A stretch of 64,000 nt of DNA, from the NCBI RefSeq assembly GCF_027912415.1, contig NZ_CP115175.1, positions 1,736,001 to 1,800,000 of the forward strand, written 5' to 3'. The stretch comes from Homoserinibacter sp. YIM 151385. Lineage in GTDB: Bacteria; Actinomycetota; Actinomycetes; Actinomycetales; Microbacteriaceae. The notes under the pieces were generated by a model. That model was not told where the DNA came from. It did no database searches and saw nothing but the letters and a program-made list of their open reading frames with translations. The position numbers were made by a program, and so were the translations under genes. Each line of letters starts with the position of its first letter. Within the stretch, counting starts at the first letter, position 1. This document shows, in pieces, positions 1 to 64,000 of the stretch.

Positions 1-1797
1 TACCACTCGCCGAGCACCTCCGCCGACGGCGAGGTCGCGTACTTCGCCGGCTTCGCCCGCGGCAAGGGCGTCGAGCTGTTCAAGACCGACGGGACGGACG
101 CCGGCACCACCCTCGTCAAGGACATCGCCCCCGGCGCCGCGAGCTCGCTGCACGGCGAGACGCCCGAGCGCAACGCCGCCCGCTTCACGAGCATCGGCGA
201 CCGGACCTTCTTCGAGGCGCAGACGGCAGACCTGGGCCGACAGCTCTGGGTGACCGACGGCAGCGCCGCCGGGACGGTCACGCTGACCTCCGAGATCCCG
301 ATCCCGGGCTTCGGCGGCGCGGCCCCGACCGATCTGACACCCTTCGGCGGGCTCCTCTACTTCGCCGCGGTCGACGAGGAGCGCGGCAAGGAGGTCTGGA
401 CCTCGGACGGCACGCCCGCCGGCACGCGGCTCGCCTTCGACATCCGGACGACGGAGCCCGCCCACCGCGCGCCGGGCTCCTTCCCGCACGACTTCACCCA
501 GGTCGGCGACCTCCTGTACTTCGTGGCGTCCGCCACGGGGCGCGAGGACCTCTACGTCACGGACGGCGACGACGTCGAGGTGGCGCTCTCGATCGACCCG
601 GCGGACGGCTCCTTCCAGGAGGAGGGTCAGCTCGTCGAGCACGACGGCCGCCTCGCCTTCGTCCTCCAGCGCGGCAGCGCGCGCGACATCTGGGTGACCG
701 ACGGCACGCCGGCCGGCACCGAGCGGATCGTCGCGAACTCGGGCATCCGGTTCGGGGAGGAGCTCGTCTCCTTCGACGGCGCGCTCTACTACCGGGTCTC
801 GGGCGACACGCTCCGCAGGGTCGTGCCCGGCTCGGCCCCGACCACGGTCTCGACCGCGCCCGCGCAGGGCGTGGCCGTGCACGGCGACCGCCTCTGGTTC
901 CTGACCTACTCGGCGGGGACGCGACTCGGCGTGCTCCACGCCGTCGCCCCCGGCGGCGACGCCGTCCGCGTCGCGGACGTCTACCGCTCCTCCCGGCGCA
1001 CGGAGACCTTCGACACCGCCTACGCCGACGGCGTGCTCTACCTCATCGCGAACGGCAGCCTGATCCGCTCGGACGGCACCGAGGCGGGTACCCGCCTCGT
1101 GCAGAGCCTCGGGATGTCCCGGAACACCGCATCCCATTCGGAGCTGGCGGTCGCCGGCGATCATGTCGTCCTCGCGGTGCGCGACCGCCTCGAGGTCGGC
1201 GCGCTCTGGCTCAGCGACGGCACCTCGGAGGGGACGTACCAGCGGATGCCGCAGCGGACCTTCACCGGCGCGACCCCCCGGATCCTGGGCACCGCGACGG
1301 TCGGCGAGACCCTCCGCGGCCACGTCGGCACCTGGACGCCCAAGCCGGCCGGGTACCGCTACCAGTGGTACGCGAACGGGAGCCCGATCGAGGGCGCCAC
1401 CGCGAAGAGCTACACCCTGACGGCGGACGAGGCGGCCGACACCGTCACGCTCGTGGTGACCGGCAGCGCGCCCGGGTTCAAGTCGCTCAAGCGCGAGTCC
1501 GCCGCGAAGCTCGTCCGCGGCACGTTCACCAGCGCGCCCGTGCCGACGATCTCGGGCACGGTCGCGGCCGGCGAGCTCCTCACCGCGGTCCCCGGATCGT
1601 GGACGCCCGCCGCGACCTTCGAGTACCAGTGGTTCGCCGACGGCAAGGCGATCAAGGGCCGCTCGACCTCGGCGAGCTACAAGGTCACGTCCACCTCGCA
1701 GTACAAGCAGCTGCAGGTCCGGGTGACCGGCCTCCGTCCGGACACCCCGGCCGTGCAGCGGATGAGCGAGCCGGTGACCCGCAGCCAGGCGCGCTGA
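1..1797 (+). CDS. Secreted/surface repeat protein with ELWxTDGTxxGT repeats and two Ig-like domains (5'-truncated by window)
   Basis: The reading frame is open from the first base, so the start lies outside the window; 598 residues are visible. The N-terminal 400 residues carry a recurring motif of the form (x)LW-x-TDG-T-x-AGT, for example near residues 31-42, 81-92 and further copies ending near residue 412. Repeats of this type are known from large extracellular bacterial proteins and may form a beta-propeller-like fold. From about residue 420 there are two tandem Ig-like modules with the pattern GTWTP...YQWYANG and GSWTP...YQWFADG, common in actinobacterial surface proteins. A role outside the cell is inferred; no catalytic residues or anchor are visible. 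A GTG at 250 is inside a repeat and is not a credible start. Confidence 0.85.
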   Translation, partial: YHSPSTSADGEVAYFAGFARGKGVELFKTDGTDAGTTLVKDIAPGAASSLHGETPERNAARFTSIGDRTFFEAQTADLGRQLWVTDGSAAGTVTLTSEIPIPGFGGAAPTDLTPFGGLLYFAAVDEERGKEVWTSDGTPAGTRLAFDIRTTEPAHRAPGSFPHDFTQVGDLLYFVASATGREDLYVTDGDDVEVALSIDPADGSFQEEGQLVEHDGRLAFVLQRGSARDIWVTDGTPAGTERIVANSGIRFGEELVSFDGALYYRVSGDTLRRVVPGSAPTTVSTAPAQGVAVHGDRLWFLTYSAGTRLGVLHAVAPGGDAVRVADVYRSSRRTETFDTAYADGVLYLIANGSLIRSDGTEAGTRLVQSLGMSRNTASHSELAVAGDHVVLAVRDRLEVGALWLSDGTSEGTYQRMPQRTFTGATPRILGTATVGETLRGHVGTWTPKPAGYRYQWYANGSPIEGATAKSYTLTADEAADTVTLVVTGSAPGFKSLKRESAAKLVRGTFTSAPVPTISGTVAAGELLTAVPGSWTPAATFEYQWFADGKAIKGRSTSASYKVTSTSQYKQLQVRVTGLRPDTPAVQRMSEPVTRSQAR

Positions 1798-1803
1798 GCC
1801 GGC

Positions 1804-1834
1804 TGAGCCCCGGGCGGCGACCGCCCGGGGCTCA
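1804..1834. terminator. Bidirectional hairpin terminator between the repeat protein and lysG
   Basis: Perfect 14-bp stem (TGAGCCCCGGGCGG and its complement) with a 3-nt CGA loop. It lies between two converging genes and its right arm includes the stop codon of the LysR-type gene. No U-tract is visible, as is usual in high-GC actinobacteria. Confidence 0.8.
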
Positions 1835-2722
1835 GCTCAGGACCCGGTCCGCCTCCGCCCGCACCTCGGCGGCGATCGCGTCGACGAGGCTCGAGCGCAG
1901 ATCCCACTGCTGCCAGTGCAGCGGCACGTCGAGGTGCCGCCCGGGGGCGAGGTCGACGATCTCGCCCGCCGCCTCCGCCTCGTCGGCGTGTGCCGCCGGC
2001 AGCATCGCCCAGCCGATGCCGAGGCGGACCGCCATCGCGAAGTCGGCCGTCGCCGGGACGTAGTGGCGCGGCGGATCGACCGCGCGGCGCGCGAGGCGGC
2101 GGGCGAAGCGGACCTGGAGGTGGTCCTTGCGGTCGAGGTCGATGAGCGGTGCGCGCTCGAGGGCGGATGCGGTGACGCCCTCCGGGAACCAGCGGCGCAC
2201 GTAGGCGGGCGTCGCGAAGGCGCGGTACCGCATCCGGCCGAGCGGCGTCGAGGTGCACCCCGCGACGGGCACGGCGTCGCTCGCGACCGCCGCCATGACC
2301 GTGCCGGCCGCGAGGAGGCGGGCGGTGTGGTCCTGGTCGTCGCGGACGAGGTCGAGCACGAGGTGCTCGCGCTCGGCGACGCGCGCGAGGGCGGGGAGGA
2401 TCCACGTGCTCAGCGAGTCGGCGTTGACCGCGATCGGCACGACCGGCGGCCGCTCGCTCGCGGGCTCGGCGCCGAGCTCGCGCAGGGTCTCGCGCTCGAG
2501 CACGGCGAGCTGCTGGCCGAGGCGCAGGACCGCCTCCCCCGCCTCCGTCACGGCGACGGGCTTCGTGCGCACGACGAGCACGCGCCCGAGGCGCTGCTCG
2601 AGCGCCTTGATGCGCTGGCTGACGGCGCTCGGCGTGACGCGGAGGACGCGCGCCGCCTGCTCGAAGGTGCCCTCGGCGACGACCGCCGTGAGGGTCTCGA
2701 GGAGCTCGGAGGGGATGCGCAT
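1832..2722 (-). CDS. lysG: LysR-type regulator of the ArgP/LysG family
   Basis: 296 residues, the usual LysR length. The N-terminal winged helix-turn-helix contains TPSAVSQRIKALE at residues 30-42, matching the ArgP/IciA/LysG subgroup, followed by an effector-binding domain. It is divergent from a lysE exporter gene with 72 nt between them. This is the classic lysG-lysE arrangement, in which the regulator activates export when intracellular lysine or arginine is high. Specificity for basic amino acids is family knowledge, not shown here. The ATG at 2722 gives a normal N-terminus. Confidence 0.9.
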   Translation of the reverse strand: MRIPSELLETLTAVVAEGTFEQAARVLRVTPSAVSQRIKALEQRLGRVLVVRTKPVAVTEAGEAVLRLGQQLAVLERETLRELGAEPASERPPVVPIAVNADSLSTWILPALARVAEREHLVLDLVRDDQDHTARLLAAGTVMAAVASDAVPVAGCTSTPLGRMRYRAFATPAYVRRWFPEGVTASALERAPLIDLDRKDHLQVRFARRLARRAVDPPRHYVPATADFAMAVRLGIGWAMLPAAHADEAEAAGEIVDLAPGRHLDVPLHWQQWDLRSSLVDAIAAEVRAEADRVLS

Positions 2723-2748
2723 GATGAATCATGCTAATGCCGGTGCAG

Positions 2749-2764
2749 AATCCTGAACTGGATT
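2749..2764. promoter_or_regulatory. Candidate LysG operator in the lysG-lysE intergenic region
   Basis: AATCC-N6-GGATT dyad in the 72-nt divergent region, flanked by TGC and GCA that partly extend the symmetry. LysR-type regulators bind interrupted dyads between divergent promoters, so this is the best candidate site. Position and symmetry are seen; binding is inferred. Confidence 0.45.
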
Positions 2765-2794
2765 GCGCACCCACTCGGTCCTACATTCGACGAC

Positions 2795-3547
2795 GTGAAC
2801 GCCCTCCCCGCCCTCGCCGCCGGCCTCGCCGGGCTCGCGCTCGGTCTCGGCATCATCGTCGCGATCGGCGCGCAGAACGCCTTCGTCCTGCGGCAGGGAG
2901 TCCGCCGCGAGCACATCCTCGCGGTCGTCCTCGTCTGCATCGTCTCCGACGCGCTGCTCATCACGGCGGGCGTCGCCGGATCCGGCGCGCTGTTCCGCGC
3001 GGTGCCCTGGCTCGAGACGGTCGCGCGCTACGGCGGCGCGGCGTTCCTGCTCGTCTACGGCATCCTCGCGGCGCGGCGCGCGCTGCGCCGGCCCGCGGCG
3101 GATGCGCGGGGCCTCGTCGCGGCGGCACCGGCCGAGGCACCGACGGGCGGCACGGATGCGGAGGTCCCCGGCGGCGTGGAGCCTGCCGGCGCCGAGGGAG
3201 CCCGGATCTCCGAATCCGTCGTCGCAACGGAGACCCCCACCGTCACCATGAGCTCGCGCGGCCTGCCGGCGGTCGTCGGCACGGCGCTCGCGCTCACCTG
3301 GCTCAACCCGCACGTCTACCTCGACACGCTCGTGCTGCTCGGCTCCGTCGGCTCGTCCCACGGCGAGCTGCGCTGGGCCTTCGCGGCGGGCGCCGTGCTC
3401 GGCAGCGTGCTCTGGTTCTCGGCCCTCGGCCTCGCCGCCCGCGCGCTCGCCCCCGTGTTCGCGAAGCCGCTCGCCTGGCGCATCCTCGACGGCGGCATCG
3501 CGCTGCTCATGCTCGGGCTCGCCGTCGCGCTCGCCCTCGGCGGCTAG
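2795..3547 (+). CDS. lysE: LysE/ArgO-family amino-acid exporter
   Basis: 250-residue membrane protein with the LysE-family N-terminal signature GAQNAFVLRQG (residues 25-35) and the conserved TWLNPHVYLDT segment (168-178). It exports basic amino acids such as L-lysine or L-arginine out of the cytoplasm. Between the third and fourth hydrophobic segments (residues about 100-152) there is a long Ala/Gly/Glu/Pro-rich hydrophilic loop. The start is GTG. Divergent partner of lysG, which is expected to activate it. Confidence 0.9.
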   Translation: MNALPALAAGLAGLALGLGIIVAIGAQNAFVLRQGVRREHILAVVLVCIVSDALLITAGVAGSGALFRAVPWLETVARYGGAAFLLVYGILAARRALRRPAADARGLVAAAPAEAPTGGTDAEVPGGVEPAGAEGARISESVVATETPTVTMSSRGLPAVVGTALALTWLNPHVYLDTLVLLGSVGSSHGELRWAFAAGAVLGSVLWFSALGLAARALAPVFAKPLAWRILDGGIALLMLGLAVALALGG

Positions 3548-3611
3548 GCCCGTCCCGCCGCCGGCACCTGGGCCTCACGTGCGCGGCGCGGGCCAGGGAT
3601 GCGGAGTCGGC

Positions 3612-4502
3612 TCAGCCGGCGAGCGCCGCGTCGATCTCGTCGCGGCTCGGCATCGAGCTCGTCGCGCCGGCGCGCGTGACCGAGACCGCCGCGCCCGCGG
3701 CCGCACGGGCGAGGGCGGGCTCGAGCTCGAGCCCGTCCGCGAGACCCGCGACGAGCACGCCGACGAAGGTGTCGCCGGCGCCGGTCGTGTCGACCGGCTC
3801 GACGCGGACCGGCGCGACCTCGTGCACGATCTCGCCGCCGCGCGCGACGAGCGCGCCCTCGCCGCCGCGCGTCACGACGACCGTGCCGACCCGCCCGCTC
3901 AGGATGCGCGCCGCCTCCGCGTCGTCGTCGGCGCCCGAGAGCGCGCGCGCCTCGCCGCCGTTCGGCACGAGGATGTCGACGAGCTCGAGGAGGCCGTCGA
4001 CCGGATCGAGCGCGGGGGCCGGGGTGAGCACGGTCACGGCGCCGAGCTCGCGCGCGAGCCGCGCACCCTCGAGCAGGGCGGACTGCGGCAGCTCGAACTG
4101 CATGACGAGGTGGGAGGCGCCGCGGATCGCCTCGCGCGCCGCGTCGTCGAGTGCGGCGACCTCGGCGTTCGCGCCCGAGACGACGACGATCGAGTTCTCG
4201 CCGTCGTCGAGCACCGAGATCGCGGCGATGCCGGTCGGGGCATCGAGCTCGGCGAGCGCCGCCGTCGCGATGCCCTCGCCCTCGAGGACGGCGCGCAGCT
4301 CGGCGCCGTTCGCGTCCGCCCCGACGGCGCCCGCGAATGCGACCGGGGCGCCGGCCCGCGCGGCGGCGACCGCCTGGTTGAGCCCCTTGCCGCCTGCGAC
4401 GGTCTGGAAGCCGGAGCCGAACATCGTCTCTCCCGGCTCCGGGAGGCGCGGCTGCCGCACCACGAGATCCATGTTGGCGCTGCCCAGCACGACGACCGTC
4501 AT
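3612..4502 (-). CDS. rbsK: Ribokinase (PfkB family)
   Basis: 296 residues. It phosphorylates D-ribose at O5 with ATP. PfkB features are present in order: N-terminal GSANMDLV, GGKGLNQAVAAAR at about 37-49 (sugar contact), NGGE (the N-x-x-E magnesium/phosphate motif) and the signature DTTGAGDTFVG at 238-248, whose Asp244 is the expected catalytic base. The reading frame stays open further upstream but homology begins at the ATG at 4502. That ATG follows TACGCT by 6 nt on the minus strand, consistent with a leaderless transcript. No ribose transporter is adjacent. Confidence 0.92.
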   Translation of the reverse strand: MTVVVLGSANMDLVVRQPRLPEPGETMFGSGFQTVAGGKGLNQAVAAARAGAPVAFAGAVGADANGAELRAVLEGEGIATAALAELDAPTGIAAISVLDDGENSIVVVSGANAEVAALDDAAREAIRGASHLVMQFELPQSALLEGARLARELGAVTVLTPAPALDPVDGLLELVDILVPNGGEARALSGADDDAEAARILSGRVGTVVVTRGGEGALVARGGEIVHEVAPVRVEPVDTTGAGDTFVGVLVAGLADGLELEPALARAAAGAAVSVTRAGATSSMPSRDEIDAALAG

Positions 4503-4533
4503 CCCCCGAGCGTACCGACCCCGCCGGTGGCGA

Positions 4534-4577
4534 AGATCTCCCAGCGCACCGAGACGGACGGGTGCGCTGGGAGATCT
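4534..4577. repeat. Long inverted repeat/terminator upstream of rbsK
   Basis: 17-bp perfect arms (4534-4550 and 4561-4577; AGATCTCCCAGCGCACC) around a 10-nt loop. It separates the nitroreductase stop from the rbsK start, both on the minus strand, so it probably ends the murB-nitroreductase transcript. The arms are longer than a simple terminator needs; see the finding on intergenic hairpins. Confidence 0.75.
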
Positions 4578-4594
4578 CCGGACGGGGCGGGGGA

Positions 4595-5194
4595 TCAGTC
4601 GCGGCGGAGGACGAGCTCGGAGAGCGGCTTGCGCGAGCGCGGCGCGGTCTCGCGCTCGGCGGCGGGGCCCTCGAGCTGCGAGGCCTCCGCGACGACGCCG
4701 ACGGCCGTCACGGTCGCGGGGACGAGGTGCTCGGGCAGGTCGAATGCCGCGCGGAGCCCGGGGATGTCGATGCCGCTCATCTGGTGCACGTGGAGGCCGG
4801 CATCGTGCGCCTGCACCGTGAGGTGCGCGACCGACTGGCCGAGGTCGTAGAGCGCGAGCTGGTCGTGCGAGCCGTCGCCCGCGCCCAACTCGACCGCGGA
4901 GAGCACGAGGACGCTCGCGCGGTGCGCCCACGCCGAGTTGAAGCCCATGAGGTTCTCGAGGATGAGCTCGAAGGTCCGGGTCCCGCGGCGGCCGACGATG
5001 AAGCGGCGCGGCTGGAGGTTCATCGCGGAGGGCGCCCAGCGGGCCGCCTCCAGGAGCGAGTCGACGGTGGCGTCGTCGATCTCGGCCGTCTCGTCGTAGG
5101 AGCGGGGGCTCCAGCGCTCGTCGAGGAGGGGGGTGATGGGGACGCTGGTCTCGCTGGTGCGGCGGGTGCCCGCGGCAGGGGTGGTGATGGTCAT
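4595..5194 (-). CDS. Nitroreductase-family FMN oxidoreductase
   Basis: 199 residues, the normal size for the NAD(P)H-dependent FMN nitroreductase fold. The N-terminal ERWSPRSYDET segment (residues 26-36) corresponds to the FMN-phosphate-binding SPRSF-type motif, and ARWAPSAMNLQPRRFIV (about 51-67) to the second conserved block. The physiological substrate cannot be told; family members reduce nitroaromatics, quinones or flavins. It lies 47 nt after murB on the same strand and may be co-transcribed. A much longer open frame exists upstream, but it overlaps murB and is not coding. Confidence 0.85.
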   Translation of the reverse strand: MTITTPAAGTRRTSETSVPITPLLDERWSPRSYDETAEIDDATVDSLLEAARWAPSAMNLQPRRFIVGRRGTRTFELILENLMGFNSAWAHRASVLVLSAVELGAGDGSHDQLALYDLGQSVAHLTVQAHDAGLHVHQMSGIDIPGLRAAFDLPEHLVPATVTAVGVVAEASQLEGPAAERETAPRSRKPLSELVLRRD

Positions 5195-5241
5195 GTCCGC
5201 CCCAACCGGTGACACATCACCTACATTCCCGCGATCGGCGA

Positions 5242-6378
5242 TCAGGTCTCCACGCCGACGAAGACCGGCTCCGGATGCAGGCGGACCCCGAACTCGCTGT
5301 GCACCCGCGTCTGCACGTAGTCGGCCAGCTGCACGACCTCCGCCGCGGTCGCACCGCCGCGGTTCACGATCGCGAGCGTGTGCTTCGAGGAGATCCCGGC
5401 GCGCGAGCCCGGCAGCGCGAAGCCGCGGCGGATGCCGGCCCGCTCGATCAGCCACGCCGCGCTGAGCTTCACCTGCGCCGGACCCCGGTCCGTCGTCGCC
5501 GCGCGGATCGCCGCCGCCGCCGCGATCGCCTCGGGGCCGAGATCGAGCGGCACGACGAGCGGCGCCGGCTCCGCCGACATCGCGAAGCGCGGCGCATCCG
5601 CGGGGAGGCCGCGCGCGAACGACTCCGGGACGATCGGGTTCGTGAAGAAGGAGCCCGCGCTCACCGAGTCGGGGTCGGCCGCATCCAGCACCATGCCCTT
5701 CGAGCCGCGCAGCTCGAGCACCGCGCGGCGCGTCTCGGCGAGCGGCACGCGGGCGCCGAGCTCGACCCCGAGCGCCGCCGCGAGCTGCCCGTAGCGGACC
5801 GGGCCGCCCGTCGAGGCGCGGTCCATGGTCGGGACGAGATCGAACTCCACCGCGATCACGATGCCGCGGCGACCGCGCTTGATCGCGCTCGTGCGGTAGC
5901 CGAGCTGCAGCTCCTCCGCCGGGATGCGGAGGCGGTCGCCCGACGCCTCGTCGAGGAAGTCGACCGCGACGAGCGTCTCCGCGACATCCTGCCCGTAGGC
6001 GCCGATGTTCTGGATCGGGGCCGCCCCCACCGAGCCGGGGATGCCGCTCAGCGCCTCGACGCCCGCCCAGCCGTTGTGGATCGCGAGCGCCACGAAGGCA
6101 TCCCACGGCTCCCCCGCCTGCACGCGAACGCGGACGCGGTCCTCGCGGTCGCCGTCGATGCGCCGCACCCCGCGGCCGGCCATCCGGATCACCGTGCCGT
6201 CGAAGCCCTCGTCGCCGACGAGGAGGTTCGAGCCGCCGCCGAGGACCAGCCAGTCCTCGCCGCGGCGCCACACCTCGAGCGCACCGAGCACGAGGTCGCG
6301 CTCCGTCTCCGGCTCGATGAGCCGGGCGGCGGGCCCGCCGATGCGGAGGGTCGTGTAGTCGGCGAGGACGACGGTCAT
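5242..6378 (-). CDS. murB: UDP-N-acetylmuramate dehydrogenase (UDP-N-acetylenolpyruvoylglucosamine reductase)
   Basis: 378 residues. It catalyses the NADPH-dependent reduction of the enolpyruvyl group to UDP-MurNAc in cytoplasmic peptidoglycan synthesis. FAD-binding blocks are clear: TTLRIGGPA (9-17), GGGSNLLVGD (48-57) and SGIPGSVGAAPIQNIGAYG (111-129). The catalytic serine is in SAGSFFTNP (Ser243), and Glu370 in LHPEP matches the C-terminal catalytic glutamate. Gene order hadA-hadB-murB on one strand, with 22 nt before this ATG, suggests an operon. The ATG has a GGGAG upstream. Confidence 0.96.
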   Translation of the reverse strand: MTVVLADYTTLRIGGPAARLIEPETERDLVLGALEVWRRGEDWLVLGGGSNLLVGDEGFDGTVIRMAGRGVRRIDGDREDRVRVRVQAGEPWDAFVALAIHNGWAGVEALSGIPGSVGAAPIQNIGAYGQDVAETLVAVDFLDEASGDRLRIPAEELQLGYRTSAIKRGRRGIVIAVEFDLVPTMDRASTGGPVRYGQLAAALGVELGARVPLAETRRAVLELRGSKGMVLDAADPDSVSAGSFFTNPIVPESFARGLPADAPRFAMSAEPAPLVVPLDLGPEAIAAAAAIRAATTDRGPAQVKLSAAWLIERAGIRRGFALPGSRAGISSKHTLAIVNRGGATAAEVVQLADYVQTRVHSEFGVRLHPEPVFVGVET

Positions 6379-6400
6379 GCGGCTCCCGTGGATCCGGTCG

Positions 6401-6862
6401 TCAGGATGCGGCGCCGGCGTCGGCGGCGAGGCGCACGCGGACCTGCGCCTTCCCGAGCACGGTCTGATCCTGGTACGTGACGGTCAGGTCGATGCGGGCC
6501 ACCGGGCCGCCCTCGGCGTCCGGCTCGAGCGCGCCCGCCTTCGCGGTGATCGAGACCTCCGCGCCCTCGCGCGGGTCGACGACGACGGGGCGCGTGAACT
6601 TCACCTGGTAGTCGAGGACGCGGCCGCTGTCGCCGCCGAGCCAGTCGACGACCGGCTGGACCGCGGCGCCCATGGTCAGCATCCCGTGCGCGAGGACCCC
6701 GGGGAGGCCGACGCCCGCCGCCGCGTCGTCGCGGTAGTGGATGGGGTTGAAGTCGCCCGAGGCGCCCGCATAGCGGACGAGGTGGTCGCGATGGAGCACG
6801 ATGGTGCGCTCGGCGACGATCGCGCCGAGCTCGAGTCCCGCGATCGCGGGCACGGCGCTCAC
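6401..6862 (-). CDS. MaoC-like (R)-hydratase/dehydratase, HadB type
   Basis: 153-residue hotdog-fold protein with the hydratase signature SGDFNPIHYRDDAA, containing the Asp and His expected in catalysis. It resembles the HadB subunit that, as a heterodimer with HadA, dehydrates (3R)-hydroxyacyl-ACP in actinobacterial fatty-acid elongation. The upstream hadA-like gene overlaps it by 4 nt, so the two are translationally coupled and probably form one enzyme. The exact acyl substrate in a Microbacteriaceae host is unknown. Confidence 0.85.
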   Translation of the reverse strand: MSAVPAIAGLELGAIVAERTIVLHRDHLVRYAGASGDFNPIHYRDDAAAGVGLPGVLAHGMLTMGAAVQPVVDWLGGDSGRVLDYQVKFTRPVVVDPREGAEVSITAKAGALEPDAEGGPVARIDLTVTYQDQTVLGKAQVRVRLAADAGAAS

Positions 6863-7305
6863 TCGTCGCCCCGCACGACGAGGGTGGAGGTCGCGGTGAC
6901 GACGTGGGCGCCCGCGGCGTCGCGGATCTCCGTCGCGGTCGTGATCATGCTGTGGGCTCCGAGGCTCTTGACGCTCGTCACGGTGAGCTGCGGCGTCAGC
7001 TCGTCGCCCGCGACGACCGGGCGGGTGTAGGCGAAGCGCTGGTCGCCGTGGACGACGCGCGTGAAGTCGATGTCGGCATCGGGGAGGGCGAGCAGCTGCT
7101 CGAGCGTCGCGGCCGTCACGACGATGGGGAAGGTCGGCGGTGCGACGACATCCGGGTAGCCGGCCGCGCGGGCCGCCGCCGGGTCGAGGTTCAGCGGGCT
7201 GTCGGCGAGGACGGCGCGCGCGAACTCGCGCACCTTCTCGCGTCCCACGAGGTATGGGGCGGCCGCCGGGAGCGTGCGGCCCTGGAGGTCGGGGTTCACT
7301 GGCAC
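6859..7305 (-). CDS. MaoC-like dehydratase N-terminal-domain protein, HadA type
   Basis: 148 residues, hotdog fold of the FAS1-dehydratase-N group. It has the typical opening segment (VGREKVREFARAV) and a FAYTRPVVAGDEL block, but lacks the D-x-N-x-x-H catalytic motif seen in its neighbour, as expected for the HadA partner. The GTG at 7305 lies 7 nt after TAGGCT on the minus strand, so the transcript is probably leaderless and the start is well supported. First gene of the hadA-hadB-murB-nitroreductase run. Confidence 0.85.
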   Translation of the reverse strand: MPVNPDLQGRTLPAAAPYLVGREKVREFARAVLADSPLNLDPAAARAAGYPDVVAPPTFPIVVTAATLEQLLALPDADIDFTRVVHGDQRFAYTRPVVAGDELTPQLTVTSVKSLGAHSMITTATEIRDAAGAHVVTATSTLVVRGDE

Positions 7306-7387
7306 GGCGTCGAGCCTACCCGGGGGCGCCGGCGGGAGCCCTGCCTGCTCGGCCGCGCACCCTCCCGCCGCCCCCCTCCGCCCCCCT

Positions 7388-7482
7388 CCCCTTCCGAAAT
7401 GCAGGACGGAAGCCGTTCCGGAGGCGGAGGCCCTCGGCGCCGGCGGCGAGTGGGGCTCGCCCGTCCTGCATTTCGGAAGGGG
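7388..7482. repeat. Long inverted repeat with 22-bp perfect arms
   Basis: Left arm 7388-7409 begins CCCCTTCCGAAATGCAGG; the right arm 7461-7482 is its exact complement. The 51-nt loop is GC-rich and partly self-complementary. No gene end lies right beside it, so a terminator role is less obvious than for the other hairpins. It shares the core TGCATTTC with the inverted repeat at 51467. Confidence 0.8.
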
Positions 7483-7537
7483 GGGGGTGCGGGCGGAGCG
7501 GGGCGGATGGGGGTGACGGGGGCGGGGCGGGAACGGC

Positions 7538-7570
7538 GAAGCCCCCGGGCCGTGAGGCGCCGGGGGCTTC
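7538..7570 (-). terminator. Hairpin terminator of the small-peptide gene
   Basis: 11-bp perfect stem GAAGCCCCCGG/CCGGGGGCTTC with an 11-nt loop, about 50 nt downstream of the stop codon of the 25-residue ORF. It would end a transcript of roughly 200 nt that carries only that ORF. Confidence 0.75.
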
Positions 7571-7618
7571 GGTGATTCGTTGCGGCACTGCTGGATCAGC
7601 AGCTCCGGACGAGGATGC

Positions 7619-7696
7619 CTACTGGCAGCTGTCGCACTGCAGCAGGTCCATCGGGTCGACCGGGATGTCGTAGCCGTCGATGCTGTCGTTGTCCAT
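7619..7696 (-). CDS. Solitary 25-residue acidic peptide with C-terminal CxxC
   Basis: Short ORF starting at ATG 7696 with a GAGGGGG ribosome-binding site a few bases upstream. The peptide is 25 residues, with seven Asp and a C-terminal LLQCDSCQ (Cys21 and Cys24). I do not recognise a family. Three independent signs support a real gene: the RBS, a promoter with an overlapping perfect palindrome 70-100 nt upstream, and a strong terminator downstream. No modification enzyme, transporter or protease gene is adjacent. It could be a ribosomal natural-product precursor, a metal- or redox-responsive peptide, a signalling peptide or a regulatory leader. Function is unknown. Confidence 0.6.
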   Translation of the reverse strand: MDNDSIDGYDIPVDPMDLLQCDSCQ

Positions 7697-7760
7697 GTGG
7701 GACCCCCTCACTGTGTCTGGAAATCTGGGCCCGTCGCCGTCTCCGGCGCCGAGGTTCCCC

Positions 7761-7793
7761 ACTATATAGCCGGAATGACAGGTGTGTCATTCC
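7761..7793 (-). promoter_or_regulatory. Promoter with overlapping GGAATGACA-N4-TGTCATTCC operator for the small-peptide gene
   Basis: A perfect 9-bp inverted repeat with a 4-nt spacer lies at 7772-7793. On the minus strand it ends 2-3 nt before a strong -10-like box (CTATATAGT, 7761-7769), unusually AT-rich for this genome. Part of the left half (ATGACA) sits at a -35 distance of about 16 nt. A bound repressor would block RNA polymerase. The leader between TSS and ATG would be about 55-60 nt. Confidence 0.6.
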
Positions 7794-7949
7794 CCTAGAT
7801 GTAGTGGTTTCGGCGTGTCGCACCGACTGGGCCCAGACTACGGGCGACCACCGACATCCGAAGTCCCGAAACCCGTGCGCGCGCCCGGCGTGTCGCGCCG
7901 AGCCCGGCACCCGCTTGCGCGGGACCGCATCCTGCGCTGGGCTGGGCGC

Positions 7950-8162
7950 ATGACCGGGTACGAGCCCTTCGAGGCGCAGGTGGCGAAGGACGGCAGCGTC
8001 CTCATCCGCCGCGGCGGGCGGCTCGTCACGACGGTGCGTGGGGCCGCCGCCGACAAGCTCGCGGCGCGGCTCGGCGTCGACGAGCAGCGCGATCAGGCGC
8101 TCCTCCAGCGCGCCACCGGCGACTATCGGCGCGGGAACGAGCGCCGCGCGACCCGTCCCTGA
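7950..8162 (+). CDS. Small hypothetical protein
   Basis: 70 residues starting at ATG 7950. The N-terminal half (EAQVAKDGSVLIRRGGRLVTTVRG) reads as a compact beta structure, followed by a charged C-terminus. I do not recognise the family; similar small proteins of unknown role occur in actinobacteria. It is divergent from the small-peptide gene and convergent with the drrB-like permease gene, with a strong bidirectional terminator between them. No clear Shine-Dalgarno is seen. The longer upstream frame to 7782 would run into the palindromic promoter region and is not preferred. Confidence 0.55.
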   Translation: MTGYEPFEAQVAKDGSVLIRRGGRLVTTVRGAAADKLAARLGVDEQRDQALLQRATGDYRRGNERRATRP

Positions 8163-8178
8163 CGCCGCCCGCCGAGAA

Positions 8179-8218
8179 GTGCTGCCCGGGCACGTTGACC
8201 GACGTGCCCGGGCAGCAC
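8179..8218. terminator. Bidirectional 17-bp hairpin terminator
   Basis: Perfect arms GTGCTGCCCGGGCACGT (8179-8195) and complement (8202-8218) with a 6-nt loop TGACCG. It fills the 58-nt gap between two converging genes. Confidence 0.85.
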
Positions 8219-8220
8219 AC

Positions 8221-8994
8221 TCAGCGCAGGCGCCGCCGGTACACGACGCCCGAGATCGCGAAGGCGACGACGAGCAGGCCGAGCATCCAGGCGAGCGCGA
8301 CCCAGATCTCCGGGCCGACCGGCTGCTGCGAGAGCAGCGCGCGGATGGTGTCCACGATCGAGGTCACCGGCTGGTGCTCGGCGAAGGCGCGCACGGGGCC
8401 CGGCATCGAGTCGGTCGGCACGAAGGCCGAGCTGAGGAAGGGCAGGAAGATCAGCGGGTACGAGAACGCGCTCGCCCCGTCGACCGATTTCGCGGTGAGA
8501 CCGGGGATGACGGCGAGCCAGGTCAGCGCCAGCGTGAACAGCACGAGGATCCCGAGCACCGCGAGCCACTCGAGCGGCCCCGCGCCGGAGCGGAAGCCCA
8601 TGAGCAGCGCGACGCCGACCACGAGGACGAGCGAGACCAGGATCGACACCACCGAGGTGATGACGTGGCTCCAGAGCACCGCCGAGCGCGCGATCGCCAT
8701 CGACTGGAAGCGCTCGAGGATGCCGCCCTGCAGATCGAGGAACAGCCGGTACGCGGTGTACGCGATGCCCGAGGCGATCGTGATGAGCAGGATGCCGGGG
8801 AGCAGGTAGCCGACATAGCTCCCCTCCCCCGCGCCCTGTCCGGTGTCGATCGCGCCGCCCAGGACGAACACGAACAGCAGCAGGAACGCGATCGGCATGA
8901 CCGCGGTCGTGATGATCGTGTCGGGACTGCGCAGGATGTGGGTCAGCGAGCGGCCCGTGAGGGTCGCGGTGTCGCCGAGCGCGTGCGAGGTCAT
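8221..8994 (-). CDS. ABC-2 type transporter permease (DrrB-like)
   Basis: 257 residues with about six hydrophobic segments, and the ABC-2 architecture of daunorubicin-resistance-type exporters. The N-terminus (GRSLTHILRSPDTIITTAVMP) is typical of the DrrB family. It forms the membrane part of an efflux pump with the ATPase encoded just upstream, whose stop overlaps this ATG by 4 nt. Drug or lipid export is inferred from family; the substrate is unknown. The start at 8994 is set by the overlap; the longer frame is antisense-like. Confidence 0.88.
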   Translation of the reverse strand: MTSHALGDTATLTGRSLTHILRSPDTIITTAVMPIAFLLLFVFVLGGAIDTGQGAGEGSYVGYLLPGILLITIASGIAYTAYRLFLDLQGGILERFQSMAIARSAVLWSHVITSVVSILVSLVLVVGVALLMGFRSGAGPLEWLAVLGILVLFTLALTWLAVIPGLTAKSVDGASAFSYPLIFLPFLSSAFVPTDSMPGPVRAFAEHQPVTSIVDTIRALLSQQPVGPEIWVALAWMLGLLVVAFAISGVVYRRRLR

Positions 8995-9761
8995 GCCGCG
9001 TCTCCTTCCGTGTCGGGCTCGCCCGTGATGGCGAGGAAGATCTCCTCGAGCGAGGGCTGCCGTTCGACGAGCTCGGTGGTCGCCGCGGGCAGGAGCGCGC
9101 GCAGCTCGGCGAGCGTGCCGTCGACGATGATGCGCCTGCGGTGGAGGATCGCGATCCGGTCGGCGAGGCGCTCCGCCTCCTCGAGGTACTGCGTCGTGAG
9201 GAGCACGGTCGTGCCGCCGGCGCGCAGCTGCTCGATCGTCGCCCACACCTCGCGCCGCGCCTCCGGGTCGAGGCCGGTCGTCGGCTCGTCGAGGAACACG
9301 ACCTCCGGGTCGCCGATGAGGCTCATCGCGATGTCGAGCCGCCGCCGCATCCCGCCCGAGTAAGTGGCAGCACGGCGGCCGCCCGCCTCGACGAGCGAGA
9401 AGCGCGCGAGCAGCTCGTCGGCGATGCGGCGGGGCTCCCGCTGGTGCCGGAGCCGCGCGACGAGCACGAGGTTCTCGCGCCCGGTCAGCCGCTCGTCGAC
9501 CGCCGCGAACTGGCCGGTCAGGCTGATCGCGGCGCGGACCCGGGCGCCGTCGCGCACCACGTCGTGGCCGGCGACGACGGCCGTGCCCGCGTCCGGCCTC
9601 GACAGGGTCGAGAGGATGCGGATCGCGGTCGTCTTGCCCGCGCCGTTCGAGCCGAGGAGGGCGTGGATGCTGCCCCGCTCGACCGCGAGGTCGACGCCGC
9701 GCAGCACCGCGACCTCCCCGTAGGACTTCTCGAGGCCGCGGAGCTCGATCGCGGCGCTCAC
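8991..9761 (-). CDS. ABC transporter ATP-binding protein (DrrA-like)
   Basis: 256 residues. Walker A GSNGAGKTT (37-45), Q-loop region LTGQFAAVDE (81-90), signature YSGGM (134-138) and Walker B VVFLDEPTTGLD (154-165) are intact. Resembles DrrA-type ATPases that power drug exporters. The start is GTG 9761, which overlaps the stop of the DUF1048 gene by 4 nt; the downstream permease overlaps in the same way. The operon therefore reads padR-DUF1048-ATPase-permease. Confidence 0.93.
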   Translation of the reverse strand: MSAAIELRGLEKSYGEVAVLRGVDLAVERGSIHALLGSNGAGKTTAIRILSTLSRPDAGTAVVAGHDVVRDGARVRAAISLTGQFAAVDERLTGRENLVLVARLRHQREPRRIADELLARFSLVEAGGRRAATYSGGMRRRLDIAMSLIGDPEVVFLDEPTTGLDPEARREVWATIEQLRAGGTTVLLTTQYLEEAERLADRIAILHRRRIIVDGTLAELRALLPAATTELVERQPSLEEIFLAITGEPDTEGDAA

Positions 9762-10129
9762 GACTCCCGCTCCTGGTCTCGCGCGGCCCGGTCGATGGCG
9801 TCGGTCAGGCGCGTGCGCTCCTTGTCGATCCACTGGCGGCCCTGGTAGGCGCGGGCGAAGTCCTCGGCGAAGCCGACCGGGTCCTCGCCGACGATGTCGC
9901 GGACGCTCGTGCCGTCGGCGGCCGCCCGCTCCCAGAGGTCGGCGTGGTCGACGTTCAGCTGCACGAGCGTCTCGCCGTCGACGATGCCGCCGCTGTAGGT
10001 GAGGTAGCGCTGCACGGCCTTCGCGGCCGCGGCGTAGGGCGCCGGGAGCGCCTCGATGCGCGCCTGGCTCTGCCGGTACTGCTTCTTCTGGTCGAGCGGG
10101 CCGATGATCTTCTCGATCCACATGGTCAT
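9758..10129 (-). CDS. DUF1048 family protein
   Basis: 123 residues, largely helical, with the DUF1048 layout: opening MWIEKIIGPLDQKKQY, then a region ending in Asp/Glu/Arg-rich helices. The family is small, cytosolic and of unknown function, and is often encoded next to PadR regulators and ABC exporters, as here. Two starts are possible: ATG 10129, which overlaps the padR stop by 4 nt and has GGAG 7 nt upstream, and ATG 10123, with AAGGGA 6 nt upstream. I prefer 10129 for the coupling. Confidence 0.85.
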   Translation of the reverse strand: MTMWIEKIIGPLDQKKQYRQSQARIEALPAPYAAAAKAVQRYLTYSGGIVDGETLVQLNVDHADLWERAAADGTSVRDIVGEDPVGFAEDFARAYQGRQWIDKERTRLTDAIDRAARDQERES

Positions 10130-10455
10130 TCCCTTTCTCCGCGGAGCTGCTCGATCCGATCTGCGAGGAAGCTCCAGGTCCTCCAGAAGTCGCCCAGGTA
10201 CCCGCGGCCGGCGGCGTTGAGCGAGTACACCTTGCGGGGCGGTCCCTTCTCGGAGGGGACCTTCTCGACGTCCACGAGTCCGCGCTGCTCGAGGCGGACG
10301 AGGAGGGCGTAGATGGTGCCCTCCGCGATGTCCGCGAAGCCCTGCTCGCGCAGCCACGAGGTGATCTCGTAGCCGTAGGCGGATCGTCCCGCGAGGATCG
10401 CGAGGACGATGCCCTCGAGCGTGCCCTTGAGCATCTCGGTCTCCTGCTTGCCCAT
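10126..10455 (-). CDS. PadR-family transcriptional regulator
   Basis: 109 residues from ATG 10455, chosen because AGGAGG lies 5 nt upstream; the open frame runs on to 10500 but that part is Gly/Arg-rich. The winged helix spans KQETEMLKGTLEGIVLAIL, SAYGYEITSWL and EGTIYALLVRLEQRGLV, followed by a basic wing and short C-terminal helix. PadR proteins repress their own operon and are released by ligands, often the exported compound. First gene of the padR-DUF1048-drrAB unit, with a nested palindrome just upstream. Confidence 0.92.
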   Translation of the reverse strand: MGKQETEMLKGTLEGIVLAILAGRSAYGYEITSWLREQGFADIAEGTIYALLVRLEQRGLVDVEKVPSEKGPPRKVYSLNAAGRGYLGDFWRTWSFLADRIEQLRGERE

Positions 10456-10503
10456 CGGACCTCCTCTTCCGCCGCGTCGGCCTCCGGTACCCGGCATCAC
10501 TGG

Positions 10504-10545
10504 TATTCAGTGACAGTGAGTACCGGTACATAGTATCGCTGAATA
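10504..10545. promoter_or_regulatory. Nested palindromic operator upstream of padR
   Basis: Outer arms TATTCAG (10504-10510) and CTGAATA (10539-10545) and an inner perfect palindrome GTACCGGTAC (10520-10529) share exactly the same centre, between 10524 and 10525. The intervening bases are partly symmetric. It lies about 50-90 nt upstream of the padR ATG, where autoregulation by PadR would act. AT-rich stretches (ACATAGTAT) nearby may be the -10 region. Confidence 0.6.
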
Positions 10546-10581
10546 GCGGGGGCGCAAGAGGGGATGCGGCGGGCAAGTCGT

Positions 10582-10641
10582 CGTGTGACGTCACGTGTCG
10601 ACGTGTGACGTCGGGTGTCGGCGTGTGACTCGAACGACACC
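10582..10641. repeat. Three 20-bp tandem repeats upstream of the ABC importer operon
   Basis: Units start at 10582, 10602 and 10622 with the pattern CGTGTGACGTCNNGTGTCGN; the third is degenerate after CGTGTGAC. Exact 20-bp phasing (about two helical turns) in the region between the padR promoter and the importer -10 box (TAGTCT near 10661) suggests an array of regulator-binding sites. The first unit contains the palindrome GTGACGTCAC. Confidence 0.6.
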
Positions 10642-10712
10642 GCGACAGGCGTCGGCTTCCTAGTCTGCGAGTGCGCCGGATCCCGCCGGCCCCCTGTCGA
10701 GAGCAGAGCCCG

Positions 10713-11972
10713 ATGCCCGCATCCCGAGTTGTCCGAATCGTCGCCGTCGCCGCCGCCGCGGGTCTCGCGCTCACCGGCTGCGCCATCTCCTCCGACGGCG
10801 GCGCTGCGGACGGGAGGACCACCCTGACCTTCTGGAGCTACTACAGCGGCACCCAGGCCGACTGGCTCGAGGCGCAGGTCGCCGCCTTCGAGAAGGCGAA
10901 CCCCGACGTCTCGATCGACATCGTGCAGACGGTCGGCGACCAGCAGGATCAGAAGCTGCTCGCCTCGGTGGCGACCGGCACGACCCCCGACCTCTTCATC
11001 AACAACATCGTCGTCGACTACCCCACGCTCGTCGCGGGCGGCGTCACCGCCGACCTCAGCGACTACTGGGACGCCTACGGGGACGCGGACATCTACCCCG
11101 AGGCCGCCGCCTGGCGGACCGACGACCGGGTCTACAACCTGCTGCCCTTCACCAACCTCATCGGCCTCTATGCGAACGAGGACATCCTCGGGGAGGTCGG
11201 CATCGACGAGGTCCCCACGACGCTCGACGAGCTGGACGCCGCGCTCGAGGCGGTGGAGGCGGACGGCCGCCACAAGGGCATCGCGCTCTCCGGCGCGCCG
11301 AGCGTCGAGGGCGCCTGGCTGTTCGCCCCGCAGCTGCTCGGCCTCGGCGTCGACTACTGCGGCTTCGAGGGCGCCGAGGTCGACGCCGCCTTCGCGCGCA
11401 TCGAGCGCTGGGCGCAGTCTGGCTCGACGCCGCAGGCCACCGCGACCTGGGATCAGACGGACGCCTGGCAGCAGTTCGCGACCGGCGACTACGCCTTCGG
11501 CATCAACGGCAACTGGAACCTCGGGAACGCCGCCGAGGTCGACTTCGACTGGAGCACGTCGCAGTACCCGGCCCCGGCCGGCGGCGAGAGCATCGTCTAC
11601 CCGGGCGGGGAGGGCTTCGGCATCGGCGCGAAGTCCGAGCACAAGGACCTCGCCTGGCAGTTCATCGAGCAGGCCGTGCTGAGCCCCGAGGCAGGCGAGG
11701 CGATCTTCGAGGCCGCCGGCTCCATCCCGGTGCGCACCGACACCGCGGAGCTGCCCGCGATCGCGGAGAACGCGGCCGTCCAGCCCTTCGTCCGCGCCGC
11801 CCAGACCGCCGGCACGTGGCCGAACAACGAGAACACGGCGAGCATCCAGACCGCGCTCGGCGAGGCCGCGAGCAGCGTCTACTCGGGGCAGACGGGTGCC
11901 GCACAGGCGAGCGCCGCCGCGATCGAGGACGTCGCCGCCGCGATCGAGGACGGCGGCGGGACCTGCTCGTGA
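10713..11972 (+). CDS. ABC transporter substrate-binding lipoprotein (sugar/CUT1 type)
   Basis: 419 residues. A signal peptide ends in the lipobox LTGC (Cys23), so the mature protein is anchored to the outer face of the membrane. The mature part has the cluster-1 extracellular solute-binding fold (TFWSYYSGTQADWLEAQ near the N-terminus; GTTPDLFI; late GGEGFGIGAKSEHKDLAWQFIEQ). It captures the solute for the two permeases that follow with overlapping frames. Although this family usually binds sugars, the linked monooxygenases suggest a different or modified ligand. ATG 10713 is chosen because the signal peptide starts there; longer frames add a non-signal extension. Confidence 0.9.
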   Translation: MPASRVVRIVAVAAAAGLALTGCAISSDGGAADGRTTLTFWSYYSGTQADWLEAQVAAFEKANPDVSIDIVQTVGDQQDQKLLASVATGTTPDLFINNIVVDYPTLVAGGVTADLSDYWDAYGDADIYPEAAAWRTDDRVYNLLPFTNLIGLYANEDILGEVGIDEVPTTLDELDAALEAVEADGRHKGIALSGAPSVEGAWLFAPQLLGLGVDYCGFEGAEVDAAFARIERWAQSGSTPQATATWDQTDAWQQFATGDYAFGINGNWNLGNAAEVDFDWSTSQYPAPAGGESIVYPGGEGFGIGAKSEHKDLAWQFIEQAVLSPEAGEAIFEAAGSIPVRTDTAELPAIAENAAVQPFVRAAQTAGTWPNNENTASIQTALGEAASSVYSGQTGAAQASAAAIEDVAAAIEDGGGTCS

Positions 11973-12877
11973 CCTCGGCACCGGGCGCCGCGGTCGGCGC
12001 ACGCCGCCGGCCGCGCGCCCGGACCCCGATCTGGTTCCTGATCCCCGCGGCCGGGCTGCTCGGCGGATTCGCCGTGTACCCGCTGATCGTCCTCGTCCGG
12101 ATGTCGACGAGCGACGTCGGCCCGACGAACATCATCGGGGAGTGGTCCGCGGTCGGCCTGGCCAACTTCGCCGCCGCCGTCGCAGACGACGAGCTGTGGG
12201 CGGCGATCGGACGCACCTTCGCCGTCGCCGCCGTGCTGCTGGTCTCGAACTTCGTGATCGGCTTCGCGGCGGCCTCGATCCTCGCCACCGGCGGACGGAT
12301 CACGGACGCCGTGCTCGGCCTCCTCGTCTTCGTCTGGGCCCTCCCGCCGCTCGTCTCCGGGAGCACCTGGAAGTTCCTGCTCGACGACTCCGGCCCGGTG
12401 AACACCGCGCTCGAGGCGCTCGGCGCCGAGCCGGTGTCGTGGCTGGCCTCGCCCGACCTCGCGCTGTTCACCCTCTCCGCGATCATCGCCTGGGCGGCGC
12501 TGCCGTTCTCGATCCTCGTGATCCGCGGCGGCCTGCTCGCGGTGTCGCCCGAGCTCGTCGAGGCGGCCGCGCTCGACGGCGCCGGCTACTGGCGCACCCA
12601 GCTGCGGATCGTGCTCCCGCAGCTGCGCGCGACGCTCGGCATCCTCGGCATCCTCACCGTGCTCTACGCCTTCAAGAGCTTCGACTTCTTCTACGTCACG
12701 ACGCAGGGCGGCCCCGGCACCACCACGACGACCCTTCCGGTGCTCGCCTACCGCGCGGCCTTCAGCGACTTCCAGATGAGCGAGGGCGCGACGGTCGCGC
12801 TCATCTCGATGCTCGTGGTCGCCGTCTTCGCGGTGCCCTATGTGCGCGCGGTGCGCCGAGAGGAGCAGCACGCATGA
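11969..12877 (+). CDS. ABC sugar-type permease (MalF/UgpA-like)
   Basis: 302 residues. An Arg-rich N-terminal tail is followed by six transmembrane segments typical of CUT1 permeases (IWFLIPAAGLLGGFAVYPLIV first). The cytoplasmic EAA loop is clear (EAAALDGAGYWRTQLRIVLP), which docks on the ATPase. GTG 11969 overlaps the stop of the binding-protein gene by 4 nt. Pairs with the next permease. No ATPase gene is in the cluster, so it probably uses a shared MsiK-type ATPase encoded elsewhere. Confidence 0.92.
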   Translation: MTSAPGAAVGARRRPRARTPIWFLIPAAGLLGGFAVYPLIVLVRMSTSDVGPTNIIGEWSAVGLANFAAAVADDELWAAIGRTFAVAAVLLVSNFVIGFAAASILATGGRITDAVLGLLVFVWALPPLVSGSTWKFLLDDSGPVNTALEALGAEPVSWLASPDLALFTLSAIIAWAALPFSILVIRGGLLAVSPELVEAAALDGAGYWRTQLRIVLPQLRATLGILGILTVLYAFKSFDFFYVTTQGGPGTTTTTLPVLAYRAAFSDFQMSEGATVALISMLVVAVFAVPYVRAVRREEQHA

Positions 12878-13701
12878 TCTCCCGCCCGACCCGGACCGCC
12901 TTCCGCCTCCTCGCCGTCGTCCTCGGGCTCGCGTACCTCGTGCCGCTCGTCTGGGTCGTGCTCACCTCGTTGAAGACGCGCCAGCAGGTGCTCGAGGACC
13001 CGACCGGGATCCTCTTCACTCCGACGCTCGCCACCTACGCGGATGTCGTCCTCGACGGACTCGGCGCGATCGCCACCTCCCTGCAGATCGCGGTGCTCAC
13101 GACCGCGGCGGTGCTGATCCTCGCGGTTCCGGCGGCCTACGCGCTGTCGCGCCGCGGCGGTCGGCGCTGGGGCGGAGCCGTCGCGATCGCGCTCGCGACG
13201 CTGCTCGTGCTGCAGATGGTGCCGCAGCCGATGACCGTCATCCCGCTCTACAGCGTGCTCGCCTCCTGGGGGCTGCTCGGCTCGCTCGGCGGCCTGATCG
13301 TCGCGGACATCGCGCTGCTCCTGCCGTTCGCGATCATGCTGCTCCGGCCGTTCGCCCTCGCCGTCCCCGAGGAGGTCTACGAGGCCGCGGAGCTCGACGG
13401 CGCCGGGCGCTGGCAGACCTTCCGCTCGATCACGGTGCCGATGCTCGGCAACGGCATCGCGACCGTGCTCGCCATCGTCTTTATCTCGACCTGGGGCGAG
13501 TTCGTCTACGCCATCAACTTCCTCCCCCAGGGCGTCGTGCTCCCCGTCAGCGGGCTGCTCGCGCAGCAGAGCTCCGTCTACTCCACGGAGTGGAACAGCC
13601 TCATGGCGCTCGCGGTCATCACCTCCCTGCCGCTCCTCCTCGTCTTCCTCGTCTCCCAGCGCCGCCTGGTGAGCGGGCTCTCCCTCGGCGCCGTCAAGTA
13701 A
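12874..13701 (+). CDS. ABC sugar-type permease (MalG/UgpE-like)
   Basis: 275 residues with six membrane segments and the EAA loop EAAELDGAGRWQTFRSITVP. Typical second permease of a CUT1 importer. It begins at ATG 12874, overlapping the previous stop by 4 nt, and is followed only 9 nt later by the first monooxygenase gene. One transcript therefore probably carries import and oxidation functions. Confidence 0.92.
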   Translation: MISRPTRTAFRLLAVVLGLAYLVPLVWVVLTSLKTRQQVLEDPTGILFTPTLATYADVVLDGLGAIATSLQIAVLTTAAVLILAVPAAYALSRRGGRRWGGAVAIALATLLVLQMVPQPMTVIPLYSVLASWGLLGSLGGLIVADIALLLPFAIMLLRPFALAVPEEVYEAAELDGAGRWQTFRSITVPMLGNGIATVLAIVFISTWGEFVYAINFLPQGVVLPVSGLLAQQSSVYSTEWNSLMALAVITSLPLLLVFLVSQRRLVSGLSLGAVK

Positions 13702-13710
13702 GGACCACGC

Positions 13711-14889
13711 ATGCCACTCGACCCCGACCTCATCGCCGCGATCCGCGCCGGCGCCGTGCAGCGCGACCGGGACCGCGAGCTCCCGCACGAGCAGATCCGC
13801 GCGCTGCTCGACGCCGGATTCGGCAGCGCCCGCGTCCCGCAGGACGACGGCGGCGAGGGCATCGCGGTCGTCGAGCTCGTCGAGCGGCTCATCGAGGTCG
13901 CCGCCGCCGACGCGAACGTCGCCCATGTCTTCCGGGGCCACCTCGCGGTGGTCGAGCAGCAGTTCTTCGAACCGGATGCCGAGCGGCGGGCGCGGTGGAT
14001 CCGCCGCATCCTCGACGGCGAGCTGATCGGCAACGCCCAGTCGGAGGTCGGGGGCACCGCCGATCTGTCGACGACGCTCACCGAGACCCCCGACGGCCTC
14101 CGGCTCGACGGGCGCAAGTACTACACGACGGGCAGCATCTACGCCGACTGGATCGACCTCTCCGCCCGCTACCGAGGCGAGGACCACCAGGTGCTCGTCT
14201 CCACGCACCAGGACGGCGTGACCTCGATCGACGACTGGAAGGGCTTCGGTCAGCGCCTCACGGGCAGCGGCACCACGACCTTCACCGCCGCGCTCGTGGA
14301 GGAGCGCGAGGTGCGACCGTACTCCGCCGACGACGACGGGTTCCGGCACCCCTACCTGATGGGCTTCTTCCAGCTGGTGCTCCTCGCGGTCGTCGCGGGC
14401 ATCGGGCGGGCGGCGCTCCACGACGCCGTCGAGTACGTCCGGCCGCGACGGCGCATCTTCGGGTACGCGGGCGAAGCGCTCCCCCGCGAGAACGCCCTGG
14501 TCCAGTCCGTCATCGGCCGCCTCTCCTCCTCCGCGCACGCCGCCGAGGCGATCACCCTGCACGCCGCGCGCTCCCTCGACACCGCGCTCGACGGCCTCCG
14601 GCGAGGGCACGGCGATCCGGAGCGATTCACGCAGGCTCAGCTCGACGTCTACCGCGCTCAGCAGACCGTGCTTCCACTCGTCATCGACGCCGCGAGCGAG
14701 CTGTTCGAGGTCGGCGGCGCCTCCGCGGTCGATCGCGACGCCGCGCTCGACCGGCACTGGCGCAACGCGCGCACCATCGCCACGCACAACCCCGCTGTCC
14801 ACCGATCCCGCGCCATCGGCGTCTGGGAGCTCGACGGCACGGCACCCGAATGGTCGATCCCGGTCGTGACGAAGGCGACGGGCGCATGA
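13711..14889 (+). CDS. Acyl-CoA dehydrogenase-fold flavin monooxygenase (DszC/SfnB-like)
   Basis: 392 residues with the acyl-CoA dehydrogenase architecture: N-terminal helical domain, central beta domain (NAQSEVGGTADL; GRKYYTTGSIYADWIDLSARY), C-terminal four-helix bundle. The subgroup is the flavin-dependent monooxygenases related to DszC and SfnB, which use reduced flavin and oxygen on sulfur or nitrogen compounds rather than dehydrogenating acyl-CoA. It follows the importer permease by 9 nt and overlaps the next oxidoreductase gene. Substrate unknown; the context implies an imported heteroatom-containing compound. No flavin reductase is adjacent. Confidence 0.82.
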   Translation: MPLDPDLIAAIRAGAVQRDRDRELPHEQIRALLDAGFGSARVPQDDGGEGIAVVELVERLIEVAAADANVAHVFRGHLAVVEQQFFEPDAERRARWIRRILDGELIGNAQSEVGGTADLSTTLTETPDGLRLDGRKYYTTGSIYADWIDLSARYRGEDHQVLVSTHQDGVTSIDDWKGFGQRLTGSGTTTFTAALVEEREVRPYSADDDGFRHPYLMGFFQLVLLAVVAGIGRAALHDAVEYVRPRRRIFGYAGEALPRENALVQSVIGRLSSSAHAAEAITLHAARSLDTALDGLRRGHGDPERFTQAQLDVYRAQQTVLPLVIDAASELFEVGGASAVDRDAALDRHWRNARTIATHNPAVHRSRAIGVWELDGTAPEWSIPVVTKATGA

Positions 14890-16253
14890 CCAAGCAGCTC
14901 GTCGCCAACGTGTTCGAGATGAACACCCCCGGCCACATCACGCACGGACTCTGGCGCCAGCCCGACAACCAGCGCGAGCGCTACACGCAGATCGAGTACT
15001 GGATCGAGCTCGCCCGCCTCGCCGAGGCCGGCGGCTTCGACGCCATCTTCCTCGCCGACGTCATCGGGGCCTACGACGTCTACGACGACGACTTCGCACC
15101 TGCCGTGCGCCGCGGACTGCAGATCCCGAACAACGACCCGATGCTCCTCATCCCCGCGATGGCGGCGGTCACCGAGCACATCGGCTTCGGCGTGACCTTC
15201 TCGACGACCTACGAGCCCCCCTTCGCCTTCGCGCGGAGGATGTCGACCCTCGACCACCTCACGAAGGGGCGCGTCGGCTGGAACATCGTCACCTCCTACC
15301 TCCCGAACGCCGCCCGCAACTTCGGCCTCGCCGAGGAGATCGAGCACGACCTCCGCTACGAGATCGCGGCGGAGTACATGGAGGTGCTCTACAAGCTGTG
15401 GGAGGGATCGTGGGACGACGACGCCGTGCTCGTCGACAAGCCGGGCGACCTCTACGCCGACCCCTCGAAGGTGCGCCGCATCGACCACGTCGGCCGGCAC
15501 TTCCGCGTCGCCGGGCCCCACCTCTCCGAGCCCTCCCCGCAGCGCACGCCCCTGCTCTTCCAGGCCTCCGCCTCCAGAGCCGGCATCGCCTTCGCCGCAC
15601 AGCACGCAGAGGTCCTCTTCACCGCCGACCGTCCGGCCGGCGCGCTCGCCGCGAACATCGCGAGCATCCGAGAGGCCGCCGTCGCCGCCGGCCGGCGCCC
15701 GGACGACACCCGCTTCCTCGTGATGGCGACCGTCATCGTCGGCCGCACCGAGGAGGAGGCCCGCGCGAAGCTCGAGCGCTACCGCGGCTACCGCGACGCC
15801 GAGGGCGCGTTCGTCCACATGAGCGTGCCCTTCCATCCGCTCCAGCACCCGGATGACATCACCGTCCGAGAGGCGCTCGAGCGCGAGGGGCGACACGACG
15901 TCGTCGCGCGCGGCGGGCTGCCGCTCCACCTCACGGTCGGCGCCTTCCGGCGCGCGGTCGACGAGGCCTGGGACGAGCGCTTCCTCGCCGTCGGCACACC
16001 CGAGCAGGTCGCCGACACCATCGAGCACTGGCTCGATGTCGACGGCATCGACGGGATCAACCTGCGCCAGTACCACTCCTTCGAGACCGTCCGCGACTTC
16101 GCGGAGCTCGCGGCACCGGAGCTGCGGCGCCGCGGCCGTCTCCGCGAGTCCTATCGGCCCGGCGAGACCCTTCGCGAGCGGATCTTCGGCGAGGGCGCGC
16201 GACTGCCCGAGCGGCACCGAGCGGCGCGCTACCGCGGCGGCGCCGGCCTCTGA
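14886..16253 (+). CDS. LLM-class flavin-dependent monooxygenase (NtaA/SnaA/DszA family)
   Basis: 455 residues, a bacterial-luciferase-like TIM barrel of the NtaA/SnaA/DszA/SoxA branch. Markers: the N-terminal NVFEMNTPGHITHGLWRQP, GGFDAIFLADV, GRVGWNIVTSY and PSPQRTPLLFQASAS. Characterised members use FMNH2 and oxygen to oxidise aminopolycarboxylates, sulfones or related compounds. It starts inside the stop of the DszC-like gene (4-nt overlap), the same pairing as other two-component desulfurisation or C-N cleavage pathways. A partner flavin reductase must be encoded elsewhere. Confidence 0.9.
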   Translation: MTKQLVANVFEMNTPGHITHGLWRQPDNQRERYTQIEYWIELARLAEAGGFDAIFLADVIGAYDVYDDDFAPAVRRGLQIPNNDPMLLIPAMAAVTEHIGFGVTFSTTYEPPFAFARRMSTLDHLTKGRVGWNIVTSYLPNAARNFGLAEEIEHDLRYEIAAEYMEVLYKLWEGSWDDDAVLVDKPGDLYADPSKVRRIDHVGRHFRVAGPHLSEPSPQRTPLLFQASASRAGIAFAAQHAEVLFTADRPAGALAANIASIREAAVAAGRRPDDTRFLVMATVIVGRTEEEARAKLERYRGYRDAEGAFVHMSVPFHPLQHPDDITVREALEREGRHDVVARGGLPLHLTVGAFRRAVDEAWDERFLAVGTPEQVADTIEHWLDVDGIDGINLRQYHSFETVRDFAELAAPELRRRGRLRESYRPGETLRERIFGEGARLPERHRAARYRGGAGL

Positions 16254-16369
16254 GGCGTGCGTGCGGGCATGCGCGTGCGCGGCGCCCCCGATGACGGGAC
16301 TGCGCGAAGCCATGCGCGATGCGCGAGACGCGAGGTGACCACCTGCGCGACGCAAGGCGGTCCTGAGAG

Positions 16370-16443
16370 TAGCGAGGGCGGGACTCGAACCCGCGACACC
16401 ACGATTATGAGCCGTGTGCTCTAACCACCTGAGCTACCCCGCC
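16370..16443 (-). tRNA. tRNA-Met (anticodon CAT)
   Basis: 74-nt cloverleaf on the minus strand. Acceptor GGCGGGG pairs with CCTCGCT (with G-T pairs), the T stem GCGGG/CCCGC flanks TTCGAGT, and the anticodon loop is CTCATAA. An A follows the acceptor stem; CCA is not encoded. An elongator Met tRNA is likeliest, but a modified CAT Ile tRNA cannot be excluded by eye. Confidence 0.93.
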
Positions 16444-16468
16444 GGGTGCATCCCGGTGACGGATGCAG

Positions 16469-16540
<72 letters not shown>

Positions 16541-16579
16541 GCGCGAAACAGGCTGAAGCCGCCTCGGCACCAGAGCACT

Positions 16580-16711
16580 CTAGCATCCGGCGACCGCGCC
16601 GCCGGACGCCCCCGAGCGGGGAGCGGAGGCGCCGAGGACCTCGCTCCAGAACGCCGCGAGACCTCGGGGATCCTGGGCATAGAACGTGATGTTGCCGACT
16701 CTGGCCGTCAT
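16580..16711 (-). pseudogene. Truncated VOC/glyoxalase-fold gene
   Basis: 43 codons from ATG 16711. The first 27 residues (opening TARVGNITFYAQDPRGLAAF) match the start of actinobacterial VOC (glyoxalase/bleomycin-resistance) proteins. The sequence then dissolves into Ser/Gly/Ala-rich residues and stops at 16580, whereas the family is about 120-140 residues. The loss point is about 40 nt from the tRNA-Thr gene, so the 3' part was probably removed by a rearrangement at the tRNA locus. It is divergent from glgX. Not expected to make a functional enzyme. Confidence 0.6.
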
Positions 16712-16783
16712 GCGGGAAGACTAGACCCGGCGCCCGACACGGCAGACGGCTCGGCGCCACACCACCACGACGAGAGGCACTTC

Positions 16784-19042
16784 GTGCAGACCTGGCCCGG
16801 CTCCGCCTATCCCCTCGGGGCGACCTTCGACGGCAACGGCACCAACTTCGCGCTCTTCAGCGAGGTGGCCGAGCGCGTCGAGCTCTGCCTCTTCGAGGAC
16901 GATCCCGACGGCTCGGGCCTCGTCGAGACGCGCGTCGAGCTCATCGAGGTCGACGCCTTCGTCTGGCACGCCTACCTCCCGGGCGTCCAGCCCGGCCAGC
17001 GCTACGGCTACCGCGTGCACGGACCGTGGGATCCCGCGAACGGGCTCCGCTGCAACCCCGCGAAGCTGCTCCTCGACCCGTACGCGAAGGCGACCTGCGG
17101 CGAGATCCGCTGGGGGCAGTCCCTCTTCTCCTACGACTTCGGCGACGAGGACTCCTTCAACGAGGAGGACTCGGCGGCCGACATGATGCTCGGCGTCGTC
17201 GTGAACCCCTACTTCGACTGGACCGGCGACCGCCACCCCCGCACCCCGTACAGCAGCACCGTCATCTACGAGGCGCACGTCAAGGGCATGACGATGCTGC
17301 ACCCGGAGGTGCCGGAGGAGCTCCGCGGCACCTACAACGGCCTCGCCCACCCGGCGATCATCGAGCACCTGCAGAAGCTCGGCGTCACGGCGATCGAGCT
17401 CATGCCGGTGCACCAGTTCGTCAACGACTCGACGCTGCAGGAGAAGGGCCTCTCGAACTACTGGGGCTACAACACGATCGCATTCCTCGCCCCGCACTCG
17501 GGCTACTCCGCCGCAGGCGCCCTCGGCCAGCAGGTCCAGGAGTTCAAGGGGATGGTGCGCGCGATGCACGAGGCGGGCATCGAGGTGATCCTGGATGTCG
17601 TCTACAACCACACGGCGGAGGGCAACCACCTGGGCCCGACGCTCTCGATGCGCGGCATCGACAACGGCGCCTACTACCGCCTCGTCGAGGGCGACGAGAA
17701 GTACTACATGGACTACACCGGCACGGGCAACTCGCTCAACGTCGGCCACCCGCACTCGCTGCAGCTGATCATGGACTCGCTCCGCTACTGGGTGACCGAG
17801 ATGCACGTCGACGGCTTCCGCTTCGACCTCGCCTCGGCGCTCGCCCGCGAGCTCCACGACGTCGACCGGCTGGCGGCCTTCTTTGAGCTCGTGCAGCAGG
17901 ACCCGATCGTCAGCCAGGTGAAGCTCATCGCCGAGCCCTGGGATGTCGGTCCCGGCGGCTACCAGGTCGGCAACTTCCCCCCGCAGTGGACGGAGTGGAA
18001 CGGCAAGTACCGCGACACCGTCCGGGACTTCTGGCGGGGCGAGCCGGCGACGCTCGGCGAGTTCGCCTCCCGCATCACCGGCTCCGCCGACCTGTACCAG
18101 CAGGACGGCCGCCGCCCCGTCGCGTCGATCAACTTCGTGACCGCCCACGACGGTTTCACCCTCCGCGACCTCGTCTCGTACAACGAGAAGCACAACGAGG
18201 CGAACGGCGAGGACAACAACGACGGCGAGAGCCACAACCGCTCCTGGAACATGGGGGCGGAGGGCGCGACCGACGACGAGGCGATCTGGGCGCTCCGCGC
18301 GAAGCAGCAGCGCAACTTCATCGCGACGCTGTTCCTCTCGCAGGGCGTGCCGATGCTCGCCCACGGCGACGAGCTCGGCCGCACCCAGGACGGCAACAAC
18401 AACGTCTACGCGCAGGACTCCGAGCTGAGCTGGGTGCACTGGGACGAGGCGGACCGGCCGCTCGTCGAGTTCACCGCCTCCCTCGCGCGCCTCCGCCGCG
18501 AGCACCCCACCTTCCGCCGCAGCCGCTTCTTCGACGGGCGCCCGGTGCGCCGCGGCGAGGGCGAGCCGCTGCCCGACATCGAGTGGCTGCAGCCGGACGG
18601 CGGCGTCATGTCGCCCGAGGACTGGGAGGCCGGCTTCGGCAAGGTCGTCGGCGTCTTCCTCAACGGCGAGGGGATCCGCGGCCGCGGGCCCCGCGGCGAG
18701 CGCATCGTCGACCGGAGCTTCCTCGTGTACTTCTCGGCGCACGACGGCGACGTCGAGGTGACGATCCCCGACAACGGGGCCGGCACCCGCTGGGAGGCCG
18801 TGGTCGACACCGCGGCCCAGGCCGGCTGGGCGCCGATCGGCGGCGGCGCGAGCTTCACGCTCGCGGCGCACTCGCTCGTGGTGCTCCGCGAGCACGAGGC
18901 GGAGGAGGTCGCGGACGACTCGGTCGCGGCGTCGATCGCGACCCAGCGGGTCGCCTCGGCGGCCGGGCCCGGCGCGGGCGGCGCGGGCGACTCGGGCGAC
19001 TCGGACGATGCGGGCGACGCCGAGCCGGAGGCGTCCGCGTGA
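16784..19042 (+). CDS. glgX: Glycogen debranching enzyme GlgX (isoamylase type)
   Basis: 752 residues. Hydrolyses alpha-1,6 branches of glycogen, releasing linear maltodextrins. N-terminal CBM48-like domain, then a GH13 barrel: region [11 protein letters not shown] (about 271-280), region [12 protein letters not shown] (343-352, nucleophile Asp), region [11 protein letters not shown] (about 383, acid Glu) and region [10 protein letters not shown] (about 452). The last 50 residues are a low-complexity Ala/Gly/Asp/Ser tail not typical of the family. Start GTG 16784 with GAGAGG upstream. treY starts within the stop codon, so it acts as the debranching step (TreX role) of glycogen-to-trehalose conversion. 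Confidence 0.96.
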
Positions 19043-21408
19043 GCGTGCGCCGCATCCCCCGCTCCACCTACCGACTGCAGCTCACCGCCGACTTCACGAT
19101 GCAGGATGCGGCGGCCGTCGTGCCCTACGTCCGCGCGCTCGGGGCGGACTGGCTCTACCTCTCGCCGATCCTGCAGGCGACCCGCGGCTCGGGTCACGGC
19201 TACGACGTGACAGACCACCGGGTCGTCGACGAGGAGCGCGGCGGCCCCGAGGGTCTCCGCGTGCTCTCGGAGGCGGCCCGCGCGGCCGGCCTCGGCATCC
19301 TCGTCGACATCGTCCCGAACCATGTCGGCGTCGCGAAGCCGGTCGAGAACCCGTGGTGGTGGGATCTGCTGCGGAACGGGCGGGAGTCCGAGCACGCCGG
19401 GGCGTTCGACGTGGACTGGGCCTTCGGCGAGGGGCGCGTGCGCCTGCCCGTCCTCGGCGGCACCATCGAGGAGGCCGCGGCGGCCGGCGAGCTGCGCGTC
19501 GAGGGCGAGGAGCTGCGCTACTTCGAGCACCGCTTCCCGCTCGCGCCCGGCAGCGCCGACGACGGCGCCGACGCGCTGACCGTCCACTCGCGTCAGCACT
19601 ACGAGCTCATGAACTGGCGCCGCGCGGACGCCGAGCTCGACTACCGCCGCTTCTTCGCCGTCAACGAGCTCGCCGCGATCCGCGTCGAGGACGACGCCGT
19701 CTTCGACGCGAGCCACGCCGAGATCCTGCGCTGGCTGCGCGAGGGCCTCGCCGACGGCCTCCGCGTCGACCACCCGGACGGCCTCGCCGATCCGGGCGGC
19801 TACCTCAAGCGCCTCGCCGCCGTGACGGACGGCGCCTACGTGCTCGTCGAGAAGATCCTCGAGCCCGGCGAGGAGCTGCCCGCGTTCTGGGCCGCCGACG
19901 GCACGACCGGCTACGACGCGCTCGCCGAGATCGACGGCCTCCTCGTCGACCCCGCCGGCGAGGCCCCGCTCACCGCACTCGACGCGGAGCTGCGCGAGCG
20001 GCTCGGCACGCCGACCGGCTGGCAGGACCTCATCCACGCGACCAAGCGCGGGATCGCCGACGGCATCCTCCGCTCGGAGGTCCTGCGGCTCGTGCGCGAC
20101 GCGCGGCCGCAGCTGCCGCCCGGTGCCGACGAGGCGCGCGTGGCGGACGCCATGGCCGAGCTGCTCGCCGCCTTCCCCGTCTACCGCTCCTACCTCCCGG
20201 CGGGTGTCGAGCACCTCGCGCACGCGCTCGCGGAGAGCCGGCGCCGCCGCCCCGAGCTCGGTGCCGAGCTCGACCTGCTCGCGCCGATCCTCGGCGATCC
20301 GGCCACGGATGCGGCCCGCCGCTTCCAGCAGACGAGCGGCATGGTCATGGCGAAGGGCGTCGAGGACACCGCCTTCTACCGGGTGTCGCGGCTCGCGAGC
20401 CGCACCGAGGTCGGGGGCGACCCGGACCTGTTCGCGCTCGCGCCGTCGGACTTCCATGCGGCGCAGCGCCGGCGGCTCGCCGCCTCCCCCGACTCGATGA
20501 CGACGCTCTCGACGCACGACACGAAGCGCGGCGAGGACACCCGCGCCCGCATCCACGCGATCAGCGAGATCCCGGACGAGTGGCGCGCCTTCGTCGAGGG
20601 CCGGATGCACGCGCACCCGCTCGGCGACGGCCCGCTCGAGCACCTGGTCTGGCAGACGATCGTCGGGTGCCGGCCGCGCGAGCGCGAGGCGCTCCACGGC
20701 TACGTCATGAAGGCCTCCCGCGAGGGCGGCACCTCGACCACCTGGACCGCCCCCGACGAGGCCTTCGAGTCGCGCCTCCACGCGCTCGTCGACGCCTGCT
20801 TCGACGACCCCGAGACGGTCGCGGCGCTCGACGCGATCACCGCGCGGCTGCGGCCCGCGGGCTGGTCGAACGGGCTCGCGGCGAAGCTGCTCCAGCTAGC
20901 CGGCCCCGGCGTCCCCGACGTCTACCAGGGCTCCGAGCTCTGGGAGCGCTCGCTCGTCGACCCCGACAACCGGCGCTCGGTCGACTTCGCGGAGCGCGCC
21001 GGCATCCTCGCGGCGCTCGACGCCGGCGAGCTGCCGGAGCTCGGCGAGGACGCGGCCGCGAAGCTGCTCGTCACGAGCCGCGTGCTGCGCCTGCGCCGCG
21101 ACCGGCCGGAGCTCTTCGAGCGCTACCGACCGCTGCCCGTCGTCGGCGAGGCGGCCGCGCACGCGGTCGCGGTCGACCGCGGTGGCGCGATCGCCCTCGC
21201 GACCCGGCTGCCGATCGGCCTCGCCGACGGCGGCGGCTGGCGCGGCACCCGCGTCGTCCTCCCCGGCGGACGGTGGCGGGACGCGCTGACGGGCGCCGTG
21301 CACGAGGGCGGCCCCGCCGCGCTCGCGGCCCTGCTCGATCGATACCCGGTCGCGCTCCTCGTGCGCGACGACGACCACCGCGACGAGACGACGGAGGATG
21401 CGGCATGA
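19039..21408 (+). CDS. treY: Malto-oligosyltrehalose synthase
   Basis: 789 residues. Converts the reducing-end alpha-1,4 bond of maltodextrins to the alpha,alpha-1,1 bond of trehalose. GH13 subfamily features: [13 protein letters not shown] near the start, [10 protein letters not shown] (about 90-99), [14 protein letters not shown] (about 239-252) and the TreY-specific [19 protein letters not shown] near the C-terminus. Start GTG 19039 overlaps the glgX stop by 4 nt; the longer open frame upstream overlaps glgX and is not used. Works with treZ just downstream in the cytoplasm. Confidence 0.96.
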
Positions 21409-23099
21409 GCTCGAGCGTCTGGGCCCCCGCGGCCGAGCGGGTGAGGATCCGGATCGACGGCCACGCGCACGCCATGGTGTCGATCGGCGGCGGCTGGTGG
21501 TCGGGCCCCGAGCCCCGCCCCGGGCAGCGCTACGGCTTCCTCCTCGACGACGACGAGACGGCGCTGCCCGACCCGCGCGGCCGGCGGCTGCCCGACGGCG
21601 TGCACGGCGAGAGCGAGGCGACCGCGCCCCTCCCGCCGACGGATGCCGCCTCCACCGGCTGGGCGGGTCGCCCGCTCGAGCGGGCCGTCATCTACGAGCT
21701 GCACCTCGGCACCTACTCCCCCGAGGGCACCCTCGACGGCGCCGCGGCGCGGCTCGACCACCTCGTCGAGCTCGGCATCGACTTCGTCGAGCTGCTGCCC
21801 GTCAACGGCTTCAACGGCACCTGGAACTGGGGCTACGACGGCGTCGCCTGGCACACCGTGCACGAGGGCTACGGCGGCCCCGAGGCGTACCGCCGTTTCG
21901 TGGACCGCGCGCACGCGCTCGGCCTCGGCGTCATCCAGGACGTCGTCTACAACCACCTCGGGCCCTCGGGCAACTACCTCCCCCGTTTCGGCCCCTACCT
22001 CGTGCAGGGCTCGCGCAACACCTGGGGCGACACGGTGAACCTCGCCTCACCCGAGGTGCGGCGCTACATCCTCGACAACGCGGCCATGTGGCTCGGCGAG
22101 TACGGCGTCGACGGGCTGCGACTGGATGCGGTGCACGCGCTCGTCGACGACGGCCCCGTGCACCTGCTCGCCGAGCTCGGCGCGGAGACCGATCAGCTCA
22201 GCGCCCGGCTCGGCCGCCCGCTGCACCTCATCGCCGAGTCGGACCTCAACGACCCGGTCATGTTCGAGGCACGGCCGGAGGGCTACGGGCTGAGCGGCCA
22301 GTGGAGCGACGACTACCACCACGCCGTGCACGTCGCGCTGACGGGCGAGACGAGCGGCTACTACGAGGACTTCGCCGACCCGGAGGCGCTCGGCCGGGTC
22401 TGGTCGCGCGGCTTCTTCCACGACGGCACCTTCTCCTCCTTCCGCGGGCGCGAGCACGGCCGCCCCGTGCCCGCCGCGACCGAGCCGTGGCGCCTGGTCG
22501 AGTTCTCGCAGGACCACGACCAGATCGGCAACCGCGCCGCGGGCGACCGGCTCACCGCATCCCTCTCGCCCGAGCGGCTCGCCGTCGCGGCGGTGCTCAC
22601 CGTCATGGCGCCCGGCACACCGATGCTCTTCATGGGCGAGGAGTGGGGCGCCCGCACCCCGTGGCAGTTCTTCACCTCGCACCCGGAGCCGGAGCTCGGC
22701 CGCGCGACCGCGGAGGGCCGCATCGCCGAGTTCGAGCGCATGGGCTGGGATCCGGATGCCGTGCCCGACCCGCAGGATCCGGCCACCTTCGAGCGCTCCA
22801 AGCTCGACTGGGCGGAGCCGGAGCGCCCCGAGCACGCGGCGCTGCTCGATCTCTACCGCCGCCTCATCGCGCTCCGCCACGAGCTCCCCGCCCCCGCGCG
22901 GATGGACGAGCTCACGGCGGAGCCCGGCCCGCGCCCCGGCCAGTGGCGCCTCGGCCGGGGTGCCGCCCACGTCCTCGTGAACCTGGCGCGCGAGCCCTGG
23001 GATCTCGGACCCGTCGGCGAGCTCCGCCTCGCGACGGTCCCCGGCCTCGATGCGGGCCACCTCGTCCTCCCCGCGGACTCGGCCGCCGTCACCGACTGA
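21405..23099 (+). CDS. treZ: Malto-oligosyltrehalose trehalohydrolase
   Basis: 564 residues. Cleaves the terminal trehalose from malto-oligosyltrehalose. N-terminal beta domain ([16 protein letters not shown]), then the GH13 barrel with [13 protein letters not shown] (about 179), [11 protein letters not shown] (about 235, nucleophile Asp), IAESDLND (about 276) and [11 protein letters not shown] (about 368). It begins at ATG 21405, overlapping treY by 4 nt. Completes the glgX-treY-treZ operon, the TreYZ route to the compatible solute trehalose. No regulator is adjacent. Confidence 0.96.
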
Positions 23100-23149
23100 C
23101 CCGGTCTCCCCGCCGCACCCGGGAACCGGTACAAGTCAACGAGATCCGG

Positions 23150-23178
23150 TGTCGATCCGGCATGTCCCCGTTCGACGC
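23150..23178 (+). promoter_or_regulatory. Candidate ECF42-type promoter upstream of the YCII gene
   Basis: TGTCGA (23150-23155), a 17-nt spacer, then CGACGC (23173-23178), about 50 nt before the YCII ATG. As I recall, ECF42 sigma factors recognise a TGTCGA-like -35 element in front of their linked DGPF genes. Sequence and spacing are seen; recognition is inferred. Confidence 0.45.
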
Positions 23179-23227
23179 ATGAGTGAGAGGGTCGAGACAC
23201 GGCCCCGGAATCGAGGAGTGAACCCCC

Positions 23228-23656
23228 ATGAAGTACATGCTCATCATGCGCCAGCCCGCCGAGGTCGAGCTCCCCGCGGACCTCGACTTCACCGCCATCG
23301 TCAACGCGATGGGCGCCTACAACGAATCGCTCATGGAGGCGGGCGTCCTGCTCGCCGGCGAGGGCCTCGCCCCCGCCGAGGAGGGTCTCGTGATCGACTT
23401 CGAGCAGACCCCGCCGCTCGTCACCGATGGGCCCTACGGCGAGGTCAAGGAGCTGTTCAACGGCTTCTGGATCATCCAGACCGCCACGCGCGAGGAGGCG
23501 GTCGAGTGGGCGAAGCGCTGCCCGCTGGGCCCCGGCATGAAGCTCGAGCTGCGCCGGGTGACGGAGACCGAGGAGTTCGACCAGGAGAACGAGTACGTGC
23601 AGAAGGAGTACGGCTGGCGCGAGCAGCTCGGCACCGACAAGCCCGTCGGGGCCTGA
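23228..23656 (+). CDS. YCII-related (DGPF family) protein
   Basis: 142 residues, a ferredoxin-like alpha/beta fold of the YCII group. The family's namesake motif appears as TDGPYGEVKELFNGFWII around residues 67-84. These proteins are typical partners of ECF42 sigma factors, one of which is encoded 19 nt downstream; their biochemical role is unresolved, though some YCII members bind or turn over small molecules. It should be co-transcribed with the sigma gene and may be its regulatory or effector partner. Confidence 0.9.
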   Translation: MKYMLIMRQPAEVELPADLDFTAIVNAMGAYNESLMEAGVLLAGEGLAPAEEGLVIDFEQTPPLVTDGPYGEVKELFNGFWIIQTATREEAVEWAKRCPLGPGMKLELRRVTETEEFDQENEYVQKEYGWREQLGTDKPVGA

Positions 23657-23675
23657 GCGGCGCGGAGCGGACGCC

Positions 23676-24977
23676 GTGTCCCAGCGCGGGGCGGAGGCCG
23701 GGGCCGAGCAGGCCGCGGCGTCCGCCCGTCGGCGGGTGGAGGCGGTGTGGCGCATCGAGTCGGCGCGCATCGTCGCGACGCTGACGCGGGTCACGGGCGA
23801 CTTCGGGCTCGCGGAGGATCTGGCGCAGGAGGCGCTGCTGGATGCGCTCGCGCAGTGGCCGCGCGACGGGGTCCCCGCGAATCCGGGCGCGTGGCTGACG
23901 GCGGTCGCGAAGCGGAGGGCGATCGATCTGTGGCGCCGACGCGAGCGGCTGGATGCGCGGCTCGCGGCGATCGCGCACGATCTGGAGGAGGGGCAGCGGC
24001 GGGATCCGGAGGCGGCCCCCTGGGATCCGGATGAGATCCAGGACGACGTGCTCCGGCTGGTCTTCATCGCCTGCCACCCGGTCCTGTCGCGCGAGGCGCA
24101 GGTGGCGCTCACGCTGCGGGTGGTGGGCGGCCTCACCTCGGAGGAGATCGGGCGGGCGTTCATGATCCCGACCGCGACGGTGCAGCAGCGCATCGTGCGG
24201 GCGAAGCGGACGCTCGCGGCGGCGCACGTGCCCGTCGAGTCGCCGCCGCGGGAGGAGCACCGCGAGCGCCTCGCCTCGGTGCTCGGCGTCGTCTACCTGA
24301 TCTTCAACGAGGGCTACGCCGCGACCTCGGGGCCGGACTGGATGCGGCCGGAGCTCGCGCTGGAGGCGGTGCGCCTCGCGCGCGTCCTCGCGAGCCTGGT
24401 GCCAGGCGAGTCGGAGGTCCACGGCCTCCTCGCCCTGCTCGAGCTGCAGTCCTCGCGCTTCGCGGCGCGGGTGACGCGCGAGGGTGAGCCGGTGCTGCTC
24501 GGCGACCAGGATCGACGCCGCTGGGATCGCGGGGCGATCGCGCGCGGGCGCGCGGCCCTCGCGCGCGCGGATGCGCTGGGCCGGGGACGCGGCGCCTTCG
24601 CCCTGCAGGCCGGGATCGCCGAGTGCCACGCGGTCGCGGCGTCGACGGCGTCGACCGACTGGGAGCAGATCGTGGTGCTCTACGAGGCGCTCGGGCGGAT
24701 CGCGCCGTCGCCGGTGGTGGAGCTGAACCGCGCGGTCGCCGTCTCGATGGCGACGGGGCCGGCCTCCGCGCTCCGGATCGTCGAGGAGCTGGAGCGCGAC
24801 GGCTCGCTCGCCGGCACGGCGATGCTGCCGAGCGTCCGGGGCGAGCTGCTGGCCCAGCTGGGGCGGCGCGAGGAGGCCGTCGACGCGCTCGCGGAGGCGG
24901 CGCGCCGCGTCGGCAACGAGCGGGAGCGCGACGTGCTGCTCGGCAAGGTGCGGGCGCTCGAGGAGGGTGCGCGCTGA
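23676..24977 (+). CDS. ECF42-type RNA polymerase sigma factor with C-terminal extension
   Basis: 433 residues, over twice the size of a minimal ECF sigma. Region 2 lies at about 25-95 (DFGLAEDLAQEALLDALAQW, with WLTAVAKRRAIDLWRR following), region 4 at about 125-185 (LTLRVVGGLTSEEIGRAF, TATVQQRIVRAKRTL). Beyond residue 190 is the long helical C-terminal domain (DUF6596/TPR-like: VYLIFNEGYAA, LNRAVAVSMATGPASAL) that replaces an anti-sigma in this group. Linkage to the DGPF gene upstream is diagnostic. Start GTG 23676, with GGAG 9 nt upstream. The inducing signal is unknown. Confidence 0.92.
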   Translation: MSQRGAEAGAEQAAASARRRVEAVWRIESARIVATLTRVTGDFGLAEDLAQEALLDALAQWPRDGVPANPGAWLTAVAKRRAIDLWRRRERLDARLAAIAHDLEEGQRRDPEAAPWDPDEIQDDVLRLVFIACHPVLSREAQVALTLRVVGGLTSEEIGRAFMIPTATVQQRIVRAKRTLAAAHVPVESPPREEHRERLASVLGVVYLIFNEGYAATSGPDWMRPELALEAVRLARVLASLVPGESEVHGLLALLELQSSRFAARVTREGEPVLLGDQDRRRWDRGAIARGRAALARADALGRGRGAFALQAGIAECHAVAASTASTDWEQIVVLYEALGRIAPSPVVELNRAVAVSMATGPASALRIVEELERDGSLAGTAMLPSVRGELLAQLGRREEAVDALAEAARRVGNERERDVLLGKVRALEEGAR

Positions 24978-25143
24978 GCCTTCTTCGGCTCACAGATGAT
25001 CGTCGGACGCAAGGGCTTCCGTGGCCGCGCTCCCACGTGGTGTCATCGTCGTATCCAGGCTTCTTGTACCCGACGAGGGCTCCCGAGGATCGGCGCGTGC
25101 CCCCGCACCCGCCGGGATTCCGAGCGAGACGAGGTACGTCCCC

Positions 25144-25368
25144 ATGGCCACCACGATCCGGGCCGGCGCCGTCGGCGCCGAACCGCTGCAGCTCCGCGTC
25201 GCCGAGGTCGTCCCCGGCACCTTCCGCGTCGACATCGACACGCACACCATCGGCTACGTGGTCCGAGCGGGCCGCGTCTACGTGACCCTCGAGGGCCGCG
25301 TCTACAACACCTCCGTCGAGATCGCGCAGTCGCTCGACCTCGACGCCGCGGTCGACGCGCTCCGCTAG
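25144..25368 (+). CDS. Small hypothetical protein
   Basis: 74 residues, predicted all-beta followed by one helix (DIDTHTIGYVVRAGRVYVTLEG, then EIAQSLDLDAAVDALR). I do not recognise a named family. ATG 25144 is preferred, with CGAGG about 10 nt upstream; the frame can be extended to 25021 but the added part lacks the composition of a protein N-terminus. Converges with the MFS porter gene 12 nt away. Probably a conserved actinobacterial protein of unknown role. Confidence 0.6.
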   Translation: MATTIRAGAVGAEPLQLRVAEVVPGTFRVDIDTHTIGYVVRAGRVYVTLEGRVYNTSVEIAQSLDLDAAVDALR

Positions 25369-25379
25369 CGCGAGCGGCG

Positions 25380-26837
25380 TCAGCGCTTCGCGCCAGCCTT
25401 CGCCTTCGCCGAGCCCTTCGGCGGGAACAGCGTCTCCGCCTCCTCGAGCGAGATGCCGTTCGTCTCCGGCACCACCTTGAACACGAACACGAAGGAGAGC
25501 AGCGCGAACAGCGCGTAAAGTCCGTAGGTGATCGCGAGCGAGAGCTCGGCGAGCGGCGGGAAGCTCACCGTCACGAGGAAGTTCGCGATCCACTGCGCCA
25601 TCGCGCCGACGCCGAGCGCGCGGGCGCGGATCCGGTTCGGGAAGATCTCGCCGAGCAGCACCCACACGAGCGGCCCCCAGGAGGCGCCGAACGCGACCAC
25701 GAAGAGGTTCGCGGCGATGAGCGCCACCGGCCCCCAGGCACCCGGCAGGCTCGGGTCGCCGCTCGAGACGTCGGCCTGGCTGAACGCCAGCGCCATGGTC
25801 CCGAGCGCGACCGTCATCCCGATGGAGCCGGTGAGCAGGATGGGGCGGCGGCCCACGCGGTCGACGAGCGCGATCGCGATGAGGGTGACGAGGATGTTCG
25901 TCACCGAGGTGATCGTCGAGATGAGGAAGGAGTCGGACTCCTCGAAGCCGACCGACTGCCACAGGGTCGTCGAGTAGTAGAAGATCACGTTGATCCCGAC
26001 GAACTGCTGGAAGATCGAGAGCACGATGCCGACCCACACGATCGGCTTGAGCCCGAAGCGCGGCCCGCGGAGGGTGCCCGTCTCGGCCGCCTGGGCATCC
26101 TGCTCGATCTGCCGGTGCATGTCGCGCACCGCGCGGTCGACCTCGTCCTGCGACATGAGCCGCCCGAGCACCTTCCGGGCGTCGTCCTCGCGCTCCTTGA
26201 TGAGGAGGTAGCGCGGCGACTCGGGGAGCAGGAGCGCGATGACGCCGTAGACGACGGCGGGCACGGCCCCCGCGAGGAACATGAGGCGCCAGGCGGCCAG
26301 GCCGAAGAGCCCGGGCTCGGAGGCGCCGCCCGCCGACTCGGCGAAGAGCTGATCGCTGAGCAGGGCCGCGAAGATGCCGACCGTGATCGCGAGCTGCTGG
26401 AGGGAGGCCAGCCTCCCGCGGAGGTGCTTCGGCGAGATCTCGGAGATGTAGGCGGGCGCGACGACCGAGGCGATGCCGATCCCGAAGCCGCCGACGATGC
26501 GCCACACGATGAGGTCGGCGACGCCGAAGGCGAAGCCCGTGCCGAGCGCGCTCACCAGGAACAGCACCGCGCCGACGATCATCGTGGGGATGCGGCCGAA
26601 GCGGTCCGCGATCCGGCCGGCCAGGTAAGCGCCGACCGCGCAGCCGAGCAGGGCGGAGGCGACCGAGAAGCCCTTCACGAAGTCGGAGAGCGCGAACTCG
26701 TCGGCGAGCGCGTCGACCGCGCCGTTGATGACCGAGGAGTCGAAGCCGAAGAGGAACCCGCCGATCGCCCCCGCCACCGCGAGGCCCACCACCTTCGCGC
26801 TCGTGCCCGATCCGCTCGTCCCCTGCGCGCCGCTCAT
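25380..26837 (-). CDS. MFS sugar porter (GLUT/XylE family)
   Basis: 485 residues, 12 transmembrane segments. Sugar-porter signatures are present: GRIADRFGRIP in loop 2-3, PESPRYLL before the central loop, QQFVGINVIFYYSTTLW in helix 7, and PETNGISLEEAE at the end of helix 12. Likely a proton-coupled hexose or pentose importer. The ATG at 26837 follows TAGCGT by 7 nt on the minus strand, consistent with a leaderless message, so the 11-residue upstream extension is rejected. Divergent from the alpha-glucosidase gene, suggesting linked use of glucosides and their released sugars. Confidence 0.93.
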   Translation of the reverse strand: MSGAQGTSGSGTSAKVVGLAVAGAIGGFLFGFDSSVINGAVDALADEFALSDFVKGFSVASALLGCAVGAYLAGRIADRFGRIPTMIVGAVLFLVSALGTGFAFGVADLIVWRIVGGFGIGIASVVAPAYISEISPKHLRGRLASLQQLAITVGIFAALLSDQLFAESAGGASEPGLFGLAAWRLMFLAGAVPAVVYGVIALLLPESPRYLLIKEREDDARKVLGRLMSQDEVDRAVRDMHRQIEQDAQAAETGTLRGPRFGLKPIVWVGIVLSIFQQFVGINVIFYYSTTLWQSVGFEESDSFLISTITSVTNILVTLIAIALVDRVGRRPILLTGSIGMTVALGTMALAFSQADVSSGDPSLPGAWGPVALIAANLFVVAFGASWGPLVWVLLGEIFPNRIRARALGVGAMAQWIANFLVTVSFPPLAELSLAITYGLYALFALLSFVFVFKVVPETNGISLEEAETLFPPKGSAKAKAGAKR

Positions 26838-26944
26838 GCCCACGACGCTACGCCCGGGCCGCGACCGCATCCGGGCCGCGGCGGCCGATCCTCAGCCCGT
26901 CTCAAGGTCGCGGCGCACGCACCCCACCTCCTAGGCTGGAGCGC

Positions 26945-28591
26945 GTGACTGCCTCGAACGAGTGGTGGCGGACCGCCGTCATCTACCAGATCTACCCCCG
27001 CTCCTTCGCCGACGGGAACGGCGACGGCATCGGCGACCTCGCCGGCATCACCGGCCGCCTCGACGCCGTGGCCGAGCTCGGCGCGGACGCGATCTGGCTG
27101 TCCCCCTTCTTCACCTCGCCGCAGCGCGACGCCGGCTACGACGTCGCCGACTACTGCGACGTCGACCCGCTGTTCGGCACGCTCGCCGACTTCGACGCCA
27201 TGCGCGAGCGGGCGCACGCGCTGGGCCTCAAGGTCATCGTCGATCTCGTCCCGAACCACTCCTCGAGCGACCACCCCTGGTTCCAGGATGCGCTGGCCGC
27301 GGCACCCGACAGCGGCGAGCGCGGCCGCTACATCTTCCGCGAGGGCCGCGGCGACACGGGCGAGCTGCCGCCGAACAACTGGCAGTCGGTCTTCGGCGGC
27401 GACGCCTGGACCCGCGTGACCGAGCCCGACGGCACGCCCGGCCAGTGGTACCTGCACCTCTTCGACAGCTCGCAGCCCGACTTCGACTGGACGAACGAGG
27501 AGGTGCGGAAGCTCTTCCGCGCCGTCCTCCGCTTCTGGCTCGACCGCGGCGTCGACGGCTTCCGCGTCGATGTCGCGCACGGCCTGGCCAAGGTGGACGG
27601 CCTCCCCGACTACACGCCGCCCGCCGACTCCGGCTCCATGGGCGGCGACGAGCCGGACGTGCCGTACTGGGCGCAGGACGGCGTGCACGAGATCTTCCGC
27701 GACTGGCGCCGCATCCTCGACGAGTACGAGCCGGCCCGCATCCTCGCCGGCGAGGCCTGGGTGCAGCCGATCTCGAAGCTCGCGAACTGGGTGCGCCCCG
27801 ACGAGATGCACCAGACCTTCAACTTCGGCTACCTCGAGACGGCCTGGGATGCGGGCGCGCTCCGGGCGGTCGTCGACAGCTCGCTCGACTCCTTCGGCTC
27901 CGTCGGGGCGCCGAGCACCTGGGTGCTCTCGAACCACGACGTCATCCGCCACACGAGCCGCCTCGCGCTGACCCCGCCGCCCGTGCAGGGCTCCGGGATC
28001 GGGCCGCGCACCCAGCCCAAGCCGGATGCCGTCGTCGGCCTCCGCCGGGCGCGCGCGGCGACCGCGTTCATGCTCGGCCTCCCCGGCTCCAGCTACCTCT
28101 ACCAGGGCGAGGAGCTCGGCCTCCCCGAGGTGGCCGACCTCCCCGACGAGGCCCGCGAGGACCCCACCTTCCTCCGCACCGGCGGCGAGCTGTACGGCCG
28201 CGACGGCTGCCGCGTCCCGCTCCCCTGGGAGGCGGCGGCGCCCGGCACCGGCTTCAGCACGACGGGTGCCAGCTGGCTGCCCCAGCCGGCGTTCTGGCCG
28301 TCCTACGCGCGCGATGCGCAGCGCGGGATCCCGGGCTCGACGCTCGAGTTCTACCGCGAGGCGCTCGCCGCCCGCCGTGCGCACGGGCTCGGCTCGGGCG
28401 CGCTCGAGTGGGTCGAGGGCACGGGCGAGGGCCTGCTCGCCTACCGCAACGGCGACGTGCTCGTGATCGCGAACGTCTCGGCCGGCGCGGCGCCGCTGCT
28501 CGACGGCGAGGTCATCACGGCCTCGGGTCCGCTCGGCGAGGGCGTGCTGCCCGGCGACACGACGGTCTGGCTGCGGGCACCGAAGGGCTGA
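26945..28591 (+). CDS. GH13 alpha-glucosidase / oligo-1,6-glucosidase
   Basis: 548 residues. Cytoplasmic (no signal peptide) glycoside hydrolase opening with WWRTAVIYQIYPRSFADGNG, the hallmark of GH13 alpha-glucosidases. Catalytic regions: DLVPNHSS (about 99), QPDFDWTN (region V), GFRVDVAHGLAK (about 204, nucleophile Asp), ILAGEAWV (about 265, acid Glu) and LSNHDVIRH (about 327). Substrates probably include maltose, isomaltose or sucrose-like glucosides; exact linkage preference cannot be read. GTG 26945 lies 7 nt after TAGGCT, indicating leaderless translation. Divergent from the sugar porter. Confidence 0.92.
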   Translation: MTASNEWWRTAVIYQIYPRSFADGNGDGIGDLAGITGRLDAVAELGADAIWLSPFFTSPQRDAGYDVADYCDVDPLFGTLADFDAMRERAHALGLKVIVDLVPNHSSSDHPWFQDALAAAPDSGERGRYIFREGRGDTGELPPNNWQSVFGGDAWTRVTEPDGTPGQWYLHLFDSSQPDFDWTNEEVRKLFRAVLRFWLDRGVDGFRVDVAHGLAKVDGLPDYTPPADSGSMGGDEPDVPYWAQDGVHEIFRDWRRILDEYEPARILAGEAWVQPISKLANWVRPDEMHQTFNFGYLETAWDAGALRAVVDSSLDSFGSVGAPSTWVLSNHDVIRHTSRLALTPPPVQGSGIGPRTQPKPDAVVGLRRARAATAFMLGLPGSSYLYQGEELGLPEVADLPDEAREDPTFLRTGGELYGRDGCRVPLPWEAAAPGTGFSTTGASWLPQPAFWPSYARDAQRGIPGSTLEFYREALAARRAHGLGSGALEWVEGTGEGLLAYRNGDVLVIANVSAGAAPLLDGEVITASGPLGEGVLPGDTTVWLRAPKG

Positions 28592-28664
28592 GCGGGTCGG
28601 GCGGACAAGCCGCCTCGGCGGCTGGCCTGTGGATAACACGCACTCCGTGTTTCGCACCGAAATA

Positions 28665-28679
28665 GGTTGGTTGCCAACC
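28665..28679. promoter_or_regulatory. GGTTGG-N3-CCAACC operator-like palindrome
   Basis: Perfect 6-bp half sites around TTG, centred about 25 nt upstream of the secreted-protein start. Size and spacing fit a small dimeric repressor site. No regulator gene is adjacent, so the binding protein is unknown. Confidence 0.45.
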
Positions 28680-28696
28680 GATCGAAAGGTGCCACC

Positions 28697-29701
28697 GTGA
28701 ACAGCTCCATGGCGACCGAACTCCCACCCACATCACCTCCCGCACGTCGCATCGCGGCGGCGGTCGCGGCGACGGCTGTCGTCGCGAGTCTCCTGCTCGC
28801 TCCGCCGGCCGAAGCCGCCGAGCTCGACCCGCTCGACGCGGTCGCGGGCGCAGTGGCCGCGAACGACGATCCCGGACTCGACCCGCGCCGCGAAGCGCTC
28901 CCACTCGACGAGCCGGCCCGAGCCGGGGCGCTCGCCGTGGCCGAAGGCGAGCTCGCGCGCGTCCAGTTCCCGTCGGACGCCGGCGAGCCGATCATCCTGA
29001 CGGACGCAGGAGGCGACGAGGCCATCGGCATCGAGCTCCCGATCGCCGACGACGTGGATGCAGATGGCACAGTGCGCGGCGACGCGGCCGCCTACACGGG
29101 CGACGCGCTCGACGTCGTCGCCACGGCGTCCGATGACGGCGTGCGCATCGCGACTGTCCTCGCCGACGCTGATGCGCCCACGGATCACGTCTACCGGCTC
29201 GACCTGCCGGATGGCGCCGAACTTAGGCCGGACGGCCGCGGTGCCATCGTGGTCGACACCGAGAGCAGGCGGGCGATCGCCACCATTGCCGCGCCCTGGG
29301 CGCTGGATGCGCGCGGGCGCGCTGTCCCCACCCGATATGAGATCGGCGGACCCACCCTCACCCAGATCGTCGATCACCGTCGCGGCGACGTCGCGTACCC
29401 GGTCGTCGCCGACCCGACACTCAAGCACTTCGGATGGGGCGTCCGCATAAAGTTCAGCAAGACCGAGACGCGAAACCTCTCGCGCCAGGACGGCGCCGCA
29501 GGCGCTGCGGCGTTCTGCCGCGCGATCAGCGCCACGGTTCCCGGCATCGTGTGCGCGGCGCTCACCGCCGTCACCGTCGCACGCTGGCTCGGCACCTTCA
29601 AGACCGCAGCGGCGAAGGGGAAGTGCGCCGAGCTCCACTATGTGTGGGGAACCGGTCCGGCGCTGTGGTCCTCGCACGTATCGTCGAGCTGCCGAGGCTG
29701 A
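28697..29701 (+). CDS. Secreted hypothetical protein
   Basis: 334 residues from GTG 28697, supported by GAAAGG 8 nt upstream. A Sec signal is clear: a short charged/polar stretch, hydrophobic IAAAVAATAVVASLLLA, and a likely cleavage after AEA or PPAEAA (about residue 38). The middle part is beta-rich and Asp-rich; DVAYPVVADPTLKH near residue 230 is a motif found in many uncharacterised actinobacterial secreted proteins. The C-terminal 100 residues contain three Cys and hydrophobic AVPGIVCAALTAV-like helices. GC and codon use look slightly more relaxed than in the neighbours. Followed 10 nt later by a small membrane-protein gene. Function unknown. Confidence 0.75.
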   Translation: MNSSMATELPPTSPPARRIAAAVAATAVVASLLLAPPAEAAELDPLDAVAGAVAANDDPGLDPRREALPLDEPARAGALAVAEGELARVQFPSDAGEPIILTDAGGDEAIGIELPIADDVDADGTVRGDAAAYTGDALDVVATASDDGVRIATVLADADAPTDHVYRLDLPDGAELRPDGRGAIVVDTESRRAIATIAAPWALDARGRAVPTRYEIGGPTLTQIVDHRRGDVAYPVVADPTLKHFGWGVRIKFSKTETRNLSRQDGAAGAAAFCRAISATVPGIVCAALTAVTVARWLGTFKTAAAKGKCAELHYVWGTGPALWSSHVSSSCRG

Positions 29702-29711
29702 GGGGGATCGA

Positions 29712-29897
29712 ATGAGCATCCTCAGCAGCCTCGCCCGCAGCGCCGTCCTCGTCGTCGTCGTCGGCGCCGTTGTCCTCGTCTTCGGCGGGACCCTCACCCA
29801 GCTCATCATCATGACGCTCGGCATCGTCATCGTCGGGCTCGTCACCGACCTCGTCCGCGCACGTCGTCGAGGACCTCAGGACCGCGACCGCCTTTGA
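29712..29897 (+). CDS. Small membrane protein
   Basis: 61 residues with two closely spaced hydrophobic segments (SAVLVVVVGAVVLVF and LIIMTLGIVIVGLV) and an Arg-rich cytoplasmic tail. AGGGGG ends 5 nt before ATG 29712. It follows the secreted protein by 10 nt, so the two are probably one operon and may act together at the envelope. No family recognised. Confidence 0.7.
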   Translation: MSILSSLARSAVLVVVVGAVVLVFGGTLTQLIIMTLGIVIVGLVTDLVRARRRGPQDRDRL

Positions 29898-29915
29898 GGG
29901 AGGGCGGTTGCGTAG

Positions 29916-29952
29916 CGAGGGCCGGAGCGCCGGGATGGCGCGCCGGCCCTCG
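29916..29952. terminator. Bidirectional hairpin terminator
   Basis: 10-bp perfect arms CGAGGGCCGG (29916-29925) and CCGGCCCTCG (29943-29952) between the converging small membrane-protein and M23 peptidase genes. Confidence 0.7.
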
Positions 29953-29962
29953 TCCGCATCTC

Positions 29963-29982
29963 CGCTCCTCGACCGGCGGGGA
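29963..29982. repeat. 20-bp intergenic repeat CGCTCCTCGACCGGCGGGGA, copy 1
   Basis: Identical over 20 nt to 41335-41354 and similar to 36774-36792; all three lie just downstream of a stop codon in a convergent gap. Resembles half of a dispersed repeat I associate with Microbacteriaceae genomes. Confidence 0.5.
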
Positions 29983-29990
29983 AGCGGGCC

Positions 29991-30755
29991 TCAGCCGACG
30001 TTCGTCTGCAGCCAGGCGTAGGGGTCGACCTTGGTGCCGTCCACCGCGATCTCGAGATGCAGGTGCGGGCCGGTCGTGGCACCCGTGCGGCCGACCGTGC
30101 CGATGAAGTCGCCGATGCTGATCTTCTGGCCGGCGCGAAGCGGGCTGGAGCCGCGCTGCATGTGCGCATAGGTCGTGGTGACGGTCGAGCCGCCGATGGA
30201 GTGCGTCAGGGTGACGTAGTTGCCGAAGCCGCCCGAGCCGTCCTCGTGGATGGTGACGACGCCGCTCGCGATCGCGTAGATCGGCTTGCCCTCGCCGGGG
30301 AGGAAGTCGGTTCCCTCGTGCATGGAGGAGCAGCCGGAGCAGGGCGAGACGCGGGGGCCGAAGCCGTCCGACATCCGGACCTGGCCCGGGAACGGCCAGC
30401 GCACGGTGCCGGCGGTCGCGAGACGCGGGTAGACGCGGGTCGCCGTGAAGGTCGCGGCGGCCGGCGCCTGCGGCTTCGGCTTGGCCTTCGCGGTGAACCC
30501 GTCGCGGTCGACGGCGACGGCGGCGACCTCGCCGATGGCGAGCGACTGGACGGTCGTCTCGGCGGCGATGCCGCTCGGCTCGGCCTCGGCGCGATGCTGT
30601 CCGGGCGAGAGGAACGCATCGGCGGGGACGGAGAGCCCGACGGCGAGCGCCCCGACGCCGAGCATGGCGCCCATCGAGAGGAGCTGACGGCCGAGGCCGG
30701 GGCGGGCGTGGCGCCCGGAGCGCGCGCGTGACTCGCGTCGGCTCCTGGGGTTCAT
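29991..30755 (-). CDS. M23-family metallopeptidase (LytM/peptidoglycan endopeptidase)
   Basis: 254 residues. An Arg-rich N-terminus is followed by a hydrophobic signal/anchor segment (about 25-47). The LytM domain occupies the C-terminal half: zinc ligands His146 and Asp150 in MHEGTDF, catalytic His198 in YAHMQ, and HLH at 231-233. All active-site residues are present, so it should cleave peptidoglycan cross-bridges outside the membrane. The linker at about 80-105 is Lys/Pro/Ala-rich. Monocistronic, flanked by a terminator on one side and about 115 nt of upstream non-coding sequence on the other. Confidence 0.93.
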   Translation of the reverse strand: MNPRSRRESRARSGRHARPGLGRQLLSMGAMLGVGALAVGLSVPADAFLSPGQHRAEAEPSGIAAETTVQSLAIGEVAAVAVDRDGFTAKAKPKPQAPAAATFTATRVYPRLATAGTVRWPFPGQVRMSDGFGPRVSPCSGCSSMHEGTDFLPGEGKPIYAIASGVVTIHEDGSGGFGNYVTLTHSIGGSTVTTTYAHMQRGSSPLRAGQKISIGDFIGTVGRTGATTGPHLHLEIAVDGTKVDPYAWLQTNVG

Positions 30756-30870
30756 GCGCAGTGCTCCATCATCGCCGTGGCGATCGGTCTCGGGTGGCGG
30801 GCTGAGCCCGCACGCATCGGGTCCGTCGATGGTAACAATTCCCTAACGGCGACTCCACCCCGCGTGCGGG

Positions 30871-31683
30871 TCACACGTCCCAGTCGAGTGCCCCGGCCTC
30901 CCGCACGGCCCGCTCGAGCACGACCGCCAGCTCGGGGTGCGCGGCGATGCAGAGCTGCCGGTCGGGCGCCGCGCCGTCCTTCCCGAGCACGAGCGCGCCG
31001 GCCTCCCGCGCGATGAGGACGCCGGCCGCGTGATCCCAGGGGCTCAGGGTGCGCTCGTAGTAGGCGTCGAGCCGCCCGCACGCGAGGAAGGAGAGGTCGA
31101 GGGATGCGGTCCCGGGCCGGCGCAGGTCGCGCACCTGCGGGAGGAGCCGCGCGACGACCTCCCCCTGCCGGCCCCGCGTCTCGGCCGAGTAGGCGAAGCC
31201 GGTGGCGAGGAGCGCCTGCGAGAGCTCGACGGGCGCGCGCACCGCGATCGGCTCGCCGCCGAGCCGGGCGCCCTCGCCGCGGGCGGCGTCGAAGGTCTCG
31301 CCGCTGGCCGGGTTGTGCACGGCGGCCGCGACCGCATCCCAGGTGAGCGGGTCCGGCTCCCCCTCGACGACCGCGATGCTCACGGCGTAGTGCGGGATGC
31401 CGTAGAGGTAGTTGACGGTGCCGTCGATCGGGTCGACCACCCAGGTGAGCCCGCTGGTGCCGCCCGTCGTGCCGCCCTCCTCGCCGAGGATGCCGTCGTC
31501 GGGGCGGGCCTCGAGGATGCGGCGGCGGATCAGCTCCTCCGTCTCGCGGTCGGCCGCGGTGACGATGTCGACGGGGCTCGACTTGCTCGCGGCGACCTCG
31601 ACCCCCTCGGCCCGGCGGCGTGCCGCGAGGGCGCCCGCCTCGATCGCGATGTCGCGGGCCAGGTCGCGCAGCTCGATGCTCAT
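30871..31683 (-). CDS. Inositol monophosphatase family protein
   Basis: 270 residues. Magnesium-dependent phosphatase fold with the metal-binding motifs GEEGG (67-71), WVVDPIDGTVNYLYG (81-95) and, near residue 219, SPWDHAAGVLIAREAG. Family members act on inositol-1-phosphate, fructose-1,6-bisphosphate, histidinol phosphate or PAP; the DPIDGT-VNY-LYG context favours a SuhB/inositol-type enzyme. ATG 31683 is the start of homology; a 14-residue upstream extension is possible but unlikely. Divergent from the GNAT gene with 53 nt between them. Confidence 0.9.
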   Translation of the reverse strand: MSIELRDLARDIAIEAGALAARRRAEGVEVAASKSSPVDIVTAADRETEELIRRRILEARPDDGILGEEGGTTGGTSGLTWVVDPIDGTVNYLYGIPHYAVSIAVVEGEPDPLTWDAVAAAVHNPASGETFDAARGEGARLGGEPIAVRAPVELSQALLATGFAYSAETRGRQGEVVARLLPQVRDLRRPGTASLDLSFLACGRLDAYYERTLSPWDHAAGVLIAREAGALVLGKDGAAPDRQLCIAAHPELAVVLERAVREAGALDWDV

Positions 31684-31736
31684 GCCCTGAGCCAACCACA
31701 CGCGGCGCGCCCGGGGCGACGGCATAGGCTCGGCGG

Positions 31737-32234
31737 GTGGTCCTCGACTTCCGCATCCGCGAGACGACCGCGGACGACTGGCGCGACGTCCGCGAGCTGC
31801 GCCTCGAGATGCTCGCCGACACCCCGCTGGCGTTCCTCGAGCGCCTGCCCGACGCCCGCGCCCACGGCGAGGCCGTCTGGCGGGCCCGCGGCGAGCGCGG
31901 CTACCTCGCCGCGATCGACGCCTCGGGCCGCTGGCTCGGCACGATGGGCTGGGCGCGCCCGCGCGACGGCGAGGCCTCGCCCGTGCTCGTCGGCGTCTAC
32001 GTCACGCCGTCGGCGCGGGGCCGGGATGCGGGGGTCGCCGATGCGCTGCTCGCGGGCGTCGAGGAGGAGGTCGCCCGGTACTGGGACCGCATCCTCCTCG
32101 AGGTCAACGAGGAGAACCCGCGGGCGATCGCGTTCTACGAGCGGCACGGCTACGAGCCGACCGGCGAGTGGCGCCCGTACCCGCTGGACCCGCGGCAGCG
32201 CGAGCTGGAGATGGCGAAGCGGCTGCTGCGCTGA
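31737..32234 (+). CDS. GNAT-family N-acetyltransferase
   Basis: 165 residues. GNAT fold: N-terminal FRIRETTADDWRDVRELRLEML, the acetyl-CoA-binding motif A at VLVGVYVTPSARGRDAGVADALL, and the C-terminal VNEENPRAIAFYERHGYEPTG. The pyrophosphate loop (RGRDAGVA) deviates from the usual R/Q-x-x-G-x-G/A by an Asp. Acceptor substrate unknown. GTG 31737 lies 6 nt after TAGGCT, so it is probably leaderless. Confidence 0.9.
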   Translation: MVLDFRIRETTADDWRDVRELRLEMLADTPLAFLERLPDARAHGEAVWRARGERGYLAAIDASGRWLGTMGWARPRDGEASPVLVGVYVTPSARGRDAGVADALLAGVEEEVARYWDRILLEVNEENPRAIAFYERHGYEPTGEWRPYPLDPRQRELEMAKRLLR

Positions 32235-32254
32235 GCTCGGTCGGCGGGAGGAGA

Positions 32255-32287
32255 ACGGCCCCCGGCGCGAGGCGCTGCGGGGGCCGT
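32255..32287 (+). terminator. Hairpin terminator after the GNAT gene
   Basis: 10-bp perfect stem ACGGCCCCCG/CGGGGGCCGT with a 13-nt loop, 20 nt after the GNAT stop and ending just before the tRNA-Tyr 3' end; it may serve both converging units. Confidence 0.75.
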
Positions 32288-32292
32288 GCTGG

Positions 32293-32374
32293 TGGCGAGT
32301 GAGGGATTCGAACCCCCGAAGGCTGAGCCGTCTGATTTACAGTCAGATCCCTTTGGCCGCTAGGGTAACTCGCC
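32293..32374 (-). tRNA. tRNA-Tyr (anticodon GTA)
   Basis: 82-nt minus-strand cloverleaf with a class II variable arm. Acceptor GGCGAGT/ACTCGCC, anticodon stem-loop CTGAC-TGTAAAT-type with GTA, T arm ending in GGTTCGAATCC, discriminator A. CCA is not encoded. Confidence 0.95.
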
Positions 32375-32462
32375 GAGGCGCGCCCGTCCCGTGTAGTCAC
32401 CGACCGGAAGCGCTCGGATCAGGATACAAGGAAATCCGGGCCCGTCGAACCAGCGCCGAGCC

Positions 32463-32572
32463 GGCGCGAGATCAGGATCCGCGTCGGCGGCCGCACCCTC
32501 GGCGCCCGTCGCCGGCAGCGTCCGCGGGGCTCGCCGATCGCGCTCCGCGCGGCGTCTCCTGAATCCGCGCCA
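32463..32572. repeat. Degenerate copy of the GGCGCGGATTCAGGAG hairpin element
   Basis: The right arm CTCCTGAATCCGCGCCA (32556-32572) is identical to the right arms at 59803 and 60342. The left arm (32463-32477) is recognisable but has several mismatches, so the hairpin is decayed. Lies in the 214-nt gap between tRNA-Tyr and the transglycosylase gene, which otherwise holds nothing I can identify. Confidence 0.6.
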
Positions 32573-32588
32573 TCAGCACCGAGCCAGC

Positions 32589-33389
32589 TCAGCGGCCGGC
32601 GGCATCCCCGTAGCCGGTGCCGGCCTCGGCGACGAGCCCCGCATAGCTGTCGGCGCTGTTGTAGCTCGCGATCGCGACGCGCCAGCCGCGCTCCCCCGAG
32701 AGGTCCTCGCCCGAGCGGCACAGGTAGTTCGCGGCGCTCAGGACCGCGTCGTCGATGTTCTGCGGGTCGGCGCGGCCGTCGCCCGAGCCGTCGGTGCCCC
32801 AGTTGCGCCACGCCTCGGGGATCATCTGCATGGGCCCCACCGCGCGGTCGTAGTCGGCGTCGCCGTCGATCCGGCCGCCGTCCGAGTCGGGGATGTGGGC
32901 GGTGCCGTCACCGGCGAGCGCCACCCCGAAGATCCCGGGCTGGGCGGTGCCGCGCTCGTCGAGCGCGTTGCCGTCGTAGCTCGCGTGCCGGCTCTCCACC
33001 CAGCCGACCCCGGCGAGCGTCGACCACGACAGCCCGCAGGAGGGCAGCTCGCCCTGTTTCGCAAGCGCCGCGCCGGCGTAGGCCGCGAGCACGCGCTCGG
33101 GGATGCCGGTCCGTCCGCTCTGCACGGCGACCCAGTCGGCGTCGACCCGGGCCGTGATCCCGTCGCCGTAGCCGGAGCCCGCGGTCGCCGCCATCGGCAC
33201 CGCGGCGGGCGGGGCCCAGTCCGCGGGCGCCGCCGCCGCATCCTCGCCCGCGTCCTCGCCGCTCCACGCCGTGCTCAGCCAGCCGATGCGCTCGAGGCCG
33301 CCGAGGATGACGAACCCGGCCGCGCACGCGGTGCCCACGAGGACCAGCGCGCTCGCGAGGGCGATGACGAGGATCCGGGATCGGGGCAC
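32589..33389 (-). CDS. Lytic transglycosylase-like secreted protein
   Basis: 266 residues with an N-terminal hydrophobic segment (about 6-30) acting as signal or anchor. The C-terminal domain has the SLT/lysozyme-like fold: candidate catalytic Glu132 in GVGWVESRHASYDGN, GPMQMIPEAW (185-194) and YNSADSY (243-249). It would cleave glycan strands of peptidoglycan at the cell surface. The Ala/Pro-rich stretch at 45-70 is a linker. GTG start at 33389, divergent from yajQ with only 22 nt between the starts, so the promoters must overlap. Confidence 0.88.
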   Translation of the reverse strand: MPRSRILVIALASALVLVGTACAAGFVILGGLERIGWLSTAWSGEDAGEDAAAAPADWAPPAAVPMAATAGSGYGDGITARVDADWVAVQSGRTGIPERVLAAYAGAALAKQGELPSCGLSWSTLAGVGWVESRHASYDGNALDERGTAQPGIFGVALAGDGTAHIPDSDGGRIDGDADYDRAVGPMQMIPEAWRNWGTDGSGDGRADPQNIDDAVLSAANYLCRSGEDLSGERGWRVAIASYNSADSYAGLVAEAGTGYGDAAGR

Positions 33390-33411
33390 CGATGAGTTCT
33401 AACATGAGTCC

Positions 33412-33900
33412 ATGGCAGATTCCTCTTTCGACATCGTCAGCAAGGTCGACAACATGGAGGCCCAGAACGCGGTCGGCCAGGCGCAGAAGGAGCTCGCGCA
33501 GCGCTACGACTTCAAGGGCGTCGGCGCGAGCGTCGAGTGGTCGGGCGAGAAGCTCCTGCTCAAGGCGAACGCCGAGGAGCGCGTGAAGGCGGTGCTCGAG
33601 GTGCTCGAGCAGAAGCTCATCAAGCGCGGCATCACGCTCCGCTCGATCGACGCCGGCGACCCCTACGCGAGCGGCAAGGAGTACCGCATCGACGTGTCGT
33701 TCAAGAACGGCATCGCCTCCGACGACGCGAAGAAGATCTCGAAGATCATCCGCGACGAGGCGCCGAAGAGCGTCAAGAGCCAGATCCAGGGCGACGAGCT
33801 CCGCGTGCAGTCGAAGAGCCGCGACGACCTCCAGTCGACCATGGCCCTCCTCAAGGGCAAGGACCTGGATGTCGCGCTGCAGTTCGTGAACTTCCGCTAG
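33412..33900 (+). CDS. yajQ: YajQ family (UPF0234) nucleotide-binding protein
   Basis: 162 residues, the standard length. Opens with SSFDIVSKVDNMEAQNAV and contains RYDFKGVGASVEW, both hallmarks of the family; two ferredoxin-like domains. Members bind nucleotides, and in Xanthomonas a homologue is a cyclic-di-GMP effector; the role in actinobacteria is not settled. ATG 33412 lies 6 nt after TAACAT, consistent with a leaderless transcript. Confidence 0.95.
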   Translation: MADSSFDIVSKVDNMEAQNAVGQAQKELAQRYDFKGVGASVEWSGEKLLLKANAEERVKAVLEVLEQKLIKRGITLRSIDAGDPYASGKEYRIDVSFKNGIASDDAKKISKIIRDEAPKSVKSQIQGDELRVQSKSRDDLQSTMALLKGKDLDVALQFVNFR

Positions 33901-33947
33901 GTCGCGGCGCGACCCGGGCCGTCGCACCCGCCCGATAGGCTCCGGAT

Positions 33948-35411
33948 GTGGAGCCCGGGTCGATCGCATTCATCGTCACGATCGCGCTCCTCGTCATCGA
34001 CTTCGTCATCCGCGTGCTCGCGATCGTCCTCATCCCGCGGAACCGGCGACCGCAGACGGCGACCGCCTGGCTGCTCGCGATCTTCTTCCTGCCGTACCTC
34101 GGCATCCTGCTGTTCTGGCTGCTCGGCTCCAACTACCTGCCGAAGCGCCGCCGCGAGAAGCAGGCCGAGATCAACCGCTACATCGAGGAGACGACGGAGG
34201 GCATCGACCAGGTCACCCGCACGGGCGCCTGGCCGTCCTGGCTGGAGTCGATCGTCGAGCTCAACCGCACGCTGGGGGCGATGCCGCTCGTCGGCGGCAA
34301 CCGGGCGAAGCTCTACGACGAGAACGCGGTGGCCCTCGCGGCCATGGCGAAGGCGATCCGGAAGGCGGAGCGCACCGTCCACTGCGAGTTCTACATCCTC
34401 TCCCTCGACGACGAGACGGCCGACTTCTTCGACGCGCTCGAGGAGGCCGTCGCGCGCGGCGTGAAGGTCCGGGTGCTGCTCGACCACCTCGGCAACTGGC
34501 AGTACCCCGGCTTCCGGCGCACGAAGAAGCGCCTCACCGCGATGGGCGCCGACTGGCACCTCATGCTCCCCGTGCAGCCGCTGCGCGGCCGGTATCAGCG
34601 CCCCGACCTCCGCAACCACCGCAAGCTCCTCGTCATCGACGGCACGGTCGGCTTCACCGGCTCGCAGAATGTCATCGAGACTCCGTACCAGAAGCGCGGG
34701 AACCACCGGAAGGGCCTCCACTGGAAGGACTTCATGGTGCGGTTCGAGGGGCCGGTCGTCGCCGCGATCGATGCGCTCTTCGTCACCGACTGGTACTCCG
34801 AGACCGACGAGCTGCTCACCCGCGAGGTGACGACGCCCGTCCGCCCCGTCACGAACGGCCGGCTCGACTGCCAGGTCGTGCCGAGCGGGCCCGGCTTCGA
34901 GGGCGAGAACAACCTCCGGCTGTTCAACTCGCTCGTCTACGCGGCGCAGCGCCAGCTCATCATCACGAGCCCCTACTTCGTGCCCGACGACTCGATGCTC
35001 TACGCGATCACCACGGCCGCGCAGTCCGGGATCGACGTGCAGCTCTTCGTCTCCGAGATCGGGGACCAGTTCTTCGTCTTCCACGCGCAGCGCAGCTACT
35101 ACGAGGCGCTGCTCAAGGCCGGCGTGCGGATCTTCCTCTACCGCTCGCCGACGGTCCTCCACGCGAAGCACATGACGGTCGACGAGGAGGTCGCCGTCAT
35201 CGGATCCTCGAACATGGACATGCGCTCCTTCACCCTCGACCTCGAGATCTCGGTCATGATCCGCGACCGCGGCTTCGTCGAGCGCCTCCGCGCCGTCGAG
35301 GACCTCTACCGGCTCGAGAGCCGCGAGCTCACGCTCGACGAGTGGATGGGCCGCCCGCTCCGTCTCCACGTGCTCGACAACATCGCGCGGCTCACGGCGG
35401 CGGTGCAGTAG
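33948..35411 (+). CDS. cls: Cardiolipin synthase (phospholipase D family)
   Basis: 487 residues. Two N-terminal membrane helices (IAFIVTIALLVIDFVIRV and AWLLAIFFLPYLGILLFWLL) form the PLDc_N region. Two HKD active-site motifs follow: HRKLLVID at about 224 (with GFTGSQN) and HAKHMTVD at about 405 (with VIGSSNMD). Makes cardiolipin from phosphatidylglycerol at the membrane. GTG 33948 is 6 nt after TAGGCT, so leaderless start is likely. Confidence 0.94.
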   Translation: MEPGSIAFIVTIALLVIDFVIRVLAIVLIPRNRRPQTATAWLLAIFFLPYLGILLFWLLGSNYLPKRRREKQAEINRYIEETTEGIDQVTRTGAWPSWLESIVELNRTLGAMPLVGGNRAKLYDENAVALAAMAKAIRKAERTVHCEFYILSLDDETADFFDALEEAVARGVKVRVLLDHLGNWQYPGFRRTKKRLTAMGADWHLMLPVQPLRGRYQRPDLRNHRKLLVIDGTVGFTGSQNVIETPYQKRGNHRKGLHWKDFMVRFEGPVVAAIDALFVTDWYSETDELLTREVTTPVRPVTNGRLDCQVVPSGPGFEGENNLRLFNSLVYAAQRQLIITSPYFVPDDSMLYAITTAAQSGIDVQLFVSEIGDQFFVFHAQRSYYEALLKAGVRIFLYRSPTVLHAKHMTVDEEVAVIGSSNMDMRSFTLDLEISVMIRDRGFVERLRAVEDLYRLESRELTLDEWMGRPLRLHVLDNIARLTAAVQ

Positions 35412-35509
35412 CCCCCGAGCGCGGCCCGGCGGCCGCCGCAGGTGAACAGTCGGCGACGCGCGGGCGAGCTGCCCGCATCCGGCTCCACGACCTGCCTATG
35501 TTCGAACGC

Positions 35510-36292
35510 GTGACGACGACGGCAGACGCCAACCGCATCCGGGTCATCAGCGCGAATGTGCGCATCCCCGTCGACGAGGGGGATGCGAGCTGGGAGGCGC
35601 GGGGCCCCCTCCTCGCGAGGACGCTCGCCGACGCGCAGCCGGACCTCATCGGCACGCAGGAGCTCACCAGCCTGCAGGCCCGCGACCTCCTCGAGGCGAT
35701 GCCGGGGATGCGGATGCTGGGCCGCGACCGCCGCGGCGGGCGCGATGACGAGCACTGCGCGATCCTCATCCGCGACGACCGCCTGGAGGTGCGCGAGCAC
35801 GGCGACTTCTGGCTCTCCGACACCCCCGACCTCGTCGCCAGCATCACCTGGGGGAACGCCTTCCCCCGCATCACCACCTGGGTGCGGGTGCGCGAGCGGG
35901 CGACCGGCCGCGAGCTCGTCCACGCGAACACCCACCTCCCCTACCGACCCGAGGATGCGGACGCCCGCGAGCGCGGCGCCCGGCTCATCCTCGACCGCCT
36001 CGAGGAGATCGCGGCCGGCGACCCGATCGTGCTCACGGGCGACTTCAACTGCGGGCCCGACTGCGCGGTCCACGAGATCCTCAGCGAGTCGCTCGCCGAC
36101 GTCCACGACGAGGGGCCGCACACCGGACCCGACGGCACCTTCCACGGCTTCACGGGCGAGCCCGGCGAGCGCATCGACTGGGTGCTGCAGCGCGGCCTCC
36201 GCCTGCGGGCCGCCCGCACCATGGACGAGCACGAGGGCACCGTCTGGCCCTCCGACCACTTCCCCGTGCTGGCCGAGCTCGACTGGCGCTGA
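35510..36292 (+). CDS. Endonuclease/exonuclease/phosphatase family hydrolase
   Basis: 260 residues from GTG 35510. EEP fold: IRVISANVRIP with the metal-binding Asn, DLIGTQELTSLQ with the conserved Glu, HANTHLPYRP, VLTGDFNCGPD and the C-terminal WPSDHFPVLAEL with the catalytic Asp-His. Probably a cytoplasmic magnesium-dependent phosphodiesterase or sugar/nucleotide phosphatase; substrate unknown. GTG 35510 follows TATGTT by 7 nt, favouring it over the in-frame ATG 35498, which would lie inside the -10 box. Confidence 0.88.
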   Translation: MTTTADANRIRVISANVRIPVDEGDASWEARGPLLARTLADAQPDLIGTQELTSLQARDLLEAMPGMRMLGRDRRGGRDDEHCAILIRDDRLEVREHGDFWLSDTPDLVASITWGNAFPRITTWVRVRERATGRELVHANTHLPYRPEDADARERGARLILDRLEEIAAGDPIVLTGDFNCGPDCAVHEILSESLADVHDEGPHTGPDGTFHGFTGEPGERIDWVLQRGLRLRAARTMDEHEGTVWPSDHFPVLAELDWR

Positions 36293-36332
36293 GCCCTCGA
36301 CTCGCGCCCGCGCACGGGCCTACCCTGTCGGC

Positions 36333-36752
36333 ATGGCCGGGCAGAAGACCCTCCCCCACGACGGCTCCGTCGACGCCTACCTCGCGGGCATCGAGCCGGA
36401 GCGTCGACGGCGGGATGCGGTGGAGGCCGTCGCCCTCGCGCGCGAGACGACGGGCGCCGAGCCGGTCATGTGGGGTCCGAGCATCGTCGGCTTCGGCTCG
36501 TACCACTCCCGCTCCGCGAGCGGACACGAGGGCGATGCGCCGCGCGTGGGGCTCTCCGGCCGGAAGACCGCGCTCACCTTCTACGGCCTCCAGGACCACC
36601 CCGAGGCCGGCCCGCTCCTCGTCCGCCTCGGGCCGCACACGCTCGGCACGGGCTGCGTCTACGTGAAGGATCTCGGCCGGCTCGACCGCGAGGTGCTCGT
36701 CGAGCTGCTGCGCCTCGCGTGGGCCTCCGAGCGCACCGGCGAGCAGGGCTGA
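36333..36752 (+). CDS. DUF1801 (YdhG-like) protein
   Basis: 139 residues. Typical DUF1801 pattern: DAYLAGIEPERRRRDA, EPVMWGPSIVGFGSYH, RVGLSGRKTALTFYGLQ and GTGCVYVKDLGRLD. Structure is related to the iron-sulfur scaffold CyaY-like fold, but function is unknown. ATG 36333 lies 6 nt after TACCCT, another leaderless-type start. Confidence 0.88.
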   Translation: MAGQKTLPHDGSVDAYLAGIEPERRRRDAVEAVALARETTGAEPVMWGPSIVGFGSYHSRSASGHEGDAPRVGLSGRKTALTFYGLQDHPEAGPLLVRLGPHTLGTGCVYVKDLGRLDREVLVELLRLAWASERTGEQG

Positions 36753-36773
36753 CGCGCGGGCGTCCGCATCGGG

Positions 36774-36792
36774 CGCTCCTCGATCAGCGGGC
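36774..36792. repeat. Variant of the CGCTCCTCGACCGGCGGGGA repeat, copy 2
   Basis: CGCTCCTCGATCAGCGGGC, between converging stop codons, with four to five differences from the copies at 29963 and 41335. Confidence 0.4.
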
Positions 36793-38145
36793 CTATTCGC
36801 CGCGCGAGACCCGCACCATCTCCTCGCGGGGCACGACCTTCACGCGGGCGCGGCCCTCGGGCTCGCCGAGCCCGATCTCGTGCTCGTCGAGGCGGTGCCA
36901 GCCCTCGAGGTCGGTGTAGGCGACGCCGCGCTCCTCGAGCAGCGCCGTCACGGCCTCCTCCTCGGGGTGGGCCGGCGTCCACCAGCTCGCCTGGTCGTTG
37001 ACGAGGTGCTTGATCGTCTCCATCGCATCCGACTTGGTGTGGCCGATGAGGCCGACCGGTCCGCGCTTGATCCACCCCGTCGCGTAGACGCCCGGCACCT
37101 GCTCGTTGTGGTGGTCGAGCACCTGGCCCTCGTGGTTCGGGATGACGCCGCGCTCGGCGTCGAAGGGCACGTCCGGCAGCTCGGAGCCGAAATAGCCGAC
37201 CGCGCGGTAGATCGCCTGGATCGGCACCTCGCGGATCTCGCCCGTGCCGCGGATGCCGCCTGCGCCATCCGGCTCGGTGCGCTCGTACCGGAACGCCGAC
37301 ACCGCGCCGTCCTCGCCCGCGACGACCTCGACCGGCTTCGCGAAGAAGTGCAGGTGGAGGCGACGCGAGGCCGAGCCGGTCTCGCGCTGGCGCCACTGGT
37401 TCAGGACCTTGTCGATCACGAAGACCTGCTTGTTCGACGAGATCGCGTTGCGCGAGGCCTCGTCGTAGTCGAAGTCCTCGTCGTGGACGATCATGTCGAC
37501 ATCCCGCAGCTCGCCGAGCTCGCGCAGCTCGAGCGGCGTGAACTTCACCTGCATGGGGCCGCGGCGGCCGAAGACGTGCACGTCGGTGACGGGCGAGGAG
37601 CTCAGCCCCTCGTAGACGTTCGCCGGGATCTCGGTCGGCAGCAGGTCCTCGGCGTGCTTCGCGAGCACGCGTGCGACATCCAACGCCACGTTGCCGACGC
37701 CGACGACCGCGATCGACTGCGCCTCGAGCGGCCACTCGCGCGGGTAGTCGGGGTGCCCGTCGTACCAGCTGACGAAGTCGGCGGCGCCGTAGCTGCCGGG
37801 GAGGTCGATGCCGGGGATGTCGAGGTCGGCGTCCTTGACGGCGCCCGTCGAGAAGATGACCGCGTGGTAGTGCTGCTTGAGGTCGTCGAGCGTGAGGTCC
37901 TCGCCGAAGCGGACGTTGCCGAAGATGCGGATGTCGCCGCGGTCGAGCACGTCGCGGAGCGCCGTGATGATGCCCTTGATGCGGGGGTGGTCGGGGGCGA
38001 CGCCGTAGCGGACCAGGCCGTAGGGGGCGGGCAGCTGGTCGAACAGGTCGATCGACACGTCGAAGGCGCGCTCGTGCTTGAGCAGGATGTCGGCGGCGTA
38101 GATGCCGGCGGGGCCGGCGCCCACGATGGCGAGACGGAGCTTCAT
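36793..38145 (-). CDS. fprA: Ferredoxin--NADP+ reductase, FprA type
   Basis: 450 residues of the adrenodoxin-reductase-like class. FAD-binding GAGPAGIYAAD (9-19), PYGLVRYGVAPDHPRIK (about 45-60), NADP-binding VGVGNVALDVARVLAKH (about 157-173), FGRRGPMQVKF and the C-terminal GWIKRGPVGLIGHTKSD, all typical of FprA. Transfers electrons between NADPH and ferredoxin in the cytoplasm. ATG 38145 is the start of the Rossmann domain; the longer frame upstream overlaps the prenyl synthase gene. Downstream of the polyprenyl synthase on the same strand, 58 nt apart. Confidence 0.95.
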   Translation of the reverse strand: MKLRLAIVGAGPAGIYAADILLKHERAFDVSIDLFDQLPAPYGLVRYGVAPDHPRIKGIITALRDVLDRGDIRIFGNVRFGEDLTLDDLKQHYHAVIFSTGAVKDADLDIPGIDLPGSYGAADFVSWYDGHPDYPREWPLEAQSIAVVGVGNVALDVARVLAKHAEDLLPTEIPANVYEGLSSSPVTDVHVFGRRGPMQVKFTPLELRELGELRDVDMIVHDEDFDYDEASRNAISSNKQVFVIDKVLNQWRQRETGSASRRLHLHFFAKPVEVVAGEDGAVSAFRYERTEPDGAGGIRGTGEIREVPIQAIYRAVGYFGSELPDVPFDAERGVIPNHEGQVLDHHNEQVPGVYATGWIKRGPVGLIGHTKSDAMETIKHLVNDQASWWTPAHPEEEAVTALLEERGVAYTDLEGWHRLDEHEIGLGEPEGRARVKVVPREEMVRVSRGE

Positions 38146-38203
38146 GGGGAGTCGTTCGTCCTTTCGGCGCGGTCGTCCGCGCGGAGGTGCTTCGGAGCCG
38201 TGG

Positions 38204-39268
38204 TCAGTTCGAGCGCTCGACGATCGCGTCGGCGAATCGCGTGAGGGCCTTCTTGACGGGCCCCTCGGGGAGCGGTGCGAGCGCGGCGACCGCCTCGGCG
38301 GCCCAGCGGCGGGCCTCCTCGAGCGTCGCCTGCGTGGCGGGATGCGCGCGCAGCTGCGCGATCGCGGCCGCGAAGTCGGCGGAGGCGGCCGGGTCGTCGA
38401 CCGCGCCCTCCTCGGCATCCACATCCCGCTCGATCCGCGCGAGGAGCTCGGCGGAGGCCGCGTCCTCGGCGGCCATGCGGCGCAGGTGGATGAGCGGCAG
38501 GGTCGGGATGCCGGCGAGCAGGTCGGTGCCGGCGCGCTTGCCGGTCTGCTCGGTCTCGGCCGAGAGGTCGATCACGTCGTCGACGAGCTGGAACGCGACG
38601 CCGACGCGCTCGCCGAAGACCTCGGCGGCGGCCCGGAACTCGTCGGGTGCGCCCGAGTAGAGGACGCCGATCTGCGAGGAGGCGGCGATGAGCGAGCCGG
38701 TCTTGTCGGCCAGGACCTGCAGGTAGTGGGCGACCGGATCCTCGCCGCCCTGCGGGCCGAGGGTCTCGTGGAGCTGGCCGAGGCAGAGGCGCTCGAAGGT
38801 GCGCGCGTGGAGGTCGAGGCCAACCGCGCCGAGGCTCGCGATGAGCTTGCCGGCACGCGCGAAGAGGAGGTCGCCGGCGAGGATCGCGACCGAGTTGCCC
38901 CAGACGGACTGCGCGACGGGGACGCCGCGGCGCAGCTCCGCCTCGTCCATCACATCGTCGTGGTACAGCGAGGCGAGGTGGGTGAGCTCGACCGCGGCCG
39001 CGCCCGTGACGACATCCGGGACGACGCCGCCGCCGAGCTGCGCGGTGAGGAGCGCGAGGGTGGGGCGCACGCGCTTGCCGCCCGCCTCCAGCAGGTAGCG
39101 GCTCATCGCATCCGCCATCGGGTCGGCGAAGCGGACCTCGGCGCGCAGGCGCTCCTCGACGAGCTCGAGGCCGTCCTCGACGGCGGCGGCGAGCCGGCGC
39201 TCGGCAGGGCTCGCGAGGACCTTCTCGCCGAGGCCCAGCGAGCCGGTCAGGGTGGGGGTGCGGCTCAC
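38204..39268 (-). CDS. Polyprenyl diphosphate synthase (long-chain trans type)
   Basis: 354 residues. Condenses isopentenyl diphosphate to build the isoprenoid side chain. GKRVRP (65-70) binds IPP; the first Asp-rich motif is DDVMD (104-108) and the second DDVID (230-234). Residues before the first motif (ASLYH) are small, as in long-chain synthases. Adjacent to menG, so it most likely makes the menaquinone tail. GTG 39268 overlaps the menG stop by 4 nt, giving translational coupling. Confidence 0.93.
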   Translation of the reverse strand: MSRTPTLTGSLGLGEKVLASPAERRLAAAVEDGLELVEERLRAEVRFADPMADAMSRYLLEAGGKRVRPTLALLTAQLGGGVVPDVVTGAAAVELTHLASLYHDDVMDEAELRRGVPVAQSVWGNSVAILAGDLLFARAGKLIASLGAVGLDLHARTFERLCLGQLHETLGPQGGEDPVAHYLQVLADKTGSLIAASSQIGVLYSGAPDEFRAAAEVFGERVGVAFQLVDDVIDLSAETEQTGKRAGTDLLAGIPTLPLIHLRRMAAEDAASAELLARIERDVDAEEGAVDDPAASADFAAAIAQLRAHPATQATLEEARRWAAEAVAALAPLPEGPVKKALTRFADAIVERSN

Positions 39269-40032
39269 TCGGCACCGCCCTGGGGGCGCGGCGAGCGGGT
39301 CGCGCGGCGCTTCGCGACGTGCGCGCGCACCGCCGCGTCCACGGGCTTCCGACCGCGGTGGAGGGCGACGACGCCGGCCGTGAGGTTCCGGTATGCGACC
39401 CGCGTGAACCCGACGCCGCGGATCCACTGGCTCAGCGTGCCCTGATCCGGCCAGTCCTCGATGGACTCCATGAGGTAGCCGTAGGCGTCCGGGTTGCTGC
39501 TCGAGGCGCGCACGATGAGCGGCATGATGCGCTTCAGGTACACGCGGTACCCCGCGCGGAGCAGCACGCGCGGCGGCTTCGAGAACTCGCAGATCACGAG
39601 CCGGCCGCCGGGCTTGAGCACCCGGTACATATCGGCGAGCGCGATGCGCGGCTGCGAGACGTTGCGGAGGCCGAAAGAGATCGTGACCGCGTCGAACTCG
39701 TCGTCGCCGAACGGGAGCTTCATCGCATCGGCCTCGACGAACTCGATGCCGGGGTGGCGGCGTCGCCCCTCCTCGATCATGCCCGCCGAGAAGTCGACCG
39801 CGACGACGCTCGCGCCGTGCTTCGCGTACGCCGCCGCCGACGCGCCCGTGCCGGCCGCGACATCCAGGATGCGCTCGCCGGGGCGCGGGTCGACGGCTCG
39901 CAGCGTCGCGACGCGCCACAGCTGGTCGTTGCCCACCGAGAGGATGGAGTTCGTCCGGTCGTAGCCGCGCGCGACCTGCGAGAACATGCCGGAGACCTGC
40001 TCCGGGTCCTTGCTGAGGTCCGCCCTGCTCAC
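39265..40032 (-). CDS. menG: Demethylmenaquinone methyltransferase
   Basis: 255 residues of the UbiE/MenG family. Class I SAM methyltransferase with motif I LDVAAGTGAS (56-65), and family blocks SQVARGYDRTNSILS, ISFGLRNV and CEFSKP. Performs the last step of menaquinone synthesis, C-methylation of demethylmenaquinone. Overlaps the prenyl synthase gene and is divergent from menF with 44 nt between starts, sharing a symmetric promoter region. Confidence 0.95.
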   Translation of the reverse strand: MSRADLSKDPEQVSGMFSQVARGYDRTNSILSVGNDQLWRVATLRAVDPRPGERILDVAAGTGASAAAYAKHGASVVAVDFSAGMIEEGRRRHPGIEFVEADAMKLPFGDDEFDAVTISFGLRNVSQPRIALADMYRVLKPGGRLVICEFSKPPRVLLRAGYRVYLKRIMPLIVRASSSNPDAYGYLMESIEDWPDQGTLSQWIRGVGFTRVAYRNLTAGVVALHRGRKPVDAAVRAHVAKRRATRSPRPQGGAE

Positions 40033-40038
40033 AGCCCC

Positions 40039-40070
40039 CGATCCTACCGAGATCCGGCTGGGTAGGATCG
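40039..40070. promoter_or_regulatory. Symmetric divergent promoter of menG and menF
   Basis: CGATCCTACC (40039-40048) and GGTAGGATCG (40061-40070) form a perfect 10-bp inverted repeat around a 12-nt spacer. Each half contains TAGGAT, a good -10 box, placed 8 nt before the GTG of menG (minus) and of menF (plus). The two polymerases would bind overlapping DNA, linking expression of the two genes. Confidence 0.65.
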
Positions 40071-40076
40071 GGGATC

Positions 40077-41324
40077 GTGAGCACCCTTGCGGACGACGTC
40101 CCCGCCTTCCGGGTGACGACCCGCGAGATCGCCCCCGCCACCTCCCTCCTCCCGCTCCTCGATGCGCGGCATCCGCTCGTCTTCGTGCGGCGCGGCGAGG
40201 GGGTCGCGGGCCTCGGCGAGGCCCTGCGGCTCGAGTTCTCGGGGCCGGATCGCTTCCGGGAGGCGGCCGCCGCCTGGAAGCGGATCGCGGCCGCGGCGAG
40301 CATCGAGGACCCGATCCGGCGCTCCGGCTCGGGGCTCGTCGCGTTCGGCGCCTTCGCCTTCGACGACGCCTCCGCGCGCGCGAGCGTGCTCATCGTGCCG
40401 CGCGTCGTGATCGGCCGACGCGACGGCGTGACCTGGACGACGACAATCGAGACGCCGGGCGAGCCGCTCGTCGAGCCGAGGCTCGCCGCCGCGCCGCTCG
40501 GCGACGAGTACCGCATCGCCCTCCACCCCGGTCGTCTCGACGGCGAGGGATACCGTGCCGCGGTGGGCGCGGCGGTCGAGCGCATCGAGGCGGGCGAGGT
40601 GCGCAAGGTCGTCGTCGCACGCGACCTCGAGGGGCGGCTGCCGGAGGGCGGCGACCTCCGCCGCGTGCTCATGGAGCTCGCACTCGGGTACCCCGACACC
40701 TGGAGCTTCGCGGTCGACGGGCTCATCGGGTCGAGCCCCGAGACGCTCGTCCGCGTCAAGGGCGGCCAGGTCTCGGCGCGGGTCCTCGCGGGCAGCATCG
40801 CCCGCGGATCGGATGCGGAGGCCGACCACGCGGCCGCGGTCGCCCTCGCGACGAGCACGAAGGACCTCGACGAGCACCGCTTCGCGGTCCGGAGCGTGCT
40901 GCAGGCGCTCGAGCCGCACGCGCGCACGCTCGCCGGGAGCGAGATCCCCTTCACCCTGAAGCTGCCGAACCTGTGGCACCTCGCGAGCGACGTCGAGGGC
41001 ACCCTCGGCGACGGCTCGACCGCGCTCGACCTCGTGGGCGAGCTCCATCCGACGGCCGCCGTCGCGGGCACGCCGACGGATGCCGCGCTCACGCTCATCC
41101 ACGAGCTGGAGCCCTTCGACCGCCAGCGCTACGGCGGCGCGGTCGGCTGGGTGGATGCGGCCGGCGACGGCAAGTGGGCGATCGCGCTCCGCAGCGCGGA
41201 GGTCGCCGAAGACGGCCGGATCACCGCCTTCGCGGGCGCCGGCATCGTCGCGGGCTCCGACCCCGACCAGGAGCTGGCCGAGACGAAGCTGAAGTTCCGC
41301 CCCGTCGTGGAGGCCTTCGGGTAG
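40077..41324 (+). CDS. menF: Isochorismate synthase
   Basis: 415 residues of the chorismate-binding family. Converts chorismate to isochorismate, the entry step of menaquinone synthesis. Conserved blocks: KVVVARDLEGRLP, GSSPETLVRV (about 219-228), VLAGSIARGSD, SEIPFTLKLPNLWHL, ELHPTAAVAGTP and FAGAGIVAGSDPDQE. MenF rather than anthranilate synthase is supported by the men context. Start GTG 40077. Confidence 0.93.
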   Translation: MSTLADDVPAFRVTTREIAPATSLLPLLDARHPLVFVRRGEGVAGLGEALRLEFSGPDRFREAAAAWKRIAAAASIEDPIRRSGSGLVAFGAFAFDDASARASVLIVPRVVIGRRDGVTWTTTIETPGEPLVEPRLAAAPLGDEYRIALHPGRLDGEGYRAAVGAAVERIEAGEVRKVVVARDLEGRLPEGGDLRRVLMELALGYPDTWSFAVDGLIGSSPETLVRVKGGQVSARVLAGSIARGSDAEADHAAAVALATSTKDLDEHRFAVRSVLQALEPHARTLAGSEIPFTLKLPNLWHLASDVEGTLGDGSTALDLVGELHPTAAVAGTPTDAALTLIHELEPFDRQRYGGAVGWVDAAGDGKWAIALRSAEVAEDGRITAFAGAGIVAGSDPDQELAETKLKFRPVVEAFG

Positions 41325-41334
41325 ACCCCGATCC

Positions 41335-41354
41335 CGCTCCTCGACCGGCGGGGA
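41335..41354. repeat. 20-bp intergenic repeat CGCTCCTCGACCGGCGGGGA, copy 3
   Basis: Exact match to 29963-29982. It sits between converging menF and epimerase-like genes, at the left edge of the catabolic island. Confidence 0.5.
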
Positions 41355-41363
41355 CGAGGCCTC

Positions 41364-42008
41364 TCAGCCGAGCAGGTCCGCCCAGCGGTCGGCGCCGCCG
41401 GCCGCGAAGAGGTCGGTGCCGACGACGAGCCAGTCGGCGCCCGCGGCGATCGCGTCGTCGGCGATGGCGCGCGTCACGCCGCCGTCGAGCCCGATCGGAC
41501 GGCCCGGTCCCCCGGCCTCCCGCAGCTCGGCGACCTTCGCGAGCACGCGCCGGTCGAAGGCGCTGCCGGCCTGTCCGGGCACGATCGACATGCACATGAC
41601 GGGCAGCCAGGACGGCACGGCGGCGGCCGGGGTCGCGAGCGAGACGGCGATGGCGGCCCGGCATCCCCGCTGCTCGAGGCGGTCGACGGCGGTGCGCCAC
41701 CCCGTGGACTCGGCGTGCACCACGACGGTGTCGCAGACCTCGGCCCAGGCGTCGACGATCGCGAGGGGCTCCTCGGCCATGAGGTGCGCCTCGCCGGTCA
41801 TGCCGGTGGTCTCGGCGATGCGCGCCGCGGCCGCCGGGTCGAAGCCGCCCGCGACGGCGAAGCGGCCGTCGGTCATGTCCCAGTGCAGGCGCCGCATCCC
41901 GCGCTCCGCGAGCGCGCGCACGGCATCGATGCGCGCGTCCTCCGGCACCGACCAGAGCGAGCCCGCGACCGCGACCGCGCCGGACGGGCCTCCCGCGACC
42001 TCAGCCAC
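41364..42008 (-). CDS. Ribulose-phosphate 3-epimerase-like protein
   Basis: 214 residues, TIM barrel of the RPE/AlsE family. Metal and acid-base residues are recognisable: HWDMTDG (His and Asp of the canonical H-x-D motif region), EAHLM (second His) and the C-terminal LDGGVTR Asp. The canonical early LSADF serine block is altered (SLWSVPED), and the usual VEPGFGG loop reads IVPGQAG, so it may prefer a different ketose phosphate, such as a hexulose-6-phosphate. GTG 42008 overlaps the SorC regulator stop by 8 nt. Part of the sugar island. Confidence 0.8.
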   Translation of the reverse strand: MAEVAGGPSGAVAVAGSLWSVPEDARIDAVRALAERGMRRLHWDMTDGRFAVAGGFDPAAAARIAETTGMTGEAHLMAEEPLAIVDAWAEVCDTVVVHAESTGWRTAVDRLEQRGCRAAIAVSLATPAAAVPSWLPVMCMSIVPGQAGSAFDRRVLAKVAELREAGGPGRPIGLDGGVTRAIADDAIAAGADWLVVGTDLFAAGGADRWADLLG

Positions 42009-42960
42009 CGGCCGCCGCGAGCACGGCCTCCGCGAGCCGGTCGTCGGTGACGAGGCTCGTGATGAGGCCGGCACGGGCGACCGCGCGGATCGCGGTCGCC
42101 TTCTCGGCGCCGCCCGCGACCGCGATGACGCGGGGGACGTCGACGAGCTGCGCGGAGCTGATGGAGACGCAGCGGCGCTGGAACTCGGGGTCGACGAGCG
42201 AGCCGTCCTCGCGGACGAGGATGCCGGCGATGTCGGCGACGCAGCCGAGCGCCTCGGCGCGCTCGACATCCGCGGCGGGGAGCACCTCGCGCACCTGCGT
42301 GCTCGCGGGATTCCAGCTGCCGACCGAGAGCACCGCGGTCGTCACCTCCGGGAACAGGCGGATGGCGCTGCGGATGTCGGGGTGGCTCTTGAGGCTCTCG
42401 GCGGTCTCGACGTCGCGCACGAACAGCGGCGAGAAGATCGGGTAGACGGCGCCGCCGGAGCGCTGCGAGATCTGCCGCACGAGCTCGATGGGCGAGGTCG
42501 CGAGGTCGCCCGCGACGAAGCCGGTGAGCTGGACGACGGTGACGCGCGGCAGCGAGGCGAGCTGCGTGGTCGTCGCGGTGAGGGTGCGGCCCCAGGTCAT
42601 CCCGAGCACCTCGTCCTCGCGGAGCGTGGTGCTGAGCAGGTGGGCCGCGGCGGCGCCGACCTGCTGGCGCACGCGCTCCTCGTCGCCGGTGGCGCGCACC
42701 ACGGTGCACTCGCCGATGCCGAGGACCTCGCGGAGGCGCTCGGCGAGGATCTGGTCGGGGACGCCGTGGTCGTCGATCGTGATCCGGACGACGCCCTCCT
42801 CCCGGGCGCGGGCGATGAGCCGCGCGACCTTGAAGCGCGAGATGCCGAGACGCTCGGCGATCTCGACGCGGGGGACGTCGTGCTCGTAGTGGAGCCTCGC
42901 GACCTGCACCATCAGGGTCCGGTCGTCGGGGGTCTCTCCCGGAGGCGGCGTTGCGCTCAT
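42001..42960 (-). CDS. SorC/DeoR-type sugar-responsive transcriptional regulator
   Basis: 319 residues. N-terminal helix-turn-helix VEIAERLGISRFKVARLIA (32-50), then the SorC effector domain (GMTWGRTLTATTTQL, DIAGILVREDG, VIAVAGGAEKATAIRA). SorC regulators sense sugar phosphates and control adjacent catabolic operons; EryD of the erythritol operon is an example. It is divergent from the SIS-kinase-aldolase-transporter operon. ATG 42960 sits inside the palindrome GCTCATATGAGC, which suggests autoregulation. An upstream in-frame ATG at 42990 is possible but would span the operator. Confidence 0.9.
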   Translation of the reverse strand: MSATPPPGETPDDRTLMVQVARLHYEHDVPRVEIAERLGISRFKVARLIARAREEGVVRITIDDHGVPDQILAERLREVLGIGECTVVRATGDEERVRQQVGAAAAHLLSTTLREDEVLGMTWGRTLTATTTQLASLPRVTVVQLTGFVAGDLATSPIELVRQISQRSGGAVYPIFSPLFVRDVETAESLKSHPDIRSAIRLFPEVTTAVLSVGSWNPASTQVREVLPAADVERAEALGCVADIAGILVREDGSLVDPEFQRRCVSISSAQLVDVPRVIAVAGGAEKATAIRAVARAGLITSLVTDDRLAEAVLAAAGG

Positions 42961-43064
42961 ATGAGCGATTACATCACGTTCTTGTTGCATATGTGCTCAC
43001 GATGCCTATGATGGCCCAGGTCGAGCCATACGCTCAACTGACCAGCCGATCCGCTCAGATGAGC
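42955..43064. promoter_or_regulatory. Cluster of GCTCANNTGAGC operators between the SorC gene and the catabolic operon
   Basis: Two near-perfect palindromes, GCTCATATGAGC (42955-42966) and GCTCAGATGAGC (43053-43064), flank a weaker site GCTCAACTGACC (43032-43043) and a related GCATATGTGCTCAC (42987-43000). The first covers the regulator's own start codon. The arrangement fits cooperative or looped binding by a tetrameric SorC protein. Confidence 0.65.
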
Positions 43065-43124
43065 ATCACTTCGATCCACGGCCCGCGTGATCGGCTCCCC
43101 CGCTGCGATGAAGGAGTACCCCCG

Positions 43125-43796
43125 GTGAGTGTCAACGGAGACGTCCTCGACGTGGCGCGCCAGCGTCTCGCCGCGGAGGCCGACGCCATCACCGCCCTCA
43201 TCGCCGGGCTCGACGAGGACTTCGTCCGCGCCGCCGCCCTCATCCTCGACACCCCCGGCAAGGTGTTCATCGGCGGCTCCGGCACCTCGGGCGCCGTCGC
43301 GCGCCGGATGGCGCACGTCTTCTCCGTCACCGGCACCCCCGCCGTCTTCCTCTCCCCGATGGACGCCCTCCACGGCGCCTCGGGCGCGATCGGCCCGGCC
43401 GACGCCGTCATCCTCATCTCGAACGGCGGCGCCTCGAGCGAGGTCATCGAGTCGGCCCGCATCGCCGCCTCGCACGGCGCCCGCATCATCGCGATCACCC
43501 GCGGCCACGAGACGCCGCTCGCGCGCGAGGCCGACCACAGCCTCCTCGTCGCCGTGCACGGCGACGCCGACATCGGCGGCACCATCGCGACCGGCATCAC
43601 GCTCGCGCAGTCGGCGCTCGGCGACGCGCTCGCCGAGGTCCTCATGCGCGCCCGCGGCTACACCTGGGCGCAGTTCATGCACACCCACCCGGCGGGCGCC
43701 GTCGGGATGCGGGAGCAGCTCCCCGAGGACCTGCCCCGTCTCGAGCTGCCCGGCCTCGACGAGCTGCCCGCCCGCGCGAAGACGGTGCGCGCATGA
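43125..43796 (+). CDS. SIS-domain sugar-phosphate isomerase
   Basis: 223 residues. Single SIS domain with the phosphosugar-binding GGSGTSG (50-56) and ISNGGASSE (98-106) loops; C-terminal WAQFMHTHPAGAVG is typical of KpsF/GutQ/6-phospho-3-hexuloisomerase relatives. Likely interconverts a ketose phosphate and an aldose (or 3-ketose) phosphate. GTG 43125 has AAGGAG 9 nt upstream, the strongest RBS in the cluster. First gene of the operon, overlapping the kinase gene by 4 nt. Confidence 0.85.
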   Translation: MSVNGDVLDVARQRLAAEADAITALIAGLDEDFVRAAALILDTPGKVFIGGSGTSGAVARRMAHVFSVTGTPAVFLSPMDALHGASGAIGPADAVILISNGGASSEVIESARIAASHGARIIAITRGHETPLAREADHSLLVAVHGDADIGGTIATGITLAQSALGDALAEVLMRARGYTWAQFMHTHPAGAVGMREQLPEDLPRLELPGLDELPARAKTVRA

Positions 43797-45259
43797 CCGA
43801 GGTCGTGATGGGCGTCGACAGCTCGACGCAGTCCTCGACGGTCGAGCTCCGCGAGCTCGCGACGGGCGCGCTCGTCGCGACCGGCCGCGCGCCGCACCCC
43901 GTGACCCACCCGCCCGTGAGCGAGCAGGACCCCGAGGCGTGGTGGCAGGCGCTCGTCGCCGCGAGCCGCCAGGCGCTCGAGGCGGCCGGCCGCCCCGTGC
44001 GGGTGCGCGGCATCAGCGTCGGCGCCCAGTGCCACGGCCTCGTCGCGACGGATGCCGCCGGCGCCGTCATCCGCCCCGCGAAGCTCTGGAACGACACCAC
44101 CTCCGGCCCGCAGGCGGCCGCCGCCCTCGAGCGCCACCCCGCCGCCTGGTGGGCGCAGGAGCTCGGCGTCGTCCCCTCCGCGGCCCTCACGATCACGAAG
44201 CTCGCCTGGCTGGCCGAGCACGAGCCGGCGTCGCTGGCCCGCATCCGCCGCCTCTCGGTGCCCCACGACTGGATCACGACCCGGCTCACGGCACGCCACG
44301 TCACCGACCGTTCCGACGCCTCCGGCACCGGCTACTTCCAGGCGACGACGCATCGCTGGCGCCCCGAGCTGATCGCCGAGGTCGCGGGCGAGGGCGACTG
44401 GGCGAGCATGCTGCCCGAGGTCCTCGGCCCCGACGAGGCCGCCGGCACGATCACGGCGGAGGCCGCGGCCGAGCTCGGCGTCGACGCCGACGCGCTCGTC
44501 GGCGCGGGCGGCGGCGACCAGCACCTCGCGGCGCAGGGCATCGGACTCCTCGAGGGCGAGATGGCGTACAGCCTCGGCACCTCGGGCGTCGTCTTCGCGA
44601 CGAGCGCGGCGCCGGTCCACGACCTCTCGGGCGAGATCGACGGCGTCGCGAACACGACCGGCGGCTACCTCCCGCTCGTCTGCACGCTCAACGCCGCGAA
44701 GGTCACGGACGCCGCGGCCCGCCTCCTCGGCGTCGACCACGCGGAGCTGAGCCGCCTCGCGCTCGCGGCGCCGACCGCCCCCGACCGTCCCGTCATGGCC
44801 GCCTACCTCGACGGCGAGCGCTCCCCGCGCATGCCGTGGGCGCGCGGCATCCTCGCCGGCATCTCGACCGGGATCACCCGCGAGCAGCTCGCGCTCGCCG
44901 CCTACGAGGGCGTCGTCCTCGGGCTCGAGCGCGGCGCCCGCCGCATGGCCGAGTTCGGGGTCCCCGCCTCGGGCCGCGCGATCCTCATCGGGGGCGGCGC
45001 GAAGTCGGAGGCCTACCGCCGCATCGTCGCCGACCTCTCCGGTCGCGAGGCGCACACGGTGGATGCCGCGGAGGCGACCGCGCGCGGCGCCGCCGTGCAG
45101 GCCGCCGCCGTCGTCCGCGGCGAGACCGTCGCGGCCCTCACCGCCGAGTGGGCGCCCGCGACGACCTCCATCACGACCCCCGAGCACGATCGCGGCGGCG
45201 AGCTGCTCGAGCGCTACGACCGGCTCGCCCGGGTGCAGGCCGAGGGGAGGACCTTCTGA
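43793..45259 (+). CDS. FGGY-family carbohydrate kinase (xylulokinase-like)
   Basis: 488 residues, two actin-like ATPase domains. N-terminal MGVDSSTQSSTVEL phosphate loop, ISVGAQCHGLV, KLWNDTTS, VPHDWITTRLTARHVTDRSDASGTGYF and C-terminal LIGGGAKSEAYRRIVADL all match xylulokinase. It phosphorylates the ketose delivered by the dehydrogenase; D-xylulose is the default guess, but related kinases act on other ketoses. ATG 43793 overlaps the SIS gene by 4 nt. Confidence 0.9.
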   Translation: MTEVVMGVDSSTQSSTVELRELATGALVATGRAPHPVTHPPVSEQDPEAWWQALVAASRQALEAAGRPVRVRGISVGAQCHGLVATDAAGAVIRPAKLWNDTTSGPQAAAALERHPAAWWAQELGVVPSAALTITKLAWLAEHEPASLARIRRLSVPHDWITTRLTARHVTDRSDASGTGYFQATTHRWRPELIAEVAGEGDWASMLPEVLGPDEAAGTITAEAAAELGVDADALVGAGGGDQHLAAQGIGLLEGEMAYSLGTSGVVFATSAAPVHDLSGEIDGVANTTGGYLPLVCTLNAAKVTDAAARLLGVDHAELSRLALAAPTAPDRPVMAAYLDGERSPRMPWARGILAGISTGITREQLALAAYEGVVLGLERGARRMAEFGVPASGRAILIGGGAKSEAYRRIVADLSGREAHTVDAAEATARGAAVQAAAVVRGETVAALTAEWAPATTSITTPEHDRGGELLERYDRLARVQAEGRTF

Positions 45260-45933
45260 TGCTCTACCTCGACAGCGCCGACGCCTCGCAGGTCCTGCCG
45301 CTCCTCGGCACCGGCCTCTACGCCGGCGTCACGACGAACCCGCTCATCCTCGACCGCGCCGGGCTCTCGGCGCGCGACCTCCCCAAGCTCCACGCCCGAC
45401 TCCGCGACGCCGGCTGCCGCCGCTTCTTCGCACAGGCGACTGGCGAGGATGCGGGCGCGCTCCGCGAGACCTCGGCCCGCATCGCGGAGCTCGGCGACGA
45501 GGTCGTGGTGAAGCTCGTCGCGAGCGAGCCCGGCCTCCAGGTCGCCCGCGAGCTCGCCGACGCCGGCCGCGAGGTCCTCGTCACCGCGATCTACCACCCG
45601 TCGCAGATGCTGCTCGCCGAGGCCGCGGGCGCCCGCTGGGTCGCCCCCTATGTCGGCCGTGCGACGAGCGCCGGCCGCGACGGCATCCAGCTCGTCCGCG
45701 GACTCGCCGCGGCCGCAGGTCCCCAGGCGCCCCGCATCCTCTCCGCCAGCCTGCGCAGCGTCGACCAGCTCGCCGAGGTGGCCGCCGCCGGCGCCCACGA
45801 CCACACCGTCTCGATCGACATCGCCCGCGCGATGCTCGCCGACGAGCTGACCGTCCAGGCCGCCGCCGACTTCGAGACCATCGCGCAGGGCGCAGAGCCC
45901 GGCACCCCGACCCCCCAGGAGACGAGAGCATGA
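45259..45933 (+). CDS. Transaldolase / fructose-6-phosphate aldolase-like protein
   Basis: 224 residues, the small TalC/FSA subfamily rather than the 320-residue transaldolases. MLYLDSADASQV, GVTTNPLIL (23-31) and the Schiff-base lysine Lys85 in VVVKLVAS are present, with AIYHPSQMLLA and PYVGRA downstream. It could cleave a ketose phosphate to glyceraldehyde-3-phosphate plus dihydroxyacetone or a related fragment. ATG 45259 shares one base with the kinase stop. Confidence 0.88.
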   Translation: MLYLDSADASQVLPLLGTGLYAGVTTNPLILDRAGLSARDLPKLHARLRDAGCRRFFAQATGEDAGALRETSARIAELGDEVVVKLVASEPGLQVARELADAGREVLVTAIYHPSQMLLAEAAGARWVAPYVGRATSAGRDGIQLVRGLAAAAGPQAPRILSASLRSVDQLAEVAAAGAHDHTVSIDIARAMLADELTVQAAADFETIAQGAEPGTPTPQETRA

Positions 45934-46997
45934 GCGAGATCCCCGCCACCATGTCCGCGAGCGTGCTGCGGAAGATCCACGACATCGCGATCGAGGAGCG
46001 CCCCACGCCGACCCCGGCCGCGGACGAGGTCCTCATCGAGGTCGCGAGCGTCGGCGTCTGCGGCTCGGACGTCCACTACTACGCGCACGGCCGCATCGGC
46101 GACTACGTCGTCGAGCAGCCCATCGTCCTCGGCCACGAGCTCAGCGGCCGCATCGTCGCGGTCGGCGCCGATGTCGACCCCGCCCGCGTCGGCCGGCGCG
46201 TTGCCGTCGAGCCGCAGCGCGCCTGCCGCGTCTGCGACTTCTGCAAGGCCGGCGACTACAACCTCTGCCCGCACATGGAGTTCTACGCGACGCCGCCCAT
46301 CGACGGCGCCTTCTGCGGCTACGTCACCATCCAGGACGACTTCGCCTTCGACCTCCCCGACACGATCAGCGACCACGCCGGCGCCCTGCTCGAGCCGCTC
46401 TCGGTCGGCATCGCCGCCGCGCAGAAGGGCGGCATCAAGGTCGGCGACCGCGTCCTCATCGCCGGCGGCGGCCCCATCGGCATCATCGCCGCGCAGGTCG
46501 CGAAGGCCTTCGGCGCGATCGAGGTCGTCGTCTCCGACATCAACCCGGCCCGCCGGGAGCTCGCCGAGCGGTACGGGGTGACCCGCACGATCGACCCGAC
46601 GCAGGAGTCGCTCGACGGCCTCGACGCCCACGTCTTCATCGACGCCTCGGGCGCGACCCCGGCCATCACCGCCGGCATCCGCGCGACCCGCCCCGGCGGC
46701 ACCGTCGTCCTCGTCGGCTCGGCGGACGAGATCCCGCTCTCCGTCCCGGACGTCGCGATGCGCGAGCTCAACGTGACCGGCATCTTCCGCTACACCGGCA
46801 CCTGGCCGATCGCGATCGCGCTCGTCGAGTCCGGCCAGGTCGAGCTCGACTCCCTCGTCACCCACGTCTTCGGCCTCGAGCAGGTCGAGGAGGCGCTCTC
46901 CGGCGACGGCGCGCTCGACAGCCTCAAGCGCATCGTCGTCCCCGGCACCGCCCGCATCGACGACCCGGTCGCCGCCGCGCGAGGGGGTGTCGCGTGA
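45930..46997 (+). CDS. Zinc-dependent polyol dehydrogenase (sorbitol/xylitol dehydrogenase-like)
   Basis: 355 residues of the medium-chain dehydrogenase family. Catalytic zinc ligands Cys44 (GVCGSD) and His69-Glu70 (LGHEL); structural-zinc cysteines 99, 102, 105 and 113. Rossmann motif GGGPIGIIAA follows at about 168. SVGVCGSDVHYYAHGRIGDYVV is typical of sorbitol/xylitol dehydrogenases. It would oxidise an imported polyol to the ketose used by the FGGY kinase. ATG 45930 overlaps the aldolase stop by 4 nt. Confidence 0.92.
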   Translation: MSEIPATMSASVLRKIHDIAIEERPTPTPAADEVLIEVASVGVCGSDVHYYAHGRIGDYVVEQPIVLGHELSGRIVAVGADVDPARVGRRVAVEPQRACRVCDFCKAGDYNLCPHMEFYATPPIDGAFCGYVTIQDDFAFDLPDTISDHAGALLEPLSVGIAAAQKGGIKVGDRVLIAGGGPIGIIAAQVAKAFGAIEVVVSDINPARRELAERYGVTRTIDPTQESLDGLDAHVFIDASGATPAITAGIRATRPGGTVVLVGSADEIPLSVPDVAMRELNVTGIFRYTGTWPIAIALVESGQVELDSLVTHVFGLEQVEEALSGDGALDSLKRIVVPGTARIDDPVAAARGGVA

Positions 46998-48493
46998 CCG
47001 AGCCCCGCCTCTCCATCCGCGGCGTCGCGAAGTCCTTCCCCGGCGTCAAGGCGCTCGAGGAGGTCTCCTTCGACGTCCGCCCCGGCACCGTCCACGCCGT
47101 CTGCGGCGAGAACGGCGCCGGCAAGTCGACGCTCATGAAGATCATCAACGGGATCTACCAGCCGGATGCCGGCGAGCTCCGCGTCGACGGCGAGCCGATC
47201 AAGGTGCGCAACCCCATCGAGGCGCGTGCGCACGGCATCGCGATGATCTCGCAGGAGCTCAACTACGTCCCCGACATGACGATCGCCGAGTCCTTCTTCA
47301 TGGGCCGGCTGCCGCACAAGGCCGGCAAGGTCGACTGGCGCTTCATCAAGAAGGAGGCCGCCCGCATCCTGCGCGAGGAGGGCCTCGACTACTCGGTCTC
47401 GCGCCGGCTCGGGAGCCTCACGGTCTCCGAGGTGCAGATGCTCGAGATCCTGCGCTCCGTGTACCACTCGGCCGACATCCTCATCATGGACGAGCCGACC
47501 TCCGCGATCGCCCACCGCGAGGTGGAGTCGCTCTTCGCGAAGATCCGCGTGCTGCGCGAGCAGGGCAAGTCGATCATCTACATCTCGCACAAGATGGACG
47601 AGGTCTTCGAGCTCGCCGACGACGTGACCGTGCTCCGCGACGGCTCCGTCGTGAGCAGCCAGGCGGCCTCCGAGATCACGCCCTCGCAGGTCATCGCCGA
47701 GATGGTCGGCCGCGACCTCGATCACCAGTCGTACCCGAAGGAGCGCGTCGAGATCGGCGAGACCGTCCTCGAGGCGAAGGGGCTCGCACGCGAGCTCACC
47801 TTCGAGGACATCTCCCTGCGCGTCCGCAAGGGCGAGATCGTGGGGCTCGCGGGCCTCATCGGCGCCGGCCGCAGCGAGGTCGTCCGCTCGATCTTCGGAC
47901 TCGACAAGCTGGATGCCGGGACGGTCGAGGTGGAGGGCCGCGAGGTCCGCATCTCCTCCCCGAAGAAGGCGCTCGCCGAGGGCATCGCGATGCTCTCCGA
48001 GGACCGCCGGCTCGTCGGCATCATCCCCGAGCTGAGCATCAAGAAGAACGCGACGCTCGCGAGCCTCAAGAAGGTCATCCGCGGCGGATTCACCCGCCGC
48101 CGGACCGAGCAGCGGCTCGTCGACGAGTACTTCACGCGCATGAACGTCAAGGCGCCGAGCACCGAGACGCTCATCCAGTCGCTGTCGGGCGGCAACCAGC
48201 AGAAGGTGCTGCTCGCCCGCTGGCTGATCGCCGAGCCGAAGGTGCTGCTCCTCGACGAGCCCACGCGCGGCATCGACGTCGGCGCGAAGTTCGAGATCTA
48301 CAAGATCATGACGCAGCTCGCGTCGCAGGGCCGCGGGATCCTCATGATCTCCTCCGAGCTCCCCGAGCTCATCGGCATGTGCGACCGCATCTACGTCATG
48401 TCGGCGGGACGCATCACCGCCGAGCTGTCTCCCGAGCAGTACTCGCAGGAGACGATCCTCACGCACGCCATGAACGAGATCGAGGTTGGTTGA
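46994..48493 (+). CDS. Sugar ABC transporter ATP-binding protein (RbsA-like, double domain)
   Basis: 499 residues with two ABC domains. First domain: Walker A GENGAGKST (38-46), signature region LTVSEVQMLEI and Walker B ILIMDEPTSAI. Second domain: degenerate Walker A GLIGAGRSE (about 287-295), LSGGNQQKV and LLLDEPTRGID, the normal pattern for CUT2 ATPases such as RbsA, XylG and AraG. Drives import through the permease that starts 2 nt downstream. GTG 46994 overlaps the dehydrogenase stop by 4 nt. Confidence 0.94.
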   Translation: MTEPRLSIRGVAKSFPGVKALEEVSFDVRPGTVHAVCGENGAGKSTLMKIINGIYQPDAGELRVDGEPIKVRNPIEARAHGIAMISQELNYVPDMTIAESFFMGRLPHKAGKVDWRFIKKEAARILREEGLDYSVSRRLGSLTVSEVQMLEILRSVYHSADILIMDEPTSAIAHREVESLFAKIRVLREQGKSIIYISHKMDEVFELADDVTVLRDGSVVSSQAASEITPSQVIAEMVGRDLDHQSYPKERVEIGETVLEAKGLARELTFEDISLRVRKGEIVGLAGLIGAGRSEVVRSIFGLDKLDAGTVEVEGREVRISSPKKALAEGIAMLSEDRRLVGIIPELSIKKNATLASLKKVIRGGFTRRRTEQRLVDEYFTRMNVKAPSTETLIQSLSGGNQQKVLLARWLIAEPKVLLLDEPTRGIDVGAKFEIYKIMTQLASQGRGILMISSELPELIGMCDRIYVMSAGRITAELSPEQYSQETILTHAMNEIEVG

Positions 48494-48495
48494 CC

Positions 48496-49551
48496 ATGCT
48501 GGCGAAACTCAAGGGCCTGGACACCGGCCGCTACTCCATCTTCCTGATCCTCGCGGCGGTGGTGATCATCGCGAGCTTCCTGAGCCCCAACTTCATGACG
48601 GGGAACAACATCACGAACGTCCTCCGCCAGGTCGCGGTGATCACGATCCTCGCCTACGGCGCGATGACGCTCATCATCGGCGGCATGATCGACCTCTCCG
48701 CGGGTGCCGTCATGGCCTTCGCGGGCGTCGTCTCCGTGCTCGTCTACAAGGACACCGGCAGCATGGCCCTCGCCATCGCGGCCGCCCTCGTCGTCGGCGT
48801 CGCCTGCAACCTCGCGAACGCCTTCCTCGTCGCGACCCTCAAGACGCCGGCGTTCATCGTGACGCTCGGCATGATGCTCGTCGCGAGAGGCGCGGTCCTC
48901 GAGCTCACCCAGGGCCAGAACGTCCTGCAGCTGGGGGACTTCGTGGAGATCGGGCAGGGCTCGCTCGGGCCCGTCCCCCTCCCGACCCTGTTCCTCGTGC
49001 TCATCACGATCGTCGTCTGGTACCTCATGACCCAGACCCGCTACGGCCGCTCGCTCTACGCGGTCGGCGGCAACGAGGAGGCGGCGCGTGCGGCGGGCAT
49101 CGCCGTCGCCAAGGTCAAGTACCAGGCCTTCGTCGTCAACGGCCTCCTGGTCGGCTTCGCGGGCGTGCTCTTCATGGCGCGCGTCAACGCCGGCCTCCCG
49201 AACGCGGGCGTCGGCTACGAGCTCCAGGCGATCACCGCCCCCATCATCGGCGGCACGAGCTTCTCGGGCGGCGTCGGCACCACCGCCGGCACCCTCGCGG
49301 GCGCGCTCATCGTCGGCGTGCTCGGCAACATCATGAACCTGACGGGCGTCGGCTCCTACATCCAGCAGATCGTCATGGGCCTCATCATCGCCGCCGCCGT
49401 CGCCTACGACGTGTGGTCGAAGCGCGGCAAGAAGCGCACCGTCATCCTCAAGCCCCGCCAGGACAAGACCGCCACGACCGACGCCGGCACCTCGGCGCCC
49501 GGGGCGGCGACGCCTGAGGGGGTGAGCTCGTCGAAGTCCGCCGAGTCCTGA
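48496..49551 (+). CDS. Sugar ABC transporter permease (RbsC-like)
   Basis: 351 residues, about ten hydrophobic segments. CUT2 permease markers: TILAYGAMTLIIGGMIDLSAG, FIVTLGMMLVARG, YAVGGNEEAARAAGI and APIIGGTSFSGGVGT. The final 40 residues are a hydrophilic Lys/Thr/Ser/Pro-rich cytoplasmic tail longer than usual. Acts with the RbsA-like ATPase and the lipoprotein encoded next. Confidence 0.93.
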   Translation: MLAKLKGLDTGRYSIFLILAAVVIIASFLSPNFMTGNNITNVLRQVAVITILAYGAMTLIIGGMIDLSAGAVMAFAGVVSVLVYKDTGSMALAIAAALVVGVACNLANAFLVATLKTPAFIVTLGMMLVARGAVLELTQGQNVLQLGDFVEIGQGSLGPVPLPTLFLVLITIVVWYLMTQTRYGRSLYAVGGNEEAARAAGIAVAKVKYQAFVVNGLLVGFAGVLFMARVNAGLPNAGVGYELQAITAPIIGGTSFSGGVGTTAGTLAGALIVGVLGNIMNLTGVGSYIQQIVMGLIIAAAVAYDVWSKRGKKRTVILKPRQDKTATTDAGTSAPGAATPEGVSSSKSAES

Positions 49552-49610
49552 ACCCGACCCACCGACCCCGCACCACCACCCGCACCGCACATTCCTCGAA
49601 GGAGAAGAAC

Positions 49611-50588
49611 GTGAAGCACCTCACCCGCAAGATCCTGACCCTCGGCATCGCCGCGGCGACCGTCACCGCCCTCGGCGGCTGCTCGACCGCAGCCGGCGGC
49701 GGAGACGGCGACGGCTACCGCGTCGCCTACATCGCCCGCGCGCAGGTCGACTCGTTCGCCGCCTGGCTCGCGAACGAGATGAAGGCCGAGGCCGAGAACT
49801 ACGACGACATCACCCTCGAGGTCTTCGACGGCCAGGCCAACGACGAGATCGAGAACACCCAGATCGAGAACGCGATCGCCAACGGCTTCGACGCGATCAT
49901 CATCCAGGCCAACAACGGCGAGGCGCAGCGCCCGTACATCGAGCAGGCCGTCCAGGCGGGCATCGTCACCATCACGACGAACCCCCGCGTCGAGGACATC
50001 GAGGGCGCCAACTCGGTCGACGCGAGCCCCTACGACCAGGGTGCGGGCGTCGCGCAGCTCGGCGTCGAGCAGATCCCCGAGAACGCGAAGGTCGTGGTCC
50101 TCAACGGCCCCGGCGGCAACTTCCACTCGACGGAGCGCCGCAACGCCTGGCAGGCCGAGTTCTTCGACAAGCGCCCCGACGTCGAGATCGTCGCGGAGGA
50201 CATCGCGAACTGGAACAAGGACGAGGCCCTCACCCTCATGGAGGACTGGGTGCTCGCCAACGGGAAGGTCGACGCGATCATCTCGATGAACGACAACATG
50301 GCCGCGGGCGCGCTCGAGGCCGTGAAGGGCAACGCCGACTTCGCCGACGTCCTCGCCTACGGCGTCGACGGCACCCCCGAGGCGACCCTCCTCATCCAGG
50401 ACGGCACCATGACGGCCACCACGCTCCAGAACGCGCAGGAGCTCGCCGAGCTCAACATGAAGGCGGTCCACGACCTCCTCACGGGCGCGGAGGACTCGGT
50501 GAACGTCGACATCGGCAACCCCGTCATCACCAAGGAGAACGCCGCCGAGTACGTCGAGCTGTACACGGAGGCCGGCCTCATCAAGTAG
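49611..50588 (+). CDS. Sugar ABC transporter substrate-binding lipoprotein (RbsB-like)
   Basis: 325 residues. Signal peptide with lipobox LGGC (Cys24). Periplasmic-binding-protein type 1 fold of the ribose/xylose group: VAYIARAQVDSFAAWLANEM, GFDAIIIQANNGEA, VNVDIGNPVITKENA. GTG 49611 has AAGGAG 6 nt upstream, one of the best RBSs here, matching the need for excess binding protein. A strong terminator-like hairpin follows. The ligand should be the polyol or sugar the island degrades. Confidence 0.93.
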   Translation: MKHLTRKILTLGIAAATVTALGGCSTAAGGGDGDGYRVAYIARAQVDSFAAWLANEMKAEAENYDDITLEVFDGQANDEIENTQIENAIANGFDAIIIQANNGEAQRPYIEQAVQAGIVTITTNPRVEDIEGANSVDASPYDQGAGVAQLGVEQIPENAKVVVLNGPGGNFHSTERRNAWQAEFFDKRPDVEIVAEDIANWNKDEALTLMEDWVLANGKVDAIISMNDNMAAGALEAVKGNADFADVLAYGVDGTPEATLLIQDGTMTATTLQNAQELAELNMKAVHDLLTGAEDSVNVDIGNPVITKENAAEYVELYTEAGLIK

Positions 50589-50605
50589 TCGGCACCCGCC
50601 GACGC

Positions 50606-50638
50606 GACGGGGGACGGGCGCTGCGCCCGTCCCCCGTC
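50606..50638 (+). terminator. Hairpin terminator after the binding-protein gene
   Basis: 15-bp perfect arms GACGGGGGACGGGCG (50606-50620) and complement (50624-50638) with a CTG loop, in the 101-nt gap before the SDR gene. It may end the operon or dampen read-through to the SDR. Confidence 0.8.
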
Positions 50639-50689
50639 CGCATCCCGCACGACCCGCACGACCCGCACCCAGATCTCAGGAGACCCCAC

Positions 50690-51457
50690 GTGACCGTCAT
50701 CGACCGCTTCGACCTCACCGGGCGCACCGCCCTCGTCACGGGCGCCACCCGCGGCCTCGGCCGCGCCTTCGCGACCGCCCTCGCCGAGGCCGGCGCCGAC
50801 ATCGTCGTCCACGGACGCGATGCCGCCGCCGCCGAGGAGGTCGCGGCCGAGCTGCGCGCCCTCGGCCGCCAGGCGCATGTCGTCATCGGCGACCTCACGA
50901 GCGCCGAGGGCGCCGAGGCCGTCGTCGCCGAGGCGACCGCCGCCGCGGGCGAGGTCGACATCCTCGTCAACAACGCCGGCGCCTGCATCCACCGCCCCGC
51001 CCTCGAGGTGACCGACGAGGAGTGGGCGCACGTCATGGACACCAACGTGACCGCGCTCTGGCGGATGTCGCAGGCCGTGGGCCGCCAGATGGTGGGCCGG
51101 CAGGCGGGCGTCATCGTCAACGTCGGCTCGATCTCGGCGCAGATCGTCAACCGCCCCCAGCACCAGCCGGCCTACAACGCCTCGAAGGCGGCCGTGCACC
51201 AGCTCACGAAGTCGCTCGCGGCCGAGTGGGGCACCCAGGGCGTGCGCGTCAACGCGATCGCCCCCGGCTACATCAAGACCGACATGTCGCCCGTCGACGA
51301 GCCCGCCTACCGCCGCATGTGGATCGAGGACTCGGCCATGCAGCGCTACGCGACCCCCGACGAGCTCGGCGGCGCGATGGTGTTCCTCGCCTCCGACGCC
51401 TCGAGCTTCGTGACGGGCTCGGTGCTCGTCATCGACGGCGGGTACACCCTCTACTGA
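50690..51457 (+). CDS. Short-chain dehydrogenase/reductase
   Basis: 255 residues, classical SDR. Cofactor loop TGATRGLG (17-24), NNAG (94-97), catalytic Ser in GSISA (147/149), Tyr162 and Lys166 in YNASK, and the C-terminal SSFVTGSVLVIDGGY. Closest in style to sugar/polyol or gluconate-type dehydrogenases. GTG 50690 with AGGAGA 7-8 nt upstream. Last gene of the island, separated from the transporter by a hairpin. It may oxidise an alternative polyol stereoisomer or reduce the ketose. Confidence 0.9.
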   Translation: MTVIDRFDLTGRTALVTGATRGLGRAFATALAEAGADIVVHGRDAAAAEEVAAELRALGRQAHVVIGDLTSAEGAEAVVAEATAAAGEVDILVNNAGACIHRPALEVTDEEWAHVMDTNVTALWRMSQAVGRQMVGRQAGVIVNVGSISAQIVNRPQHQPAYNASKAAVHQLTKSLAAEWGTQGVRVNAIAPGYIKTDMSPVDEPAYRRMWIEDSAMQRYATPDELGGAMVFLASDASSFVTGSVLVIDGGYTLY

Positions 51458-51466
51458 CCCCCCCCT

Positions 51467-51522
51467 GTGCATTTCTCCGCACTCGCACCGCGGATCCTCG
51501 CGGCGAGTGCGGAGAAATGCAC
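51467..51522. repeat. Long inverted repeat with 20-bp perfect arms at the right edge of the catabolic island
   Basis: GTGCATTTCTCCGCACTCGC (51467-51486) and its exact complement (51503-51522), with a 16-nt loop that is itself nearly palindromic. Lies between converging SDR and menD genes and can terminate both. Shares TGCATTTC with the repeat at 7388-7482. Confidence 0.8.
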
Positions 51523-51577
51523 CTCGCAAGCCACGGGGGCTCGGCGCGCGGCCACGCACCGGGCCCCCGTCGTCAGC

Positions 51578-53263
51578 TCAACGGGCGAGCGGGACCTCGA
51601 GGATGACACGGCCCGGCGTCGCGGTGAGCGCCTGCTCGAGATCGCCCCGGGTGGCGACGAGCCGGTGCTCCCACCCGTAGGCCGCGGCGAGCGACGCGAG
51701 CTCGACCCGCTGCGGCGTGAGCATGACGCGGTCGAAGTGCGCCCGGTCGGCGGACCCCGCGACCTCGAGGCCGTCGAAGATGGTGCCGCCGCCGTCGTTG
51801 CCGACGATGACCTGGATGCGCGGCGAGCGCTCCCCCTCGCCGACGAGCAGCGCGCCGACGTCGTGGAGCAGCGCGAGGTCGCCGAGGAGGACCCGCGTCG
51901 TCCCGCGCGAGGACGCCGCATCCCCCTCCCCCGCATCCTGCGAGGCGAGGGCGATGCCCATGGCCGTCGCGACCGTGCCGTCGATGCCGGCGAGCCCGCG
52001 GTTCGCGTGGACCCGCAGCTTCTTGCCGGGGACCGCCATGTCGGCCTCGCGGATGAGGCGGCTCGCGCCGAGCACGAGCCGGTCGTGCGGCCAGCTCGCC
52101 GCCCAGACCGCCTCGACGAGATCGCGTCGGCTCACCTGCGCACGGAGGTGGGCGAGCTGCTCCTTCGCGAAGGCGGCGCGCTCGCGGTAGTCGGTGCCAA
52201 TGCTCGAGGAGGGCCCGGCCTCGGCGGGATCGCGCTCGAGGAGGGCGCGGGAGGCCTGCACCCATCGGCCGACCCAGGCGCGGGCGGCGCGGGCGCGCTC
52301 CGGCGGGAGCTCCGCATCCGAGACCTCGACGGCGTCGGCAAAGCGCGCGACCGCGTGCCCCGGGTCGTAGCGCTCGACGCCGGGCCGCGTCACGACGATC
52401 GTCTCGACCCCTCGGCGGGCGATGAGGGCCGGCACCTCGCGGCTCAGCGTCGGGTGGCCGAGCACGACGACCCGCTCGACCCGGTCGCCGAAGTTCGCGG
52501 TGCCGAGCAGCCGGCGGTAGGCGACGACGAGGTTGGGGCCGAAGCGCGCGCCGCTCGCGACCTCCGCGATGAGGGGGGCGCCGAGCCGGTGCGCGAGCTC
52601 CTCCGCCTCGGCGCCGGCGCCCGCACCCGCGACGACGACCGTGCCGGGCCCGGGCTCCAGCACGACGGTCTCGCCGGCCGGGGATGCGGGGGCCCACTCC
52701 CCCGGGTCGAGGTCCGGCAGCGAGACGGCGCCCGAGAGCGGCTCCCGGAAGGCGAGGTTGAGGTGCACGGGACCCGTCGTCTCCCCCAGGGCCTCCTCGG
52801 CGAGGGCGGCGGCGAGCTCCGCGATCGGGGTCGCGTCGTCGGGCGCGGGCACGTCGAGTTCGCGCCGCACGGCGCCCGCGAAGATGCCGGGCTGCACCGT
52901 CGTCTGGTTCGAGCCGATGCCGCGCAGCTCCTCCGGCCGATCGGCTGAGAGGACCAGCAGCGGGATGCCGGCGTGCGAGGCCTCCAGGACCGCCGGATGC
53001 AGATTCGCGACCGCCGTGCCCGAGGTCACGACGACCGCCGCGGGCACCCCGGTCTCGACCGCGAGGCCGAGCGCGAGGAAGCCGGCGACGCGCTCGTCGA
53101 TGCGGACGTGAAGCCGCAGCAGCCCCGCCTGCTCGAAGCGCGCGGCCGCCAGCGCGAGCGCCTGCGAGCGGGAGCCGGGGCACACGACGAGATCGCGGAG
53201 GCCGCGGCGGACGAGCTCGCCGAGCAGCGCCGACGCGAGCTCGGAGGCCGGGGATCGGGTCAT
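51578..53263 (-). CDS. menD: 2-succinyl-5-enolpyruvyl-6-hydroxy-3-cyclohexene-1-carboxylate synthase
   Basis: 561 residues. Thiamine-diphosphate enzyme joining isochorismate and 2-oxoglutarate in menaquinone synthesis. [13 protein letters not shown] (28-40), the ThDP-activating Glu57 in [22 protein letters not shown] (80-92) and [19 protein letters not shown] are classic MenD blocks; the C-terminal cofactor region shows [11 protein letters not shown]. Starts at ATG 53263, sharing a base with the stop of the PLDc_N-type gene upstream. Confidence 0.95.
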
Positions 53264-53715
53264 CAGGCCCGCGCGCCGCCCGCGGCGCCGCCGGTCTCGT
53301 CGTCGGGCTTCTCGCCCCGGGAAGGGCCGTCGGGAGCGCCAGGCCCGGCCGCGTCGCCGCCGGCCGCCGCCGCGCCCGACCCGTCCTCATCGAGCTCGGC
53401 GAGGCGGCGCTCGAGGTCGCGGATGCGCTCGTCGCGATCGTGGTCGCGGCCGATCCGCTCGAGGAAGGCGGGGTCGTCGTCCGGCGCCGAAGAGCGCTTC
53501 CGCTCCGGATAGCGCCCGTGCTGGCGCTGCTCGAGCCGCTCGCGGCCGATGATGAACCAGAGGATCGGGCCCACGCCGAGGAGCAGGCAGATGAGCACCC
53601 ACGCCCACTTGGGGAGCCCGCGGACCCGGCTCTCGTCGATCATGATGATGTCGACGATCGCGAAGATCGTGAGGGCGACCGAGATGAAGCCGAGAATCGC
53701 CCACAGTCGTGCCAT
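53263..53715 (-). CDS. PLDc_N-domain membrane protein
   Basis: 150 residues. Two N-terminal transmembrane helices ([20 protein letters not shown] and [20 protein letters not shown]) match the phospholipase-D nuclease N-terminal (PLDc_N) domain found alone in many actinobacteria. A charged coiled-coil-like stretch ([15 protein letters not shown]) and an Ala/Gly-rich tail follow. No catalytic domain, so probably a small membrane-associated factor of unknown function. ATG 53715 lies 6 nt after TAGAAT. Translationally coupled to menD. Confidence 0.85.
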
Positions 53716-53794
53716 GCCCCGATTCTAGGCGACGCGCCCGGGCGCAGGCCGTGCGCCCGGCGGGCGATCAGGCGGCGGAGCCTAGACTTGCCCG

Positions 53795-54031
53795 GTGCCG
53801 ACCTGGGTCCGATACACGATCATCCGCCTGGGGCTCTTCGCGGTCATCTTCGCGGGCCTCCTGCTGATGCAGGTGCCGTTCGTCATCGCCGCGATCGTCG
53901 CCGCCGTCTGCGGCTTCGCGATCGCGTACATCTTCTTCCGCGGGCAGCGCGACGAGATCGCGCGGCAGCTCGCCGCGCGCCGCACCCGCGATCAGGCCGC
54001 CGCGGGCGACGAGCGCGCCGAGGACGTCTGA
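53795..54031 (+). CDS. DUF4229 family membrane protein
   Basis: 78 residues with two transmembrane helices (RLGLFAVIFAGLLLMQV and VIAAIVAAVCGFAIAYIFF) and a charged cytoplasmic tail with RGQRDEIARQLAARR. Matches the actinobacterial DUF4229 pattern, regularly found between menD and menA-region genes. GTG 53795 lies 6 nt after TAGACT. Divergent from the PLDc_N-type gene and convergent with menA. Confidence 0.85.
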   Translation: MPTWVRYTIIRLGLFAVIFAGLLLMQVPFVIAAIVAAVCGFAIAYIFFRGQRDEIARQLAARRTRDQAAAGDERAEDV

Positions 54032-54041
54032 GCTCGCCCGC

Positions 54042-55052
54042 CTAGAACGCGATCGCGGCCGCGACCGCGAGGCCCCACACGAGCGAGGTCAGCACCGTCA
54101 GGCGCAGCACCGTGAGGTGCTCGGCGGTCGTCTTCGCGAGCACCGCGATGATCATCGCCGGGACCGCGCCGAGCAGCGTGAAGTACGCGTAGGCGACGTT
54201 GAAGTAGATGAGCGACAGGTACGCGAGGATGCCGTACGGCGCGAGCATGAGGACGACGTAGACGATGCGGGCGGCCATGTCCGGCAGGAGCACCGCCAGC
54301 GTGCGCTTGCCGCTCACCGCATCCCGCTCCCGGTCGCGGAGGTTGTTCGACATGAGCACGGCACAGGCGAAGGCGCCCGCCGCGCTGCCGAGCACCCAGG
54401 CGTCGGCCGGGACCTGCCCCGAGAGCACGAAGGCCGTGCCGACGGTCGCGACCAGCCCGAAGAAGACGAAGACGACCACCTCGCCGAGGCCGAGGTAGCC
54501 GTAGGGGCGCTTGCCGCCCGTGTAGAACCACGCGGCGACGATCGCGACCGCGCCGACCGCGAGCAGCCACCAGTGCTGCGTGACGATCGTGATCGCGAGT
54601 CCCGCCGCCGCCGCGATGCCGAAGAACACGAACGCGACCGTCAGCACGGTCCGCGGCTTCGCGGCCCCCGAGCCGACGAGGCGGCGCGGTCCCTGGCGCT
54701 GCGCGCCGTCGACGCCGCGGATGCCGTCCGAGTAGTCGTTCGCGAAGTTCACGCCGATCTGCAGCGCGAAGGCGATGACGAGGCAGAGGACGGCGCGCAG
54801 CCAGTGCGTCCACAGCTCCTCGACGTAGTAGGTGGAGAGGGCCCAGCCGAGCGCGACCGGCGAGATCGCGAGCGCGAGCGTCTGCGGGCGGGCCCCGCGG
54901 ATCCAGTCGCCGGGGGTCGCCGGCTTCACCGGCGCCGGCCGGCTGTTCTTCTTCGCCCCCGCCTTGGCGCGCGCCTTCGGCGGCACCGGCCGGGCGACGG
55001 CCGCCCGGTTCGCATCTCGGGGGTCGATCCGCTGCTGCTTCGCTCCTGCCAC
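54042..55052 (-). CDS. menA: 1,4-dihydroxy-2-naphthoate polyprenyltransferase
   Basis: 336 residues. UbiA-type membrane prenyltransferase that attaches the polyprenyl chain to 1,4-dihydroxy-2-naphthoate. A Lys/Ala/Pro-rich N-terminal 45 residues precede WIRGARPQTL; the first Asp-rich motif is NDYSD (105-109) and the second lies in NNLRDRERD. Eight to nine membrane helices. GTG 55052 is 7 nt after TAGACT, fixing the start within a longer open frame. Confidence 0.95.
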   Translation of the reverse strand: MAGAKQQRIDPRDANRAAVARPVPPKARAKAGAKKNSRPAPVKPATPGDWIRGARPQTLALAISPVALGWALSTYYVEELWTHWLRAVLCLVIAFALQIGVNFANDYSDGIRGVDGAQRQGPRRLVGSGAAKPRTVLTVAFVFFGIAAAAGLAITIVTQHWWLLAVGAVAIVAAWFYTGGKRPYGYLGLGEVVVFVFFGLVATVGTAFVLSGQVPADAWVLGSAAGAFACAVLMSNNLRDRERDAVSGKRTLAVLLPDMAARIVYVVLMLAPYGILAYLSLIYFNVAYAYFTLLGAVPAMIIAVLAKTTAEHLTVLRLTVLTSLVWGLAVAAAIAF

Positions 55053-55177
55053 GATCCGGAGTCTATTCGGCGCCGCTCGACGCCTCCTCCCGCGCGCTCT
55101 CCGGGAGGGGATCCGGCCGACACGCCGATCCCCAAGGGCTCCAGCCCGGCGCGTCGCCTGAAACCCCTCCCGAAGGA

Positions 55178-56323
55178 TCAGCCGTCGAGCGCGAGCCGGT
55201 GCAGCGCGAGCCGGTCGGGCTTGCCGGAGGCCAGGGTGGGGATGCCGGTGCCCCACACGATCCGCAGCGGGCGCGCGGCCGGGCCGAGCTCCGCCGCGAG
55301 GCGCGCGTCGAGCCGCCCGCCGAGCTCCGCATCCTCAGGGGCTGCCGTCACGAGGACCGCGCGCTCGCCCCAGCGTGGATGCGGCACCGCGACCGCCACC
55401 GCATCCACGAGCCTGGGCTCCTCGCGCGCGACCCGCTCGATGTCGCCGAGCGCCACCTTGAGGCCGCCCGAGACGATGACGTCGTCGCGGCGGCCGGTCA
55501 CGCGGAGGCGGCCGTCGGCATCCACCGAGCCCGCGTCGGCGGTGCGGAACCAGCGCACGCCGTCCTCCTCGAGGAAGCGCTCGCCGCTCAGCGCCGGATC
55601 GCCGAGGTAGCCCTCCGCGATGCCCGGCCCGCCGAGCTGGACCTCGCCGTCGACGACCCGCATCCGCGTCGTGCCGATCGGCTCGCCGTCGTACACGCAG
55701 CCGCCGCTCGTCTCGCTCGAGCCGTAGCTGCGCACGACGTGGATGCCGGCCTCGCGCGCCGCGTCGAGGAGCGCCGCGGGGGTGGCCTGGCCGCCGACGA
55801 GCACCGCGCCGAAGCCGCTGAGCGCTGCCCGCGCCGGCTCGTCGCCGAGCAGCGTCGCGAGCTGCGCCGGCACGAGCGAGACGAGGGGATGCGGTTCGGC
55901 GACACGCGCCGCGGCACGCACGAAGGCGCTCGCCGTGAACGGCCCCGGCGCGACGACGGCCGGGTCGATGCCGGCCGCGATCGAGCGCGCGAGCACGTTG
56001 AGCCCCGCGATGTAGTGGGTCGGCAGCGCGAGCACCCAGGCCCCCGGCGACCCCGCCGCGAGCGCCGCCTGCCCGGCGGCCGCGTTCGCGAGGAGGGCGT
56101 CGGCCGAGATCGCGACCCGCTTCGGGCGGCCCGTCGAGCCGCTCGTCTCGACGACGAGCGCCACCTTCTGCGGCACCTCGCGCGGGAGCTCGGGCGACCG
56201 GCCGGCCTCCGCCGGCGGCGCACCCGAGGGCCGCACGAGGATCGCCGGCCCGCCCGCGAGCGCCGCCCGCAGCGCCTCGAGGACCTCGGGGCCAGCCGGC
56301 ACGACGCGCAGCTCGCGGGTCAT
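55178..56323 (-). CDS. menE: o-Succinylbenzoate--CoA ligase
   Basis: 381 residues of the acyl-adenylating superfamily, compact as in other actinobacterial MenE. AMP-binding P-loop TSGSTGRPK (60-68), RSYGSSETSGG, the adenine/ribose contact RTADAGSVDADGRLRVTGRRDD, and SGKPDR with the C-terminal catalytic Lys. Activates o-succinylbenzoate to its CoA thioester for MenB, encoded 10 nt upstream on the same strand. Confidence 0.93.
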   Translation of the reverse strand: MTRELRVVPAGPEVLEALRAALAGGPAILVRPSGAPPAEAGRSPELPREVPQKVALVVETSGSTGRPKRVAISADALLANAAAGQAALAAGSPGAWVLALPTHYIAGLNVLARSIAAGIDPAVVAPGPFTASAFVRAAARVAEPHPLVSLVPAQLATLLGDEPARAALSGFGAVLVGGQATPAALLDAAREAGIHVVRSYGSSETSGGCVYDGEPIGTTRMRVVDGEVQLGGPGIAEGYLGDPALSGERFLEEDGVRWFRTADAGSVDADGRLRVTGRRDDVIVSGGLKVALGDIERVAREEPRLVDAVAVAVPHPRWGERAVLVTAAPEDAELGGRLDARLAAELGPAARPLRIVWGTGIPTLASGKPDRLALHRLALDG

Positions 56324-56333
56324 CGGCCGGACC

Positions 56334-57232
<899 letters not shown>

Positions 57233-57233
<1 letters not shown>

Positions 57234-57658
57234 CACAGTCCTCCCAGCAGTCGAAGTCCGTAGGTGAGCACGAGGGGGTTGCCGAGCACAGCGAGCACCA
57301 GGCCCGCGATCGCCGCGAGGCGGGTGCGCCGTCGCACGAGCGCGATGACGGCGCACACGACCGCCGCGACCCCCGCAGCCATGGCGACGATCGCGAGGAC
57401 GGTCGCGACGACCGGCTCCGCGAGCGCGATCTCGACCCCCGCGCCGACCAGCACCGCCTGCACGACGGCGAGGACGAGCGCGAGGATGCCGGGGAGCCGG
57501 GGCGAGCCGACGCGGCGTGCGCGCGGTGCACGCGTCGCCGCACCCGCATCCCGCGCACCGGGGGGCGGCACCTCGATGTCGGGCGCGGCACGCGGCGCGG
57601 GGCTCCGGGCCGGTCTCGGGGCCAGGCCCGCGGCACGGTCCGGCATCGGCTCGCTCAT
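57233..57658 (-). CDS. Small membrane protein upstream of menB
   Basis: 141 residues: a Pro/Ala/Arg-rich cytosolic N-terminus (about 55 residues) and three hydrophobic segments (LPGILALVLAVVQAVLVGAG, VVATVLAIVAMAAGVAAVVCAVIALV, LAAIAGLVLAVLGNPLVL). Resembles the short actinobacterial DUF4190-like membrane proteins; function unknown. ATG 57658 has GAGGAGG 8 nt upstream and a TAGGCT -10 box further up. One-base overlap with menB suggests co-translation. Confidence 0.75.
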
Positions 57659-57692
57659 GCAGGCCCTCCTCGCATCCCAGCCTAACGGCGGG

Positions 57693-58595
57693 TCACGACA
57701 CGGAGATCGAGGAGCCGATGAGCGCGACGATGATCGGGTTGCACGCGAGCGACAGGACGAGGCCCAGGACCGCCCAGCCGCGCGGGGGCCGCGCGAGGCC
57801 GACGAGCGCGAGGACGAAGGACACCGCGATCGGCAGGAAGGCGAGGAAGAAGGTGTCCCGCTCGTTGCTCGCGATGCCCACCATCTCGATGCCGAATCCG
57901 ATGAGCGCGAAGACGGTCGAGACCTTGCCGAGCGTGCCCCGGCCGGGCTGCCGCGGGATGCGCGGGCCGGGGGCCGGCACGGGGCGGCCGTCGGGGCCGA
58001 TGCCCGCGCGCGCGGCGCGGGCGGCACGCCGGGAGCTCGGCTGCACGGCGGGCGCGCCGGCCTGGATCGACACCCCGCTCGCATCGGCGGGGATCGCCCA
58101 TGGCGCGGGTCCGGGGCCCGCCGCGGCTCCGGCATCCTGCCCGAGCGGTCCCGCCATGGCGCGCCTGACCTCGGCGGGGAGCAGCTCGGCCTCGCGCCGC
58201 GCGAGCTCCTGCTGCGAGGCGGCGAGCACCTGCTCGAGGGAGGTCGAGGCGAGCTCGGACTGCGGGTCGGGGATCGCCTTGCGCACCTCGGCGACGGCGG
58301 CGTCCGCGAGGGGGGCCTCGGACTCGGCGAGGACGGCGCCCTCGGGGACGCCGCTCGCGTCGGCCGGATGGAGCTCCTCGGCGGCGGCCTGCCGGGGGGC
58401 CGCCCGGGCGATCGGATCGGCTGCCGTCGCCGCGTCGGCCGTGGCGCTCGTCGACGTCAGCCCGTAGTCGCGTCCGACCGGGATCACGGTCGAGCCGGGG
58501 AGCGCGGTGGGCGTCCAGGCGGTGCCGGAGGCCTGCGAGAGGTAGTCGGCGAGGGTGCGCGTCGTCGTCGCCGGCTCGCCCGTATTCTCCGACAT
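57693..58595 (-). CDS. Membrane protein with long disordered N-terminus
   Basis: 300 residues. Residues 1-210 are Ala/Pro/Glu-rich with no clear fold; the C-terminal 90 carry three hydrophobic segments (STVFALIGFGIEMVGIAS, FLAFLPIAVSFVLALVGLA, AVLGLVLSLACNPIIVALIG). The C-terminal design parallels the protein encoded just downstream (GNPLVLTYGL versus CNPIIVALIG), so the two may be divergent duplicates. ATG 58595 has GAGAGGGGG and TAGGCT upstream. Function unknown. Confidence 0.75.
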   Translation of the reverse strand: MSENTGEPATTTRTLADYLSQASGTAWTPTALPGSTVIPVGRDYGLTSTSATADAATAADPIARAAPRQAAAEELHPADASGVPEGAVLAESEAPLADAAVAEVRKAIPDPQSELASTSLEQVLAASQQELARREAELLPAEVRRAMAGPLGQDAGAAAGPGPAPWAIPADASGVSIQAGAPAVQPSSRRAARAARAGIGPDGRPVPAPGPRIPRQPGRGTLGKVSTVFALIGFGIEMVGIASNERDTFFLAFLPIAVSFVLALVGLARPPRGWAVLGLVLSLACNPIIVALIGSSISVS

Positions 58596-58632
58596 CCGTC
58601 CCCCTCTCGCGCTCAGCCTAGCGGCGAGACGC

Positions 58633-58708
58633 GACGCGGACTCAGGAGATGCCGGGGCCGCAATCGCTGCCGGGCGGCAGTCGGCGCCCGATCTCCTGAG
58701 TTCGCGCC
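58633..58708. repeat. Hairpin element related to the GGATTCAGGAG family (upstream of menC)
   Basis: 18-nt arms 58633-58650 and 58691-58708 with two mismatches (core ACTCAGGAGAT), around a 40-nt loop containing CAATCGCTGCCGG, which resembles GAATCGCTCCCGG in the loops at 59742 and 60281. Divergent member of the same family. Confidence 0.65.
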
Positions 58709-58731
58709 ACCACCGGGTGCAGACTGGGCTC

Positions 58732-59721
58732 GTGACCGCCGACGTTCCCGACCTGCGCGAGCTGCTCGACGGCGCCGTCGTGGTCGCACTCCCCCTGCGT
58801 GTCCGCTTCCGCGGCATCGACGAGCGCGAGGCGCTGCTCATGCGCGGGCCCGAGGGCTGGAGCGAGTTCTCGCCCTTCGCCGAGTACGACGACGAGGAGT
58901 CCGCGGCCTGGCTCCGCGCCGCCGTCGACTTCGGGTGGTCGGCCGGTCCCGCGCCGCGCCGCGACCGCATCCCCGTGAATGCGACCGTGCCCGCCGTCGA
59001 GGCGACACGGGTCGCCGAGGTGCTCGCGCGGTTCCCGGGATGCCGCACCGCGAAGGTGAAGGTCGCCGAACGCGGGCAGACGCTCGCTGACGACGTCGCC
59101 CGCGTGCGCGCCGCGCGCGAGGTCCTGGGGCCGGAGGGCCGCATCCGCGTCGACGCGAACGGCGGCTGGAACCTCGACGAGGCCGAGCGCGCCGCCCACG
59201 AGCTCGCCCCCTTCGACCTCGAGTACCTCGAGCAGCCGTGCCCGGGCGTCGAGGAGCTCGCCGAGCTGCGGGCGCGTCTCCACGACTGGCAGCTGCCGAT
59301 CGCCGCCGACGAGAGCGTCCGCCGGGCCGAGGACCCGCTCGCGGTCGCGCGGGCCGGCGCCGCCGATCTCCTCGTCGTGAAGGCCCAGCCGCTCGGCGGG
59401 GTGCGGCGCGCGCTCGACCTCGTCGCCGAGGCGGGTCTGCCGGCCATCGTCTCGAGCGCCCTCGACACGAGCATCGGCCTCTCGATGGGCGCGCACCTCG
59501 CCGCGGCGCTGCCCGAGCTCGACTACGACTGCGGCCTCGGCACGGCGGCGCTGCTCGCGGCCGACGTCACGGCATCCCCGCTCCTCCCGGTCGACGGCGC
59601 CGTCGAGGTGCGACGGGTCGAGCCGGATGCGGAGCTGCTGGCCCGGCACACCGCCTCACCCGAGCGCACGGCCTGGTGGCACGAGCGCCTCGCCCGGGTG
59701 CACGAGCGCCTCGCCGGCTGA
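58732..59721 (+). CDS. menC: o-Succinylbenzoate synthase
   Basis: 329 residues of the enolase superfamily. Dehydrates SHCHC to o-succinylbenzoate. Catalytic KxK at Lys108/Lys110 (TAKVKVAERG), metal ligands Asp141 (RVDANGGW), Glu167 (LEQPC) and Asp193 (AADES), and Lys217 (VVKAQPLGG). GTG 58732 is chosen because homology starts there; no strong Shine-Dalgarno is seen. It completes the OSB pathway with menF, D, E, B, A and G in this window; menH and a DHNA-CoA thioesterase are not seen. Confidence 0.94.
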   Translation: MTADVPDLRELLDGAVVVALPLRVRFRGIDEREALLMRGPEGWSEFSPFAEYDDEESAAWLRAAVDFGWSAGPAPRRDRIPVNATVPAVEATRVAEVLARFPGCRTAKVKVAERGQTLADDVARVRAAREVLGPEGRIRVDANGGWNLDEAERAAHELAPFDLEYLEQPCPGVEELAELRARLHDWQLPIAADESVRRAEDPLAVARAGAADLLVVKAQPLGGVRRALDLVAEAGLPAIVSSALDTSIGLSMGAHLAAALPELDYDCGLGTAALLAADVTASPLLPVDGAVEVRRVEPDAELLARHTASPERTAWWHERLARVHERLAG

Positions 59722-59741
59722 GCCGCGGCGCGGCGGCGCGC

Positions 59742-59819
59742 TGGCGCGGATTCAGGAGTCGCGCACGCCGCGGTGCTCCGGAATCGCTCCCGGACGACGA
59801 GGCTCCTGAATCCGCGCCA
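59742..59819. repeat. Hairpin element TGGCGCGGATTCAGGAG, copy A
   Basis: 17-bp perfect arms (59742-59758; 59803-59819) and a 44-nt loop. With its left flank it forms a 104-nt direct repeat (59716-59819) of the element at 60255-60358, with about seven mismatches. The repeat begins at the GGCTGAG containing the menC stop. Confidence 0.85.
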
Positions 59820-59840
59820 TGCGGCGAATACGATCGCCGC

Positions 59841-60260
59841 ATGGACGACGAATCGCCCCTGCCACCGGCGCACCCCGAGTTCGCGCAGCACTTCACCGAC
59901 CCGATCTACGACGAGCCCGGCGACGATCTCGGGCCCTTCGGCAGCGACGAGGCGGCCGACAGCATCACCGAGGCGCTCGACGGACCGCCGATCACCGCCG
60001 CCACCACCCTGCGCGAGCTCGTCGCACGCGAGTTCGCCGACGTCGGCGGCGACGCGGTCATCGACGATCCCGACGAGGACGACCCCTCCTTCGACATGTC
60101 GATCGTCGGCCTCGGGTTCCTGATCCTGCGCATGCACGGACGGATTGACGCCGACGGCGGGCGCATCCTGCTCGCCGCAGTGGAGCGGATGCAGGCGGCC
60201 TTCGGCGACTTCGAGCAGCTCGCGACCATGCGACGCGATCTGGAGACGTTCCTCGGCTGA
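59841..60260 (+). CDS. Small acidic hypothetical protein flanked by hairpin repeats
   Basis: 139 residues, strongly acidic (VIDDPDEDDPSFD in the middle), with a helical C-terminal half (LGFLILRMHGRIDADGG, AAVERMQAAFGDFEQLATMRRDLETFL). I do not recognise the family. ATG 59841 lies 6 nt after TACGAT, a leaderless-type start. Near-identical 104-nt repeats end just upstream and begin at its stop codon, so the gene plus one repeat is a discrete module. Possible roles include an immunity-like or regulatory protein, but nothing in the sequence decides this. Confidence 0.75.
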   Translation: MDDESPLPPAHPEFAQHFTDPIYDEPGDDLGPFGSDEAADSITEALDGPPITAATTLRELVAREFADVGGDAVIDDPDEDDPSFDMSIVGLGFLILRMHGRIDADGGRILLAAVERMQAAFGDFEQLATMRRDLETFLG

Positions 60261-60280
60261 GCGGCGGCGCGGCCGCGCAC

Positions 60281-60358
60281 TGGCGCGGATTCAGGAGTCG
60301 CGCACGCCGCGGTGCTCCGGAATCGCTCCCGGACGAGAGAGCTCCTGAATCCGCGCCA
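60281..60358. repeat. Hairpin element TGGCGCGGATTCAGGAG, copy B
   Basis: Same arms as copy A (60281-60297; 60342-60358) and almost the same loop; differences cluster at the loop's 3' end (GACGACGAGG versus GACGAGAGAG). Lies between the small acidic gene and the converging ABC ATPase gene, where it can act as terminator. Confidence 0.85.
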
Positions 60359-60389
60359 CGACTGCGGGCCCAGCGGGACGCAGCCGAGC

Positions 60390-61202
60390 TCAGCTGCTGC
60401 GCACCGACCGCGCCGACCAGCGGCCCGCGTCGTGGCGCACCTCGATCGGGTGGTCGAACGCGGCCGAGACGAGCTCGGTCGTGAGGACCCCGGCCGCCTC
60501 GCCGGATGCGGTGATGCGCCCGTGCGAGATGAGGGCGGCGTGGGTGGTCGACTCCGGCAGCTCCTCGAGGTGGTGGGTGACGAGGATCGACGCGACCTCG
60601 GGGTGGAGGCGGCGGACACGGTCGACGGTCTCGAGCAGCTGCTCGCGCGCCGCGACATCGAGGCCCGTGGAGGGCTCGTCGAGGAGCAGCAGGCTCGGCT
60701 CGGCGATCAGCGCGCGGGCGATGAGCGCGCGCCCGCGCTCGCCCTGCGAGAGGGTCGGCCAGCGGGACGCCTCGACCTCGCCGAGCCCGAGGTCGTGCAC
60801 GAGGGACCGCGCGCGGGCCGTCTCGGCGGCGCTCGGCTCCCAGCGCGGCGGCAGGTCGAGGGTGCCCGTGATGCCGGTGAGCACGACCTCGAGGACGGTA
60901 CGCGGGACGTCGATCCCGTGCCGCGGGTTCACGTGCCCGATGCGCCGGCGCAGCTCCTGCACGTCCACCCGGCCGAGCCGGCCGCCCAGGATCTCGACCG
61001 TGCCGGAGGTGGGGTGACCCTGCGCGCCGCAGAGCGCGAGCGTCGTCGACTTGCCGGCGCCGTTCGGGCCGATGAGCGCCCAGTGCTCGCCCGCGCGGAC
61101 CTCGAGCGAGACGCCGTCGATGAGCGCGAGGCCGGAGCGCACGACGGTCGCACCGTCGAGCCGGAGGACGAGGTCGGGCAGGGGCGGGACGGTGCTGGAC
61201 AT
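60390..61202 (-). CDS. ABC transporter ATP-binding protein (orphan)
   Basis: 270 residues. Walker A GPNGAGKST (45-53), signature LSQGERGRA (about 151), Walker B SLLLLDEPSTGLD (about 173), H-loop VTHHLEELP. Sequence style matches stand-alone ATPases related to the ModF/iron-siderophore type. No permease is encoded alongside. ATG 61202 lies 7 nt after TAGGCT. It sits between the men genes and the cytochrome c assembly genes; whether it serves heme or another transport is unclear. Confidence 0.88.
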   Translation of the reverse strand: MSSTVPPLPDLVLRLDGATVVRSGLALIDGVSLEVRAGEHWALIGPNGAGKSTTLALCGAQGHPTSGTVEILGGRLGRVDVQELRRRIGHVNPRHGIDVPRTVLEVVLTGITGTLDLPPRWEPSAAETARARSLVHDLGLGEVEASRWPTLSQGERGRALIARALIAEPSLLLLDEPSTGLDVAAREQLLETVDRVRRLHPEVASILVTHHLEELPESTTHAALISHGRITASGEAAGVLTTELVSAAFDHPIEVRHDAGRWSARSVRSS

Positions 61203-61268
61203 CGACTCCAGCCTAGGCGGCGGAGCTCGCGACGCGTCCGTCGAGCACCCTCCGACGGCGGGCGCGGC

Positions 61269-62279
61269 CTACAGCCCCGAGTACGCGTGCAGCCCCTTGA
61301 AGAAGAGGTTGACGACGGTGAAGTTGAACAGGACCGCGGCGAAGCCGATGAGGGCGAGCCACGCGGAGCGGGTGCCGGCCCAGCCGCGGGTCGCGCGGGC
61401 GTGGATGTAGCCGGCGAAGACGACCCAGATCACGAAGGTCCAGACCTCCTTCGTGTCCCATCCCCAGTAGCGGCCCCAGGCGAAGGAGGCCCAGATGGCG
61501 CCGAAGATGAGGGTGAAGGTCCAGAACACGAAGCCGACGATGATGACGCGGTTGGCGAGGGTCTCGAGCGTCTCCGCGCTCGGCATGGTGCGCAGGAACC
61601 CGAGCTTCGTCTCGCCGCCGGCGAGGTCGCGGCGGTGCTGGAGCAGCTGGACGATCGAGAGGCCCGCGCCGACCGCGAAGAAGCCGGTCGCGAGGATCGC
61701 GACGAGCACGTGCACGACCAGCCAGGCCGACTGGAGCGCGGGCGGCAGAGGCGCGACGTCGACGTAGAAGTTCATGGTGGCGCTCACGAGCAGCAGCACG
61801 ACCATGCCGGTGATGTAGGCGCCGAGGAAGCGGAGGTCGCGCCACACCTGCACGAGCAGGAAGACGCCGGCGATGATCGCGGTGCCGGTGAGGGCGAACT
61901 CGAACATGTTCGCCCACGGGACCCGCTCGGCGGCGAAGCCGCGGAGGAGGACGGCGCCCGCGTGGATGACCCAGGCGAGGGCGGTGAGGGCGAAGGCGAC
62001 GCGCTGGTAGCGGCGGTCGGCCGGTCCGGTCGCACCGCCGTCGCGCTGCTCGGGACGGTAGGGCGAGACGCTCGCGCCGGGCGCATCCGAGGCGCCGGCC
62101 GCGGCCGCGCCGGCCGCGGCCGCGCCCGCACCGGCGAGCACCGCCTCCCGCTCTTGCACCGCGGCCGTCGGCCGGGCGGAGCGCTTCGCGAGATCGAGCG
62201 TGTAGACGATGAAGGCGAGCGTGTAGACGACCGCCGCCGAGTACACGGCGATCAGCGACATATCGGCGAGGTCGTTCAC
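61269..62279 (-). CDS. ccsB: Cytochrome c biogenesis protein CcsA/CcsB
   Basis: 336 residues, about eight membrane helices. The heme-handling WWD-type motif is present as WGRYWGWDTKEVWTFVIW, with conserved His-containing segments before and after it. Acts with ResB in System II to export heme and attach it to apocytochromes c. Residues about 40-75 form an Ala/Gly-rich cytosolic loop. GTG 62279 lies 6 nt after TAGGAT, so it may have its own leaderless promoter despite being 9 nt after the resB stop. Confidence 0.93.
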   Translation of the reverse strand: MNDLADMSLIAVYSAAVVYTLAFIVYTLDLAKRSARPTAAVQEREAVLAGAGAAAAGAAAAGASDAPGASVSPYRPEQRDGGATGPADRRYQRVAFALTALAWVIHAGAVLLRGFAAERVPWANMFEFALTGTAIIAGVFLLVQVWRDLRFLGAYITGMVVLLLVSATMNFYVDVAPLPPALQSAWLVVHVLVAILATGFFAVGAGLSIVQLLQHRRDLAGGETKLGFLRTMPSAETLETLANRVIIVGFVFWTFTLIFGAIWASFAWGRYWGWDTKEVWTFVIWVVFAGYIHARATRGWAGTRSAWLALIGFAAVLFNFTVVNLFFKGLHAYSGL

Positions 62280-62288
62280 GCGGTCATC

Positions 62289-64000
62289 CTAATCCCGGGC
62301 CTCGGCCCGTGCCTCGGGGGCGGGATCGCCCAGCTGCTCCCGGTGACGCCAGGCCAGATCCTCGACGGCCCGCTCGAGCGTCGGGTCGTCGCCGCGGGCG
62401 AGACCCGCGAACTCGATGCGACTCCCCGCACCGGCATCCGCCGCATCCACCGGCACGGCCGTCACCCACAGGCGCCGGCGCGGCACGAAGAGGCTCGTGA
62501 GGAGGCCGGCGACCGCGAGCAGCGCGAACACCAGCACCCAGGTCTGGGAGCTGTCGTGGTGGATGTCGAGGGCGACGAAGCGCTTGAGCCCGGTGAACTC
62601 GACCGAGCCGAGGCCGTCCGGCAGCTCGACCCGCTCGCCCTGCTTCAGCTCGAGCGCCGCCGTCCCCGAATCCTGTCCGGCGACGGCGGTCATCTCGCTC
62701 GTGTCGAGGAGGTAGACGTTCCGCGCCACGCCGTCGTCGAGCCCGAGGTCGCCCGTGAAGACCTGGAGGGTGAGCAGGCTCGACTCCCCCGCCTCCGGAT
62801 AGACGGAGGTGTACGGGCCGCCCTCCTCGCCGAAGGGGCTCGGGTAGAAGAAGCCGATGAGGCCGACCTGCTCCGCGAGGCCGTCGGGGACCTTGAGGAC
62901 GCCGAGGCCCGAGAGGTTCGCATCCTGCGGGCGGAAGACGACCGGGCCCTCGTCGACGATGTTCCCGTCTGGGTCTCGCACCGTGATCTCGGGGGCGTAG
63001 CCGTTGCCGAGCAGGAAGACCTGCGTGCCGCCGACCTCGAGCGGGTGGTTGACCTTGATGCGCTCCTCGCGCCAGTCGCCGCCCTGCTCGCGCACCGACG
63101 CGAAGACCTCGAAGTCCTCCGCCTGCACCTTCCCGTTGACGGGGTTGATCGTGTACTCGCTCGTGAAGTCGTCGAGGCGGAGCGAGTACGGCGCGAGCCC
63201 CTCGCCGTCGACGAAGCGCCCCGGGTTGAAGGAGTCGTAGCCGGCGCGCGTGTTCGTGAAGGTGCTGTCCTGCACGAGGACCCGCTGTCCCGTGTAGCCG
63301 AAGCCCTGGCCGAGGCCGACCGCGAGGAGCACGCCGACGAGCGCCGCGTGGAAGACGAGGTTGCCGGTCTCGCGGAGGTACCCGCGCTCCGCCGAGACCG
63401 AGGTCCCGCCCCGCACGGGGTAGCGCTCGACGCGGTAGCCGCCGCGGCGCAGGAGCCGGGCCGCCTCCTCGATCGCCGTGTCGGCATCCGCCGCGCTCGT
63501 CGCCCGCTGGTACCCGACGAGCCGCGAGAGCCGTGCCGGCGTCTTCGGCGGCCGCGCCCGCAGCGCCCTGGCGTGGTGGAGCGTGCGCGGGATGATGCAG
63601 CCGATGAGCGAGATGAACAGCAGCAGGTAGATGGCCGAGAACCAGACCGAGCCGAAGGTGTCGAAGAGCTGGATGCCGTCGAGCACCTTGTAGAGCTCGG
63701 GGTCATCGATCTCGTACTGGCGGACGCCGTTCGGGTCGCTCGTGTTCTGCGGCACGAGGGAGCCGGGGATCGCGGCGAGCGCCATGAGCAGGAGCAGCAC
63801 GAGCGCGGTGCGCATGCTCGTCAGCTGCCGCCAGAAGAAGCGCAGGTAGCCGAGCGGGCCGAGGCGCGGCTGGGCGACGTCCTCGCGGGCGGCGGGCCGC
63901 GCATCCCGGTGGTCGTCGGGGCGCAGCGGGTCCTGCGCGGCCGCGCCCTGCTCGGCCGCGCCCTGCTCGGCGCCGTCGTCAGAGGGGGTTCTGGAAGCCA
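62289..64000 (-). CDS. resB: Cytochrome c biogenesis protein ResB (5' end at or beyond window edge)
   Basis: The frame is open to the window end. PRLGPLGYLRFFWRQLTS, typical of ResB, precedes the ATG at 63815, so that ATG is not the start; the last two bases of the window (TG on this strand) could complete a start codon with the next base outside. Features: first helix TALVLLLLMALAAIPGSLVPQ, a second at SAIYLLLFISLIGCIIP, GNLVFHAALVGVLLAVGLG, a large extracytoplasmic domain, and a last helix WVLVFALLAVAGLLTSLFVP. Holds apocytochrome and heme with CcsB. In a second frame GFQNPL-stop at 63979-64000 may be the end of an upstream ccdA. Confidence 0.93.
   Translation of the reverse strand, partial: ASRTPSDDGAEQGAAEQGAAAQDPLRPDDHRDARPAAREDVAQPRLGPLGYLRFFWRQLTSMRTALVLLLLMALAAIPGSLVPQNTSDPNGVRQYEIDDPELYKVLDGIQLFDTFGSVWFSAIYLLLFISLIGCIIPRTLHHARALRARPPKTPARLSRLVGYQRATSAADADTAIEEAARLLRRGGYRVERYPVRGGTSVSAERGYLRETGNLVFHAALVGVLLAVGLGQGFGYTGQRVLVQDSTFTNTRAGYDSFNPGRFVDGEGLAPYSLRLDDFTSEYTINPVNGKVQAEDFEVFASVREQGGDWREERIKVNHPLEVGGTQVFLLGNGYAPEITVRDPDGNIVDEGPVVFRPQDANLSGLGVLKVPDGLAEQVGLIGFFYPSPFGEEGGPYTSVYPEAGESSLLTLQVFTGDLGLDDGVARNVYLLDTSEMTAVAGQDSGTAALELKQGERVELPDGLGSVEFTGLKRFVALDIHHDSSQTWVLVFALLAVAGLLTSLFVPRRRLWVTAVPVDAADAGAGSRIEFAGLARGDDPTLERAVEDLAWRHREQLGDPAPEARAEARD

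Follow-up and report, generated by a model that had tools for sequence, protein, structure and literature searches.

A 25-codon gene in the window, the 64,000-nucleotide stretch of DNA analysed here, is predicted to encode, as a separate, diffusible dithiol peptide, the C-terminal CxxC redox tail that belongs to the only ribonucleotide reductase (RNR) catalytic subunit of the cell; the peptide would re-reduce the NrdA disulfide (probability approximately 0.87). A redox cysteine-pair tail is fused to almost every class I RNR, which needs it to stay active; this flexible arm moves in, accepts the disulfide and is in turn re-reduced by thioredoxin or glutaredoxin. The assignment derives from sequence comparisons, namely homology to fused tails, a cysteine-less NrdA end, co-occurrence, purifying selection, pairs of NrdR boxes and two genomes without an nrdA-linked copy.

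The gene was identified by ORF analysis, homologue search and a codon test at positions 7619–7696 of the minus strand (78 nt including the stop codon), and encodes the acidic peptide MDNDSIDGYDIPVDPMDLLQCDSCQ (net charge −7), which ends in ..DIPVDPMDLLQCDSCQ. A ribosome-binding site (AGGGGG, 7703–7708, minus strand) precedes the ATG by a few bases. The promoter scan revealed a −10 hexamer TATAGT (7761–7766) and a −35 hexamer ATGACA (7785–7790), both on the minus strand, and the resulting sigma-70-type site ATGACA-18-TATAGT (7790–7761) fits 10 of 12 consensus positions and had no counterpart in shuffled sequences. The −35 hexamer lies within a perfect palindrome, GGAATGACA-N4-TGTCATTCC (7772–7793), which other genera also have 5′ of their free-standing copies. 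This palindrome is the sole match in the window at ≤2 mismatches, did not occur in 100 shuffles, and is present in the entire 2.88-Mb host genome once exactly, once with 1 mismatch and once with 3 mismatches. Thus, the original prediction of a genuine 25-residue gene with ribosome-binding site, promoter, palindrome and regulation of its own was confirmed, as was its expectation that gene callers often overlook so small a gene; the palindrome, which it had placed over the −10 box, covers the −35 hexamer and the spacer instead. The 11-bp terminator it had proposed was recovered by the inverted-repeat search as a GC-rich hairpin 3′ of the gene (7537–7571, minus strand) with perfect 12-bp arms (7537–7548 and 7560–7571). 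The hairpin probably acts as a terminator, a role that is plausible rather than firm as there is no U-tract. Between this hairpin and hadA, a further 30-nt inverted repeat (93%, 51-nt loop, 7380–7490, TTCCGAAATGCAGGACGG / CCGTCCTGCATTTCGGAA) was observed. The genes downstream on the same strand are hadA-like, hadB-like (MaoC) and murB.

The two sides of the palindrome are occupied by a pair of NrdR boxes that had escaped the original prediction. Box 1 (CCACTACATCTAGGGG; core CTACATCTAG) is located at 7792–7807 and box 2 (TCCGGCTATATAGTGG) at 7759–7774 of the minus strand, separated by a 17-bp spacer, as assigned from the sequence by the box-pair rule (PMC9110341, PMC12051234). The right half of box 2 is intact and the left half is degenerate in the window's genus. 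In dozens of genera, the region 5′ of the free-standing copies follows the approximate consensus gcgacacgccgaaACACTACATGTAGTGGAATGACAnnnnTGTCATTCCCGTTATATAGTG, the first and last parts of which are the NrdR boxes, 17 bp apart. The box pair was present at 45 of 50 free-standing copies and the strict palindrome at 39 of 50; among the named loci, the values were 74 of 80 and 63 of 80, respectively, and the 897 kb around those 80 loci contained 74 box-pair matches in total. In the host genome the box-pair pattern occurs only twice, at the tail gene and upstream of nrdA. NrdR is encoded in genomes G000, G019 and G056, and the 17-bp spacer falls within the 14–17 bp of the NrdR regulon. NrdR box pairs lie about three helix turns apart (PMC9110341); the Streptomyces coelicolor protein binds best at a spacing of 15–17 bp, and repression in vivo in E. 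coli was seen over the same range (PMC12051234). These features suggest that NrdR, the RNR repressor, would co-repress the tail gene together with nrdAB via the box pair. The palindrome between the boxes is absent from the host nrdA promoter and may be the site of a second factor or part of the −35 element; in G019 a recognisable NrdR pair occurs without the palindrome. The 1-mismatch palindrome (L043 1501–1522, host 491940–491961) lies behind a GCGACACGCCCGGAA, which also precedes the palindrome of the tail promoter, with a DNA-polymerase-like ORF on one side and an ORF of 167 aa on the other; no NrdR boxes were seen there. Directly 5′ of NrdR box 1 (about window position 7810–7822), a conserved GCGACACGCCGAAA was found upstream of free-standing copies and, in part, in the nrdA promoter (GACACGCCCACTAG). 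A SigR/SigH-type promoter (consensus GGAAT-N18-GTT) would fit many relatives and was rejected; the window's genus has GCT for GTT.

A single RNR catalytic subunit (PF02867) was detected in the host genome, a class I NrdA with an ATP-cone and an adjacent NrdB. Its C-terminus, ..ARKGFGGLGK, contains no cysteine. In the NrdA alignment, the active-site and radical cysteines C225, C439 and C454 are invariant, presumably the equivalents of C225, C439 and C462 of the E. coli enzyme. As NrdA retains these cysteines, it requires a disulfide reductant after each turnover. The peptide search yielded three copies in the host genome: the one in the window, a second in the nrdA–nrdB interval (2829166–2829234) and a third, weaker match at 582571. 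At the second locus, the nrdA stop codon is followed 2 bases later by the ATG of MDDVIDGYDIPVDPMDLLQCESCQ in another frame and then by nrdB. The third copy adjoins ssb, and so does the copy on plasmid pCM2.

The same motif was found fused to the C-terminus of NrdA in families f5, f10, f16, f19, f38 and f45, with ends such as CPVDPMEALQCESCQ and CPIDPQERLQCDSCQ; f5, f10 and f16 belong to the same order, f38 and f45 elsewhere in the class. Further fused NrdA ends are ..MVDGVACPVDPMEALQCESCQ (G177), ..DDATCPVDPQERLQCEACQ (G141), ..PLCPIDPQERLQCDSCQ (G194) and ..SACPIDPQERLQCESCQ (G223), that of f19 is slightly divergent (..CPVDPQERLDCEACQ), and the NrdA of more distant actinobacteria ends in ..CSIENGEDCEACQ. 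Because the fused state is more widespread, it is probably ancestral, and the tail was probably detached in the Microbacteriaceae. The third cysteine of the examined fused forms (..CPVDP) is gone from the detached tails, which mostly have V or I instead, so their chemistry may differ slightly from that of the fused forms; both cysteines of the CxxC pair are invariant in the peptide alignment. In the Microbacteriaceae, 48 of 49 NrdA ends examined have no cysteine, the exception being a reading-frame run-on, and they carry a conserved [KR]GFG-type motif that could possibly serve as a docking site for the acidic peptide. AlphaFold2 modelling of a naturally fused NrdA (L035) with a 15-row alignment gave a mean pLDDT of 51 and a pTM of 0.33, values too low to support any reading of structure or docking.

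Searching 199 related genomes with the peptide gave 72 positives at a loose threshold, and 57 genomes of the same family contained a convincing match. With NrdA counted at 73–100% identity and partial genes included, all 56 NrdA-bearing genomes of the family had the peptide, and 56 of the 57 peptide-bearing genomes had NrdA; in G116, which is 77% complete, the peptide was present and no RNR was detectable. Family members negative for the peptide have an NrdE-like RNR (about 30% identity), and in all 15 sampled peptide-negative relatives the NrdE had a CVSCxL tail of its own. The usual arrangement in Microbacteriaceae is one copy between nrdA and nrdB plus one free-standing copy. G019 (complete, a single contig of 927,303 bp) and G056 have one free-standing copy and none between nrdA and nrdB, so action in trans seems unavoidable there. 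G019 is probably Tropheryma whipplei Twist. For T. whipplei, a class Ic RNR is the only one listed in a review (PMC4009431). Seven tail-like matches were found in G045 (L318–L320), several of them on small contigs that could be mobile elements.

For the last 18 codons of the 50 free-standing copies, pS was 0.43 and pN 0.062 (pN/pS about 0.14), values that are descriptive as the pairs are not independent; the other two frames reversed the pattern. Linked and other copies gave a pS of 0.52 and a pN of 0.13, so the free-standing group is the more conserved. Among members of the genus, the coding sequences are too similar for the comparison, with no synonymous changes. Across genera, synonymous change far exceeded amino-acid change, the outcome on which the original prediction had staked its peptide. 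The pattern indicates purifying selection on the codons, i.e. the peptide is conserved and not merely the DNA or RNA.

The peptide is also carried by phages phiPsal1, CN1A, CMP1 and Pan2 and by Clavibacter and Leifsonia plasmids; taken alone, the matches in CN1A and CMP1 are weak (E of about 1 to 3). No RNR catalytic subunit was found in the six phage and plasmid records examined. In IMG/VR, a relative is encoded on 305 contigs, and all 80 contigs examined contained a short ORF ending in LQC[DE]SCQ; in the stretch examined, nrdA occurred on none of these 80 and nrdB on two. PF02867 was absent from 20 longer viral records, which are fragments, so that this absence is suggestive only. On two viral contigs without nrdA (L226 1738–1812 and L263 5001–5075), the 25-codon tail gene is flanked by the genes for the terminase large subunit and the portal protein. 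Plasmid NZ_CP065038.1 encodes a tail peptide of about 33 aa (L130 4962–5063, WP_223361114.1) that is annotated as 'ribonucleotide-diphosphate reductase subunit beta', which is probably a transferred misannotation.

Other explanations of these data were considered. The peptide might be a regulator that mimics the RNR tail, occupies the active-site cleft and inhibits or tunes NrdA, as would suit a gene with its own promoter and several differentially regulated copies per genome; small RNR inhibitors do exist, e.g. yeast Sml1. We regard this as unlikely, since something must carry out the reduction for an NrdA that itself lacks a cysteine tail; moreover, both peptide cysteines are invariant, the redox motif is exactly what single-copy genomes retain, and an RNR inhibitor would not be expected on phages. 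Slightly less probable still is that the linked copy, joined to NrdA by frameshifting or readthrough, forms the true tail, with the window copy as a back-up or relic. Most linked copies share one relative frame, as such joining would predict, but over more than 30 loci with a clear junction each of the three possible frames relative to nrdA is represented among the tail ORFs that follow its stop codon, which speaks against programmed frameshifting, and most of the linked ORFs have their own start. A programmed frameshift was rejected on the basis of these three frames and of genomes without a linked copy; G019 and G056, together with the stronger conservation of the free-standing copies (pN 0.062 versus 0.131), likewise speak against a joined tail.

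The original prediction had favoured a signalling, metal-responsive or precursor peptide. An unrelated metal-binding, signalling or modified precursor peptide that resembles an RNR tail by chance would be short and contain CxxC, as observed, and its modification enzymes might be encoded elsewhere. However, we consider this highly improbable, as the fused NrdA homologues, the co-occurrence with a cysteine-less NrdA, the shared NrdR boxes and the paralogue between nrdA and nrdB all point to an RNR tail; a search of Pfam and NCBIfam with the peptide gave no family match above the cut-off. A RiPP precursor was rejected: as already stated in the original prediction, no modification genes are nearby, and in the window and most of the named loci the gene is flanked by hadA/hadB-like genes and murB instead.

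According to the detached-tail reading, the NrdA active-site cysteines would be oxidised to a disulfide in each turnover, and the free 25-residue peptide and its nrdA/nrdB paralogue would serve the cysteine-tailless NrdA as an exchangeable dithiol shuttle that cycles from oxidised NrdA to thioredoxin, glutaredoxin or mycoredoxin and back. From sequence we infer dithiol exchange, binding to NrdA, repression by NrdR and the identity of the final reductant. An untethered 25-mer would need a sufficient concentration to work, which speaks against this reading, and we know of no precedent for an untethered tail of 25 residues. A tail acting in trans is chemically reasonable in view of two other systems: in yeast RNR a subunit is served by the tail of its neighbour (PMC3618301), and in the split class II enzyme of Pseudomonas aeruginosa a separate polypeptide, NrdJb, mediates dithiol exchange (PMC4520616).

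Like the tails of NrdA, NrdE and Rnr1, the peptide has its CxxC pair at the extreme C-terminus, is homologous to NrdA tails and is present wherever NrdA of the detached type occurs. Unlike them, it has no covalent link to the catalytic subunit: it is encoded by a separate gene of about 23–30 residues, often in several unlinked copies, and is mobile on phages and plasmids. We therefore regard it as a detached variant that would work like a class I RNR tail. With NrdJa/NrdJb of P. aeruginosa (PMC4520616) it may share the distribution of catalysis and dithiol exchange over separate polypeptides, here encoded by separate ORFs; however, that system is a class II, B12-dependent enzyme in which NrdJb is a full RNR subunit, whereas the host has a class I NrdA and a 25-residue piece from unlinked loci that is also viral. 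NrdA is likewise encoded in pieces in Aeromonas phage Aeh1 (nrdA-a/nrdA-b, PMC3653736), where intervening DNA divides the coding region; in the present case the detachment is confined to the redox tail. NrdH, glutaredoxin and thioredoxin are also small dithiol proteins that serve RNR, but a thioredoxin fold takes about 75–110 residues, far more than the 25 of the peptide, which would replace the tail itself. The open-access literature yielded no earlier account of a class I RNR with a detached tail, subscription papers being outside the search. The arrangement would be a split RNR cut to its smallest piece, and mobile, and the detached class I tail appears to be new.

Few enzymes are better studied than the essential RNR, whose redox tail is taught to be a swinging arm fused to the enzyme. 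In the present case, this tail has apparently been cut off and retained as a protein that ranks among the smallest essential-looking ones, so that the need for tethering can be tested directly. The finding would explain a small, often unannotated gene in hundreds of genomes, probably including that of a human pathogen with one RNR. It would also extend the NrdR regulon by one gene, and it suggests that phages have an auxiliary gene of 25 codons that acts on host dNTP synthesis. We consider it reasonably likely that in much of the family the only RNR works with an untethered, exchangeable micro-peptide as redox coenzyme, and that phages and plasmids carry the 25-codon gene alone to raise the dNTP supply from the host enzyme.

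Follow-up and report, generated by a model that had tools for sequence, protein, structure and literature searches.

The locus lies in a 64-kb window (the whole stretch of DNA that was analyzed) of the genome of Homoserinibacter sp. YIM 151385, a single 2.88-Mb contig. It begins with menC, which encodes o-succinylbenzoate synthase (window positions 58717 to 59721, forward strand). A small gene encoding an acidic protein of 139 residues follows on the same strand (59841 to 60260), and beyond it, on the reverse strand and convergent with it, is a gene (60390 to 61202) whose translation was read as an ABC-type ATP-binding protein. The small gene is set between two forward-oriented copies of a repeat, copy A (59716 to 59819) and copy B (60255 to 60358). 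A preliminary description had reported two copies of about 104 nt with the same length and orientation, 17-bp perfect arms in each and the same placement relative to a stop codon, and all of this was borne out. Without gaps, 97 of 104 bases are identical, and the two copies form a direct repeat of 104 to 105 nt starting at 59715/6 and 60254/5 (93%). The perfect arms (59742 to 59758 and 59803 to 59819 in A; 60281 to 60297 and 60342 to 60358 in B) are complementary at 17 of 17 positions in each copy, and the paired-arm element proper measures 76 nt in both (59743 to 59818 and 60282 to 60357). Both copies open with GGCTGAG, in which the TGA is the stop codon of menC in copy A, so that menC ends inside the repeat, and the stop codon of the small gene in copy B. 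Four of the seven mismatches adjoin one another, and a gapped alignment made the interiors 98% identical. The identity ends exactly at the right arm; on the other side it continues past the left arm for about 26 nt and enters the stop codons.

In profile searches, the small-gene protein matched no family above the cut-off; a weak likeness to DUF4259 scored 15.3 bits against a Pfam cut-off of 22.8. Relatives of the gene were patchy: within the order, 10 of 395 further genomes had one, and no match was obtained in the same-family genomes searched or in the phages and plasmids searched. A phage or plasmid origin was dropped as a candidate, since nothing matched there and the element family of A and B (F1) was also absent from viral contigs. 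The interval between menC and ccs contained neither the small gene nor F1 in all four genus mates. Relatives lacking the gene had been predicted to keep a single hairpin, and this did not hold: two of the four had no element in the interval, and the other two (G002 and G004) had one with different arms (GCGGATACTG). That element is 97% identical between G002 and G004, and menC is 91% identical between them. From its absence at menC-ccs in the genus mates and its patchy presence in the order, the small gene looks acquired, and A and B look like a local duplication of an element beside it. A second perfect palindrome, with 10-bp arms (CATGCGGCGA..TCGCCGCATG), lies directly after copy A at 59818 to 59843 and overlaps the start codon of the small gene; the TACGAT between its arms could be a candidate -10 box for a leaderless transcript.

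A search of the genome for further hairpin copies, as the preliminary description had advised, recovered at least 19 dispersed elements of the form GGCGCGGATTCAGGA...TCCTGAATCCGCGCC, which make up F1; these 19 copies ruled out A and B as a private duplication. With a strict pattern (GGCG, 5 free bases, TCAGGA, 31 to 91 free bases and then the mirror image), this genome yielded 16 elements, none was obtained from 198 further genomes of the same family, and the reversed-pattern control gave none. Three more were recognized by their arms: a 120-nt element at 1916736, one at 227783 and the 76-nt element C, which lies upstream of menC between divergent genes (window 58633 to 58708). Element C has diverged arms of the ACTCAGGAGAT type, closer to those of a family at G003:142560 than to A and B, and may represent a sister family of its own. 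The window holds one further F1 element, of 109 nt, at 32463 to 32571 (C1:1768463-1768571), and 15 more lie elsewhere in the genome. A tighter pattern was absent from viral contigs and from a named genome collection that may leave out the window's own genome. Single, unpaired F1 arms lay, as judged by eye, in coding or unrelated sequence. By the gene calls made here, all 19 elements are intergenic in surroundings that are 90% called coding, with 8 between convergent, 8 between tandem and 3 between divergent genes. The background consisted of the 131 gaps that were 100 bp or longer in 424 kb of sequence; 20 of these were convergent, 67 tandem and 44 divergent. Gaps between convergent genes were therefore enriched for F1 (8/19) and also for a sister family, F2 (9/20), relative to the background (20/131). 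It was also observed that 15 of the 19 F1 elements lie within 19% of the genome (C1:1768463-2319087), with a binomial tail of 3e-8 for an interval that was chosen post hoc.

The total lengths of the F1 elements are stepped: 76 nt (n = 4, including A, B and C), 86 nt (n = 2), 96 to 98 nt (n = 5), 107 to 109 nt (n = 7) and 120 nt (n = 1). The period is 11.0 bp (R = 0.93; n = 18, with B dropped); 20,000 uniform random sets, evaluated over periods of 9 to 13, included none as good. F1 arms placed around a longer unit were ruled out, as no arm pair at 123 to 183 nt was found in the genome. Distant F1 elements have unrelated interiors (over 165 pairs, identity averaged 0.59 and peaked at 0.75), and A and B, as the exception with interiors 98% identical, are a recent duplication. 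RNA-type covariation was tested and none was found, either between left and right arms of one element or, beyond chance, as complementarity of the flanks outside the arms. The interiors fold about as well as their own shuffles, with 2 exceptions among 18 (z = -2.4 and -3.9). For the 11 nt inside each arm, a small local stem was favored over shuffles (1/500 reached it) but not over swapped interiors (156/500). Among known RNA families, only tRNAs were matched in the 64-kb window and three 20-kb stretches. With no covariation between the arms, and with interiors whose folding on the whole does not exceed that of shuffled sequence, the F1 arms are conserved as DNA sequence. We take them for two DNA sites of a protein that must stay on a single face of the helix. 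Lengths that rise by about 11 bp are what is expected if the protein grips both arms from that face, and they constitute a direct, testable prediction of two-site bridging. Helical dependence of this kind is known for short transposons and for looping proteins.

Besides being a dispersed intergenic family with conserved arms, unrelated interiors and lengths in steps of about 11 bp, F1 is locally clustered. Six F1 pairs lie less than 2 kb apart, against 0.24 expected, and the same number was found for F2, against 0.26 expected. In 3 of these 12 close pairs, both members have a common interior, always in direct orientation, and the same was seen in two other genomes (G206 and G125); the shared stretch of copied pairs often included tens of bases of one flank. 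Three close F1 pairs besides A and B have no gene between them (start-to-start distances of 130, 138 and 205), the pair of C and A encloses menC and has unrelated interiors, and one F2 pair with shared interiors (L172) encloses genes other than DUF559. Moreover, G002 has two adjacent element copies where G004 has one. From the excess of close pairs, the shared direct interiors and this difference in copy number, it follows that whole elements of these families are habitually copied to nearby positions and that A and B are one instance of this, with a gene that happens to lie in between. A comparison of G002 and G004 gave no clean empty site, the two cases of presence and absence being situated in broadly rearranged intergenic DNA, and no target-site duplication was apparent by eye in the flanks of 16 F1 copies. 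A and B are a local direct duplication of the element that carried along 26 nt of one flank and thus do not represent the clean insertion of a bounded module.

An inverted-word scan of 400 kb of this genome and of 400 kb each of G002, G010 and G013 revealed more families of the same design, namely, F2 (CGAAATGCAGGA), F3 (AGACATGTCT; 62 nt) and F4 (GTGAGGGGTCCCATATG), together with GAGTTGCCCA (56 nt), GCGGATACTG (67 to 68 nt) and GGGTGGCCA in G002. F2 is present in 8 of 199 genomes of the family. All 20 F2 elements of this genome, one of them inside the window (7395 to 7475), are exactly 81 nt long, and 27 of 28 in the seven other genomes measure 79 to 82 nt. Their interiors are unrelated and alignable only in close neighbors, and in other genera their outer flanks covary. 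G002 and G004 each have 13 pairs of the GCGGATACTG family when overlapping pairs are counted, and the other three genomes of the genus have none. The interiors of F3 (C1:1816357 and four others; L108-L122), unlike those of F1 and F2, are apparently self-complementary. A further paired-arm family of 54 to 55 nt (GACTCGCCAA) was noted in the first 400 kb of G010, at about 134000 and 211400 (L217 and L221).

The same gene is bracketed by F2 pairs in this genome (C1:134889-135740), in G125 and in G206 (L166, L174 and L181). Its product scored over the cut-off for DUF559 and below the cut-offs for REase_MTES_1575 and, in one case, AbiEi_4. The gene occupies the same chromosomal place in these three genera, between genes that we take to be gltA and dapD; it may be old there, or the site may be a hot spot. 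With the same arrangement in G094, the DUF559 gene was bracketed in all four genomes in which it was found beside F2; in the other four F2-bearing genomes, no DUF559 gene was present in the loci examined, which covered part of their F2 copies. A PF04480 search of the five genomes of the genus gave 23 matches, and 11 of these had the same 10-mer inverted word pair on both sides, compared to 2 of 3168 control positions (four genomes), one of which was the A/B locus itself. With 9-mers, the two-sided test was passed at 13 of the 23 DUF559 loci and at 13 of 3168 controls, and when the test was tightened by use of called gene borders, the result was 7/23 versus 0/810 genes. Among the 10 matches that failed the 9-mer test, two are, by reading, a Vsr-like protein and a long fused open reading frame. 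Matching arms on both sides were found for F2, F4, GAGTTGCCCA, GGGTGGCCA and other families. The arms vary from locus to locus, and sister nucleases share arm cores in five of five groups (L252/L253, L262/L267, L266/L174, L265/L271 and the trio L258/L259/L264). The GCGGATACTG family, which was found from its repeats alone, adjoins in G004 a DUF559-like gene that the PF04480 search missed and that has degenerate arms on its other side. The same bracketing is present on an Arthrobacter plasmid (NZ_CP012477.1; Micrococcaceae by its taxonomy line) and is absent from two DUF559 genes of G010, from five of six plasmid relatives and from the remaining genus matches; two of the plasmid relatives bear the AbiEi name. 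Arms of the sister families thus recur on both sides of DUF559/AbiEi-like genes, with arm type following nuclease type. Acidic and histidine positions that are typical of a nuclease core are conserved (S..E, GR.D, E.D with H, D..RD in the larger class), and the bracketed proteins therefore look like working nucleases. A search for a relative of solved structure gave only a marginal match, to an endonuclease-like protein (E = 0.75). Two nuclease classes seem to be tied to element sizes, the EYxG class to elements of about 55 to 62 nt and the ExDG class to elements of 64 to 89 nt. Among open-licence papers, no link of DUF559 or AbiEi nucleases to repeats was found in titles and the beginnings of abstracts.

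On the preliminary view, the small gene and its two flanking repeats form a repeat-bounded module, which came in as a single insertion or was produced when a tandem duplication was followed by replacement; the hairpins would then serve that unit. Parts of that view stood, in that A and B are near-identical, the gene looks acquired, being patchy and absent from relatives at the site, and pairs of sister families do bracket a gene; moreover, A and B provided one of only two control positions with a two-sided 10-mer arm pair. The unit itself did not stand up as well, given that 17 other F1 elements are dispersed in the genome, most of them without a module, that homologues of the small gene were bracketed by elements at none of 11 loci other than its own and that flank was duplicated on one side only. 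We consider such a unit improbable.

The F1 arms (..GGATTCAGGAG) are similar to those of the nuclease genes at G002:1465890 (ACAATTCAGGATC) and G003:142560 (CAACTCAGGAGATC), with TCAGGA common to all. The F1 elements examined had no DUF559-like gene in the surrounding 1.5 kb or so, and by this test F1 is therefore an orphan. The likeness of its arms and its architecture nevertheless suggest that F1 belongs in the nuclease system. A and B are probably REPIN-like repeats, each consisting of two inverted GGCGCGGATTCAGGA copies at a set helical distance with an interior whose sequence is irrelevant, and their spread may have been linked to a nuclease. A DUF559 nuclease, as a dimer or larger assembly, would bind and bridge the two arms and nick or cut the DNA, and repair would then copy the element nearby and, rarely, elsewhere. 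The nuclease belonging to F1 itself would have been lost, be too diverged or lie away from any element, and the small gene would be an acquired neighbor that is now found between two daughter copies.

Alternatively, the elements could be fixed regulatory sites at which a protein that binds DNA, perhaps the AbiEi-like half of a DUF559 protein, regulates, insulates or terminates transcription, with selection keeping the copies and ordinary duplication spreading them. The preference of F1 and F2 for convergent gaps, which would also fit a terminator role, the persistence of orthologous elements in G002 and G004 at 97% identity and the behavior of the arms as protein sites are all in keeping with this explanation. 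On the other hand, three F1 elements lie between divergent genes, most similar gaps in the genome have no element, the nuclease gene is flanked on both sides, beyond its promoter, and the six close F1 pairs far exceed expectation; we regard regulatory sites as rather unlikely.

The preferred reading, REPIN-like repeats with nuclease-linked spread, was compared to known systems. Like miniature inverted-repeat transposable elements (MITEs), F1 elements are short, intergenic and bounded by terminal inverted repeats; MITE copies, however, share interiors and show target duplications, whereas the F1 interiors are, as described above, unrelated and thus lack a shared internal sequence. Integron attC sites and gene cassettes likewise have conserved inverted ends and a variable middle beside a single gene, but the elements here are dispersed outside cassette arrays and no attC boxes were seen by eye. 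Homing endonucleases of the Vsr type have a related nuclease fold and may spread selfishly by cutting and repair. A homing gene interrupts its own site, whereas here the gene lies between intact sites and most sites are solitary. The bracketed genes are by profile DUF559 (PF04480), which together with REase_MTES_1575 (PF18741) is annotated as AbiEi-family antitoxin domain proteins; what sets them apart is their position between element copies that have arms of their own.

REPINs are the closest kind (PMC3116915 and PMC3733652). As with REPINs and their RAYT partners, the elements here are dispersed and extragenic, with inverted conserved ends, a spacer of set length and free sequence, and a partner enzyme gene beside its own repeats. 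In PMC3116915, spacer length and hairpin capacity are named as critical features. F1 has two conserved inverted ends at a constrained distance and is dispersed outside genes, but it does not show a hairpin spacer with compensatory changes. Moreover, its lengths proceed in steps of about 11 bp, its arms do not, by reading, start with a GTAG/CGTC tag, and the partner in the sister families is a DUF559/REase_MTES_1575 nuclease. We also considered whether these are classical REPINs whose Y1 (RAYT) transposase has since been lost from the genome. The architecture is as given in PMC3116915, and the genus has one Y1_Tnp (PF01797) match, in G001, with an internal stop. That profile had no match in this genome, G002, G003 or G004 (1 of 5 genus genomes in all), although controls were matched in 5 of 14; in addition, the gene bracketed in sister families is DUF559 rather than Y1, and F1 interiors have no general hairpin propensity. 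In the absence of a Y1 transposase from this genome, the classical reading was rejected as highly improbable.

More broadly, the chances seem about even that the DUF559/AbiEi-like proteins of actinobacteria evolved independently as a second class of RAYT-like enzymes. Each would be a nuclease that recognizes its own inverted arm pair at a helically set distance, sits between two elements and seeds stand-alone copies, and several systems whose arms exclude one another (F2, F4 and, by likeness, F1) would coexist in one genome; A, the small gene and B would then be such a cassette with another gene in the place of the nuclease. Among bacterial extragenic palindromes, the best-studied ones are linked with a single class of enzyme, the Y1 transposases, whereas here a different nuclease family, annotated as antitoxin or unknown, is bracketed by private repeats whose arm sequence follows enzyme phylogeny. 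Should this link prove functional, it would account for a class of intergenic repeats in actinobacteria, and the substrate of DUF559 proteins could be read straight from the genome, with many natural enzyme-site pairs available for study. Extra arms were also observed in tandem beside some elements (G002 C1:215382, 493648 and 1101638; L267; L268; L291), at spacings of about 21 to 23 or 30 to 31 bp, which are near whole helical turns.
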